A stretch of 64,000 nt of DNA, from contig QPFY01000006.1 of the NCBI GenBank assembly GCA_003665825.1, forward strand, positions 682,001 to 746,000, in the 5' to 3' direction. Below are positions 1 to 64,000 of the stretch, one piece after another. The stretch comes from Microbotryum silenes-acaulis. Lineage: Eukaryota > Basidiomycota > Microbotryomycetes > Microbotryales > Microbotryaceae. The translations under genes were made by a program, and so were the position numbers. Every line of letters starts with the position of its first letter. Within the stretch, counting starts at the first letter, position 1. The notes beneath the pieces are model-generated. The model saw only the letters and a program-made list of their open reading frames with translations, was not told the origin of the DNA and ran no database searches.

Positions 1-125
1 GCACCTCATCCCATCGCCACCTCGAGCTCGCGACATCCGAAGCGGTCGTCGTGGAAGCTCTGCAACGAATACGGGACAAGTTTTCTCAAGAAATGGCTGC
101 CGCATGCAGCATAGCTACGGATTCG
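1..125 (+). CDS. possible 3'-terminal or internal exon fragment, partial
   Basis: One frame is open from the left edge to a good splice donor (gtaagt at 126-131) and reads as ordinary protein with a helical stretch (ELATSEAVVVEALQRIRDKF). I do not recognise it. The following 80 bases contain no obvious continuation, and the next recognisable sequence is repeat DNA and a Helitron remnant, so this may be an exon of a gene that starts outside the window or a fragment of a mobile element. Confidence 0.25.
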
Positions 126-200
126 AGTAAGTAACTTCATGAACTGTGCTCTTGGTGTGGGATTGTTCAGGAGCTAATGGAAAACTACCAAGCAGCAATT

Positions 201-603
201 CCCTTCAACAGGTCTTCTTTGAATGTCAACCCTCGAGTTGTTTCTTCACCATTAGCTGGTGACACTGCATGCGTGAGTTATCCCTTGACATGGCTGTGCA
301 GTCTTAGATATGACGGAAAACCTGATACGAAAAACAGACATGGGACGTCAGTGACACCGCGGAAGGATTGACTTCGTACGGCTGAGATTCCGGGTCCATG
401 GGACACTTCCCTTCAACACGTCTTCTTTTCGAGTTGTTTTCCTTCACCATCAGCTGGTGACACTGCATGCGTGAGTTATCCCTTGACATGGCTGTGCAGT
501 CTTAGATATGACGGCAAACTGATGCGAAAAACAGACATTGGACTTCAGTGACACAGCGGAAGGATTGACTTCGTACGGTTGAGAATCCGGGTCATTGGGA
601 CAC
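201..603. repeat. two-copy imperfect tandem duplication (~200 bp units)
   Basis: Unit 1 (about 201-406) and unit 2 (about 409-603) both begin cccttcaac and end tgggacac, and share a long near-identical core (gctggtgacactgcatgcgt ... ggaaggattgacttcgtacg) with small indels and substitutions. No convincing coding sequence runs through it. It lies directly 5' of the Helitron helicase remnant and could be part of the same element or an older insertion. Confidence 0.75.
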
Positions 604-843
604 TAAATGTGAGTCTTCACTGCCATTGCTACAGATGGACAACAGCAAGAATACTGATAGTTGTAACGAATTGCGCAAGAAAACGGGCTCTGGTTCCGTG
701 AATTGCGGCTCACCATCCCGTGGCAGATCCTCAACGGCTCGGTTCGGTGGAGTGACCTTCGTGTTGGCAGGTGTGTGCCAATCTTTCAAAAGCAAAACGC
801 AGGGCAGCATGACTAACTGACCGGTTGGACTGTAACATCACAG

Positions 844-1250
844 GGGATTCGTGACCGAAACGGAACGGGCAAACGCACAGGACTTTGCAGATTGGCTCTT
901 AGGAGTTGGAGACGGCTCGGCGAACAAAACAGAAGACTTTATCGCGCTCCCACGTGAGCTTCTCCTGCCGGCGACCACGAGGAACAGATCCAGGTTGATT
1001 AGACACGTTTATCTCGGCCGAACTGGACAATATGTCAGTAGGCGAACAAGTCGAATACTTCCGAGATCGAGCAATTCTGGCGCCCAAAAATTCGCAGGTG
1101 GATCAGATCAACGACATGGTGCTCGACCTGCTGCCGGGTGACGCTCAAGCGTTCTACAGACCCAACAGTACCGCAGCTGTTGCAGCAAAGTCCATCACAT
1201 TGCAGCGGGTCAACGGTTACGGTGGAGGTGGCGCGCGGAGCGCGCCGCCG
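844..1250 (+). pseudogene. Helitron PIF1-type helicase C-terminal fragment, frameshifted
   Basis: Two overlapping frames together read as the C-terminal part of a Helitron RepHel helicase. The first (from about 844) carries DFADWLLGVGDG followed by an I-LP element, and the second (from about 1020) carries [20 protein letters not shown], which matches the family's eRaILapkN..Vd.iN segment. The switch of frame near 1010-1030 and the absence of the Rep nuclease and of the Walker A and B motifs upstream show it is a decayed 3' fragment. It runs straight into a Helitron-type terminus. Confidence 0.75.
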
Positions 1251-1257
1251 CACCTAG
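1230..1257 (+). mobile_element. Helitron 3' terminus (hairpin plus CTAG)
   Basis: A perfect GC-rich stem (GGCGCGC at 1230-1236, GCGCGCC at 1240-1246, loop GGA) is followed after 7 nt by CTAG (1254-1257) and then T. Helitrons end in a short hairpin a few nucleotides before CTRR and insert next to T. Its position immediately 3' of a helicase remnant in the same orientation makes coincidence unlikely. The 5' TC end is not identified in the window. Confidence 0.7.
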
Positions 1258-1978
1258 TAAATAAAAAATAGTGAAGCCTGGCGATGCGCACCAACCGTTG
1301 TCTTCTCTCCACGGTTGGATTACACGCTCGTCAGTCTCTTATTGAAGGGTCCCGGTTGTCGTTGGCTTTGCGTTCCACCGGTCCGGGGACGACAGCGGCT
1401 TTGGTCGTCGAAGTGATGAGTGATGAGAGCAAGGGCGAGGGCGAACGGGGTTTTGAAATTGACTCCTGTTTTGCGGCTTGCGGAAATGGGTGGGACTGAG
1501 CGTTTGAGAGGGACCAGGGCTGGCGTGGAAGAGGGAGAAAGAGAAAGGAACCATTTGGTGGTCTATAAATCGAATTCTTCAGAACCACCGGCCTCGGTCT
1601 CGTTATCAACATCTTGGGCCTTGCCCGCCTCTCGCTCAACCACCGGGATCCCGCACCGTGGTCGTCTGATCGATTCGCCGAACCAAATAGGAGATCCGAT
1701 TCGCACAAGATCGGCGTTGGAGATCGATAGAAGATTGTGGCGATGGCGATCGGAAAAGCGATAGAAGGATAAGACTCGACCGACTCTGGCTTTAACTAGC
1801 TGTCAGTTACATCTCGAGCGATCGACGGAGTCATAGCTGCCCCGGTCGCATACAGCTCGATCTCAGGAATCCGGAAACGCATGGCATTGAAATTACACGT
1901 GAGCTGAGGACCAGGTCCAGCAGCTAGGCAGATTTTACAAGTCGCTCGCAAACGATTCGCAGGGTAGGTAATGTGACT
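1258..1978. other. intergenic, no gene seen
   Basis: Several short frames are open on both strands but none has family features, introns or an ATG context I can support. A small inverted repeat (accaaccgttg / cacggttggat) lies near 1290-1320. The right end holds the 3' flank of the ubiquitin hydrolase gene. Confidence 0.5.
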
Positions 1979-3068
1979 TTAGTCCTCCGGTGTCGGGTTG
2001 AGGGTGATGAGGTTGAACTCGAGCGAGTTTGACAGCTCGATGATCTTCTTCACCCTCACGGCGGTGTCCTGTCACCACAGCATAGCAGACCAATGATATT
2101 CAGCAGAGAGCTCATATGCTTATGATCCAAACAAGCTTTAGAATTTACCTGTAGCAGATCTTTGGAGATCTTGCCTCGGTTTATGGGTGAGTTCCTTCGT
2201 CCGTCGAGTTCGATGAGGTTGCCCTTGTGTTCGACAAAGGTGCAGAAATGCAGATCGACTTGAGTGTCGAGGTCGGGGGTCTGTGGTGGAAGATTTCATT
2301 GTGAGGAGAAAGAGTTAGATGACGCTCTGAACCAGGATCGAATTGCTGGAAGGACTTGCAGCGGTTTGACCGCTCGAAGCAGTTTGGGTGTGCACCCGCT
2401 CGAGCTCGTCGGTCGCGGTCAAGAGCTGGGCTCGTTCAAGTGGGGTCTGAGATTTCGGGATGGGAGAGGGAAAAAATGGATCAGTTGTCACCTCACCCCG
2501 GAAGAAACACGTCAAGCGCTACTAACCTTGTCTTTGCATTGCTCAAACAGCTTTGTCAAATACCCTGGTTCTGTCGGAGATGTCAACGCCAGCCTCGTCG
2601 ATGTCAGTCATGTGGGGGCGAAATCTGGACACCGAGTGCGCGCGAGAACGAACCCAGTGGCACGCCCGCATTCGCCAAGGCGTGCAGCAAGCCGAATGTC
2701 CCACACGCGTTTGCGATCGTCTGCTTGAAGTAGATGATGTCGGCGACCTGCTCTACGCCGTCCTGCTCGATGCGAGCATCTTCCTCGAATCGGGACTTTT
2801 CGTAGGCCTTGGTGATGGGGAACAAGAGGATCACGGCCTGGGAAACAAAACAGCGCGTGGTCAGTTCCGAATCTGTACTGTTGGTTGAAGGTGGTGTCCA
2901 CTCCACCTTGACCGGTTGCTTGACCCAGCCCAACACCTCGGCGTCGAGTCCGTAGCAGTCCTGGAACGAGTACTGGCTCGTGTCCAGTCCGAGCGAGTGG
3001 GACCACGTATTGAACGACTCGGGGTTGGATTCGAGAGGGAGCCAGCGTGGTCGTTCTTCGGAGGCCAT
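1979..3068 (-). CDS. YUH1: ubiquitin carboxyl-terminal hydrolase, UCH (C12) family
   Basis: Cysteine protease that releases ubiquitin from short C-terminal adducts, acting in cytosol and nucleus; closest in layout to UCHL3/Yuh1. From ATG at 3068 the protein begins MASEERPRWLPLESNPESFN. The first intron (2906-2838) joins WVKQPVK to AVILLFPITKAYE. The catalytic cysteine is in QTIANACGTFGLLHALAN, with the oxyanion glutamine just before it. The catalytic histidine is in QVDLHFCTFVEHKGN and the aspartate in LIELDGRRNSPIN, both in the exon around 2151-2280, with the last exon ending LEFNLITLNPTPED and a stop at 1979. At least four introns; the donor after the active-site exon is ambiguous (near 2660 or 2635). 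About 230 residues, normal for the family. Divergent from CCT2 with 222 bp between the start codons. Confidence 0.93.
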
Positions 3069-3290
3069 GGTATTGTACTGAGCTGTCTTACCCAACGTGG
3101 CTGAGGACGAAGCGCGAGAGAAGCTTATACGGCGACGACCAGGAGGTCCGCGCGCGCAGAGGAAAGACATAATTGCGCATTTCTGTTGATTTGTAACGGG
3201 AAATAAGGCCAGCCGAGACGGGGCGGCTTGTGAGCCTGGCGCGCCTCTCGTGTTTCTGCACCCACTTCATTCACCCCCACACACCCGGTC

Positions 3291-5761
3291 ATGTCGGTCA
3301 ACGTATTCGGTGCAGAGGTACGTTGCTTGTGCGGCTACGTTACACCTCTTGGTTGCTCTCGTGTGACTGACCTGTCTCCGATTACGTCGCACCGTCGTCG
3401 TGCTCGTGCTCGTGCTCGTGCTCGTCTCGACTCTCGACTCCTTTTCCGAAATCCGACCCGACCCAGGCAACACAAGAGCGCGCAGAGAATGTAAGCCCCA
3501 CCCACCCTCTCGTACCCAGCACTTTGACCTCGACCCACAACTCGGAAACGACTGTCAGCATCCGCCTCGAGCTTCTTTTCGCGGGGCAGTCCCGGTGGAG
3601 CAGTGTGGTGTGGTGCGACGTGATACCGACCGAATGCAACAACAACCCCAAGCTGGCACTACGATCACTGCGAAACAACCACCACCCGACCACTTGCACC
3701 GCATCAGATCACGTCTGGCTTTCGGACTGCTTCTGGTGCGAAAGTACACGTGCTGCGACGCGACCCCGACCCACACTCCTCCACCCGGTCGCACCCCCGA
3801 TACACCACGACCCATGCCCATCTCAGCTACGGAAGGCTGACCTCGCTCGTTCCCCTTGCGCCGTTCCAACACAGGCGCGTCTCTCGTCCTTCGTCGGCGC
3901 CCTCGCCCTCGGCGACCTCGTCAAATCCACCCTCGGACCCAAAGGCATGAACAAGATTTTGCACTCGACCTCGACCGGCGAAATCACCGTCACCAACGAT
4001 GGTGCGACAATCCTCAAATCGATCGCATTGGACAACCCCGCCGCAAAGATCCTCGTCAACATCTCCAAGGTCCAGGACGACGAGGTTGGAGATGGTGCGT
4101 TGCGCTCAGCCAACACGGGAAGGATACAGATGGATGTTGAGACCAAGTCGATTTTATCTTTGGAACAGGCACGACAAGTGTTACCGTCCTGGCCGCCGAG
4201 TTGCTGAGGGAGGCGGAGAAGCTGGTCACCCTGCAGAGGGTGCACCCGCAGACGTAAGTGTCCAGATCGTCATCGGATGCGAGAGGACGGTCCTGATAAT
4301 ACGTCACCCTTTATCTCATAGTGTCATCGAAGGTTTCCGAATCGCTTCCAAATCTGCTCTCGAAGCTCTTGAGAAGAGTGCGGTTGACCATGGGTCAGTC
4401 GGGACGAGAGCCAGAACGAGGCTGAGGAACTGACTCCCTCTCGGTTCTCCCCTTGCGCGATCACAGTAAAGATCCCGTCGCATTCCGAGAAGATTTGATT
4501 GCGATCGCCAAAACGACCCTCTCCTCCAAAGTTCTCGCCGCGGACAAGGACTACTTTGCCGAGTTGGCCGTCTCGGCCGTGCTCCGACTGAAGGTAGTCT
4601 CAAATCACTTTGGTCACTCCAAATTCGCCTACTCACTCTGGTGATGATTTTCTACACAGGGCTCCACGGACTTGGAGCACATTCAAATCATCAAAAAGCA
4701 AGGCGGCAAGTTGACCGACTCGTACCTCGACGAAGGCTTCATCCTCGACAAGAAGATCGGCGTCAACTGCCCGCACAAGATCGAGAACGCCAAGATCCTG
4801 ATCGCCAACACCCCGATGGACACGGACAAGATCAAGATCTTTGGCGCGCGCGTCAAGGTCGATTCGACCGGCAAGTTGGCCGAGTTGGAACGCGCGGAAA
4901 GGGAGAAGATGAAGGCCAAGGTCGCCAAGATCAAGGCCTCGGGCGTGACCTGCTTCGTGAACCGACAGTTGATCTACAACTACCCCGAATCCCTCTTCGC
5001 CGAGGCAGGGATTATGTCGATCGAGCATGCGGACTTTGAAGGCGTTGAGCGGTTGGCGTTGGTCACGGGGGGTGAGATTGCGAGTACGTTCGATAACCCG
5101 TCCGGCGTAAAGTTGGGCAAGTGTGGAACGATCGAGGAGATCATGATCGGCGAAGACAAGGTTTGTACCCGTTCTCGTCGCGCGGCTGCGTCATTCGTTT
5201 GCTCCGCATACTTATCCTTATGTCTGTTCGTCGCAGCTCATCAAATTCTCTGGCGTTGCCGCGGGTGAGGCGTGCACCGTAGTCCTTCGAGGTGCGACCT
5301 CGCAAATGGTTGAAGAAGCCGATCGATCGCTCCACGACGCGCTCTCAGTCCTCTCTCAAACGGTCAAGGAGACGCGAACGACCTTGGGCGGTGGTTGCGC
5401 CGAGATGATCATGGCCATCGCCGTGGACGAGAAGGCGAAAACGACCGAGGGCAAGAAGGCGCTCGCGGTCGAATCGTTCGCCCGAGCTTTACGACAGATG
5501 CCGACGATCCTGGCCGACAATGCCGGATACGATTCTTCAGACCTGGTCGCCAAACTTCGAGCCGCGCACTACGAAGGCCGCAGTGACGCCGGTCTGGACA
5601 TGGATCGTGGGATCGTCGGGTCCATGAAGGAATGCGGCGTAACGGAGAGTTACAAACTGAAGCGACAGGTCGTGCTTTCGGCGAGCGAGGCCGCGGAAAT
5701 GATCTTGAGGGTCGATGATATCTTGAGGGCCGCACCGAGGAGGAGAGAAGGTGGGCATTGA
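3291..5761 (+). CDS. CCT2: T-complex protein 1 subunit beta (CCT2)
   Basis: Beta subunit of the cytosolic group II chaperonin TRiC/CCT, which folds actin, tubulin and other proteins using ATP. Eight exons: 3291-3317, 3467-3490, 3875-4094, 4169-4253, 4322-4393, 4467-4593, 4660-5160 and 5237-5761, giving 526 residues, the usual size. The first two coding exons are only 27 and 24 nt (MSVNVFGAE, then ATQERAEN). ATP-binding and hydrolysis motifs are present: [22 protein letters not shown], the GDGTTS motif split by an intron at GD/G, and GGGCAEM. The tail [19 protein letters not shown] matches the beta subunit. Convergent with the dolichyldiphosphatase gene, with 192 bp between stops. Confidence 0.97.
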
Positions 5762-5953
5762 GGTGGGAGTTGAAGAAAAAAGGAGTAGATAGATGTTCCA
5801 TTCCGTGACGTTGCAATGCGCTACATTCTCTCATGACAACCTCGAGGCGGCCCTGCTCTGTATCCTTTCGAACTAGCGTTCGAGACGCCGATCTCGGCAC
5901 ACGCGAAGGAAACAAAGGGATTCTATGTTCTGCATGACGGTATTGCACGGTCT

Positions 5954-6869
5954 CTATAGTTCTTCCCTACTCATTCCCCCCACCACACCCCCTTTCAGAA
6001 CCTTGCCCATCTCTCCCACCCCTCGCCTCCATTCCCCAGATGCCCATATCTCCAAACTCAACAACAGCGTGTCCTCTGCTATCCGCTCCCACCCCGTACC
6101 GTACTCATGAACTCCATCCCGAAAGAAAGCGGGGATCCAAGGGTAAGCGAGCTTGAAGTGACCGTTCCGCCACCCGGTCCCCCCGATCCGAGAGGTGAGT
6201 TGGAGCGCTGGATCGACGCCTATCCAAAGCACAAACCAAACGCACGCGACACCGGTCCCCAACGAAGCCCCTACGATCACTTGCGCTTTGGTATGATGCC
6301 CCAAGCGAATACGGGACCAACACACGCTCGAAGCGCTGAATACGAACAAGCACGCCAAAGCAAGCCGAATTAAATTCTCCCCCGAGATGAACGTGTCCGA
6401 TCCGAGCTTGACGATATGAACGTAGAAAGGGACGAGGAAAGAGATACGAGGGTGGAACGGGAGTAAGAGGGAGGATAAGGTGAGGTAGGTGCCGAAGTAG
6501 GCTATGGAGGAGGAATGTGTCGAGGGCATGCCATATGTTGTTTCGTAGTGGAGGGCACCGTCCGGTCGAGGTTGGCGGATGAAACGTTTCAGCACTTTGG
6601 CTGTAAGGTGGGGTGGGAGGCAGAGAGATGGGGTACACCCGCAATCGGGGAGAAAAAGGCGGAAGTCAGCGTGGCTCTTAAGATCGAATCGGAAGAATCG
6701 AAAGCGAAAGGGTCGTACCCGAAAAAGCGGCACACAATGTCCCTGCGCCGAACCAGAGCGCATGGGCCGTCCTCAGTCGAAGGATCAGTACAATCGTCAG
6801 AGTCGTGACGATGAACTGGGTATTTTGGAGCGCGCTGAGCCATATCTTTCTCACTCGTGCCAACGACAT
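5954..6869 (-). CDS. CAX4: dolichyldiphosphatase-like PAP2 membrane phosphatase
   Basis: PAP2-superfamily integral membrane phosphatase. In the ER, dolichyl pyrophosphate phosphatases recycle the lipid carrier left after N-glycan transfer. Two exons (6869-6719 and 6600-5954) encode 265 residues. The three PAP2 motifs are visible: KRFIRQPRP, YGMPSTHSSS, and SRIRLGHHTKAQV. In the last motif the residue after H-T-x-x is Q instead of the usual D, as in DOLPP1/Cax4, which is why I prefer dolichyldiphosphatase over a generic lipid phosphatase. Hydrophobic segments lie at the N-terminus (FIVTTLTIVLILRL) and around YLTLSSLLLPF and VACVWFVLWIGV. The C-terminal tail is longer than in yeast Cax4. Confidence 0.85.
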
Positions 6870-7281
6870 GGTGCCACGTAGGGTGATTGAAAACCTTGAG
6901 TAAGGCTGCGCAGGAGAGAACGGAGGTAGCTGGGATGAAGTGACGTCGCCAGGGACAAGTGGGGGGAAACGACGTCAAGTTCCGCGGTGCAAGCCCAGAT
7001 GCGGAACCTAGCGGGGTCGAGTGCAGTGCGTTCTCGACGAGTCCTGGAACGATAGGATGTGGTACGGGATGCAAGTGGCCTGGCAGATCCTTCGGCGGTC
7101 CGGTAGGAAGAAGACGGCCACTCGTGACGAGCTCCGCAGAACTCCGCGATTTGGCCTGACGCGCCTTCGCACTGGCCGATACTCTTTTAGACTCCTTTCC
7201 CAACATCCCAGTCCGTCTTAGTCTACAACTCCGCGACCTACTCACTGGTTTCCTCCAGATCGGCTCAAACCCTTCCCCACC

Positions 7282-8671
7282 ATGCAACGGACACCTCGAT
7301 GCTTCGCCCTCGCCTCGGCGGCGACCACTCGTTCGCTCGTGTCACTCCAGAGACCGTTCTCAAGCGTGCCTCCGCTGCAGTCCAAAGCGTCGAAATCGAG
7401 AAGTAAGAAGACCAAGCTGCTCGTACGACAACCTACCGATGTTAAAATTGCAGTCGCCCCCGGAAGCGTCGCGGGCCCGAGCAACAAGGGCAAAGCAAGT
7501 ACTGCCCCCAGAGGTCTGCTCGAGGAGGAAGAACCTTCCCAGCCTATCCACCAAGCACCCGAGGTCATCACTACATCAAGCGTGGACGGTGCATCGGCCA
7601 AAGAGGTCATCTCAGACCATCCGGAGGTGGTGGATGCCAAGCAATCAAGTAAGTCGAATCCCTTCTTTCGCGCCTTCTTTCCTCCCCGGCAAAGAAAATC
7701 CAGTATTTTATGATATGCTCACACTCGCATGTCATCACAACCCTCGTATGTCCAGCTGTTTCATCCTCACACGATAAACCACACCAAAACCAAGAAGAAG
7801 AAGAGACGATTTATACCTCTCCACCGCCGTTCAACGTACCTCTCCTCATGTCGGCCTGTTTTGCCTTTAGTGTGTTCAGCCTCAGCGGCGCCGACATCGC
7901 TCGCAGGGGATACGCTTCTTATGACGAGGACAAGGAAGCATACGAGCTGGCTTCACCTTGGAAGAGGTATACTTTTGCGGGCGGCTTCGTGTGCGTTTCG
8001 GTTGGGTTGGTGCTGTGGGGTACACTGGCACCGGGGAGGTAGGTAATGACCCAGCTTCTCGTCTTTCCGTCGGAGAATCACCCTGACGCTTGTATTGGCT
8101 GGCAGAGTCATAACCAAACTCACGATACGAAGAGGTCCGACCACGGCGACGCCCAAAAGCTCAACACCACTCGCCACTCGATATCCTCCTACGTCACTGG
8201 TCACAATTCACACACCCTTGACCCGACTTCCCATCGTGGGCGGTAGACCGCGACAAGTTGAACTCCACCGATTCGTCCTTCTGGGTCCTTTAGCGCAAGG
8301 ACCCAAGAGCTGGCATCCAACACATCACTCTCCCATAGGGACCGCCCAGAAGAAGAGAAATAACGTAAGTACTCCCTACTGCCCTGTCTTTCATCTGTCT
8401 TGACACTGAGCATCACCGCAATCGGTGTCTCCAGCCCGTCTCGCGAGCCCTCGCGAATCTCTCCGATGTTCTCATCGCGCCTTCCAAGCCGACCTCTCCC
8501 TCCGACCGATGGAAGAACAAGGGCACGCTGTCTCACGTACCCCTACTGGTACATGGCGACCGTTTCTCCTATACACTGGGCAAACGAAGGGCTGGGAAGC
8601 AGGGCGATCTCGCAGGCGCTTGGTGTGAGGATTGGGAAGGGTTCAAAAAAGCCCTCTTGGGCAAGGAATGA
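7282..8671 (+). CDS. TMEM223-like mitochondrial membrane protein
   Basis: Four exons (7282-7648, 7756-8038, 8106-8364, 8435-8671) give 381 residues in one frame. The N-terminus is basic and hydroxyl-rich without acids (MQRTPRCFALASAATTRSL), typical of a mitochondrial presequence. Two membrane spans follow: VPLLMSACFAFSVFSLSGAD and YTFAGGFVCVSVGLVLWGTL, then a soluble domain with VITKLTIRRG and a late SHVPLLVHGDRFSYTLGKR. The order of two helices followed by a beta-rich domain with a late P-L-x-x-x-G-x-R-F segment resembles TMEM223, linked to cytochrome oxidase assembly; the similarity is weak and judged by eye. It shares a 412-bp divergent promoter with the dolichyldiphosphatase gene. Confidence 0.6.
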
Positions 8672-11387
8672 TTCGGTTTGAGACTGGCCTTTTGAAGTTC
8701 AGGGCGTGATGCGGAATGTGATACCTACGGTTGTTGGTGATGCACAAGAGCTCTCTCACGGTAGCGGATTAATGACGTGGTCGATAACAGGAACCGAGTC
8801 GCTCGACGTTAGGGATGCCGGGACACCGCGGCGCTCGAGTCTCGACGGAGTCTCATATGAATGTATTTGACCTAGGTTTTCAAAAGGCTTGGTGCACCCA
8901 CCGTCTTGGACGAGTAGACCCATTTTGCAATGGACTGAAGAAGGATAACCACCCGGAACTACTCCCACCCGACGTAGGCCCAGTAGCGCTCGGGGGGGGG
9001 GCACGACCTCTTCATCAATAAGGAGGGAGGAACCGAGCTAAGATGAGGCCCACATGCGCGACTTCAGGTTTTCTCGTGCGGGTTTTATACCCTGATCGTT
9101 GCATATGGTCGAAGCACATGAGAAAGAAAGAAAAAGGAGACAAAAATCCTGCGCTTGCCGGCGCGCCTCGATTACCTACCCGTTCTTCTTGGCGCACAGT
9201 TGGTCGGCCGACGGGAGGCGTATTCGCCGAGCAAAGGGACCTAGAGGTTCGCCTCTCGCTCTGGTCTGATGATGGGTCCAAGGCTACACCATCTGCCTTC
9301 GATATTGTAGCACTGACTGAACATTACACGACATAGCCTGGGTTACCTGCGTTAGAATGATCGTTCCGCTTCAGTGCACAATGCTGCATCGACCCAATTG
9401 TCTTCAGACTTGTAGAATTCAGAATCGCGGCCTCGAAGCAGAATGATCCGCAGTTGAAGGTTGACGCCGAAGCTGAAGCCGAACCCGACGTCGGTGCCGA
9501 AGCTAAGGAGAGCCTACCGACTCCGCTTCGTCGCCTGAACAGCCATGCAAGTATCTCATTCTCAACCCATGATACCTTGGGTCGCTTTTCGCTCAGATCG
9601 CGATTTGAAATTACAGGGGAACTGAATCTTTCGCCCGACCGTCGTTTGTCAAAGCTCGGCAAGTTCCGCCGGTGTTTCACTCATATTGAGCGGCAGAGGC
9701 AGGTAGCAACTTGCTCTGCTGAGGGATCATGGTGTCGATTAAAGGAACAACGTTTCGGCCGAAGAGTAGAAGATCGCCGGGGAGGACCTTCTGGTGCGCC
9801 TTGGGATCCTCCAGGTAAGATAGTCTGTGATAGTCGATCTTATCAGCCACGCCAGGCCCGGTTACGACTCGCACCCGATCGTCATTGTTAGTTCTTTTTA
9901 TGTTGATGGCCCTGCACACACAAAAAATACATTTATGAAAGTACCAGCTGATTCCTAGAGGTCCGGTTGGAGCGAATAGGTCTCGAAAGCAAGTCGAAAG
10001 GAGCAAGAACTATTCAGAGTCGTACGTCGCTTTCTGCCTTGTAAGTCGGTCGCAGAATGCAAATAATTTGGATTGGTCACGCCGAACGCCAAAGATTGAA
10101 GTGTTGGGGTGTGGTTCGTGATCTGGGCGAGACTCAGTGAGCTCGCTCAGAGCCTCGACCCCGTCGCTTCTGGTATGAAAAGCGTGCACACGGCCTCGGT
10201 CCCAACGAATCAAGTAGCAGGACCTACCGAAGCTTGCTTCTGTGGGGTAATGACTCAATTGATTTTTTTTTCTTGTTGAAAATCACCGGAGGTCGCGTGC
10301 AGCACAAGCTGGGTGACCTAAGCGATGCGGCAGCAGCGGAGGAGGACGAAACGGAGAAAGCCGGGTATCTGCGACAGGGGTCTTCAGTCTCGGTGCCGAA
10401 TATAGGCCACAAGACTAGCTGAAAATTATGTATCTCATCTCTCTGTATTCGCTCGGTGGCTCGAGTCTAGCAATCTTCGCTGGCTGCTACAATAACTTAA
10501 TGCGCCATTTTTGAGGGCTGGAGCATTAGAAGCGATCATCGACTGCCGCAGTTCACGGTTTTTGAGTATTTCGCATTTCGGAGACTTGAAATAAGTCTGC
10601 TCAACGCGGACCATCGCTTCTATTGCTATAGCCTATAAGGATGACGCATCATCTTGGCATCCAGTGGAGATTCCCCCGCGCTTTAGCTTCTGTATGATGC
10701 GGCGTTAATTGTGCAGTGCGCATAGCTTCTTCATTTAAACCATCCGAGTCACTGCACCACGTCTCGGTCGACTTCGGCGAGGGGTGGGTACGATGTTTGT
10801 CGCATCGACCTACTCTTTCAATCTTTCCTTTCCCCTATATTTATCCCCTCTTCAGCTTTGCAACGATCCAACTCGTTCTTCACCAAGTCCGATCGCCCTT
10901 AGGACCCGTGTCCGGATTTGCACCGCGCAATGGTCTCGGTTCTCGCACCGCTGTCGGCTCCGTTCGCCCGTCGAGTCATCGGCATCCGTGTGAGATCGAG
11001 ACTGAGTTAGTAGTATTACCTGTCGCAGTTCTCACCAGGCATAGCTATTTAAATAAAGCACAATGTCGTAGGGAGGTAATCGACGATTATGCTCAGCCGC
11101 TCGGGGCCATTCAAACGCCGCAAGCGCTCAAATGACCGACTACAAGTCTTCAGGCGTCTAGTCGGAGACCCTAGCGGCAACTAAAAAACTAGCAAATACC
11201 TCATACAGGCAGAACTCAAGGTCATTTCGTCCGCCGTCAGCTCCGGGCGGAGGACCGGCAAGGGGATTGAGACTCGGAAAAAGCATAGCCGAGCGATGGC
11301 TTTAATGATCGGAATGAAGCTGCGATGCGAATTACATTCGACACAAACGAAGAATTACAAGATAGAAGGGTGCGCAGGGTAGGAGTA
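8672..11387. other. 2.7-kb stretch without a supported gene
   Basis: No long open frame with an ATG, introns and family motifs. On the minus strand 9677-10258 contains two adjacent frames of protein-like composition (YLEDPKAHQKVLPGDLLLFG; FGRSCYLIRWDRGRVHAFHT) that could be exons of a decayed gene I do not recognise. A run of nine G lies near 8992-9000 and T-rich tracts near 10262. The right end contains the 3' flank of IMP3. Confidence 0.4.
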
Positions 11388-12425
11388 TCAGGCCATGAGA
11401 TCGAAATCGTCCAGCTCGTCCTGTCAAAGAGTGGATCGCGGAGGGTCAGAGAAGACGAAAAGGGAAGGATGAAGAGCAGGCCAGCGGAATTGCGGCCGAG
11501 ACTGACGTTGTATTTCTGGACATGTCGCTTGAGCTTGGACGTATCGACCCAAGTGACAAAATCCTCCATGTTGCGAGTGACGAGGAACGCCGGATCAGTG
11601 ATCGGGTCTGGCCCTACTCGGACGTGGCCTTGCTCGATGTAGGTCACGGCCTGGACAGCGTCGCACACGAGGAGAGTCAGCAGATCAGTCAGCAGATACG
11701 AAAAGAGAAACCCACTGACCAGCTTGACGGTCTCGGCCATCTTGAGCCTGACCAAGACGACGGCCAATCGCCTGCGACACAAAGCTCCGACGGTGACTTT
11801 GCCCTCCTTCTTGCCCTGGCCCTCGACCTCCTTGACCTTGCCATCGAAGCCCTTGACGACGGGTGCGTCCGATCCTTCGATGTCGGACATCTTGGCGCCT
11901 CGGTCGAGTATGCCCATGTCGTACAGCTTGGAGAGAAGCATGTCCTCGTACTTGGCTCGGAACGGATCCGCGGGCGGCAGGCGGGAGAGCAGATGGGAGA
12001 GACGACGGACTTGGCCGCAAATCTTGTTGTAGGAATGATAATCATCACTGTAGAGAGAACATTGGGATTGGCGATCAGATTATTGGGCCCAAGACGACAA
12101 GAAGAGGGCATGCACTGCACGACTGGGAAGCAGCGACACTGACCGGTTCTGCACGTGGTAGCGCCTCATCACTTTGACTTCTCGCATGCCCGCATCCGAC
12201 TTCCACGACAGGAAGTCGACCTATGGTGATGCATGCCGCCCACCGGTCGGGGTAGGTTCGGAGAGAAGGTGATCGAGGGCAGGTGGAGGTCGTGTTGGAG
12301 CGGAGCAGGCGAGGCAACAGGAGGCGAGTCAGCCTCGAGTTTGACAGCGGTGCTACAGCGCATGGTTTTGATTAGTGACATACCTTCTTGAGGAGTTTGG
12401 CCTCATGATGCTTGAGTTGACGCAT
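11388..12425 (-). CDS. IMP3: U3 snoRNP protein IMP3
   Basis: Component of the nucleolar small-subunit processome, an S4-type RNA-binding protein that helps pair U3 snoRNA with pre-rRNA. Five exons (12425-12384, 12220-12144, 12047-11720, 11650-11507, 11420-11388) give 207 residues. Recognisable stretches are [34 protein letters not shown], the S4 region [40 protein letters not shown], and the acidic end [10 protein letters not shown], all in the order of human and yeast IMP3. Compared with human IMP3, about 25 extra residues ([20 protein letters not shown] and following) are inserted before the S4 domain. The start has a CCCACC ATG context. Confidence 0.96.
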
Positions 12426-13083
12426 GGTGGGCCGGCGACGGTGGTGATGGACGTAGAGCAAACGAGCACGCGAGCCAGTCGGAGCCGTGCTGGCGATCGC
12501 CGCGGCTGCGAAGCAGTGCGAAGCGACAGCGCGCGTCATACCGCGCGGCCGATTCACGTGACTTCCTTCTTGTTCGGCGCACGGTCAGTGCAGTGCCAGA
12601 CTCCAGTGCCCGCGCCCCGAAGACATTTGAATGCAGCCAAGTTGCAGTGCTAGAATAAGAAGTGGGGAGCGAAAGCCTGCTGGTATCGAACCCGTGAAAT
12701 CTTTGATTCATGTTGGGTTGCTAACTAAATCAGGATAGGCTGCACCAACTTCTAAGGACCGCCGGATATTCGATTATTTCACACTAGGTCAAGCTTGTAA
12801 CAAAATTTGGCCTTTTGAGGGATCGGAGGCTTGCACTCAGCCTCATCACGTGCCAAGTCGATCTCGGCAGCAACAGTACACCAGCACCACAGTGTGTCGC
12901 CGATTACACCTACCCCAGAAAGACAGGATTTCCAACAGCTCCTACACCCAGCAAACATCGCACAGTCATCTTACACCTGCATCGACTTTCGCTCGCGCGC
13001 TTCACTCAACATCTTCCGCGTCCACTCACAAGCTCCGGCGGACCACCTGCCTTCCCTCTCCGACATTTGCTCCAGTACGAACT
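12426..13083. promoter_or_regulatory. divergent promoter region IMP3 / SAP-domain gene
   Basis: 658 bp between two start codons on opposite strands. No open frame spans it convincingly. A tRNA-like B-box string occurs at 12681-12693 on the minus strand, but no tRNA fold can be built around it. The right half is rich in CA/CT, as expected of a fungal 5' UTR. Confidence 0.4.
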
Positions 13084-15658
13084 ATGTACTCAGCACAGGA
13101 TATTCAGTGCATGAAGCGGGCCGAGCTGCAGGCCCTATGCAAGGTGGGTCGCCTGGCATTTTCCTATGCCCATCTCGGCCGAGTTGACTGACCGGCCGTG
13201 ACCTCATCGCGCGAATCGGACGACTTTAGACGAACAAGCTCAAAGCGAATGGCAAAACGAAGACATTGGTGGAGATGCTACTCGATCATTTCAGACTGTA
13301 AGCTGCCGGCATGTATTCGCTCTTTGAAAGCCTTCTGCCGAGCTGACTGGACGACGTCTTTGGTGGCTCGCCTCAGAGCATCTTTCAGTGCGCAAACAGC
13401 ACCTTTGACGGCAAGAACAGCGGTCAGGAAACCGCTGCACGCTTCAGGATCCAAAAACCCCAAAGCGCCAAACACAGTCAAGAAGAAACCCATACCGGTT
13501 GCTTCCACATTTCTGCCCACGCCTCAGCGGCCTTCCGGAGGCGCCGACGACGACGATGACGACGAGATGCGACTCCAAACCCCGGTCGCGATCCGAGCGA
13601 AAAAAACGTCGGCGCACAACTCCTTGTTGAAACGCGCACTCGAGTCATCGTTCACTCCCGCTCCAGCGACGAGGCCTAGAGCCGCCATTCAGGCTCAGGG
13701 TGGGTCAGAAACTGCGCTTGACCTTGTCCGAGCACTGAGGAGTGCACACTGACGCTTTGCATCCTTTGCCGACAGCTTCGTTTTCCACTTCACCAGCGAC
13801 GAAGAACATCATCAACGTTTTGCTCGCCACGGTCGACACTCTCAAAGCCGAGCTCGCGACGACTCGATCTTCGTTAAGTCGCCTCGAATCCACCACCAAC
13901 ATCGTCTCAGCACCTTCGACACCTCCTCTGAAACGGGCGGAAGTGCTTGCCCTCGTGAATGAGCGTATCGTGCAGCATCGTGCTCAAGTCGATTCTTCGA
14001 TTGAACAACGATTCGCCTCTGTGAGCGCTCAACTTGCCGAGTTGAGCAAGGCGGTCGAGCTGGCCACCACTCGGGAAGAGCGGGAGTCCATCATCCAACT
14101 ACGAGATACACTGGACGAGGAAGTTCGATCGAATCAAATATGGAGAAGAGAGCTGGAGGGTTCTTTCGAGACACTGCGGTCGAATTTGACGGGTCACGTC
14201 GCGGGGACGACTGCGCCGATGTCTTCAATCTCTCCCGCGCGTGCGCCTTCGGCCCCGGTTCAGGGTCCCGCATTTGCTTCGCCTACCCTATCGAACTCTC
14301 TTTCCCCTTCATCACCAGCACCGTTGATGACTCCGGATACACCCTCTGCGGCATCAGAAAGAGCTCCCGCTTCGGCTCCCGTAAGCCCCGCGGTCCTCGG
14401 CCTCGCATCCACCCCTGCTCCGAACCTGGCCAGTCCGGCCATGTCAGACGGTGCTCCCCCTACGACAACTCTGGCTCCCTTTCCGAGTCCCATTGCATCT
14501 CCTCGAAGGGCTCCCCGAACTCTAAACGCGCATAAGCCAAGCCCCTTAAATATCGCCCTGACCACCGTGATCGCCGAAGGGATCGAGCCCGCGCTTGCTT
14601 TGCCGCTTCACATGCTCTCCCACGTCTCGCCGTCCAAGAACAAAACCATCTCGCCTCGTCGAGGAGCATCCTCACCTCAGGCGTCCCCCCGGAGGTCCCT
14701 CGCTTCGGCATCGACACCGGCGACGGCAACGGTTGTCGCTATGAGTCCTGCACGATCGCTCGTTAGGTCCATCGGCAAGCGGCCAAGGCGGGAGAGTGAT
14801 ATTGGCGACGTTTCTGTCGATGGCATGGAAGTTCCGGGACGGGCGACCCCTTCCAGGGCTATGGGAGATAGTGGAGCAAGGGAAATCAAGGGCTTGAGTG
14901 GTGGACGCGCAAGAAAGAGAATGCGGATCAGCCCCGGTGCCGAGAGTCAAGTGGAACAAGCGCCGGAAGCCGCCGCAGAATATGCATCCGAGTCGGAGGA
15001 GGATGAGGAGGAGGTGGTGCAAGCGGTCCTTACTTCTGACCTTGGAACGTTCGGTGATGAGGAATTGCTCAGTGAAGAGGAGGGCGAGGAGGCTGTCCAC
15101 CACCAGGCCGAAGAGACGACTCCACCCACACTGTTGGATACCCCACGAGAATTTTTCGTCTCGACCAAATCAGGTGATGACTCGTTCATACAGCCTGCGA
15201 CACCGTCGTCATCGCGCAACCCCTTTAGGCTCGATGGGGCTCCGTCTCTCTTCGTTTCGCCGTCGACATCCCGACAAATTCCCCTTGGCCGATCGCCAGC
15301 GACGAAGATGGCCTCGCCCTTCTGCGTCAAATCACCTGCTCGATCGCACATTGCACGGTCTCTGCATGGAACGCCTCGACGCACTCCCATCATGACCTCG
15401 GCAGCTCGCGTCTTTGCCGATGCTTCGAATCGGCGCGTTTCGTCGATCGCTGTCCCTCCGACGCCGTTGGCGAGCAAAACGCTTTATGGAACCGAGCGCA
15501 TCGGGGATGAAGAGGAGATGAGGTTCGGAGACGTCGTCGTCAGTCCGGGAGGTGGGATGTCTTCCCCCGTTATTACGGTCAATCCCTTTGGGAATGGAAG
15601 GGGTGCGCCGGGCAAAACGTTCGAATGGACCGGCTATGGATTGTTTGGCGAGACTTGA
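13084..15658 (+). CDS. SAP-domain, Ser/Pro-rich nuclear protein
   Basis: Four exons (13084-13143, 13230-13297, 13377-13699, 13776-15658) give 777 residues. Residues about 9-42 form a SAP motif, MKRAELQALCK joined across intron 1 to TNKLKANGKTKTLVEMLLDH, a helix-extended-helix DNA-binding module. A coiled-coil-like region follows (ATVDTLKAELATTRSSLSRL through to LRDTLDEEVRSNQIWRRELE, about residues 160-280), then a long Ser/Pro/Ala low-complexity region with many S/T-P sites and basic patches (IGKRPRRE, GGRARKRMR), an acidic block (SESEEDEEEVVQ), and a conserved-looking C-terminus (LASKTLYGTERIGDEEEMRF). Probably a chromatin or nuclear scaffold protein phosphorylated by proline-directed kinases; the family name is not recognised. 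Confidence 0.88.
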
Positions 15659-15935
15659 TTAAGCTTGATTCCTTACGAAATTCGTCTTTTCGATTTTCGG
15701 CTCAGTTCATTGGGTTCAAGTTTTTATTTCGTTCTTCTTGTTTCATCAATTCGTGTTGTGGAATCACCAGTATATTTGAAAGGCGTCCTCTTTGGCACTG
15801 AAGCTTTGCCCGCAGGCCTTGTCTCGATCGCGCCCCGTCGCGTCGCGGCGCGTTCTGGCGCGTTCGGCCGACAAAGCGTGCCCGTGAAGTCGGCGGCGCT
15901 TCTAGGCCCTTGCAACCTTTCTCTCCACCCAGATA

Positions 15936-16863
15936 ATGAAACGCGCCGCATCACCGAATCCCACCAACCCGAACGAAAGCAAGCAACCCTTTCTCGACAC
16001 CACTTCATCCTCTGCCACTGCCATGTCCAGCTCCGCCGCAGCCACTTCGACCAAGCGCGTGCTCGCGTCGACGTCGTTCCTCGTGCAGAGGAACTCGCCC
16101 AAGGCCAAGTTGCCCACTAGGGGGTCGACAGCAGCGGCGGGATATGATTTGTACTCGTGAGTCTGAGGACCTACTGACTATGCGGTCGTACGGTAGGAAC
16201 GCGGGCTCATTGATGTTCATCGTACCCCGGGCGTACAGAGCCGAGGCCAAAATCGTCCCGGCCCGTGGCAAAGCGTTGATCAACACAGAACTCAGCATCG
16301 CCGTTCCGGAGGGAACGTACGGAAGGATTGCACCCCGATCAGGACTGGGTACGTCTCTGCCTGCTCCTTTCTGGAGTATGCGCACGAGCTGACGGAGCGA
16401 ATCGCTTGGATGTGGGGCGGCCGGAAACCAGCGAGCAAGTTTATGATCGACACGGGAGCCGGCGTGATCGATGGAGACTACCGAGGGACGGTCCATGTCC
16501 TGCTGTTCAACTTGAGCGACAAGGACTACGAAGGTCGGTTTGTTTTTTCACGCGCGGAAAACCTTTCGGATCCGGATCCTGGCCGCTGGTTTTGATTGAG
16601 TCAAGCGCCTGTTACTTCGAATTTTACAGTCGTCGAGGGTGATCGCGTCGCACAACTGATCTTGGAGCAAATCGTCACGCCCGAAGTGACCGAAGTCGAG
16701 GTAAGCTCTCAGCTTTATTCACTCGCGGACGAGGCATTTCCGTTCCGCCAACATCTTGAATTTATGATCTCCGCAGTCCCTCTCCGAGACCGTTCGAGGA
16801 GCAGGTGGTTTCGGCTCGACCGGCGGTTTTACTGATGTCGCAGCCGAGAAGAACGGCGCATGA
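15936..16863 (+). CDS. DUT1: dUTP diphosphatase (dUTPase)
   Basis: Hydrolyses dUTP to dUMP and pyrophosphate, keeping uracil out of DNA and supplying dTMP synthesis. Five exons (15936-16156, 16239-16348, 16432-16533, 16630-16700, 16777-16863), 196 residues. The trimeric dUTPase motifs appear in order: motif 1 AAGYDLYS, motif 2 GRIAPRSGL, motif 3 [14 protein letters not shown] with the catalytic aspartate, motif 4 [12 protein letters not shown], and motif 5 [11 protein letters not shown] that closes over the nucleotide. About 45 extra N-terminal residues, Ser/Ala/Thr-rich, could be a leader; a second in-frame ATG lies at 16023. Convergent with the kinesin gene, with 258 bp between stops. Confidence 0.97.
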
Positions 16864-17121
16864 AAACCCTGTGCTCTCGAACTATCTCGAGAGCATGCAT
16901 AGTCTTGGGCATTGTTGCAGTATGAATTCATTGCGAAGATCACGAAGCCATGCCCCACCATGAAAGAATGAACAAAATACCCCAAGAGGCACCTACTAGG
17001 TCGGGTCAGAAGGCGGACGAAATGAGGGTATATCTGACCCTAAAGGTTTCTACACGATGCGAAGAAATTGCTAAAAAAACGAATGCGAACAGAAGGTAGA
17101 CCGTGGTACAAACGTGAATGC

Positions 17122-20100
17122 TCATGAAGCGGCGAGGGAAGGGTCGATGATTTTGATCCAATCAATCATCTCGCGCATCGATGAAGTCGAAAGGAAGTAA
17201 CTGCAGCCACGTATCAGGTGTGTCAGTCTTTACGCCGAGCGCAATTGACCCCTGCGCCTGTAACCAACCTGTTTTGATGGGTAAAGATTGCGAATGCGAA
17301 TTGACGCTGTAAAGAAAAGAAAAGTAGAGGGACGAGCAGACAAAGTTAGGCCCTGGCTTCAGAAGCCGACATCAGTGTCAGATGCACACCTCGAGCATTT
17401 GGCCTATTTCGGGTGATTGCTCGACCCGCACCGATGAGACGTTGATGACCATCGTCTCGTCGAGCTCGTTGCTATGTTCGTACAGGTACAAATAAGGCCG
17501 GCGAAGCACGAGCCAGTATTTTTTCCATTTGTTACTCGTTGGGTCACGGAGGAGAGCGACCCAGCCGCGCTTGGAAAACATGTCACTGTGCTCACATCCC
17601 GTCTCTCGTCAGTTTTTGAGTAGAGGTGACGCATCGGGATCTGACTCACGATCGGGGCACAAGAGTCGTGGTCCCACGTAGTCGCGGAGATCGAGAAGGG
17701 GTGACGCTCAGATTCGGTGACGGCATTGGCGGAGGGGTTAAGTCAATGACCGCAGACGGCGTGCTCGCCGGTTCTCGTTCGAACGAGATCTAGCACAAGC
17801 AACGCAAGTCAGTTTTAACATCGTGACAAATGCTGCGCGCCCGTGTCGCTCACCTCGTCCACTGCGCCGAAGCGCTTTTGCCACAACTCCACCGCCTGGG
17901 TCAGACGATTCTCGCTCGTCCGACCCTCGACAGGGCTCGGCAACGTCAACTCGAACGCGGCCAGCACAGCTTTGGCCGCCTCGACGTCCGCGGCTTTGAT
18001 CGTTGCCTTCAAGCCCCGTTCAAAGTCCCTTACGAGCGACAGACCCCTTGGCCGCCAATTAGCCAGTAGCTCTTCGCCGCGAACGTACATTTCCGCTGTG
18101 TTGAGCCGCCAGATCTCGGTCGGATTTTTGGTCAGGCAAGGCGTTAGGCGAACAGAAAAGACATTGGTCACGCTAGAGGAAAGGCGAGAGGCGCCCAAGA
18201 GATTCATGAGCTTTGAAGGGCCTCTCGCGTCGCGATTTTGAACGGTGACACCGATATCCATCGAGAACGGAACGGGCTCGGAGCAATTGGACGCCGAAAC
18301 CTGGAAGTGCAAGCGCACCAAGACACGGGACCCGGACGGTGTGGACCGGTTTAGATGAGGCGAATCGTGGACTGAACTATCCCACGCGGCGGCGAAGTTC
18401 AATGTCGCGACGCCGTCGGAAGAAAATCCAGCTCGTGGGTTCCCCATACCTCGCAGGTCGACGTCCGCAGCAGAAGTCGCGGCATGGACACGTCCGCGGG
18501 CGTCGAGCATGCGCACGTCACCGAGGGACACTTGGGCGACTCGCTTCCACTGCCAGGCCCGGCCTGAGTTGTGTGAAAGCTGGATCACAATTCGACGCTG
18601 CAGGCCTTGGCGAAGGAAGAAGGCGCCACTGTCGAGAGGGTTCGACGAGACGACGACGACGGGCTCGTAATTACCCGACTCGCCTAACTCGCGGATTTCG
18701 ATCTTAGCCAGCACGTCATGGGTCTGTTCGACGATGAGGGCATCTTCGTGACGCCGCGTCACGTCGCTGTTCCGAGGGTCGCCGCGAAGAGAAGGGGCGT
18801 TGGCGATCTTCGAGCTTGTGGAGGAGTCGCGTGCTTCGTCCCACCTTTCGATCTTGTCGAGGTGCGCCGGCGTGATTTTGGCAAAGAAAGAGACTGGCGC
18901 GTAGCCTTGGCTGAGCTCGCGCAGCCGTTCGGCATTGAGAACGACGGAGAAGGTGTGTCGAAGGCGGATCTCGCTCGCCTGAGACGAAACCAGGTTGACC
19001 GCATCGCCAGCGACAATCTCATCATCCTCACCGGGCGACTTGACGAGAAACGACGATGCCGACAACTGCAGATGAACGGCGACAAAATCGCTTTTGCTCA
19101 TGCCAATGACCCGATCGACGACGACTTCGAAAGTGAGTTTTGAACCCTCGACGAATGCCGCGATGGAAGGGTGGGTACCCCTGCCCAGAGGAACTCCGGG
19201 CTTTTCGGGCGTCTCAATCGAGAGGGGCTTGATGCGAACGCGACATGTCCCCATCGGATCGGCAGTGTAAGGCGAATGAATTTGCACGACATTCGTCGCC
19301 GGTAGATTGCGCGACAAGGGGGCGAGCGAAACGGTCGCCGATCCGACGTAAGAGAATCTATTCGAGCGCTCGGCCTCGGACTCGTAGAACGGATCTTCCC
19401 AGGCAAAGTGCTGGCTATACTCGGGGTTATCGACCCATTTAAACAGGTTACGCATCAGCTGCAACCGTTGCTGCAGTTTGGCCAAAGTCCAGATCGAGGT
19501 CATGCGGTGACGTCGATCGAGGACCTTGACACCGATGCAAGGCTTTTGACAAGTCGCCAGCGTAGGGTCCGATGAGACCTCGAATTCGGCGAGACACTTT
19601 ATCGCACCATCGACCGAAGACGGAATTTCGCGGCCAATGACGACGAACTGGAACGTCGTCCCCTTTTTGAGCTCACGCGAGATCGCGTTCGCTTCCTTGA
19701 CCAAGACAGCCTGCGAGAACGTGTCTTCCGCCATTCGCACGCGTTGACACCTTCGCCATCGCTGGACCGCATTCCTGGCCAGCCGCACTTCTCGTGGGGT
19801 CAAAGGGGTGGAATCGAATTCGTCATCGTCGCTGGGGACCCCATTGGACGGGTTCGTGGACTTGAGTCGCTTGACCTTCTTATCGTACTTGTTCTTCTGG
19901 GCGATCATCTTGGCCTCGAGCGACTTGAGCTTGGCCTCCATCTGAGCCTTCTCGGCCGTGGCTTCCTCGACCTTGACGTTGGCATTGGCCATCGTCTGCA
20001 GCTTGGTCTCGTACTCGTCTTTGACAGCCTGGACGCGATCGTCGAAGTCAGGTAACTGACTGAGCGTCAACGTCGAATCGCTGACGTCGCCATAGCTTGT

Positions 20101-23100
20101 CGGACCTGTACTCCAGGTCCCACCTGAATGTCGGCCTGATCTCCCCCCTGCCTCATCTTCGTCGTCATCGTCGCCTTCATGGACCGAGTCGAGGAAGCTC
20201 ATCCTACTCTCGGGTCGGTCCCCACTCGTGGCGCTCGATGCGGTCCTCGAGTGTCGGACTTTGAGGATGTCAGCATAGAGTCGATTGAGTTCGTCATCCT
20301 TGAGTTTGTCCAAATTGACGTGCTGACCATTGAGTCGAGCGACAACGGCTTCTCGCCGGGCGTAAGACCAGTCCGCCTCGGCCGTCGACATGGGTGATTC
20401 AGGTCGGGTCCCTGCCGGCGAGCCCTTCGACCCCGCATCGTCAAATTCGTTACTGAGCGGGGATCGCAGTTGGTGTACGGCATCCCGAGCTTTCCGGACC
20501 TCTTCGGGATGGTTAAAGCGAAAGACGTGGAAGTCGCCGAGAATGATGCGGAACCCAGATCGGAGTTCCCTCGGTTGATCGACCGAAATCCGCCGACCGT
20601 TGACCATCGTCAGACTCCCCGGGAGGGTGTGCAATACAACTTTGCCATCGGGGGAGCTTTCGAAGAAGCAGTGCTCGGCCAAAATGTTAGAACCACTCAA
20701 TCCGATGTCGGCCGCGACTTCGGATCCAAGGTTTCCGACCGTCGTCTTTCCCGGCTTGATCTGATAGATCAAGCACTCGCTCATCAACGGGTCCTCGTTG
20801 AGGTTGACGAGATGCGGCATCTTTTTGGGGCTATGGACCCCGACTTGATTCTTTTCGATCGTGATACCGAGCGCCTCCAAAGCCTGTTCGCGCTCCTTCT
20901 GCACCTCTTGTGTCCGTACGAGCTTCTCCTCCCACGTCTCGGTTACCGATGCCATCAACTTTTCGCTCTGCTCCAGCTGATCCTGCAGTTCTGCTTTCGT
21001 GATCGTCTTGATCTCACCAGCTTGTGTCCGATACGACACAATCTGTTCCTCGGCGGGGATATCGGGATCGTAGGTCGCTTCGTTCGATGCGCCCGTCATC
21101 CGGGTTCGAAGCGTCGCTAGCTCCTCCTTGAGTTCACGGATGAGCCTGGCGTTCGGGTCCTCGTTGACCACGGCCTTGTTCTTGATCTTCTTAGCCTGGT
21201 CGGCATACCGAAGGGTCGACAAGGTCTCGTCGTAGTCGGCGGGGGATATGGCCGCCACCACTGGTTGATCAACACTATGTCAGCCCTTCGCGCACCTGGT
21301 CGTTGTAAGCCCACCTCGATGACTCACTGGCCGTCTTCGAGTTGCCGCCTAATGAGTCCTTCAACAGCCACGTCAAGACCGAATCACGATACGGCACCTT
21401 CTCACCCGCATGCTTCCCCACCCCGCTCGCGGCAGCCAGCGCCGCAATGACCCGCCCTAGAGTCGTTAAACTTTTGTTGATCAACGCGCCTTCCTTCAAC
21501 CGCGTCCCCGTCGCGCCCGTAGAATTGGCTCGCTCTGATCCCGCGAGATCGACGAGTGAGATGCGCGATACTTTCTCCCCTGCCATTCCCGTCTCGACGT
21601 CGACGCGCCTTTGGGTCAACAGAAGGGTGAAAACAGCGTGGGATCGCGAAGATGTTTCGTTCATATTTGTTGCTGCAACCGTGCGGGCCTTTGAGTCATT
21701 GCGTCCGGGAACCGATTTTGTCAGTGTGCCTGCATGTCCTCATTCAGTATCGCCTCACTCACTTTGGTTCCCTCGTCCATCAATGCCTCGATATCCGGGA
21801 ACGATTGAACAGCCAGCTTCGACAGCCCTTCGACATAGGGACCCAAGCTCGGATGTTCCCGTACCTTGAGGTTTCCCTTATTGCTTGGGTTGAGCAAATC
21901 GCGGACTTTTTCCTGGTAAATCTCGGTATAAGAGACCTACTCGGGCAGAGAAAGAACGCGTGTTAGCGTAAGACACGACACGACGAGCGTGCTTGCTACG
22001 CACTTCGACGGTGAAGGAGAGTTTGTCCGTTGAGAGGGACGTGATGCGTTCGAAAAGCGCCTCGCAAATGAGCGGGATAATTCCGCGATCGGAACCGTAA
22101 CCCATCATCGAATAAGATTTTCCTAGGCACGTGCCACCAAAGGATCAGTGTCAAGTCTCAACTGAATGCGACACCTCAATTCCGACTTGAGCTCACCACT
22201 GCCAGTTTGACCGTCTGCAAGTGTGCGTAAAGCTCAGTTCTCTGATCCAGGTTCTGCTCCTCGGTCGTCAAATGTGCGACTCACAGGCAAAGATACATGT
22301 GTTGAATCCCTGAAACGAGTGATCGAGCAGATCTTTTCCCAAGTCCTCGTACAGGGTCTGTTGTGACGCATATCCAGGTTCGTCTTTGGGCCCCGCCGAC
22401 CTGTAGTGATAGAACCCGGCGGCCAGAGGAAGCAGATTGAGCTTTCCTTCCGAGCATGCGGAGGATTCGTGCAGGACGAAACGAAGATGAGTCTCTCACC
22501 AATACGACTTGTCGAAGGCAAAGGATTTGGTCTCCTTGTCTGCGTTGCGACTTGTACCGGTCGCCTAGCACACATGACGAATTTCGGCCATTAGCCTCGG
22601 ACGCAGGCCACGTGAGCGCGATCCCCACCTCGGATGAACAGACGACCTACTTCGGGTGGATCCAAGTAGGTGTTGTTGCCTTCCATTCGCACCAGAGGTT
22701 TTGCACCCCTCGCGAGCTCTGTCCAAAGATTCAAGGTGACCTGCTGATGAGCCGCTGATCGGTGCCAAGCTCAAAGAGGAGTCTTCGTGCTGCCTTCTGT
22801 CGTCCCCGAGAGGCTCTCCCTAGAAGCTCGGAAGGGGGTGGGGAACTGACCTCTGGAGTTGAGCGGTCGACATCGGACCTAAACAAGAATAAGTTGGTTA
22901 GGAAAGAATGATTGAAGACGATAAAAGTCTGGTGCTTCGTCGTGTGATGCAATGCGCGACCCGCTCGATCAAGGCTGGGATAATGTTGGCTCAACCCATG
23001 CCCGAGCTGGAATCGCGTCGCACGAGCGAGCTAGTGCAGCGGCACAGGGTATTCGGACTTTAAGTAAAGCAACGATGTATCTACGTACGACTACTTTGAT

Positions 23101-23142
23101 GTTGCCCCCTCCTCCACCGCCATTTGCTGCGGGATGGGACAT
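17122..23142 (-). CDS. kinesin-3 motor (Unc104/KIF1 family)
   Basis: Plus-end-directed microtubule motor for vesicle or endosome transport. The start is ATG at 23142 ([18 protein letters not shown]), and exon 2 begins near 22878 with VRCRPLNSR. The motor domain is cut by many introns; the P-loop YGQTGSGKS is itself split (GQTGSG | KSYSMMGYG). Switch I is NETSSRSH, switch [13 protein letters not shown], and the neck follows [20 protein letters not shown]. One 1148-codon exon (21261-17815) holds an FHA domain ([20 protein letters not shown]), coiled coils ([20 protein letters not shown]) and the KIF1B/DUF3694-type region. A PH domain ends the protein ([20 protein letters not shown] through [14 protein letters not shown]), as in Unc104/KIF1A lipid-binding kinesins. 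About 1,600 residues. Confidence 0.95.
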
Positions 23143-23176
23143 GCTGTGCGACCACCCCACCTGCTCCGGTGCGACC

Positions 23177-23210
<34 letters not shown>

Positions 23211-24162
23211 TGAGAAGGCCGGTGCGCACTCAACCGACGCCTGCCTCGCCTACCCAAGTCACACAACCCCGATGAAGTCAAGAGGTGTGATGAAGGGGAA
23301 GCTTATGAACACTCCGAGCCAGAGTGCGGTGGCGGGGGTGTCCAAGAAGGTGCGCGACCTAGAGTGAGTCAGTCGTACACTCCCGTTCGTGTCCACCAGC
23401 CTCAGCCAGCCTCAGCAGCTCAGCCAGCCAGCTGGTGGCAACACTCGGGTTCTCTCGGCAGCTTGAAATCGTCTTCCATCCCACTGCAATTGGCAGGTCA
23501 TCGCGTGTTTTCTTTATCCTGTAGACTATTCTCACACTTCCAAAAATGTGTAGCAGCTCTGGACGTGCTCCGATATGCTCACGTAAAGCCTTGGCCGTCA
23601 GATGAGCTTCCGGACTCGGTCCGATTTCTCCTCAAGTTGCATCTAAAAACCCAAATACTTTTGAAAGTGACCAGTTTTTATTGCTGAATGTTGGCCCATA
23701 CTTGGGCACTTGTCTAGCGAAAAAATCCCTCGGCGCGCATGATTTAGCCGTCCTCGGTCGACTCTCATCGCGCGACGGCGACGATCTCAATGGTAAATTA
23801 CGCGCGAACGTGTGTCGCGTGTCGCGTGTCGCGTGTCTCGCTTGCTCTTGCCCTCTCCTTTTCCGCGTGTTGCGCTCAGGAGCCGACCTGACTCTACCTG
23901 ACTCAGACTCATAGACCTACTGCATCGCACCCGTGTGAGTCACATGGAGGACGCAGTGTGACAGTGTGGCCCAACACGGTGACTAACCCATGCTCGTTCC
24001 CTTTCGTCCGTTCCCCTTCCGCCTCTCGATCACTACTCGGTGGCCCTTTGTCGATCCTCCCCACGCGCGCCTGCGACTGCGACTGTGCGGCCCCACTTTT
24101 GGACCCGCAGTACGCTCCTTTATTACACAAACACCACCGTCGCACAAGCACCGTCGCACGAC
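23143..24162. promoter_or_regulatory. divergent promoter region kinesin / RRM protein gene
   Basis: 1.0 kb between opposite start codons. On the kinesin side a (CGA)n trinucleotide microsatellite of about 11 units lies at 23178-23210, in its expected 5' UTR. Near 23813-23840 there is a short triplication of gtgtcgc(gt). Otherwise nothing coding is supported. Confidence 0.45.
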
Positions 24163-25455
24163 ATGTCTTCACCGACCCAGACCACGCACACGCACATGCG
24201 AGGCTCATCGCAGTCGTCGTCGTTCCATGCACCACCACCACCACCGCCTTCATCGTCACGTCATTCGCACTCGCACTCGCGATCAGGCTCGACCTCGCTC
24301 ACACCGTCGATGCTCGCTTCGTTGCAATCCTCCACACCGTCTTTGACGAACCAACCCAACACGACGCGCATCCTCAAGCTCAGCAACTTTGACCCCTCCC
24401 TCAAGACGAGAGACATCCACCACCTCTTCGCCGAGTGGGAGGATGAGAGGGGTGGGTTCAGGATCAAGTGGGCCGATGACGTGACATGCTGGATCGTCTT
24501 CACAGATCCCGTCACAGGTGAGTCGACCGACCTGGAGTAGATATTTTCCTACCCTCTCCATCTTGCTTGACGACGAAGCGGACCGCTTGCCACACTGCTG
24601 CCGACGCTCAGGCGCACGTCCTTCCTCACTCTCCTCTCGCTCCACCTGGTCTCCTGTTCCATCACGACCTTCATATACTCCAACGAAGCTGAACCGAAGA
24701 ACCTTACATCTTTATGTGATCCTACAGCCAAACGAGCTTACCTCACCCTCCTGGGCAACCCCCCTGCTGCCCTTCAACCAACCAAAGAACACACCCCGTC
24801 GCTCACGCCTTACTCGGGTCCAGAAGCCAACTCGATCCTGGCAGCCGTCGCGAATCGACCTCGGTCCAGAAGTAACGCCGGGTCTGCGAACGGTGGCCAC
24901 TCGAGGAAAGGCTCGTCGATGGGTAGCGGAAGTGGATTTGCGCTCGGCGCAGGCGGACCAACGGTACCCCCACTTCCTACCAATATCGGCAATGGTACCG
25001 GCTTCGGCTCACGGGGTCGGAGTCCATCCTTCACTCGCTCAGATGGACAGTCACTACCGCCATCTTCGACGAGTCCCATGCCCGCCGGTGGGATGATGGG
25101 CTCGCCTTCGAGGTGGGGCAACGGCGATTCGAGTGGCGGGAGAACAACCCCGTCGGGGGCGGGGGCGCCCCGTGCCAGTTCTGATGGACCGGATACCGAC
25201 AACCCGTCGTTGAATAGTCCCAACCGCGGGGGGAGGAGCAGTCCAGAAGTGGTGAGAAGGGCGATGGAAACAAGTGGAGGATCCTCATCGCCCCGGCATA
25301 TGAAAGCGGGTCAGTCATGCTCTCATCATCTCACCTGGGTCACTTTACTGATGAGTAGCTGTCTTGTTCGTTCTGTGACAGGAGTCGAAGTCGTAGCAAA
25401 CGCGGTCGAAGGTCTAACAATCGACGAGGAAGGCGCGTCGGGTCGTGCTGCATGA
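24163..25455 (+). CDS. R3HCC1-like RRM-fold protein
   Basis: Three exons (24163-24517, 24728-25309, 25382-25455), 336 residues. Residues about 65-130 form an RRM-like domain, TRILKLSNFDPSLKTRDIHH, then FRIKWADDVTCWIVFTDPVT joined across intron 1 to AKRAYLTLLGNPPAAL. The phrase 'x-IKW-DD-x-C-x-x-VF' is characteristic of the C-terminal domain of R3HCC1/R3HCC1L proteins, probable RNA binders. The N-terminus is His/Ser/Pro low complexity, and the C-terminal two thirds is Gly/Ser/Pro-rich and probably disordered, with several SP sites. Function in fungi is not established; I infer RNA binding only. Confidence 0.82.
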
Positions 25456-26328
25456 TCTGCCGTCCCATCAATGTGCATCGCCCCATCTTCTTCTCCCTCT
25501 TACAAGTCACGTACGATATATAATGGTCCTTTTTTCTTCTCTGCTCGTTTCCTGCACATGATAATATTCACGCCCGTTCTAAATTCGGTCGGATCTCCCC
25601 TCTCTCGTCAGTCTTCCGCGTATTTCCCTTTTTATTGATTGTAAACAAGTTTTAGGCTACGCAGCAGTCCGCATTCCTTCACTTCTTCGGAACCATCATA
25701 TTATAATATGCTGCAGGTATATGTAACCCATCTTGCCGCGCTGTTTACGCCGGAGTAGGGCCTTCCGGACGGACACGCTCCTCGCGGCCCGAAAGGGACT
25801 GGCAGTAACATTGTTCAAGTTCCGGTCGCAACGTCAGTCGGTGGCAGGTACTATTTTAGTCACCGTACTTCCCAGGGTCACAGTGATGGATTTGTCTGTT
25901 TTGGTACTGAGTGCAGTTTCATGCTCTACAAGCCAGGCATTGCTGAGCGCCACGCTAGGTAGGGGTGGGCATCAACAGAGGGGTACGTCACCAGTCAAAA
26001 TCCTCGTCGACAGCCCGCTGAATGACCAAACACAACATAGGTTTGGATCAGATCGGTGCGACCACTGACCACTGAAGATCGACCTGGTGCTGCAGCTCTT
26101 CAACGGCGCGGCGTTCATCGGGCTGGTCAACCTCGCCGTTCCGCCAGTCGCTTACGTTTTGCCCTGACCCCTTACGCCGGGCAAGTCAGCTCGGGTGTTT
26201 GATCGGTGCAGTGGCAGTGTTGGGCCCGTAGGCTGGACATCAAGCGATTTCATCTACAGTCTATCTTTGTCTCGCTGACATTCGGTTGACGGATGAGCAG
26301 AGCAACTGTGAACGTCAAGATAGGGGAC
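25456..26328. other. intergenic between RRM gene and hAT element
   Basis: The first ~250 bases are T/C-rich 3' flank of the RRM gene, with several TATA/AATAAA-like strings (ataatataatatgctgcag region). No open frame of note. The right edge abuts the hAT terminal inverted repeat; the eight bases before it are taggggac. Confidence 0.4.
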
Positions 26329-29300
26329 CAGGGCTTCGCATTAGATCAGATAGATGCCTATCTATATCTACACCTCCTATAACTATCGTTCATCTATCTA
26401 TATGGCCATAGCTCATAGATAGACAGATACGCTTGGACGTAACTACGCAGATATCTAAAGCATCTGCCAGGAATACACGTCGAGGAGACAGGTTGTCCAT
26501 GGTCAGAGGGGTTCAAGCATATTCAAGAAGCATATCCGCTTAAGTTTCCAAGACCTTATCAAGTCATTGGCTTGGCTCCGAACGGTGGCGGTGAGACAGA
26601 GGCCGCCCTCCCGGCTGCCCGTTATGCCCTACTAGTTCGGTCGGCTTCTATCTCGGAAGCGAAGCAAAACATTGCCTATCTTGAAGGCATGAGGCCTGAG
26701 AATTGAGCTCCTGAAAGGAAATGGGCAAATGAGCCAGAAGATTTTGGAGTCCGCATATTGCCACTGGTCGTCTGCCGGTTTCACTTCTCCCCTTTCTAGT
26801 ACCTCCCCGTCTTCTCCCTCTCTAGCTCATAAATCCCCAAACCCCTCATCTTGCTACAACATGGCTACTCCTACTGCCGCAGAAGATCTTGTCGCCACTG
26901 TCTTCAGCACGGAGGCGGAAGCAAAAGTGTTCTACACCGAGCTTCGGTCTGCTGGCCCCGAAGACCGATTGCAAGCGAGGTGCGCCGACGTTGCTCGGGC
27001 CTTCCTTTTCTCCCGGACCTCGGGAAAGTGGGATCATTTCGATGTCGTCGTGTTTCAATCGAATGGCAAATTGAAGATCCGAGCAACGTGCAAGACTCGT
27101 CCAGCCTCTCATTGCGAAACCGTTGACTTCGAGACCGCACACCAACACGGCGTATCGAACTGGAACAGGGGCATCAAACAATGCCTGGCATCCAGGGGGG
27201 AAGGGGCGAACACGGTTAGTTCGCTTGAAATAATGTTTGCAGGCTGTTACAGCAGGTCACTAAAGATTTTTCTGTCTTGTACTTTCAGAACGTGCAACCA
27301 TTGCTTTCTGCTGCAATCTTCGACAATGCATTGTTCATGTTATCCATCGTTCTTCACGTTGCAATCTCGAAGGAAGCGTTCACCCACGTAGACCCCCAAC
27401 TTCAAACCTGGCTCGCCTACTCCTATCACTTCGCCAATGTGAATGCTATCCTCGGTAGTCACGACACCGTCAAGAGGCTACTCGTTCATCTACATAGGGA
27501 GCTGTCGGTTCAATTCGGCGAATTTCTTGTCAAGCGAAATCGCGGGAATCATCTGGTTATCGATGGTTGGACCGCTCCCAACTGCATCAGTGTTCTCGGA
27601 GTCGTCGTAGTGTATGAACAAGATGGCGTCGTTCATCGTCACATACTCAAGTTCATCGAGTCGAAAGGTCGCCACGGCGGGAAAGAGCTCGCAGCGTCGC
27701 TTCATGAATGCGTCGAAGAGTTCAAGATCTCGCATCTCGTTCGAACCCTCGTGATGGACAACGCCTCGAACTGCAACAAGATGGCGGTGGAGTACAAGAA
27801 CCTCAATGACTCGTGGTGGGGACCCGAGATGCGAGTTCGCTGCTTCGCCCACATTCTCCAGCTAGTGATGGGCGCACTTTACGCTGCCTTTTCCATGGCC
27901 CCTGCTCGTCCGCCTACTCCTCGGGCGCGCAAGAACACGACTGGCAAGCATATATCTGCTTTCGACGGTCATCCCAACGTCGAAGATGATTCGGATGCTG
28001 AAAATCAGAGGATCGACGACGAGATTGCTCAAGCTCTGTCCATTGCGACTGCCTCTGGTGACTACGACATTTCAGCATTGGAATTTACGGTGAACAATTC
28101 GAAGACTTGCTTGAGAGAGGCTTTGGATTGGGGCGAGTCGGTCGGCATCAAGATTCAACCCATCCTTCGACGAAAATGCATGACCATTATTCCTACGATC
28201 GCCGATTTTGCACAACACGTTTCGGGACTGAGAGTCAAATCCTCCGACAAACACAGATGGCAGCAGTCGGTCGTTGCCACCGCCAAGGACCGACCCGATT
28301 CCAAGGCGACGGAGTTTTCCCGTAAAAACGAGACGCGTTGGAACTCTATTCACCTCTGCCTTCAGATCCATGTTCTGTTCTCGAGTGCCATCGACTACTA
28401 TATGGCGCGCGACGACACACCCTCGAACATCGTGGACAAATTCGCCCTTCCTGATGACGCACTTGATATCGTTAAAGAGCTCCTTGACATTGGCGAATAC
28501 CTCAAGACCCTGACGGTTCAGTTCCAAGATGCAACGCCTCGCACTTGGGATGTCATCGCCGAGTTCGAACGAGTTGAAGGCATGCTTGACAACAAGGCTC
28601 AAACCGCTTCTCCCATGGTGCGCATCGCAGCCAAGTCCGCTTTGATTGTTCTGGGCAACTACTACTCGAAGGTTGGCGACGATTCGATTGCTGCATTTGG
28701 GTCGATGTTCTTTCATCCTCGTCACCATCTGCGATTCTTTCAGCGACCTGGAACTGCTTGGGCCGAAACCGATATCAATGAGAAGCAGAAGAAGCTCCAT
28801 GAAATCTACAAGAAGGTGTACCTTCCTCTCTATGAGGACATCCCCGAAGCTGGTCCTCCGTCCCCGATTGATTCCGATGCTTGCTCCGACCACGATTTGT
28901 ATGGTGATGAAGGTGACACACAAGGCTCTCACAACTACTACGAGCCAGATGCCTTCCTCCAGTACTGGGCTAGGGGATGCGTCAGACTGAACAAGAACGA
29001 CGGCTACAAGGGGTGCCCTATCAAGTATTGGGTGACACAACGTGCGATTCCAGGGCAGAAGGCTCTTGCCGAGATGGCAATTGACTTCATCACAATTCCA
29101 CCAACTGCGTGCGATGCGGAACGCGCTTTCTCCACCGGCCGCCGGACGATCAACTATATGCAGCACAGCACCTCCGCCGAAGTTCTGAACGCCAAGATGT
29201 GTCTCGGTAGCTGGGCTAACCCGACCGCTCCTATCTTCGGGGGCACCCCCGAGGGCTTCGCTCGTCATGCCCGACCCATCATCGCAAGTGAGTTCAAATG

Positions 29301-30043
29301 AGAGGAGTCATGCTAGCCCCAGCTACTTGCAGCGACTGAGGACCCAATAATCTTTCTTGCAGGCAAGCTCCGTGCTCCATCGAAGCGTGTCGTGGCAAAG
29401 AAGAGTTCTTCGGCAGTCCACAAAGCGAATAAGCGGCAGCGCCACAACGTCACTGGAGAATCCTCGCGATCGACCTCGCTCTCGCAAAATTCGCCGATTG
29501 AAGAGCTGGAACTCTCAGACACGGACGAAGAATCGTCTTGAGCACTACCCAAGTATGCAACAGAGTAAATCTTCGTTTCTCCCATGTACATAATAAACCC
29601 TCAACAACATATTTTCTCTCTGTTTCTCTGTTTCTGCCCCTTCATAGATTTTTCAACCGAGTCCTCTAGCTTTCCCTCATTTGCACTTGCTCTCCGTCGT
29701 CTGTCAATAGAATACAAGGCACGGCTGCCATTCTGCCACTTCGTCGAGTTTTTCTGGCGGCAGCTGGAGAGATCTTGTCATGGCTGCAAAGGCCTTTTGT
29801 GTCGAGGACAAGGGAACAAGGGTCCGCCCTGTCATATCTATACACGCACATCTATGCATACCTCCACACATCTAGTCATCATCTATCAAGTGGCGTTTAT
29901 CTACGTAGATATCCACTAGATATCTATCTTTCATCTATCTGTTCTGCTGTAGATGACAGATCTATAGATAGCCCGAAAAAAGGCAAAATTATAGATAGAT
30001 AAAAGATATCTACGCGCATATCTGATCTAATGCGAAGCCCTGC
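26329..30043 (+). mobile_element. hAT DNA transposon, 3.7 kb, apparently full length
   Basis: The left end CAGGGCTTCGCATTAGATCA (26329) is matched by the reverse complement of the right end (…tgatctaatgcgaagccctg, ending 30043). The match extends for 24 bases. Both subterminal regions are dense in the words atctat/agatag (26346-26460 and 29820-30010), typical of transposase binding sites in hAT elements. The element encloses one open transposase gene. The flanking octamers differ (taggggac left, ccagtgag right), so no target-site duplication is visible. Confidence 0.88.
26861..29541 (+). CDS. hAT family transposase
   Basis: Cut-and-paste transposase. Exons 26861-27214, 27289-29287 and 29363-29541 join without frameshift or stop to 843 residues. 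RNase H-like core residues sit in HLVIDGWTAP and LVMDNASNCNKM, with the conserved RCFAHILQLV following. The C-terminal dimerisation domain is complete: YWVTQRAIPGQKALAEMAID, then TIPPTACDAERAFSTGRRTI and AKMCLGSW. An acidic/Ser-rich tail with basic patches (KRVVAKK, NKRQRHN) is added by exon 3. No clear BED finger is seen at the N-terminus. An alternative upstream ATG at 26729 would add 44 residues. All diagnostic residues being present, this copy may be active. Confidence 0.92.
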
Positions 30044-30051
30044 CAGTGAGT

Positions 30052-30392
30052 GCCAGTGCAGTGTTGGAGTGTCGGCAACAACTTGTCCGAGTCGTCCGTC
30101 GGCGCGAGTTCGGTGTGGAGGTGCTCGAATGCCGAACGTGACTGTCCTGGCTCGCTTCTCGAAGCGCGCTCGGACTCGGCTCGGATCGCCACCCCCTTTT
30201 GACCTTTGGCTTCTCCCCACCCACACACCTCACAGCCTCGCTCACGGCCTCGCTCACAGCCATCTCACCAAAAATGTCGACCGAAGGAAAAGTTGTAAGC
30301 TACAGTACACAGCTGTTTTTGACCATGTTCCACGTGCTGATGTAGCCTCTCGCGTCGCCCATTCGATTGACCGCCCCACCTCGATCCTCATC
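30052..30392 (+). repeat. duplicate of the SFA1 promoter, first exon and intron 1
   Basis: Nearly identical to 34455-34767, the 5' flank of the formaldehyde dehydrogenase gene. It includes the ATG (30274), the codons MSTEGKV, the gtaagc donor, and the intron up to cacctcgatcctcatc. Differences are a 4-bp insertion (ccca repeat at about 30220) and an extra ~28 bp near 30343-30370. It starts 9 bp from the end of the hAT element and ends where F-box gene sequence begins. Confidence 0.9.
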
Positions 30393-30993
30393 TCCGGTGC
30401 TCCTGTCACGCGCACTCGTTCGAAACGGCGTGTATCGACTGCTTCACCAGGTCCTGCCGCTGGCGCTGCGAGTCTCCTGGCACTTGCTGGTCCTAGTAGT
30501 AGTGTCGCTTCGGACACGCGTCTCTCATCGGCGGCCACGAGTCAAGCCCAGACGGCTAGTTCACATACGAGCCTCGTCACGACTACCGCGTCGCCCGCGA
30601 AAACCTCACCACACCCTCTCCCGCGCACAAAATCCGAAGCAATGCCTGCGGCGAACCTGGAGCCCATCAGGGCCGCTGGTACGCACGCGAATCGCCGCTT
30701 CGGACTGTTTTCATGTAAAGGGACGGTTGGATCGACGACAAAATCTGGCACAAGCCTCGGGCACATCACGGAGTCGAGGTCGAGTCTTACTTCACACACT
30801 TCATCGCACACGAACCTTCAGTCAACCTAAAAGAACCTTGTGCCGGCTGCTCATCCGCTAACCAATCTCCGACGAGCAACAATTGGCACGGATCATACCG
30901 CGATTCGGACGCCCTCGGCGACAGTTCAGCCTGGCACGCTCACCGCACCAACTGAATGCTTAACAACGGGTCGCGCACAGATTAACCCGCTGC
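30393..30993 (+). pseudogene. broken copy of an F-box gene N-terminus
   Basis: Closely similar to 39437-40028, the first exon of the F-box gene downstream (both read APVTRTRSKRRVSTAS at the start and AQINPL at the end). In this copy the frame is ended early by a stop at about 30828 (LQST then stop, where the other copy continues LQSTPKNLAPA), and it stops abruptly before the F-box itself. The duplicate of the SFA1 first exon sits directly upstream, so any transcript would be chimeric. The F-box frame is not in register with MSTEGKV through the only obvious acceptor (gtag at ~30347), which would instead open a different 171-codon frame ending at 30861. Confidence 0.8.
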
Positions 30994-31044
30994 CTCTTCC
31001 GTCCCGTTGCCTGCGGCATTAAGCCCAAGGACGACTCCCAACGC

Positions 31045-31450
31045 ATGGCCAAGCGTTCTCTCACCGGTGACATCGTCGGCGCCGCGGCCGAGGTCGTAGC
31101 CGACGCCGCCGTCAAGCTCCAAGCCGTCGCCGACCTCGTCGTCCCCGGCATCGGCGAAGTCGCCGCTTCGGTCTGCTTGGTTGCTGAGGCTAGCGTCGAT
31201 GCCAAGGTCCTTGCTTTGAGTTCGGTTAAGGGTGGTCTCGAAATTGACCTGACCGCCTTCGCCGACGTCGCGGTGAGTTTACTTATCCGTCTCACTCGAT
31301 AGCCCTCTGTGCTGTTCGTTCGGAGCCCCTAACTCTTTCGCGTGTTCCACCCTCCGTGTCCCATAACGTTAGGCCTCGACCTTCGTCTTGATCGCCATCG
31401 ACGTCGAAGCCGCCATCGCACAGGGTATTCCCATCCCCGGCATCTTCTGA
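31045..31450 (+). CDS. small Ala/Val-rich hypothetical protein
   Basis: Exons 31045-31272 and 31372-31450, joined at gcg|gtgagt…gttag|gcc, give about 101 residues. It begins MAKRSLTGDIVGAAAEVVAD, is strongly Ala/Val/Asp-rich with amphipathic periodicity, and ends with a more hydrophobic stretch (TFVLIAIDVEAAIAQGIPIP). No cysteine pattern or signal peptide. The frame is also open upstream of the ATG (KPKDDSQR), so it may be the 3' end of a longer gene whose 5' part was replaced by the chimeric repeats. Codon use is strongly C-ending (gtc, gcc, atc), typical of highly expressed genes here. Not recognised. Confidence 0.5.
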
Positions 31451-32183
31451 TCGAGAAATCCTCGTCATCGTGATCCCCCGAGCGTCGCGCTCTCAACATT
31501 TGAACCTGTGCCCTCGGTCTGGGCGCACCCTTCACCACCTATACCCTAACCTCCTCTATCTTAGTTTCGTCCCAACTCGGGAGAAGACTTAATAATCTTT
31601 TTTCGTTCGAGGGGTCTTTATTGCAAAAGGGGCTGTCTGTCAATGGATGGGTTTGATCCCCTAACACCACTAAGTTGCGCTCCGGTCCGAGCTTTAAAAA
31701 CTGCCTCCTGCCTGTAAGGCCTGGTCGTCTGGCCTTGCAAGTAACAGGATACTAGCATGTATTCCAAAGAATAAACTGGTCAAAGGAGAAGGTAGAGTCT
31801 ACTACTTCCCTGCGGTGCTTAAGGCCAGACGCGCGCGTAAGGCCGTGATTAATTACCGGGTATTACAGCCGATCCACAAAGCATGCAACGGTCCGGAGCT
31901 CATTGCACGAGTGTTTGAAAAGTCCAGCAACATGCAACGGGCAGGATGTTTATGAATGGAGAACATTTCATATGCTGTAATTAATGTGTGTTTTACCTCC
32001 ACTCAAATCATGTAACCGTTCAATTCTCCTGATATATGGGTTTGGATTTCATCCTCCCCTAATTTAACGGGTTGCCACTGATAAGAGGAGATTGTGAAAA
32101 GATTATGTACATGGTTTGATAAGCTTAATTCATAAAGAGTTGCCCTAGGTGCGTTTCCTAGAGTTGGCGATGATTCCACAGCG
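31451..32183. other. intergenic, no gene seen
   Basis: 733 bp between the small hypothetical gene and the 3' end of the mannosyltransferase gene. It is AT-richer than its surroundings. No coding frame or transposon terminus is recognised. Confidence 0.4.
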
Positions 32184-34147
32184 TTAGGCCCTGAGCTCCT
32201 TGAGGTCACTCAGCACCGCTGCCCCTAAAATCCTTGTATACAACTCGTCGAAACCCAACCCCGAATCCGTCTTAACCTCCTCCAACTTGATCATATTATC
32301 TACCTTCAGTGACCTCATGCACCAAGGGAACATTTCGGTTGCCCAATCGACCGTACCGGAACTGTAAACGGTCGGGAGGAAATAGTCCGAGGTAGCGTTG
32401 TGCTTGTTTTCGAGGAGGGAGCAGTTCCACCAAAACGGGCGACCCTCTGTCACGAGCAGAAAGAAACAGACAGTCAGTGGTCCAGTATTGCGTCTTTCAT
32501 TCAAGAGGCTCACTTCGATCGAGATGAAGATGATGCTCGCTACACATCTCAGGGGTTGAGACTCCGTCTGATCCAGTAAAGTAGGTAATGTGCCCGATCG
32601 TCGAGGCGAAGGGTGGATCGAAATAGTGTGTCGCGATTTGAACCAATGCTTTATGGTCAGAGCACATTCAATCAAGGTTAGACAGACGGGTGAAGATTCT
32701 CACAAGGTACTCCCGCGAGCTCGAAACCGATCCTGTGAGATATCGGACCGCCTCAATTAGCTCCGACTCCGCGGCTTTCCTGAACTTGGTCGTGCCGCAC
32801 TGACCAGTAAGACTCCTTGTCCCCAAGAGTCATCCGGTACATCACTGACATCCTCACTTGCCGCGTGTTGAGCCACCCGACAAAGGCCAGTCCCAACACG
32901 ACATCCCGTCTCCCTTTATCGACCACGACGACCCCCGATTCCATCTCCTCCCTCGACGCTCTGTCCTTCCACCATCTCGACTTGTTCAACATCGCACTCG
33001 GCACACGATCCTTCATCACGCCTTCGAACCAAATATGGACCGCAATATCGTCAGGCAACAATTCACGATCCCTAAAGAACAAAGTACCGGTTTCTCGATA
33101 ACCTGGATCTTGGAGGAGCTCATTCGGGTCCTGCATGAAGACGACGTCGGCATCGACGAGGATCGTCTCTTTGAAGGGCGAGACTAAGAGCGAAAGGTTT
33201 GATCGCATAACTGCCATTCAAGATACCGACATGGTCTTCGGGGAAGACGTGAAGGAGGTCGAACACCTCGACGTCAGGAGAAAGGGACTTGAGCTTTCGT
33301 TAATTATCCGGGGAGAGATCGTCCGGCCCGGCATGGACGATGAGGATGGGCAACGTGGTCAAGTGCACTTTCTTGAGCGTCGTAATGAGGTGCAAGGCGT
33401 ACTGTGAGTCGAGAGCATACCTTTTCAGCCTACTAACAAATCGTTTGGGTGGGAAGATTTTCTCGCTCACCCGTAAGTACTTGTTCGAACAAGGCAAGAG
33501 GATCCCCTTCGGTCGAGTGAGCTTGTCGATAAGCTGATCGAATGATCTCGAACCCTCTCGGGCTGAGGCGATGTAGGGGAACAATTTAGCGAAGAGCGAA
33601 TCACGAAGGTCGATTGCGGAGTTGATGATCACGTCTACTTTGGTGCTGGGTAGGTCAGGACTAATTGGAGTTCGTGTGAAACGATCCAAGTCCTGGTGGG
33701 ACGCATCAAAGCTAGGTGGATGAGCCCGAACACGGCGCGAGGAGATGTCTCAGATTCACTTACGAGCACGACCTTGACGTGATTGGCAAACACCCCAATA
33801 CTCCAAGGCAGAATAGAGTCTACGAGATTGATCGACCGGTCATGCTGATCGAGTAGCGTCTGGTACTGCCGCTCGAGCTCGTCCAAGCTGGTCGCAACCG
33901 GCGTGCCGGCGTTCGCGGAGGACCCTGTCTGCCACCATTGTGCTGTCTGAGGGTGGTGATAGACCCGCTTCAGGTGGTGGGTCGCAAAGGGCAGTAGATG
34001 ATATAGTGTGAAAACTATAAGAATGCCCGAGACTAGATGGCGAAGTCGACGATAACGGCTAGGTCGAGATGAGGCGGTGCTGGGGGCAGACAGGGGTAAT
34101 TCGACTCGGGACGTTGAATAAGTAGTGACACGCAGTTTATCAATCAT
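32184..34147 (-). CDS. MNN1-type alpha-1,3-mannosyltransferase
   Basis: Golgi type II membrane glycosyltransferase predicted to add mannose to N- or O-glycans from GDP-mannose. From ATG at 34147 there is a short cytosolic tail, then a signal anchor (LVSGILIVFTLYHLLPFATH, about residues 38-57) and a stem. The catalytic domain, spread over several exons, shows LHLITTLKKVHLTTLPILIV, the donor-metal motif LVDADVVFMQDP (D-x-D), FRDRELLPDDIAVHIWFEGV, ESGVVVVDKGRRD and the C-terminal GRPFWWNCSLLENKHN. The order matches the MNN1/TTP1 family. Stop at 32184. Introns lie near 33760-33690, 33300-33215, 32810-32680 and 32520-32460; exact joins not all verified. Divergent from SFA1. Confidence 0.87.
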
Positions 34148-36643
<2,496 letters not shown>

Positions 36644-37094
36644 GCCGAGGACGAGTGATATTGAAAAAGGCATTTTGGATCAAGGTTGAGGGATCGGATC
36701 AGAATGTGTGCAGGAGGGTTTTGGCGGAATTTATTGCACGAATTGCTATGATTGGAATGGGTAGTTTCGGTTCGAGAGAACGCGTTTGAATCCGGCGGTC
36801 TGCTCCGTGTCAGGCTCCGAGTAGGCACTGTAGTGTGTGCTGCAGCGGACAACACACGAATACACTGCCTGCCTATGAGCAATCGTTGACCTCGAAAGTC
36901 CCGATTACTATGACACTGAAAAACAATTTCCAATTTGGTTACCGCTCGACGCTTTCCTGAATTAGTAATCACACACCCCGGCTCACGCCGATCGCCGTGA
37001 CGCGGCCGGCTTCGCAACCGAGCATGCCTCCCCTCCGTTCGTGCTCAGTCCACCATCGCATCCCACCCGACGTCAGACCATCTACCGATCCGTC
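36644..37094. other. intergenic SFA1 to C1D-like gene
   Basis: 451 bp on the same strand as both neighbours: 3' flank of SFA1 and promoter of the next gene. No coding frame supported. Confidence 0.4.
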
Positions 37095-38290
37095 ATGTCT
37101 CTCACCGAAGTGGACCCTTCCAAAACGCTCGAAACGCTCTCGACGACCGTAGACCAGCTTGAAGCGACGCTTGCACCGCTCCTCTCCTCGTGCACCTCCC
37201 TCACAGACCTCTTCGCGCAACTCGAGACTCAGCGAACGGGGGTTTCGCCTATCGAGAGGGCACATGCGAGGATCGCGTTGGCGTATACGGTGCATGATTT
37301 GATTTGGGGTCAGTTTTGGAGGAAGTGAATCACTTGAGCGTGGACTGTGCAGTTACTGATGCGCTTATTTTGGCTGTTTCAGTCTATTTGAGAATCTGCG
37401 CAATCGACCCGGCGACTCATCCTGTCATGACAGAATTGGTACGTTCCGGAACCACCGCATCCGTATCCATCCATTACTTGAGACTAAGTCTTCCTTTCGG
37501 TTGTTTCCCACAGACTCGTCTCAAAAATTACTTTTCGAAATTGCACCGCGCCGAACCGACTATACTCCAAACCAACCAAACCCAAACCGAAAATGAAGCC
37601 GGTCCTTCAACCATCTCCATCAACGATAACGGACGAAGGACGAATTTGGACATTGACGCAGCAACGAGGTTCATCAATGCTGCGATTGGGGGGAAGAAAA
37701 GGCTCGATCCGAAGGGGAAGCATACGAGGTTTGATGGAGAGGAGGGGGAGGAGGAAAACGGGAGTAGTAGTAGTGCAAGTAGTGAGCAAGAGGTGGCCAA
37801 GAGTTTGGGGAAGAAGGAAGGAAAGTCGGAGGCGAAGAAGCAGGTCAAGAAGGTGCCGATGGGGAGACCCAAGATGGATCCGTTCATGGGTAGGTTTCTC
37901 GCCGGCAAAATGATTTTCATACATTCGGGCGGGCAAAGACCACTTTCATCTGATCTTAACTTGCATTTGTCTCGTACAGGCTTCGATGATCAGACGACCT
38001 CATCCAAACCCAACGAAAAGGAGGCCAAGTTGAAGGGCAAATCTGTCGAGGCCACACCCACGACGACCTCCAGCGAAGGCAAGAAGAAGAAGAAGCGAGC
38101 GCTGTCCGTGTCCAACGTCGAACCGACATCTACATCAACGTCGACGGCACCTCTCTCAAAGCACCAGAAAAAAAAGTTGAGACTCAAGGCGGGTGGAGGG
38201 CTGCCGGGAGAAGGTGTAGGATCGGGCTCGAACGATGGGGAGGGGAAGAAGAGCAGCCCGAAGAAGGTCAAGAAGGCGACCAAAGAATGA
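37095..38290 (+). CDS. LRP1: exosome cofactor Rrp47/Lrp1 (C1D family)
   Basis: Nuclear RNA-binding partner of the exosome nuclease Rrp6, needed for 3' processing of rRNA and snoRNAs. Four exons: ATG at 37095, then joins DLIW|VYLRICAIDPATHPV, TEL|TRLKNYFSKLHRAEPT and PFMG|FDDQTTS. The Sas10/Utp3/C1D domain spans the first ~105 residues: LDQLEATLAP-like helix (TVDQLEATLAPLLSSCTSL), AHARIALAYTVHDLIWVYLR, then the LKNYFSK helix. The C-terminal half is Lys/Ser/Glu-rich with nuclear localisation-type blocks (KKKKKRAL, KHQKKKLRLK, SPKKVKKATKE), as expected for Rrp47. The acidic and Lys-rich inserts make it longer than yeast Lrp1. Confidence 0.85.
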
Positions 38291-39433
38291 AAGATCAGCA
38301 GTGTAGAGGATATGCGCAATCATCGCAACTATGTGGTCACTTGTCACTTGCTTAAACATGAAGCTGCTCCAAGTGGACGCGGCGTCGCGGAGAGAAGGGT
38401 GAAATTAGGTGAATAGAATACAACACGCAGCGATCTAAGGCTTGGGTGATTGTGGTAACATAAAGTCAAGACAAGCCGTACGACCCTTTCCACTCAACAC
38501 GCGGGCGGTACGACGTACCTCCGGTCTCCCGTGTTCCTCGCCGGACCTGGTGGCACCTATAAAGAGCACTATACATGTCGCACGAAAACTCGGCTCCTAT
38601 CAGATCTCCTGAACGAACGGCCGTCAGCTGCGCAGAGCTATCAATTGGACCGAACCCGCTTACAGAATACGAAAGGCGTTCTATCTTCCCTTCATGCCAC
38701 CATCAGTGTCCCGTCAGGTCTTGTCTTTCAAGACGATTTGGTAGCGAAGCACATTTGGCTCTCTCGCGCTTGCCACTTCGATCCCGACGAGCTTCGTCTG
38801 CTTAGATTCACAGGGCTATGTTCCGCTGGCGAGGGAGTGCAGGCGGGACCACATCGCGGATTGAATACATGTATCCACTCCTTACTCCTGACAAGGAAAA
38901 AGATGGCCGAAACGGAATGCAAAGAAGAATATATCAGACGCGTCCACTGGGGTGTCGAGGACAAGCACTGTGTGCGATACTCACCTGCAACCGATCCGAC
39001 GATATCAACCTCCAGCCAAATTCGATTACACGTTGACTCTGGGAAACCCTTTGGCTTTGTTGATTCTGGCTTTCATCTTCGAGCACATTATCCTACCCTT
39101 CTCTGCAAACGGTTTTCTTTTGTACGGACATTTTCGCGATCCCCGCGCGCGGATGTCGTCGAACCTTGATATTGCTGTAAGACGTGCTGATTCTCGGTCT
39201 GCTGGAGGGGACTGCCCATGGGGGAGAGTTGAGGACTGCTGTTTGGTTCGCTGAACGCCGCCAAAAGCCGAAAATGAAATCAGAATGAAAAGAGACGGAA
39301 GCTGCCCGGTCTCGGGCTCGACTCGCACCGAGTTCGCACTCTTGCCCCTGTCTCGCGTCTGTGCTCGAAGCGCGACACGAACACGCTCTCTTCTTCACCG
39401 CTTCCCTTTCCATCTTTGGCTCACGGTCCCATA
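38291..39433. other. intergenic region with one long open frame of doubtful status
   Basis: A 212-codon plus-strand frame (38531-39169) lacks an ATG before codon ~125 and has no family feature. Minus-strand frames are fragmented. I see no supported gene. The last 300 bases are the presumed promoter of the F-box gene. Confidence 0.35.
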
Positions 39434-41100
39434 ATGTCCGATGCTCCTGTCACGCGCACTCGTTCGAAACGGCGTGTATCGACTGCTTCACTAGGTCCTG
39501 CCATTTGCGCTGCGAGTCTCGTGGCACCTGCTGGTCCAAGTAGTGTCGCTCAGTCGGACACGCGTCTCTCATCGGCACCCACGAGTCTAGCGCAGACGGC
39601 TACTTCACATACGAGCCTCTCCACTACTACCGCTTCGGCCGCGAAAGCCTCACCACACCCTCCCCCACGCACGATATCCGAAGCACTAGCTGTGGCGAAC
39701 CTGGAGCCCATCCGGGCCGTTGACCCCGACGCGAATAGCCGCTTCGGAGTGGTCTCTTGGAGAAGGACGGTCGGATCGACTACAAAAGCGAGACCAAGCC
39801 TCGGGCATATCACGGATTCAAGGTCGAGTCTTACTTCAAACACTTCTTCGCAAACGAACCTTCAGTCAACCCCAAAGAATCTTGCGCCGGCTGCTCATCC
39901 GCCAACCAAACCCCGACGCAACCCAATACATACCGCGATTCGGACGACCTCAGCGACAGTTCAGCCTGGCACGCTCACCGCACCAACTGAATGCTTAACA
40001 ACGGGTCGTGCACAGATTAACCCGCTGCAGGTTGCAAACCTTCAACCCGGCCACGGCGCGGCCCAGCGGATTGTTCGCACTCAAGAACTTGAAAAAGGGG
40101 AGGTCGAGCATGTTCCGTCTCGACATTGGCCAGCCGACGTTATTCGCATCGTCTTGACCTTCTTCTTCATCGATGAAGCGCTGCAAAATGCGTCAGTATC
40201 ACCCACCTATTTCTCAACGTCCGTTTACTTGGAACTGAACACTTGACTAGGTACGCGCTAGGTACGCGCATGACAGACCCGCGTACCGAAGCCGCCTGAA
40301 CTGCCTCTTGGTCAATCGAACTTTTGCGCAGGTCGTACGTACTTTTACTAGTTCTTGTCTGGATAGGCAAGATAGTCAGAAGCCACCATATCTGGCTAAT
40401 CCTGTATACTGCCGGGGGTTGACTGGCTTTCACAGGGCCGCCCTCTTTTCTATGCGGACATCTATCTCTCGTCGTACGGTCGAGTAAAGGCATTCGCGAA
40501 AAGAGCTTCTTCCATTTCCCACCCTCACATCGGACCCTGGGTATGGAGACTGTGTCTCGACGAACTGGGCGAATGCCGATCTCTCGAGAACCATCTACCA
40601 TCAATCCTCGACAATTGCGCCTCAGTTCGAAGTCTGGCGATCGTGGGTTGCTACCCAGTACCGATTTGGCAGATTTTGTATGCGAAATTCGGATCCACCA
40701 CCGAATCGACCACCGAATCGATTAGCGGATCGCCCACCGTATCGATCCGTCCGCGGCATTTCGAAGCGTCTTTCATGGCCGGTGAGGCCCAAGGCTGCTT
40801 CGCCCTTCTCAGCGCTCTAGGTCCAGAATTGGAGACTTTGAAGATGCGGGATCTGCGAATGGTGACAAGCGAGGCGATCAAGCTAGTGGCGCCAATCTGG
40901 CGCATGAATGCATTCACGGTAAGTAAATTTGCGCGCTGAACATCTGAACTAACGCTAAAGTATCTCACATCACGCGTAAAGCCGCTGGCACGGCCTCCGT
41001 TTGTTCCGACCGGAGGCCTCCGTGAACTGACACGTGCAGACGGACACGTCTCAGCCGAATTCATGTTCGCCATTACACAGAACTGCCCATTACTTGAGAC
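39434..41100 (+). CDS. F-box / leucine-rich repeat-type protein, 5' part of an interrupted gene
   Basis: Exons 39434-40191, 40277-40331, 40436-40918 and 40982-41100 join in frame. The first ~210 residues are Ser/Thr-rich with an RTRSKRR basic patch. An F-box follows: HWPADVIRIVLTFFFIDEAL joined to SRLNCLLVNRTFAQ and GRPLFYADIYLSSYGRVKAF. Then come repeated leucine-rich segments (VRSLAIVGCYPVPIWQILYA; LGPELETLKMRDLRMVTSEA; MFAITQNCPLLET). Such proteins are substrate receptors of SCF ubiquitin ligases. The frame stops at a splice donor (41101), and 33 bases later a 7.8-kb transposon begins. A compatible continuation follows on the far side. A short imperfect repeat encoding STTESTTES (40695-40725) is present. 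Confidence 0.75.
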
Positions 41101-41146
41101 GTGAGTTTAGTCGAGTTGCACGCCCACAGCAGCAGCAAAATGGCCA

Positions 41147-41355
41147 CGCGCGCGAACCCGCTTAAGGATTCGCCCGAGATTACGTGCGCTTAACAGCGCT
41201 TAACGGTGCATAAGATGTGCATAAGGACGCATACGCGCGCGGCTGAATTGAGCGAACCTCATAATCCGCGCATAGCCAGCGCTGCGATGACTCGCCCTGC
41301 TTAAGGATCGCTTAACGCGCGCTTAACGTTTGACCTCGCTTACACTTCGCATACG
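41147..41355. repeat. left subterminal array of GCTTAA/GCATA words
   Basis: Irregularly spaced repeats of cgcttaag, gcgcttaac, ggtgcataag and gcatacg in both orientations over about 200 bp, with no coding potential. The same word family recurs inside the right end of the element. Probably transposase binding sites. Confidence 0.7.
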
Positions 41356-41547
41356 TAACTGCGAAGCCTGTACTTGCACACGAGCGGGCGGATTGCTTTC
41401 TTGACCCCAACAAGTTTCTGTGCTAAAATCCCATCAAAAGGCGCTTCACTTGATTTTATTCAACGAGGCTAAGGAGCATATATTCAGGAAGTAGTTGGTC
41501 CATATAACACCGTAATTTCTACAAAAATAACTTTCCAGCAAAATCTA

Positions 41548-44500
41548 TGAGTCCGCCACTGGAGGCCGTCGAGCAGGCCGCAATGTGCCCTGCAATGCTT
41601 CATGTAATAGGTTTATGGTGAAATGACGCCCAAGGTGACGAAAAACATGTTGATCCTGGGCGAGATTCACCACAAACTCCCCATTCCATTGATCCATCAC
41701 ATTCCGAAAATCCAGGTCGGGTGCCAATTCCGCATGGCCTAACAACGGCTGAACAAATGCGGGGCGCAATACGTCCTGAACACGGAAGATTTGTTGCACA
41801 CACTGCCCATCACTTTTCAATCGCTTTTTCAGCACCGGCTGTAGGATTGCCAGATTTTGTTCACTGTTTGGGCACTGCAAAGGCGGGGATTAGGACAGAT
41901 TCGTAATGGTGTTCGAACTTAGCGACCATGATCACCGCACGGTAGTAGTACTCACCCACTCAAATTCATCTCCAATGCAAAGCTCGTGGCAAGTGCCACC
42001 TATGTCCAAGGTGAAAATACCTCTCAAGCGGAAGATCGTGAAAGGGAGGACGAAGTGCCAGGCTCTGTCCTTGAAAGTCGCATGGTTGTGGTATTTGCCG
42101 ATTGGACCGTAGTTCAAGTTGTGCACAAAGACACAGTCAAAGCGAGTACAGTATCCATCCTGATTGCCGTGCTTGTAACGAAAGGTTGCTCGTATGACGT
42201 GTTTGATGATATCTGAGCGTACATGAGACAAATCAGTATGCTGAGGAGACCAGTGCAGCGTTCTCCTAGTACCAGCTCACCTGCGTCATCCCTCGTCTGT
42301 TCCGGTGTGTTCTGATATATGCGGTTGGAGACTTTGAAGCTGTGATACCACTTTGCTTTCTCATCGTCCAAGAATTCGACCTCTTCACTTGAGTGTCCAA
42401 ATTCGAGGAGGTAGCATGTTGTCTACAAGGCCAGGTGCCACATACGTCAGTTTGACGCCTGTTGAACACTCAAAGAAGAGAAGTGGACAGTGGACCGCAC
42501 GAGCTGAAGAAGGCGAGGCTGTTGGAGAGAGACCTGGAGTTCGTTCATCGTGATCATGCATCGATTGTTGCCGGCTGAATGGGATGGCAGATGGGTTCAA
42601 AGTCAGCCAAGGGCTAGGCAAGACTTGCAGTTACAGGCCGGAAACTCACAAGGTCGCGCAGAAAGGTGGAACTCATGTGGAACTGGATCAGGTATGGGTA
42701 ATATGATTCGATCTCCAGGAGATTTCACAAGCTTGTCAAGATCTATCACATTCTCCAAAGATCTGATTTTATCGGCTCGTCTTGAGTAGTTGACGAGTTG
42801 CGAAGCGGTGTTGCACTTGTTGCTGGCTCTATACGCGACCTTGACCGAGTCAATATGGGCACGCTTGGGTCGATACAGTAGGTCAGTGTAACGTTCGCTC
42901 AAGAATTCTATCAGATCAGAGACTGACCTCCGATGTGTTTGTATCGGAGTGTACAGGAACGCCCCACTTCTTGGTCCATTCCGCGTAGTGCGATACGGAG
43001 TGAAGGCGGGGCCAATTGAACCTCAATTTTTCGACCTGTCCGTCGACAATTCGAAATCGATCATACGTGTTTCTCGCAAGCTGAAATCCGAAGGCACGGA
43101 AAGTCACGTAAGTTGAAGCATGCAAAAATTCGTTCAGAGGGCATTGACTCGCAAACATGTAAGCATCGTACGCAAAATCCATATCGTCTACGTCATCGGC
43201 CGTGGCCTCTAGGGACGTGGCGTACATAATTAGCACGGAAAGCAGTGTCATAATTTGGGCGTTTTCGTCGACGAGGGTTCGTGATTCGTAGTCGTCTCCG
43301 ATGATCTGAACATCTGCTTAGAAGGATGTGAATGAATCAGTCAGCACAAGCATTGCGGTCCGAAGATGTAGTATTTTGGAGGCGCGACTTACCCCACACA
43401 CCGGCAGGAAAAATCTGCGTGATCCCGGCAGAAGATATCAGGATCGACGCTACTATTAAAAACGCATGAAGTTGAAAGAATTCACTCACTTTCATCAAGT
43501 CGCGCGTATGTTTACCGGTCCAGTTGGAATGCTGAAACCCGTCCTTGAAGCGACGCAGTTGTGAATGAAGGGGCATCAAACGCATACTGTTGTACAATAT
43601 TCGACATCTCAGATCGCATGCTTGTTCTTGATTGATTCAATCAAACTTACTTCAGCTCGATTCTGCCAATTAGTTCGTCGAGTTTTTGCTTGTTTCTCCT
43701 GGGATGAGCATCAGTGGCGATTTGTGCGCATGTCTCAATGAACAAGTCGTCAATAGTGATGTCTTTCACCATGCCTGATGAGAGAGGACGAGGAGAGAAA
43801 GAAAGGATCAATGAAAAGGAGAAGCCGTCTATAGCTAGCAACACTGACCTTTGATCAGCTGGTGGAGAGGATCAGCCACCATGAGCTCATGCCCATTGAC
43901 CCCTAAATAATCCCAGACGGTCTGAGCCTCAGGAAGGGACTGATTCAGTGAACAGGAGCTGAGGGGGAAATCCTGCAAAATTTACCCTGCCAAGGTGATA
44001 GCCTTCTTCTTTGGCCGCCTTTGTCTGCGCTGTGATTGTCCTGAGCTGGCTTGCTGCCCTTCTGACTTCGTAGGCATCGGCACTCGTACGAGGGGCGGCA
44101 GGGCCTTCTTGAAGCTTGAGTGGCTCTTGTACACAGCTAGCAGCGCAAACAGAGTGAGCCCATGTAAGTTAAGTCAACTCTGCAGGCGATCAAACGCTAG
44201 CTGTCGTCCACCTACCAAGGAACGTAGCCCTGAACAAGGGATGTAAGCCAACACGCCTCCAGATAGTCAACAGATACCGGTCCAAAGTACACCCTGATGT
44301 ATCGATAGTGGCCATCCGCAAATTGGAAGAGGTGTCGGCCTGAAAGAAGGTGTCTGATCGGAGCCCACAATATCCTGTAGGATTCGAGCTATTCTATCAG
44401 AGCTCTCCGCTACGTCGACCGAGCCGAGACAGCTTACTCTAGAGCTCGATGGAGCACCCTGCGTTTGTATATACGGAACATCTCGTCATTGCCTTTGTCC

Positions 44501-45988
44501 GCCCCTTGGATTTGAGTGGGAGGCGGATGCCACAGCATTAGCAACAGCCAGCCCACCGTTGGCAAAATAGAAGCCCCGGGCGATACTCACTTTCCACTTT
44601 AGGAAGGAAAGCTATAACGACCAAACCGCCATGGTTTTCACGTTTGAGGAATCCGGCGTTGACCCCTAGAGACATATACACAGGATGGGCCGAGGCAGTC
44701 CCAGTTCCGATCGACAAGACAGTTGAATCCGAGCTGGTGTCAATGCGAACGGCCACATCGGTCGGGTCGTCGAGAGTGTCCGGCTACTAGTCAGTTCTCT
44801 TGATGGACTTTGCGCCGGGCGATTTCAACATCCATCCAGCGCTTACTTGCATCTCCCACGCTTTGTCTGCGGTATGGGGCGCCCCATATACCCGTTGCTC
44901 CTGACCGTTTGATTTGACCTCGAACACCTTCATGGGCCGCAGATGCTGGTGACCGCAGAATACGGGATTGGAGAGAAGATGTTGGAGCACATGATGCGCG
45001 TCCCGACATCGGAACGTATGTTCCTGTGAATAGAGGTGTCGAGGTTAATCGGCTCGAACCTGCTCGTGTCCCTGTCCTGGACTGGCAGCGCTTACCAGTT
45101 GCAAAAATGGAAGTTCAGCATCACTATTCGACCACCCTAAGTCCTCCGCAGTTACGATGATTTTTTCTTCGCGCCATTCAGTGTGATGAGCTAAGTAATG
45201 GAGGAGCACGATTTAGAGTTAGGTGGAAGATTGGAGAGCTCAAAACACTTGTACAAAGCTCACCATAGGGTATTTTTTCGATTGTAGATCTGAGTTGAAG
45301 CCTGTTGCTGAAGGCATGGTCCGCCTGCGGAGTGATATCTCGGGACTTAGATGGCGGATATGACCCCGTTCCAGCGTTCACAACTTCGGCCGAACATACC
45401 TGAAGAAACGTGTTGTTGAAAGTGACCATCGCATTGAATAGAGACTCAGACATTGAGCGAGTCAACAGTGCATACTGATAATCCTTTTCGTCCTGGAACG
45501 GATAAAAGACGTTGTTCGGGTCGAACAAATGGGCATGCGGAACCGTTGGAGGCGGAGTGTGTTCGTCACAAAGTTGTCCGTCGGCTCGGCAAGCCCAGCC
45601 TGCGAGCGTCCCACTCGGGCTGGTCATCGAGGGTATGATCATACTCAGAGTCTGATGAACTGTCGCTCGAGGAGTCGTCATCGTAGTCGCTACCGCTTGA
45701 GTTGAAGCCATCGACGTCGCAGTCGGGCCAACCGTTTCTGAGGTTCTTCTGTCGTCTGCGGCGTCGGCGAAAGAACTCTTGGCGAGAGCGCTGTTGTCTA
45801 AGAACTTGGAGGTGACTTCGTTCAGCAGCCGATGACGTGGGTAGTACGCGGTCGAGCGGTCAGGGCCTTTCGTGAACGTGCAAATGTGCTTCGAGATTGC
45901 GCACATGGTGGAATGATCTCTGACAAGCAGCAATGTTGCATCGGAATTGACTCATTTGCGAACGAGAGCCTTCATGTTCAAGCGACAT
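41548..45988 (-). CDS. Plavaka-type transposase (KDZ superfamily)
   Basis: Multi-exon transposase read on the minus strand. The N-terminal zinc finger is C2H2-like (CNIAACQRSFHHVRNLEAHL then HVH); start at 45988 or 45955. Then PHAHLFDPNNVFYPFQDEKD, FCGHQHLRPMKVFEVKSNGQ, and the core strand with RIDTSSDSTVLSIGTGTASA followed by HPVYMSLGVNAGFLKRENHG, the segment Plavaka enzymes use to set D-x-T against 'HP-YLS-GN'. Further on are DPLHQLIKGMVKDITIDDLF, NWTGKHTRDLMKV, and WPRLHSVSHYAEWTKKWGVP followed by VHSDTNTSE, which carries the late acidic residue. The exact exon map was not completed, so intactness is not proven. An acidic and Ser-rich linker follows the finger. Confidence 0.8.
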
Positions 45989-46365
45989 CCCGAAGGCCTG
46001 TACGACGAGTCTACTGTCAGCGAGAGTGGACTGAAGCTGGAGGAAGGCAAGGGACGCGCGTAAACACAGCCTGAATGCAGGCGTATTTTCTCGAAATGCG
46101 CTAAGTTGTCTAAAACTACGCCGCGCAGCTAGCGCGTTGCGGCGCGACGTGGCAGCATAGGGGCCACTGCATATGTTGGCGCACGCTAAACCGCGCCCTA
46201 AAAAAACACCGAACAACAAATGCGACGTGTCACGCGCGCTCGTTCTGTTTACCACCTTTTGACTCCCTCCCTCTTCCTCCTCACTCACTCACCGTCCCTT
46301 CCTCGCCTCTCGTCTTGTCTCGGTTGTAGCCCTTCCACCCAGTGCCTGTCCAGCGATCTGTTCAC

Positions 46366-48559
46366 ATGTCTTCTCGACCTTCTCGAGCGAGTGCCACCGC
46401 GTCTGTGCGCCTTGCTACAATGCGGGACCGCGACACGCCGGCGGACCGACGGGAGAGGGCGCAAGCCCAGCAAAAACGAAAGGCGGCGAACACGAAGGCG
46501 GCCGACAACAAGCGGCGGCGACTCGACGTCGCTGTCGGTGTGAGCCAAATCAACGCAGCGAAGAAGCAAGATGCTTGGCAACGCCACAAAGCCGCAAAAG
46601 AGCAGAAGGAGAAGTACGCGCAAGTGTGATCTCTTAACTCTACTGTATGTTTTCTTGAATGTAGGTGAACTGAGGCCTCGCCCGTCCTTGTTTCCAGTGC
46701 ACCCCCAGCAGCCCCTGCACATGCGTCCAGGATTGCGGTGACACACACCTCTTCTCTTCACACCGTTCATGCAGATACCACACGTCAGCTTTTCCATGCA
46801 CAGCAGACTTCTGTTGAGCCATACAGCAACGAAGATAGCGGCGACGAGGACTCCTATATCGATCCTGCTATAAAGGACCTTGTGTTAGGTGGACAAGCCG
46901 AGGACCCCTGTGACTTTTCGGACAACGGTCAGGACGAGGCAGACTCGGACGAGGGCGAAGACTTAGTCGGACCCACGGTTGTGGATGGCGCCGATGGGGC
47001 CGCACCTGTCGCCATTGTCAACAAGGTAGCGACCAGCATCATGGACGATGATGACGAAAGCGTCATTCCAGGCTCCAGGCGTAGTGAGTAGCATTCAAGC
47101 AGGTTTCGGTACTTGCGTGCAGGCATTCAATGGGTCGTATCAACACTTGCAGACGCCCCAGCCCAAGGCTCAGGCTCTACAGTCCTCAATCGCCGGACAA
47201 GCTTTAAGACGCAATCCACCGCAAGGTAGGGTTGCCAGTCGTACACCAGGCTCGTCTTCGTCGTTTGCGAGATCGTCGCCCCTGGTCAAAGGGAACCTCG
47301 ATGACAATGCCCCCTACGACGGGGCGCACAACCGCAAGCCAATAGATCAAGAGACGTTGGATTCAAAGCCCAACCGCCGACAAGCATCCGACTTGACTCT
47401 AGAGCAGAAGATGGTCGCTGGCGCCTGGTTTCAAACTATTTTCATGCAGAATATTCTCGACGGCCAAGGTCTGTGGCGAACAAAGAGATCGCTTTACGCC
47501 CAGTCTCAGCTCGTAGCGGAGGTCTACAACAAAAACGCTGAGAGGCCTATCGAGTGGTCATCGAAGATCGCCGACCTTGTGCGGCATTCTTCCCCGCCTA
47601 CGGTGATACCTTGCCAGCGCTGACAACACCTGTGTTTCCTTCAAGCAGATCGTTTCGAAGAATCTGGGAGTCTTGAATTTGATCAAAAGGACGGCGCTGA
47701 AATACACCTATAAAGCATACAAACTGGACCCGGACAGGCAACGTGAGGCATCGACCGCCAAGGCCGTACTCTATCTCCAACCTACTAAATGGGCGGCCAA
47801 AGAGTTACGTTGCGGTGCGGGAACGGTAAGCCTTTCCAAAGCCCCGCTACCAGCTCCTTCGAGTGCGATTCAGCGTTGTGGCCATATGTTTTGGCACCAA
47901 GCTGCTTACAACATCTTTCTCCCTCAGGGTGGGGTCGACATGAACGATTGCTCCTTCGAGGCCGAGGATGATTTTCAGAACGACCTTCTATACGAGATCT
48001 TTGTTCAGATCGTCGCCGGCATAAGGAAAGAAAAATCTGCTGCTTTCCAATGGCCAAAGGAAGGTCTCGACCCGAACGACAATGATCATCGCGAGCTTGC
48101 ATTCGCTCTTTTGACTCATGCATATGCCGGCGTAAGTTCCTCAACTGTTCAGCAATGTCCATTTCAAACTACCAATCATATCGTTACATTCTTGCTATGA
48201 CGGATCAGGTTCGGTATGCCATGCAGGTCCTTACGCCGCCCCCATCGCTCCCCGAATCGTCCGACGCTGGCAGAAATGCGAATGTGGCGAAGCAAACCGT
48301 AGCGCTCTGGCACGAGTTCTCGGCCACTCACTATCAGGGTCCCGTCATGGCCATACTGCGTAGGCGTCGTAGAGAAGGCTCTGGGCCTTTTTACTCAGAA
48401 GCTATGCAGGTACGAGTCACCAATCGAGTACAGAACAGCGTGGAAGTAGCACTCCTCGAGGAGTATCGAGGGCCCGGGGTTTCTAGGCGGGGAACCAGTG
48501 ACGAGATGAGGATCACAGCCCAACGGGCTTGCGACTTTGAAGAGTCTCTCTTCACTTGA
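46366..48559 (+). CDS. second gene of the Plavaka-type element, function unknown
   Basis: Several exons. The first encodes a strongly basic, Ala/Arg/Lys-rich N-terminus (MSSRPSRASATASVRLATMR; NTKAADNKRRRLDVAVGVSQ). An acidic segment follows (SGDEDSYIDPAIKDLVLGGQ; DNGQDEADSDEGEDLVGPTV), then a folded-looking region: EQKMVAGAWFQTIFMQNILD, GVLNLIKRTALKYTYKAYKL, DFQNDLLYEIFVQIVAGIRK and HEFSATHYQGPVMAILRRRR, ending EESLFT at 48559. It is not a transposase I recognise. Genes of this make-up occur as passengers of fungal KDZ-type elements, possibly as DNA-binding helpers or regulators; that is inference. The join after the first exon (near 46620-46690) is unresolved. Confidence 0.55.
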
Positions 48560-48599
48560 CTGTAGTATATGAGTGTAGCATAGGTTTAGAATGACAACA

Positions 48600-48903
48600 G
48601 ATCAGGGGCTGCGAAGATAAGACTGCCTAAACAGCCGCTTAAAACACGGTCTGTGGTTCGGATAAAGTCGCTTTAGGACCGCTTTACGCCGCATAAGAGG
48701 GCTTACGGACCGCTTTGCGTATGCAAACAAAGCGCGCGAGGAGTCTTAAGCGCGCCGTAAGTGCGCCGTAAGAGTCCCTTATCTAGGGTACACTTAGGCG
48801 ACACTTAACGCGCGCGCGGCCTAACGAGTGGTTAAGGGCGCTTAAGAGCAGCTCTAGGCCGCTTAACGACTGCTTTACGAGGTTTCGCGCGCTTACGCGC
48901 GTT
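48600..48903. repeat. right subterminal array of GCTTAA/CCGTAAG words
   Basis: About 300 bp of repeated short words (gccgctta, gctttacg, cgccgtaag, gcgcttaag, ggcttacgg, ttaacgcgcg), the counterpart of the left array. Denser and longer than the left one. No coding frame. Confidence 0.7.
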
Positions 48904-48916
48904 TGGCCATTTTGCT

Positions 48917-49069
48917 GATGTAGTCACGATCAATCACCGGCCATCTGTTGTGCAGCTCGACATGGCTCGATTCATCCAATCTCTCAACCCCGTCACAATG
49001 CGCAATTTCTATTGGGCCGGGGAGATTCCTCTGACACAGGCTGCGGCCAGCGTTTTCGATACCACTTGA
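48917..49069 (+). pseudogene. downstream fragment of the interrupted F-box gene
   Basis: Directly after the transposon end a frame reads DVVTINHRPSVVQLDMARFI then QSLNPVTMRNFYWAGEIPLT and QAAASVFDTT before a stop. It has the leucine/hydrophobic spacing and style expected downstream of the F-box gene's last exon (…NCPLLET). If the element is taken as 41134-48916, the empty site would continue T-DVVT in frame, although the remaining intron would be only ~32 nt. Sequence after the stop (RHEIALEPHWFRVQTEKIKR in the same frame) also looks coding, suggesting decay. Confidence 0.5.
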
Positions 49070-49213
49070 AGGCACGAGATCGCTCTCGAGCCTCACTGGT
49101 TCCGAGTCCAAACTGAAAAAATCAAACGGTATAATTCGCAGGCGAAGAAAGACTACTAAAAGGACTAAGGTCAAGAGACGCGAGGACAAGCGTGAGGCCG
49201 CAGAGGTTGGCTC

Positions 49214-49726
49214 CAAGGGTTCTCATAGGATCAGATCACCGGAGGATCGGATCAGATCCGTTTTTTTTTCCCAATCCGCGTTGATCTATCCTTTCTTGAT
49301 CCTATCCAGAAGGATCAATTTGATCTGAGACATTTAATTGCCTTATATGGCAACATATGACTACACCTCACTAGTTGTCGCTATCGGTGTTGAGCGCATC
49401 ATTCTCACTAATACCACCACTATTGTGCCCATCATGACTATCTTCCTCATCCTTGTTGGAATCATTAGCATCATCATCATCCGAAATGATCACCTCACTG
49501 ATTCGCCTTTTTCTATGAGCTCCGATCGCGCGCGTTGCCCTCGCCGGTGTAGGTGGGTTTCGCATGACATCTACAAAATGCGAACATGATTTTATAGTCG
49601 GTTTAGATTTGTGTAACAAAGGTCATGTCGGATAGTGGTACATACCCTGTAGCGCGCTCTTGTGAACGGCAGGTATCAGTTAAAGGGCTATCTACCAAGT
49701 AACGACGCTACATCGCCTCCCCCGCC

Positions 49727-49758
<32 letters not shown>

Positions 49759-49875
49759 CTTTCTCCGAGGCATGATCTATCCTATCTTGATCCTGCCCAG
49801 CTAGGATCAGGACCGATCTGATCCTAAAAAATTAGGATCAGGATCTGATCTGATCTGATCCTATGAGAACCCTTG
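49214..49875. mobile_element. 662-bp non-autonomous hAT-like element with TSD
   Basis: Flanked by identical octamers gttggctc (49206-49213 and 49876-49883). Ends are perfect inverted repeats beginning CAAGGGTTCTCATAGGATCA and continuing for 24 bases. Subterminal GATCAGATC/GGATC words are dense at both ends. Inside, the minus strand 49619-49371 keeps a reading frame resembling the basic-then-acidic tail of a transposase (HRKRRISEVIISDDDDANDS), so this is probably an internally deleted derivative. A pure T run of about 28 bases lies at 49731-49758. Confidence 0.9.
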
Positions 49876-49883
49876 GTTGGCTC

Positions 49884-50635
49884 GAGGTCGTCGTGAGGCG
49901 TAAGCGGAGCGGCGCCTTACACCAACCTCCCTGCGTAAATGAAGGTCGTTGCGAGCTCCGCCCGCACCTCCCGGACCGTGGGGGGGAAGATCGGCGCGCG
50001 GGCGGCTGAGAACCTTATTTTAAGTCGTGCATTCTTTTATGTAGATGTAGATTTCATTTTGAAAAGGCTCGTTGGCGGTCGCGCTGGCAGCGCTCTTGGT
50101 GCTTGGTGCGCGCGCGCAACCTTTCCCGCCCGCGCGCGGCGGGAATGCAGTCTGCAGTGCGCGTAGCGCAGAAAGATTTCTGAGCATTGTACAGCTTGTA
50201 GAGTAGTTCTGAGAAATTATTCAACATTAGGTGGCCCTCATATTTGGACATTTTCAGTCAGAATCCTGGAAAAATTTGGACATGTTGCCTCGAAAATGGC
50301 CGTTTTTAGAGGGCCGCCTATGGCTGGGCTCGGGGAGTCCTGTCCTCGCTTTTCCCCTCCGATGTCTCGATCGGATGCCAATGGGGTTCTCGAGCGTGGG
50401 AAGGAAATTGCGACCTTCCTGCGACCTTCCTTGTGTATCTTACGGTTTGTTTGGTTGTGTTGGGATGAGGAAGATGATTAATATTCCTGGACGAGACCCT
50501 GGGATGATGCGTACACCCCAATTCCCGAGCCCCCGGTTCGGACAGGCGCCCTGGTGCCGGACGCGTGCCACAGGTCACGTCCCCCACATTCACAACCAAA
50601 GAAACACAGCGAAAGATGCCTATGTTACAACGCAT
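49884..50635. other. non-coding region between MITE and DIRS recombinase
   Basis: The first 280 bases are GC-rich with cgcgcg runs and short palindromes (cccgcccgcgcgcggcggg). The remainder is probably the 3' flank or 3' terminal repeat of the DIRS element, whose recombinase stops at 50636. I could not find the element's terminal repeats. Confidence 0.35.
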
Positions 50636-51292
50636 TCAGGCTCTAACCGAATCGAGTGCAAGCTTGCCAGCCTTGCTCAGCACTTGGATCGCAATCTCCT
50701 TGTGCTGCCGCCAATACCTGTCGAAGGCATTCGATGACCAACGGCCAAGGTTTCGGATGTGATCCGTGTGTACACCTTCTCGAAGGTAAAACGTGGCCCC
50801 ACCGGGCCTAAAGGAGTGGTTGTTCAAGGGCGCCCTCCCGCTCGCCTCGAGAATGTCTTTGATTCGTCGCGAGAACGCCGAGGAGGTCAGCTGTCGATGA
50901 CCTCCCTCGCGCGCCCGATATGAGAACAACCGCCCTGGTGGAGGGTCGTTTAGGCGGAAATGGTTATCGATGCCTCCGACCGGGCAGAAGGGCTCGCCGT
51001 CTTGCGCCGAGACTACCAGCGTGCGGCCGACACGCCGACGCACCTTGTCGAACGGGAGGTCCAACTCGTATCGGAGAGGAGCTTCGCTCGTTGCATCGAT
51101 CCGGCGCGCATTGGCCACCGCTAGATGCCGCTCGGCTATGAACTCTTCGTCCGCCGAACCCGCCGTAAACTCGCCCAATCTCGCCATCGCGAAGAACGCC
51201 GCACACGCTGCAGCAAACACGGCCGTATCAAACGGACTGCACTTGTCGATCCCCGCGGCCAGGCACCTGAGGCCGTCCAAAGTCGCCGCCAA
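50636..51292 (-). CDS. DIRS-type tyrosine recombinase
   Basis: Integrase of the retrotransposon, used instead of a DDE integrase. Residues visible: the first-Arg region ARLGEFTAG, NNHSFRPGGATFYLREG with H-x-x-R, IRNLGRWSSNAFDRYWR with the nucleophilic Tyr. There is no ATG at the left end of this frame; the codon before LAATLDGLRCLAAG is a TGA, upstream of which the same frame reads coding-like sequence (KMWTMQLAAAAATAPAPNPE). So either the ORF begins elsewhere or the copy carries a nonsense mutation. Confidence 0.82.
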   Translation of the reverse strand: MAATLDGLRCLAAGIDKCSPFDTAVFAAACAAFFAMARLGEFTAGSADEEFIAERHLAVANARRIDATSEAPLRYELDLPFDKVRRRVGRTLVVSAQDGEPFCPVGGIDNHFRLNDPPPGRLFSYRAREGGHRQLTSSAFSRRIKDILEASGRAPLNNHSFRPGGATFYLREGVHTDHIRNLGRWSSNAFDRYWRQHKEIAIQVLSKAGKLALDSVRA

Positions 51293-51676
51293 TCACTCTG
51301 GGTTGGGGGCTGGAGCTGTGGCCGCAGCCGCAGCCAGTTGCATCGTCCACATCTTCGGATCGTAGTTCATACTGTATTTTCGAGACGGCGTGCGACCCCC
51401 TCGTCCGACAAAGTGTGGGGAGAGGCCGAACGTGCCAAGCACGCGCCCGCGATCCCGCGATTCTCTCGCGGCGGAGACGGGATAGGACCGGATAATTACA
51501 AAGTCGCAACCGAGGCATAAGAGCGCGGCTCTGAGTCATGATAGCGTGACATTGACAAAACAGGACGCAAGAGGGTTCGACCTCACAAACAAACAAAGGT
51601 ACACGACCTCGCAGACACAGGGATACGCAACTCCGTACGAACGAAGCTCCACCTTCCACGAAGGGAGTCAGATGTC

Positions 51677-53257
51677 TCAGCCTATCGCCCACAGGGGCTC
51701 TCCCGCCGCCAGCAGCAACTCGCGCCCCGCCGGATACTTCGACAGTGGGTGCGCGATCATGAACGGGAACGGTTCGTACTGCCGCGGGCGGTCTGGCTGC
51801 CGGGACACGACGTCCGCGGGGTTCACCTTCGTGTTGATGTATTCAATCGACCACTTCACACCTCGAGTTTCCTCAAGGCTGCGCAGGTTTGAAAGCGACG
51901 AGTTCAACAAGGAATTCATCGAATGCCCTTCCCTCCATCCAAGCACAAACCCGGTGTTGTCGCATTGTAGAACAAAATGTATATCGTCTTTAGACATCCG
52001 CAACGCAGCCTCACCCAGCGCCTCGACCGCCCACGCCTCCGCGTTCGTGATTGAGACCGAGTGTCGAGGCGGTGGCAGATCCGTCCACCCCTCGGGGAGA
52101 GTGAAGTACGCGGAGTATCCGTTGATGACGATGCCTAGTCCGTGCATACAGGCATCCGACGCTAGCGCAAGCTTCGATGGGATCGGGAGGGCCTCGAACG
52201 ACGTGGAGAATGGGCCTTCCGACAAGAGGAACCTTCTCCAGTATTCGAGTTGATCGTACGTGCGACGGTCCAGGCGACGCGCCCGCAAAACCGCCTTCCG
52301 GTCCCCGTACGCGATACACTGTCTGTATAGACGGTTGAGATGGGTCCGTAATGCAGGTAGGATGTAGGCGACATACCCCAACGACCCAGTGACCGACTCG
52401 ACCTCTGAGCGTTCCTTCTGATCGGCGCGGCTGCCTTTCACCAAGGCGTCGATCTTGTCAATGTAGCGCAGCCGCTTCTGATCGGTGACCGTCGCGGTCA
52501 TTAGATCCAAATCCCATTCAATCCCGACGTGGACAAATTGACGCATCCACGTGAAGCCTTTCTGCTCCGCGAGGCGCCAGCCGAGGGATCGTACGAAATG
52601 AAGAATGACTTCTTGCGATATGACATCCGACGTTCGGACCGCGCAAACATCGTCAACCATCTTGAAGATTGACACGCCGGGGAACTTCCATTCGACCAAG
52701 TCTTGGGTCAGGTCCGCAACGTTCCCAAAGACACCGGGAGTAGTCCTGCCACCGAAGCATGGGACTCGTCGTACGAAGATGAGGCCGCGCCACAAGATGC
52801 ACATGCTCGATCGCTGGTCCCATCGCAAAGGGAGTTGGTAGAACGCATTGGCGAAATCCCAACCGCAGACTTCCGCCGTCAAGGGAAGCTCGCGAAACTT
52901 GCGGTACAACATGGGCAAGGTCGTCCAACGGCAAGGGAAATCCGCAGATTTCAGGTCGTCATTAAGGGAAACGAGTTTCGGACGGCTAGACGAACTACTC
53001 CGTTGCGACGGTCCATGCCCGTTCGTCGACGGATGATTCGCTTCGTCAGGGTCTGTGGTTCGATCGATCGGTTTCGCCTTGGGGTAAGACAGATTTTCGA
53101 TCTGTCTCCACTTCGGCGGCATTCCGGGCGCTACTGACTTCGGCACATAGCTGATCGGATTCGTGCGGAAAGGACCGACCGCGGCCTCGAGCTCGTCCTT
53201 GTCGTACGGGCCCGCGATGTACCCGAGATCGAGCAAGCGCTCCATCTTGCCGTCCAT
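51677..53257 (-). CDS. DIRS-type reverse transcriptase / RNase H
   Basis: Polymerase of the retrotransposon. The frame is open past its first ATG to about 53365 (IREGFDFGIKDPPSERHIAK). The RT fingers and palm read GPFRTNPISYVPKSVAPGMP, AEVCGWDFANAFYQLPLRWD and VPCFGGRTTPGVFGNVADLT. The catalytic pair is in FKMVDDVCAVR. RNase H-like segments follow: KLALASDACMHGLGIVINGY, SITNAEAWAVEALGEAALRM, VLQCDNTGFVLGWREGHSMN, and IEYINTKVNPADVVSRQPD. This RT-RH order without a DDE integrase, followed by a tyrosine recombinase, defines the DIRS group. No internal stop over 526 codons. Confidence 0.92.
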   Translation of the reverse strand: MDGKMERLLDLGYIAGPYDKDELEAAVGPFRTNPISYVPKSVAPGMPPKWRQIENLSYPKAKPIDRTTDPDEANHPSTNGHGPSQRSSSSSRPKLVSLNDDLKSADFPCRWTTLPMLYRKFRELPLTAEVCGWDFANAFYQLPLRWDQRSSMCILWRGLIFVRRVPCFGGRTTPGVFGNVADLTQDLVEWKFPGVSIFKMVDDVCAVRTSDVISQEVILHFVRSLGWRLAEQKGFTWMRQFVHVGIEWDLDLMTATVTDQKRLRYIDKIDALVKGSRADQKERSEVESVTGSLGYVAYILPALRTHLNRLYRQCIAYGDRKAVLRARRLDRRTYDQLEYWRRFLLSEGPFSTSFEALPIPSKLALASDACMHGLGIVINGYSAYFTLPEGWTDLPPPRHSVSITNAEAWAVEALGEAALRMSKDDIHFVLQCDNTGFVLGWREGHSMNSLLNSSLSNLRSLEETRGVKWSIEYINTKVNPADVVSRQPDRPRQYEPFPFMIAHPLSKYPAGRELLLAAGEPLWAIG

Positions 53258-53610
53258 GACCAGTTGTTGCTCCTCACTGAGCGGTGCGTTCTTCGCGATG
53301 TGACGCTCCGACGGAGGGTCCTTGATGCCGAAATCAAAGCCCTCTCGGATCTGCTTCGGTTAGCGGCCAGGTACGGCGCGACGTGCGCGACCTTTGCGAG
53401 TGCCTTAACGTTGGCTTCGAACGCACCAGCATCGAGCGGCGTAACAATCTTGTACATCGCATCATGGAACGAGTCGACTTCGCGAGCCATGATTCGCATG
53501 CGAGCGGAAGTTTCGGGCGCTGGCGACAAGTCCGGCGCGGGCATTGAAGGCACGAACGGGATGTCTCCTTTGTTGCCGGCCGCGACAGGTTCAAGTGGAG
53601 CCCTGCCCAC
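53131..53610 (-). CDS. DIRS middle reading frame (gag-pol linker)
   Basis: Minus-strand frame overlapping the 5' part of the RT frame; reads GNKGDIPFVPSMPAPDLSPA, then MREVDSFHDAMYKI-like sequence (REVDSFHDAMYKIVTPLDAG) and EANVKALAKVAHVAPYLAAN. Its end overlaps a possible acceptor (gctaac…aag/cag at ~53370) leading to the RT frame, so it may be the exon or frameshift partner that precedes RT. No ATG at its left limit. Confidence 0.45.
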   Translation of the reverse strand: MGRAPLEPVAAGNKGDIPFVPSMPAPDLSPAPETSARMRIMAREVDSFHDAMYKIVTPLDAGAFEANVKALAKVAHVAPYLAANRSRSERALISASRTLRRSVTSRRTHRSVRSNNWSWTARWSACSISGTSRARTTRTSSRPRSVLSARIRSAMCRSQ

Positions 53611-53734
53611 CCCGTGGATGGGCAGTTCGGTGATGCTCGGAGGGTCTGCCGGAGCAGAGCTTAGCGGGTCTGGAAATTACAATCCAGCACGTCAGCCCTC
53701 GGCTGCGGAGGAAGGGGCAACGCCCAGCCGGTCC

Positions 53735-54033
53735 GTCGGGACCGGCATCTACACGTACGCGGACGTGAGAAAGCGCGAGCGGTGGGGGATTCGACCCCTG
53801 AACCAGAGAACGGAGGCCCGCGACGCGATGCCTGAGAGGTAACGACCTCAGAAAGGGCCACAGAAAGCGGTTCGAATTGTAGGTTGCGTACGTGAGGAAG
53901 CGCAAACGGTGGGGGATTCGACCCCTGAACCAGAGAACGGAGGCACTCGACGCGATGCCTGAGAGGTAACGTCCTCAGAAAGAGCCACAGAGCTCGTCGG
54001 GACCGGGCATCTACACGTACGCGGACGTGAGGC
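53735..54033 (-). repeat. 127-bp tandem repeats in the DIRS gag-RT interval
   Basis: Two and a partial third unit. gtgggggattcgacccctga occurs at 53782 and 53909 (period 127), each followed by the same ~75 bases. gtcgggaccgg(g)catctacac occurs at 53735 and 53998. On the minus strand, the strand of the element, each unit contains ggggtcgaatcccc, which resembles a tRNA T-arm or pol III B box. The full tRNA fold is not present. Confidence 0.8.
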
Positions 54034-54093
54034 GGAAGTGACGGCACGACACGAGAGTGGGGAAAGGTTGGTGATACAGACGCGCCAACTCGG

Positions 54094-54945
54094 TCATGCG
54101 GACCCGACGTGGGTATAAGCCTCATGCTGGCCTTTACAAAAAGAACACGCGTGTTCACGAACGCAGGATTGGACGCAACCCCTGACGTTATAGTTGGTGC
54201 AGGCTGCCGCGCGCGGCACAGCGCTGAGCGGAACCACCGAAGTTACGACTACCACTGCAGGCGCAACCACTACAGGTTTGAGGAGAGGAAGAATCGGCTT
54301 CCAATCCTCGCCCCCCAGCGTTGCCTCCTCCATGGCTTGAATGCGGCCACGCGCCTCGATGAGATCGTCCACCTGGCGCTCCATCGCCCGGGCCCACGAT
54401 GACTGGTGCTCGGCCGCGAGCTCAGCCCACTTCATGGCGACGTTGAGGGCAGCCGAGACCTGAGCCATGATCGACTGGTCGAAGGGTCCGAAAACCTTTA
54501 TCTTCGAGACCTTGAATCCCGACCACCACAAAGAACGAACCGTCAAGTCGTATTTACGCATGATGAACCAGTTCGAGTCACAGGTCCGCATCGCAACGGA
54601 CTCGAAGTGCCGGTCAAACATCTCCGAAGGCGACTGTGCGCCTCCGACGATGATCGAGGCCGTCATCGGGTCGACCGCTTCCTTGACAAGGAGCACATAG
54701 GAATAGCGCGCGTCCTGCCATTGCGTGCGCGGCAGGCAACCGTCGAAGACCAGACCCGCCTCCATCCGCGCCTGGAAACCCACACCATAATCCAGACTCA
54801 TCGTTACTTGTTGGTGTCGTGACAGACACGACATCGGAGGATCCTTGCGATCCTTCGCCCACTTGATCATTTCGGCAGAGATGCCGAACAAGGCGCCATC
54901 GTAAGTGGTACAAGCCGTCGTGTCCAGGGCGCCGGAGAGTTGCAT
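54094..54945 (-). CDS. DIRS Gag-like protein
   Basis: From ATG at 54945, 283 residues. The C-terminal zinc-binding region is C-x3-N-V-R-G-C...C-V-R-E-H-A-C-x2-C…H (CTNYNVRGCVQSCVREHACS then FCKGQHEAYTH), the DIRS-type gag finger. It contains a tryptophan-rich central domain (TVRSLWWSGFKVSKIKVFGP) and a helical stretch before a Val/Pro linker. A +1 frame upstream (54946-55018, MTTASTSTNDHAAPSSTESP) has a good N-terminus, so a frameshift near 54950 may have shortened the protein. Confidence 0.75.
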   Translation of the reverse strand: MQLSGALDTTACTTYDGALFGISAEMIKWAKDRKDPPMSCLSRHQQVTMSLDYGVGFQARMEAGLVFDGCLPRTQWQDARYSYVLLVKEAVDPMTASIIVGGAQSPSEMFDRHFESVAMRTCDSNWFIMRKYDLTVRSLWWSGFKVSKIKVFGPFDQSIMAQVSAALNVAMKWAELAAEHQSSWARAMERQVDDLIEARGRIQAMEEATLGGEDWKPILPLLKPVVVAPAVVVVTSVVPLSAVPRAAACTNYNVRGCVQSCVREHACSFCKGQHEAYTHVGSA

Positions 54946-55252
54946 CGGCCATCGTTGCCGCCGGCGACTCTGTAGAGGAGGGCGCGGCGTGGTCGTTGGT
55001 AGAGGTCGAAGCAGTCGTCATTGTCGGTACCAATAGGGTCGAAAAGTTTCGCGAGTGTAGAGGCAATGATCACTGCCGTTCGAGCGAAACGAATAAGGTG
55101 CAGAAGCGAACAGGCATTTCTCTCGCCACTCCACTCTAAGCGCATGCGCGCCACCCCCAGGGGGGCGGCCCACCCTTCACAGCCGCCGCCGCCTCTATTA
55201 TAGCAAAGTGCTCACTGCTGTTTGGTCCTCTTCCATCGGGCGACCGAACGCA

Positions 55253-57097
55253 ATGTTCTCAAAGCTTGGCCGTTACGTCGCCGTGCTATGCCTCTACCAT
55301 ATGGCCGCACAGATAGGATCTGTGTCAGCCGACAAGGTTCTGGTTGTACTCGAGAAAGATCTCGAACAGCAAGACTATGCGCTCACTTGGAGCTCGCTTG
55401 AAGGTGAGCCCCCGCTCGCCCTGTTTAGCTGCAATGGCCAAACTGCCTGCTCCGCACCATCACGCCTGCGACCAGCCACTAGCTTTGTTCCAACATATCC
55501 TGAACAGACAGACGCTGACCCGTTCTTGACGTGGCCAAACTTGCACAGCTCGAGGGCACGAGCTCAGCTTCCGTGACGCTTCTGAGCGTGCCACGTCGAC
55601 GCTGGAGGCAAGCCAGTTCCAACACATCCTCTTGTTCGCGCCGTCGGCGAAACGTGAGTGCTTTCCACCCAGTTCAGAGGCCGGACGACGAGCCCTCAGT
55701 CTGCGGAAGTATCTGCACGCTGTTTCACACCTCGGGTCAATCTACCGGTCGCGACCCCGGCAGCTTGCTGTTCCGCGCTTGTCCCCCCACCCCCCACCAG
55801 GTTCTCGAGGAGGCGGTGGTGGGCTGAATTCGGCCGAGCTGAGAGCCTGGGACTGACCATTCCACTTGATGGTCGTGTTGCTCGCGCCGATCTAGAGCTT
55901 CCGGAGGACTTGAACCCCCAACGTCTCGTGGAATACACCCAGCACGGCAAAAACCTGCTCGTGGCGCTTTCGCCGCATGTCTCGGAGTTTTGGCGCGACT
56001 TTGCTCGCGAATTCGACCTTGAGTTCGACGATCGCGGCACTCGAGTCATCGACCACTTCAGTTATGACGTGAGCTTGGACGACGACTCGTCGCATTCGGT
56101 CATCGTTGTGCCGCTCTCCGGCTGCCGATCCCCCTTTGTTGCATCCGAGACCGGCGCCGGTCCTCCCGTATTGTATCGAGGTATCGGCCACGCCGTCGGC
56201 CGTCGGCCGCTCGCCACGAATATTCTTTACGCTCCTGTAACATCTTATAGCGGCGATCCATCGCGCGTTGGCAATCTAGCCGACGATGTGCACCTCGCTG
56301 GGACGTCTACAGGGCTGGTCACTGCTTTCCAGGCCAAAAACAACGCTCGCATCACTTTTGTCGGCTCGACAGATGTCTTCTCCGACGTGTTCCAGAGCGC
56401 GAGCATTGAATCAAGCAACGGACTCAGGCAAGTGGACTTGGCTTTGCTCAATGTCATTTAGTAGCCCCTGTCAAAAGCTAATGCGCGCGAGACAGGTATC
56501 CGCGCTCCGGCAATACGGCCTTTCTTTCCGATCTCACACGGTGGACGATGCAAGAGACTGGCATCATCCGCATCGATGCTACTCGCCACTATCGCGCGAG
56601 CGACGGCCAACGCCAGGATCTCTACCGCATGGGGGAAGAATTGGTGCGCTAGCTCAGCCCCCCCCTCGACTTCGCTCAACTGATCGGCCTAATTCGCGAG
56701 TCTACAGGCATACGACGTGGATCTTGTCGTCAAGGACAAGGACACAGATCTGCCCGCCCTCCTCGATGATCTGCAACTCGATTTCACGATGCTAGACCCC
56801 CACCTCCGTGTCCCGCTGACGATCTCGGGCCAATCGATTCACGGTCGCAAGGGCGAGACCGCAGTACGCTACATGACAAGTTTCCACGCGCCGGACCGCC
56901 ATGGCGTTTTCACCCTTCGAGTGGACTATCGAAGGCCCGGTTGGAGCTTCCTCGATGAGAAGGCGGTAGTATCGGTGGCACCTTCGCGTCACGACGAGTT
57001 CGAGCGGTTTATTACTGGTGCTTTGCCCTACTACGGTGGTGCTCTCAGCGTCTCCGTAGCGACTCTCGTACTGGTTATTTTGTGGACATTGCAATGA
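55253..57097 (+). CDS. WBP1: oligosaccharyltransferase subunit WBP1/OST48
   Basis: Essential ER membrane subunit of the enzyme that transfers dolichol-linked glycan to asparagine. Five exons (55253-55403, 55549-55653, 55896-56427, 56496-56643, 56708-57097), 441 residues. Signal peptide MFSKLGRYVAVLCLYHMAAQ…VSA; then KVLVVLEKDLEQQDYALTWS and, after intron 1, ARGHELSFRDASERATSTLE with QFQHILLFAPSAK. The GIFT-like domain carries DLNPQRLVEYTQHGKNLLVA and VLYRGIGHAVG. Also present are RITFVGSTDVFSDVFQ and YPRSGNTAFLSDLTRWTMQE. The single C-terminal span (GALSVSVATLVLVILWTL) leaves a two-residue tail. Intron 3 uses a GC donor (ag|gcaagt). The stop is 80 bp from the convergent EMC1 stop. Confidence 0.95.
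56428..56495 (+). other. GC-AG intron in WBP1
   Basis: Only gcaagt at 56428 joined to acag (ending 56495) keeps the frame (…SSNGL-R-YPRSGNTAF). A gctaatg branch-site string lies 17-23 bases before the acceptor. The flanking AG|GCAAGT is the strong consensus of the minor GC donor class. Confidence 0.85.
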
Positions 57098-57177
57098 CCC
57101 ACCACCCAAGGGCTGCGACCCTTCGTCTTCCCCTCGCCCCCACCAAGACCTTATGGTTGCCCGCCAGTGTCCAGAGT

Positions 57178-60100
57178 TCACAAGGTGTACCATCTCCGGC
57201 GAATCTGTTGCGAATGCACCTGTGCATTTTTTCGGAGATGCGGAGACCGTTCAGATTAGTTCGAAGTGAGGCGCATTGCAACATATTAGGCGAACATGTA
57301 CCCAGTGCCGAGAGACGATGGTAGTAATTGCCAAGATCGACAGGGTAACTCCGAGCTGGATCTTATTGAAAGAGGGGCTGAGCACGTCGAACGACTTTGA
57401 TGGTGATATGCGAGCCCCGAAGAGATCTGCTCCGATCGCAAGGATCGACGACTCTGATTCTCGATCTCCCGGATAGCTAAGCATGAGCTGGACGTCGGAC
57501 AGCTGTTCAGGCAAGCACAAGCGCATACAAGAAAAGGTCAGAGTGCCGTATTCGTACGTCCCCGTGGTGAATACAGACTGACCTCATAGGCCCGAGAAAG
57601 CACCCATCTCGGGTTGTTCGGAAGAATGGCCTCGTAAGGTATGAGTAACTCTTCGAGATCTTCGCGGGTCGGCTGGCGTGTGTGCCTCCGGGGGTCGAGG
57701 TGTCGTCGCGGCAAGGCGATGACCTGATTCATCGAATTTGCGACTGCGACGGTACACATGGTCAGCGTGCAAGTAGTGACATTTCATTGATAGATGCGAA
57801 GATACAGTTGCACGCACAGACGGCGCTGAGCGACGTGATCCCGAGCCGGGTGCGTGTCAGACCCCGTACCCTCAGTCCGTCAGTCGACAGAAACGACTTG
57901 GAGGAGACGCTAATGCTGGCAAGATCAGGCCGCAGTGATGACCTGTCGGCAATTGGAGTAGATTAAATTCATTCCTAAAGTCACAACAATGCGCGATACC
58001 ATGGTCGACTCACAAGGAACTTCCGGCTTCGATGGCGAAGGACGACGTCTGATGGAAGAGCTCGAGGGAATGCACCCGTGTAAAAGTAGAAGGGTCCCCT
58101 TCGGCATAGAGAGTGTAGATGATCCAGTTGTCGCGCATGGACACAGATATATCTTTCGAAGTGCGGACACCGTCATGCAGCGCTTCGTGCAGGCAGCGCC
58201 CACTGGCAGCGTCCAAGATACTCAGCGTCAGCTGCGAAGTTGATTTCGAGATGGCTACCACAGCGACGACGCCATGGTTCAGATACTTGAGTAGCATCGA
58301 GCGGTCTCCGAGAACTCGTCCTGGTGACGCCACCGCATCTGTGAAAATTAAGTAGGAAAGACATGAGATTTGTTCTCGATGAAGATGTTTGCACCGCCTT
58401 TGGGGAGCTTACCTAGCATGCCTCGCACTACGCGAACAACAGTGTGACCGGCAGGAAGTTTGTATCTCCAGGAGAGGCGCTGAGCACAAGGGCAACGGTC
58501 AGTATACCCGATCCATCCACCTCAGGCTCCGAAAGCGAATAAACTCACGCGCTGTCGGTCACACATTGACCACCCCTCGACTAGGCCATCACCAGCCTTA
58601 ATCTTGCTCGCACAGCCCGAATTTACGCCACGGAAGGAAAGACTCGAGGTCGAGCCCTGGTGGTGCCGTGGCGGGCGACGGTCCTCGGTAATCTGATGAT
58701 TCAATTCTTGGCCTGTCTGAGCGTCGAGTGAGATCAGAAGCAGGCGATGGTCAGACTTGATGTTCGGGGAGGTGTGAAAGAAGTTCAACCATGTCAGTGT
58801 ATACAAGGACTGGACGGTCGAAGCTGGACCCTCACCGTTCGGGCCGTTGCATTGACGCGAACAGACGAAGTAGTCCCGGTACCATCAAGATGAGCAAGGA
58901 GAATGGTTTCCCATTCGATGCGCCCTTCCAATGATACAAAGTACCGCCATACCACTTTACCGTTGTCTTTCGCATCAAGCCCGTGAATGGTCTGAGATCG
59001 AGAGGAAACAACAACGGCGAGGGGAGTCGCTGCCACTTCGCCATTCTGCGACCAGGCATGACGACGAGATCAGCAGTTTGTCGCAGATCTGATGAGCCTT
59101 CGCCAAGACTCACAGCCCCATACCGCAGTAGTCTGGTTATCGGGGACGTTCGGGCCCCGGAAAAGCCGTCTGAGATTTGAACCATGGCTGGCAGATGGTC
59201 GATCTCGGCCAGAGCCTCGTCACGAGCCCACGCAAAGTGTCCATTTTCTCGCGCCTGCAGCAGGCCGGACGTTGACGCAAAGCTGATACGACTCGCCACA
59301 GAGTAGTCGCGAAGCGGTGCGGTCTCGATCGCAAACTTCGCAAGCAGGAAAAGGAGCAAGATTGAACTCGGTGGAGTCAGCGCAGATGGCGAACCTACGA
59401 GCCCAGAACGCAGCTTACGCTCAACAGATCGCCGACATCTTCCGGATCGAATTTGAAAGTATGTCCTGTAATCACCCCTTGAGGCAAGCCTGGAGTGACC
59501 ACGAGGGAAAATATTTGCACGCTTGCCAGCTGGGTCCGCAAGTCTGATCAGGATTGCTGCGTCTCCCACGGCGCGATGAAAGTCAGGGACCTTACCTGGA
59601 GAGTCGGAGAGAAGGATAGATGGCCGATGTGGGCCTCATCCTCGCGATCTACAAAGCCCGAGAACAGCGACGCGAAGGACTGGAGAACGCCATCGTTCGA
59701 TCCGGATTCCACTTTCAGTGTCAAGTCTTGCAGACGAGGGCAAAGTGAGTAACGTCACTCACCGAATCGTTCAGGTCCCACAGTTTGGTCAGGGACACTC
59801 CGGTCCAACGCAGCACGACAACCGTGCCATCCCGCCGGTGCGCCAAGAATATGCCACGCCATGCGAGTCCAACGTTATCCACACTAACGAAATCGGATGG
59901 GGTGCCGTCGGCTAGGGCCAGGACGCCCGAGCTCGAGCTCGCTAATGCGAACCAACGTACTGACGAACCGCCGACCCAGACGAGAGCACCGGAGTCGCTC
60001 TTGTCGCTGGAGGATGAGACCGCCAAAGGCATATGGTCGGCCGATGTCCGCAATTCCACGCGCATAGTATCGCGCAGTAGGTTGCCGGTTGAAGCGTTGT

Positions 60101-61123
60101 AAATGCGCAAGGAGCCCATGGTTAACTCCCTCTTCGGCCATGCAAACACGAAAATCTGGTTGGCTTGCGATCTTGCCAGCCGCACCCGGTCCGCTGGATC
60201 CCACCTGCTCCGGTGATAGGACGGTTCTTTCAGCCACGGTCAGTGCCGGATTGACTCGAATGCATGAAGTGTTTGGGCCAGCTTTTAGCGCAAACAGGCG
60301 GAAAGTTGGGCAAATGACGTACCCCGCAACCTCGACGTGCCAACCCTCAGCGCCTGTATCCACGTCCCTGCTTCGCAAGATACCCCGAGCATAACTGACC
60401 AAGGTCCGATTAGGACCATCATGCTCCCCCCAGCAGATCGCATCGCCCGCGACCTGCGCCGGGCCGAGCACAAAGTCGTCGGCGCCGCTCGTCGGAGACG
60501 CCCATCGAAGCTCGCCCGTCGTTGCGTCGACAACTTGCAGGTCGCCAAGGTCGGCCCGTGACGACACGACGAGACCTAGTGCGGGGGATATCAAGCAATG
60601 AATTCAGCATCCAAGATCGATGAAAACGCGGATGAGGATGCTACATACTGTCATCCCCGCAAGCAAAGTAGCTGAGCTTGTGCGCGTGCGGACCGTACAA
60701 TCGTCGCCATCCTGGAAACGACGATACCGAAGTGCACAACAGATACGTGCGGACATGTACATGTCAAGCTCGTGGGTTAGTGTCGGGTAGTCGGGTATGC
60801 CAGGCGGGGGTGGGGCCACGTAACGAGGTGCTCTAGCCAACGAGACGAGCGACGAGTGACTGACGGAGAGTGCCATTGGCGGGGTCCAGCGCGGCCAGAA
60901 TGTTCTTGTCGGTCACAGTGAGCAGGATCGAACGTTTTCGCGAGGGTTCGTCGTGGCTTGCGACGTGCTTGAACTGATGCAGTGGCTCCGCGGTGAAGTC
61001 GACGCGCTCGCGAGGGAGGCCGATCTGCACTCGATGCCAGTCTGGCGAACCGAGTGCGCGGGCTGCCGTCGAATGCAATACGGTCAGCAGCAGCGGCAGC
61101 ATCCAGCGCACGCGAGGCCACAT
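57178..61123 (-). CDS. EMC1: ER membrane protein complex subunit 1 (EMC1)
   Basis: Largest subunit of the EMC insertase, with lumenal beta-propellers and one C-terminal membrane span. The start at 61123 gives a signal peptide (MWPRVRWMLPLLLTVLHSTA). The N-terminal propeller reads SILLTVTDKNILAALDPANG. Characteristic C-terminal blocks: DRSMLLKYLNHGVVAVVAIS, SMRDNWIIYTLYAEGD, VIALPRRHLDPRRHTRQPTR, EELLIPYEAILPNNPRWVLS, and GADLFGARISPSKSFDVLSP with FNKIQLGVTLSILAITTIVS. The last intron (57307 to about 57219) joins RHW to VHSQQIRRRWYTL and a stop at 57178, restoring the basic cytosolic tail of EMC1. Many short introns; not all joins were resolved. Confidence 0.93.
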
Positions 61124-61918
61124 TTCGGGTCCGAAGCAGCGGGCGAGCGAACGAGCGTGTTTGGCGAGCGCAATGTGGGTGGGTCGAGAGCGGTTGGGAG
61201 CGTCGGATAGACACAAGTGGGGCGAGTTGGGTCGAGCGGTGCGCTGCGGAGTGGCTGCGGTAGGCTAGGGTAGGCTGCGGTGCGCCTCGCGAGGCCTCGC
61301 GCACTCTCGCGCCACAGCTCGCGCCGGCAGCCGCCAAAACAGGAGAGACAGTCGTTGTCTTCGCACACGACGCACAGACCTACTTTACCAAAGGGTGGTG
61401 CTATAGAGACTTCGCAGGCTAGGCACATTGAGGCACCGCCGGACGTCCGAAAGTGCGTGCAGGAGGCCAGGATGCGGGAAGCCTGAGGATGGGACGGTAA
61501 ATTTTACGGGCGAAAGTGATGCTGAGATGATGCATAGTATGTGTAGCCAGAGCCAGGAATCCCAGGAACACAAAACGATGGAGCAGTAAGAACAATCGAG
61601 GTGAAAGCGTTTCTACTTCCCGAAAGTACAGAGTCTCCAGCGCGATCGCGTGAGGTGGTCGATCGCCGAAGTAGTACAAAATTGTGCTCTGGTGGTTCTC
61701 GGGGAGTCGATTCGATTCGCCGCCTGATCACGCCCGACTTGCCTAATCTGCATCGGATTGACGCAAACCTTGCCGGGACATGTTCCTACCGCAGTGGCGA
61801 GCACCGAGCACTAGACGGCCGACCACCGACGCTCATCGTCCTTTCGACGGTCTAGAGGCGGAGGGTCAAGTCGCAAGTCGCTCAGCAATGCGACTAAGCG
61901 TAAGGAACCGTCGTTGGC
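61124..61918. other. intergenic uS19m to EMC1
   Basis: 795 bp upstream of EMC1. Directly before the EMC1 start is a gcgag/cgagc-rich tract, and at 61256-61285 the imperfect repeat gtaggctagggtaggctgcg. No supported gene. Confidence 0.4.
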
Positions 61919-62431
61919 TCACCGTCCTTTGTACGGCTGCCTAGAAGGCGCGAACTGCCCGAGTTTGAAGCCGACCATTTCCGGCGTCACATGTACGGAG
62001 ACGTATTGCTTGCCATTATGCACGAGAAAGCGCATCCTATTGCCCATCCCAGGCCGACATAGCACCTCATGCAAGTCAGCGATCTGCCTTCGCGCCAAGG
62101 GGACTGAGCACGATGACACACTCGACGTCGATCGACGCCGATATCGATGTTCCTGAGGCGACGCACCCGATAAAGTTGGGCAGAATCGTACACGATCTGG
62201 CGGTGGTTCGAATCGGCGTGTTCGTTCGCAATGACTCGGCGACATTCGGAAACGACGTGAAAAACGGCCCTGCAGGAACACCAAAACGGGGTCGCAGCTT
62301 TAGCAATCGCCCAATGCCTGGCGATACTATCGGATCCCCAAGTTCGCGAAGGCGATCCAGTGAAAGGGGAGTGTTCGGCGGTACTGACCCTTCCATGCCG
62401 ACCGGGCGAGCATAGCAATCGACGGGCGCAT
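61919..62431 (-). CDS. RSM19: mitochondrial small ribosomal subunit protein uS19m
   Basis: Mitochondrial homologue of bacterial S19, in the head of the small ribosomal subunit. Three exons (62431-62389, 62269-62167, 62036-61919) give 87 residues: [15 protein letters not shown] joined to [12 protein letters not shown]…[13 protein letters not shown] joined to [20 protein letters not shown], then [18 protein letters not shown]. The S19 signature (R-S-x-W-K-G-P-F, I-L-P-x-F-I-G, H-N-G-K-x-Y, V-x-x-x-M-V-G-x-K-L-G-x-F-x-x-T/S-R) is intact. A second in-frame ATG (MLARSAWKG) could be the start. The lack of a long presequence is normal for this protein. Confidence 0.93.
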
Positions 62432-62639
62432 CGTTGCCGAGGTCGACGTAAACAGAGATGAACACGCAGACAGGTGCGCGATTAAAAGCTGGCGCCCTCC
62501 CACGCGCCTGTTGAGGCGTACTTTTTATGTCTGCCCGAGGTGGTTCGGCATCACCATGTCTTGGTAAAGCTCTACCAAGCTAATATTGAATTTCGCGCGC
62601 CATCATATACAGCCAGACCACGAGTCAGGCACTGAGGGC
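62432..62639. other. short intergenic / possible element border
   Basis: Promoter side of uS19m. At 62508-62520 a small palindrome-like cctgttgaggcg; nothing coding is supported. Confidence 0.3.
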
Positions 62640-63030
62640 CGTTGAGAGCGGGGAATTCCACCCTCAGAGGGGAATACCCGAGGTCTCGTCTGGTATTTAC
62701 AAAAGCGCGCCTGGGTAATACCCGACAGCCTGGTATTTCCAGGGCGCCTGGTTTTACCACGCGCCTGGGTATTTCCAGGGCGCAGGGTGATATTATCCAA
62801 ACGCACGGTGTTATTTCCACGCGCGCGCTGATTTTACCCAAGCGCGTGGTAATTCCGGGGCGGTACCGGTGCTGGGGGGTGCGCTTGCGCTAACTCGCGC
62901 GCGCCAAATTGAGTTAGCGCAATTGAGTTAGCGCACTTGAGTTGGCGCAGTCGAGCGCCCGAGTTAGCGCACTTGAGTTAGCGCACCGAGTTGGCGCACT
63001 TGAGTTAGCGCACTGAGTTGGCGCAATCAG
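62640..63030. repeat. two adjacent arrays of short degenerate repeats
   Basis: 62660-62860 holds about eight degenerate ~25-bp units around gcgcctggtatttccagg / cgcgtggtaattcc. 62885-63030 holds about nine units of ttgagttagcgcac / gagttggcgca with 13-17 bp spacing. No coding frame. The second array stops 57 bp before the ATG of an AT-hook gene. They resemble in style, not sequence, the subterminal arrays of the Plavaka-type element, so they may mark the end of another DNA transposon. Confidence 0.75.
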
Positions 63031-63086
63031 GCGCGCCGCACGCGGCCATCCCCTTGTCTTCATGCTGCAGCGTGCCATATCCTACA

Positions 63087-64000
63087 ATGCAACTGCTGTC
63101 ACGCTTCTTTCGCAAACAAAGCGCCGATAACACGGACGACAAAATCGTCGGCACCTCGGCTACGACAGCATCGACAGCGTGCCAGAACGAGATCGGCCCC
63201 TGTGTCGACACTCTACACAGCGCGAACACCCCGAGCCAAGTTCAGGCCGCGAAGCGCCGCTTCGATGAGCTTTCAATACATAATGATGGACAGGATACAG
63301 GATCGACTGCAACTGATCAGTCGACCAAGAAGCCACGAGGTCGACCCCGTAGCTTAGTCTCGGCGCCCGCGGCGACCAGGCCTCAGGGTCGTCCGAGGAA
63401 GACGGAGGAGGAGAAGGAGGAGGCGGCCATAGCCAAGTCCAAGAGAGCAGCACAGCAAGCTGCCGAAAGAGAACTTGATGATGAACGTGCAAGACAGCTC
63501 AAGGAAGCGGAGCGAGCTAGGCTAGAGGCCGAGCGAGCGCCTCAACGCCAACTCATATTAGACGAGCAGAATCAGCGGATGCAGGTCAGTTGTGAAAGCC
63601 CGATTTGCGATAGATCAGTGGGATCATGAGTGTCAAAACCTGTTAGGCATGTGGCATTGACGTCAGAAATGAAACGTGCCGCATCCTTCCATACAGTTTC
63701 CGCCTGCAAAAGTGTACACTGTGAGCCGGGCTACACTCCCGTCCGCCGTATTCCTTCTGACTAATGCATGTCCGTGGCTCCTAATCTTAGACTCAAACAA
63801 CTCTCAACTTTGCACCGGCAACAACTTCACCCCAAACTCCGTTTCCAGATGGCTCGTCTGCCATACCTTCCGCATCCGATGCCTCAGTCTCGACCAACTC
63901 CACGTCGCGCTCGATTCCGACGTCCGCCGGATCGGCATTGCCCGACGATTCAGACTCTTTTGACTCGGATCCACAATCGAATTTGAGTGAAGCAAGCGCA
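63087..64000 (+). CDS. AT-hook, coiled-coil protein, 5' part (continues beyond window)
   Basis: From ATG at 63087 the first exon encodes a basic start (MQLLSRFFRKQ), then AAKRRFDELSIHNDGQDTGS, two AT-hook cores (KKPRGRPRS and RPQGRPRK) for minor-groove DNA binding, and a charged helix EEEKEEAAIAKSKRAAQQAA … LKEAERARLEAERAPQRQLI likely to form a coiled coil. A donor follows NQRMQ (gtcagt at ~63584). Near the right edge another open stretch is Ser/Asp-rich (DDSDSFDSDPQSNLSEASA) and probably belongs to a later exon. An upstream in-frame ATG is absent in the repeat array. May be a transposon-encoded DNA-binding protein; that is inference from the adjoining arrays. Confidence 0.6.

What the first reader, a model, noticed from the sequence alone, without database searches (positions are those of the whole stretch)
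30052..31450. Chimeric locus built from three unrelated gene pieces
Within 1.4 kb, a copy of the SFA1 promoter plus first exon and intron 1 is joined precisely (at tcatc|tccg, ~30392) to a copy of the first exon of the F-box gene now at 39434, which stops at 30993 and is followed by a small Ala/Val-rich two-exon reading frame. Both parent sequences are in the same window. All pieces are in the same orientation, which places foreign coding sequence under a strong housekeeping promoter. This is the layout expected from Helitron-type capture, non-homologous repair or promoter hijacking, and could be a new gene in the making.
Basis: partly seen in the sequence, partly recalled or inferred. Interest (0 to 1): 0.75.

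Follow-up and report, generated by a model that had tools for sequence, protein, structure and literature searches.

The report
Repair-built patchwork of dead gene fragments
In an anther-smut fungus, pieces of three genes were copied and joined end to end beside a jumping gene, most likely by faulty repair of a DNA break; it looks like a genomic scar rather than a new gene.

Summary
The patchwork is real. 30051-30392 copies the promoter, exon 1 and most of intron 1 of SFA1; 30393-30993 copies 5' coding sequence of the gene at 39434; from 30993 come the last two of six modelled exons of a gene whose full copy is at C6:70386, ~640 kb away. The organism is a Microbotryum relative.

It looks inert: the middle piece has two in-frame stops, the adjoining mannosyltransferase copy is broken, and no frame shows constraint. 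Helitron capture, TIR capture and retrocopying each fail a tested feature. A complete hAT element ends 8 bp to the left and lacks its 8-bp target duplication; 4 of 5 scorable other copies have one, though three copies sharing its right flank also lack it. The SFA1 copy starts where the foreign block meets real SFA1 (TGCCA), which fits break repair by serial copying, with joins of 0, 1 and 5 bp.

Divergence differs by piece (0.3%, 3.0%, 13.8%) and junction-near edges look younger than cores, so it was not one clean recent event; this stays unexplained. A 178-aa spliced frame under the SFA1 promoter is possible but lacks support.

The parts
26329..30042 (+). hAT transposon with both ends; transposase ORF 27277-29301; TIR CAGGGCTTCGCATTAGATCAGAT at both ends; no target-site duplication (taggggac / ccagtgag)
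   Evidence: (PF05699)
30043..30050 (.). ccagtgag between hAT and the SFA1 copy; ccagtgagtgc is shared with the right flank of hAT copies on C21/C35/C46
30051..30392 (+). copy of SFA1 promoter, 5'UTR, exon 1 (MSTEGKV, 30274-30294) and intron 1 less its last 6 bp
30343..30369 (+). about 26 bp present here but absent from SFA1 intron 1; supplies a possible acceptor TAG at 30343-30345
30393..30993 (+). pseudogene copy of 5' coding sequence of the gene at 39434 (alignable from its ATG, 30390); two in-frame TAA
30993..31695 (+). last two exons, intron and 3' flank of the gene at C6:70386; 97% to 31492, then diverged
31712..32080 (.). two dispersed short repeats (about 155 and 215 bp), many copies
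32171..34339 (-). broken copy of a mannosyltransferase gene (PF11051), 93-94% to the C11 copy, 84-85% to C6:71.2-73.5 kb
34340..34462 (.). edge of the foreign block, 2 substitutions in 123 bp from C6:~73.4-73.5 kb; ends at TGCCA where SFA1 homology begins
34455..36500 (+). resident SFA1 (donor of first piece); read to 36500 only
   Evidence: TIGR02818 above cut-off
39434..41100 (+). resident donor gene of second piece, four-exon model, no Pfam match

Best explanation
An inert mosaic made by DNA-copying break repair beside a hAT element. Inferred course: the chromosome broke in the SFA1 upstream region at TGCCAGTG, next to the hAT. One end carried or re-copied the first ~310-340 bp of the SFA1 region. 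Synthesis then jumped to the gene 4.7 kb further on (0 bp shared), then to an exon of a gene ~640 kb away on the same contig (1 bp shared), ran on into the adjoining mannosyltransferase block, and was rejoined to the SFA1 upstream end through TGCCA (5 bp). Shown: the pieces, their order, orientation and joins, the missing hAT target duplication, and the broken frames. Inferred: the break, the template switching, and that more than one episode or donor was involved.
For: The donors are still present elsewhere, so pieces were copied, not moved. Joins of 0, 1 and 5 bp. Intron sequence kept, so not RNA-derived. One copy listed in the genome. The SFA1 copy begins at the base where the foreign block meets resident SFA1 (30051 / 34455; block ends at 34459), which an insertion at one break explains. 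The hAT 8 bp away lacks its target duplication, while 4 of 5 scorable other copies have a perfect 8-bp one. Decay: two in-frame TAA, broken mannosyltransferase copy. Donors are on the same contig, the cis bias reported for gap filling at TIR elements (PMC8277862, passages read).
Against: Divergence differs by piece: 1/312, 15/500, 82/595 (Fisher p 0.013 and below, which used 14/500), so one recent event from the donors as they now stand is excluded. Cores of the second piece (~17%) and of the mannosyltransferase (~15%) are far off while junction-near edges are 1-4%; this is not explained. The left join is ambiguous: ccagtgagtgc is also the flank of the C21/C35/C46 hAT copies, which likewise lack a target duplication, so counting those three the controls are 4 of 8. 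No reciprocal hAT flanks were found. The 0-5 bp joins were not tested against chance.
Confidence: 0.6

Rival explanations
1. Tandem duplication of 34455-40028 with the C6:70-73 kb block caught at the duplication joint, followed by a 4.7-kb deletion in the first copy (SFA1 intron 1 to the start of the 39434 gene) and later gene conversion of the SFA1 part.
For: Same order and orientation as the donors; coincidence of 34455 with the end of the foreign block; similar divergence of the second piece (13.8%) and the mannosyltransferase block (15.0%).
Against: SFA1 copy 0.3% vs second piece 13.8% (p 8e-15) should be equal; needs separate conversions of SFA1 copy, third-piece exons and block edge.
Confidence: 0.2
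2. Capture by a Helitron or by a hAT/TIR element (Pack-TIR).
For: A Helitron 3' end is in the window at ~1254 and a full hAT lies next door; the genus is reported to carry Helitrons (PMC10502011, passages read).
Against: No Helitron-type end near the chimera in the scan, which asked for perfect stems of 7 bp or more; no hAT TIR to the right of it at up to 2 mismatches; no second copy listed.
Confidence: 0.05
3. A young functional gene driven by the SFA1 promoter: MSTEGKV spliced at a chimera-specific acceptor (30343-30345) to a 171-codon frame ending at 30861.
For: Frame open for 171 codons; three stops of that frame in the resident gene are absent here; simulation from the resident gives P 0.003, shuffling of the resident's codons 0.002.
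Against: Dinucleotide shuffle of the stretch itself gives P 0.032 for one of several frames; starting from the chimera, three or more stops arise in 38% of simulations; changes at codon positions 22, 33, 27 show no constraint; the 51-bp intron is shorter than each of the 9 listed (57-104 bp); no Pfam match.
Confidence: 0.05
4. Assembly artefact joining unrelated reads.
For: Dispersed repeats flank the region.
Against: The second and third pieces carry their own substitutions, and the second its own stops, which a mis-join of existing sequence would not create.
Confidence: 0.04

Closest known systems
Gap-filling / template-switch duplications at TIR transposons (single-copy Pack-TIRs; Tan et al. 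2021, PMC8277862; outline, passages and Discussion read)
   Same: Single-copy gene fragments beside a TIR element, donors on the same chromosome, joins with little or no shared sequence.
   Different: Fragments lie outside the hAT termini, not between them; three fragments in series; fungus, not animal.
Templated insertions and segmental duplications from broken-fork repair (FoSTeS/MMBIR type; named from general knowledge; yeast example PMC2518615 seen in search listing with start of abstract only)
   Same: Serial copies in one strand sense with 0-5 bp joins, donors kept.
   Different: Uneven divergence with old cores and young edges; no experimental link to replication here.
Chimeric retrocopy (recalled, no call)
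   Same: Fusion of fragments from several genes.
   Different: Introns are kept in the first and third pieces.

Membership tests
Helitron gene capture | 3' hairpin followed by CTRR-T at the element's end | tested here: not met
   Scan of both strands of the window (perfect stems of 7 bp or more) finds one such end only, at ~1254.
Helitron gene capture | More than one copy sharing ends | tested here: not met
   Four places listed in the genome, none a second chimera.
Pack-TIR / Pack-hAT | Captured fragment lies between two TIRs flanked by a target duplication | tested here: not met
   Only two TIR matches (up to 2 mismatches) in the window, both left of the chimera; no target duplication.
TIR-associated gap filling | Single copy, donors in cis, short shared sequence at joins, transposon at the break | tested here: inconclusive
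   Single copy and cis donors met; joins 0, 1, 5 bp, not tested against a chance model; adjacency to the hAT met but a break at the hAT is not shown.
Retrocopy | Introns removed | tested here: not met
   SFA1 intron 1 sequence and the third gene's last intron are present.
RIP-mutated duplicate | Excess of C-to-T at TCG | tested here: not met
   Middle piece 39 transitions vs 43 transversions; 3 of 82 changes are TCG/TTG or CGA/CAA; a simplified index (no tetranucleotide correction) is below 0 for each of six stretches.
New protein-coding gene | Transcript across the joins | not testable with these tools
   No RNA data on hand.
New protein-coding gene | Constraint on the reading frame | tested here: not met
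   Changes by codon position 27/22/33 (parent frame), 22/33/27 (alternative frame).

The most novel reading that the evidence does not exclude
A gene being born from scraps: the copied SFA1 promoter and exon 1 are spliced, through an acceptor found in the chimera but not in SFA1, to an alternative frame of the captured second piece that lacks the three stops its donor has there, giving a 178-aa arginine- and leucine-rich protein unlike its parents.
Probability: 0.05. Interest if true: 0.75.

Novelty: new member of a known kind. Interest (0 to 1): 0.3.

Why it matters
It is a readable scar of patch repair in a fungus, with donors in place, so joins, donor distances and dates can be compared piece by piece. 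The pattern of old cores and young junction edges, if real, would ask how repair chooses between diverged copies. As a functional gene it has no firm support yet.

Tried and rejected
Helitron capture, TIR capture, retrocopy and RIP: each failed a tested feature. Simple crossover between hAT copies: patterns for the two expected reciprocal flanks gave 0 matches each at up to 2 mismatches; not decisive, since they may have been lost. Idea that the hAT on C21/C35/C46 is a simple insertion into a retroelement: of 20 matches to its right flank, none outside the three loci themselves covers the first 4 bases, and the four copies that I read match from the 5th or 7th base, so that hAT also seems to sit at a join. 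Relatives of the 39434 protein: none at E 0.001 among 3017 candidates with the 270-aa first ORF; that search takes only proteins of 0.55-1.75 times the query length, and my four-exon model has 476 aa, so full-length relatives may have been missed. Only two places in this genome. The introgression idea for the diverged cores could not be tested; the mannosyltransferase tree puts the C6:71 kb copy with M. lychnidis-dioicae (97% aa) and the C11 copy outside that pair, on a long branch. One search's alternative-frame simulation used a wrong frame and is superseded. One search used 14/500 for the third piece where one search's bins sum to 15/500, and an approximate denominator (2150) for the mannosyltransferase core. 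Literature: searches for Microbotryum with Helitron (14 papers), chimeric gene (1), template switching (2), hAT transposon (0) and two general searches on template switching and templated insertion (39 and 26 papers, 20 and 12 of them listed); no described case of this locus was seen in those listings.

Full report
What is there. The window is C6:682001-746000 of a 29.85-Mb genome in 88 contigs. The C6:70 kb gene product finds one homologue, in Microbotryum saponariae (81%), and the C6:71-73 kb mannosyltransferase is 97% identical in amino acids to one of M. lychnidis-dioicae, so this is a Microbotryum relative. A genome search with 30052-31450 lists four places: itself, SFA1 (C6:716456), the 39434 gene (C6:721434) and C6:70386-70843. 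Three pieces, three donors, one orientation.

The pieces. SFA1 piece 30051-30392 ends 6 bp before the end of SFA1 intron 1 (SFA1 identity by TIGR02818 above its cut-off). The second piece is alignable from the donor's ATG (30390), matches without a mismatch at its first bases from 30393, and ends at 30993 inside the donor's modelled exon 1. It has two in-frame TAA. Homology with the C6 block continues past two dispersed repeats through a mannosyltransferase gene to 34459-34462.

The surroundings. A hAT element with both ends, 26329-30042, ends 8 bp left of the SFA1 copy. The genome search for its right part listed 33 matches, partial ones and itself included, and a right end was read in 28 of 30 fetched loci. 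Left flanks were checked for seven other copies; five had both ends in hand, of which four have a perfect 8-bp target duplication and one does not; in two the left end was not caught. The window copy and the three C21/C35/C46 copies have none, so counting those three it is 4 of 8. These three share ccagtgagtgc on the right with the window copy; there it borders a reverse-transcriptase-like repeat (reading by eye).

Joins. First to second piece: 0 bp shared. Second to third: 1 bp. Foreign block to resident SFA1: TGCCA, 5 bp. The SFA1 copy starts at 34455 and the block ends at 34459, so both sides meet at one spot. The simplest reading is an insertion at a single break in the SFA1 upstream region, in which the first 312 bp of that region (342 bp in the copy) appear on both sides.

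Dates. SFA1 copy 1/312; third-piece exons and intron 15/500; block edge 2/123; second piece 82/595; mannosyltransferase block 15.0% from C6:71-73 kb but 5.7% from C11. Of the five comparisons made, four are significant (p 0.013 or less) and one, block edge against SFA1 copy, is not (p 0.19). Within the second piece the first 58 sites hold 2 and the last 71 hold 1 of 82 changes (shuffles p 0.007 and 0.0002, edges chosen after seeing the data). The protein tree puts the C6:71-73 kb copy with the M. lychnidis-dioicae protein and the C11 copy outside that pair, so the diverged core may be an older lineage of that gene, or a fast-evolving one. I do not have an explanation for old cores with young edges; later conversion, a lost allele, or several repair episodes are all open.

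Function. Unspliced, exon 1 meets a stop after 23 codons. If intron 1 were spliced at the TAG at 30343-30345, which SFA1 lacks, a 178-aa frame results. Its openness is unusual against simulated descent from the resident (0.003) and shuffled resident codons (0.002), less so against dinucleotide shuffles (0.032) or simulated change from the chimera (three or more stops in 38%). Changes show no codon-position bias in either frame. The adjacent mannosyltransferase copy is broken. I therefore read the locus as inert, with expression untested.

Comparison. It works like gap filling at TIR transposons (PMC8277862) but is not a Pack-TIR, since the pieces lie outside the TIRs. It shows no Helitron-type end, keeps introns unlike a retrocopy, and is not RIP-altered.

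Noticed in passing
window 1-1257: Helitron with a typical 3' end (ggcgcgcggagcgcgccgccgcacCTAG/T); a relative lies on C11 at L070:824-2359, and further ends in L065 and possibly L028.
   Followed up: partly
window 32171-34339; L070:2667-5071; L005:5208-7509: Three copies of a mannosyltransferase gene (PF11051); the window copy is broken; the C11 copy shares a dispersed repeat with the window copy and lies ~300 bp from the Helitron end.
   Followed up: partly
L067-L069 (C46, C35, C21): hAT copies without target duplication sitting at a join between unrelated sequence and a reverse-transcriptase-like repeat; share 11 bp of right flank with the window copy.
   Followed up: partly
window 31712-32080: Two adjacent dispersed repeats of ~155 and ~215 bp, many copies, mostly at 76-83% with one at 93%.
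   Followed up: no
window 41130-41400: Stretch rich in gcttaa/cataag motifs just after the modelled end of the 39434 gene (by eye); that gene may itself be truncated.
   Followed up: no
window 27277-29301: Long open hAT transposase frame (674 aa) in a family with many copies at 97-99%, so possibly recently active.
   Followed up: no
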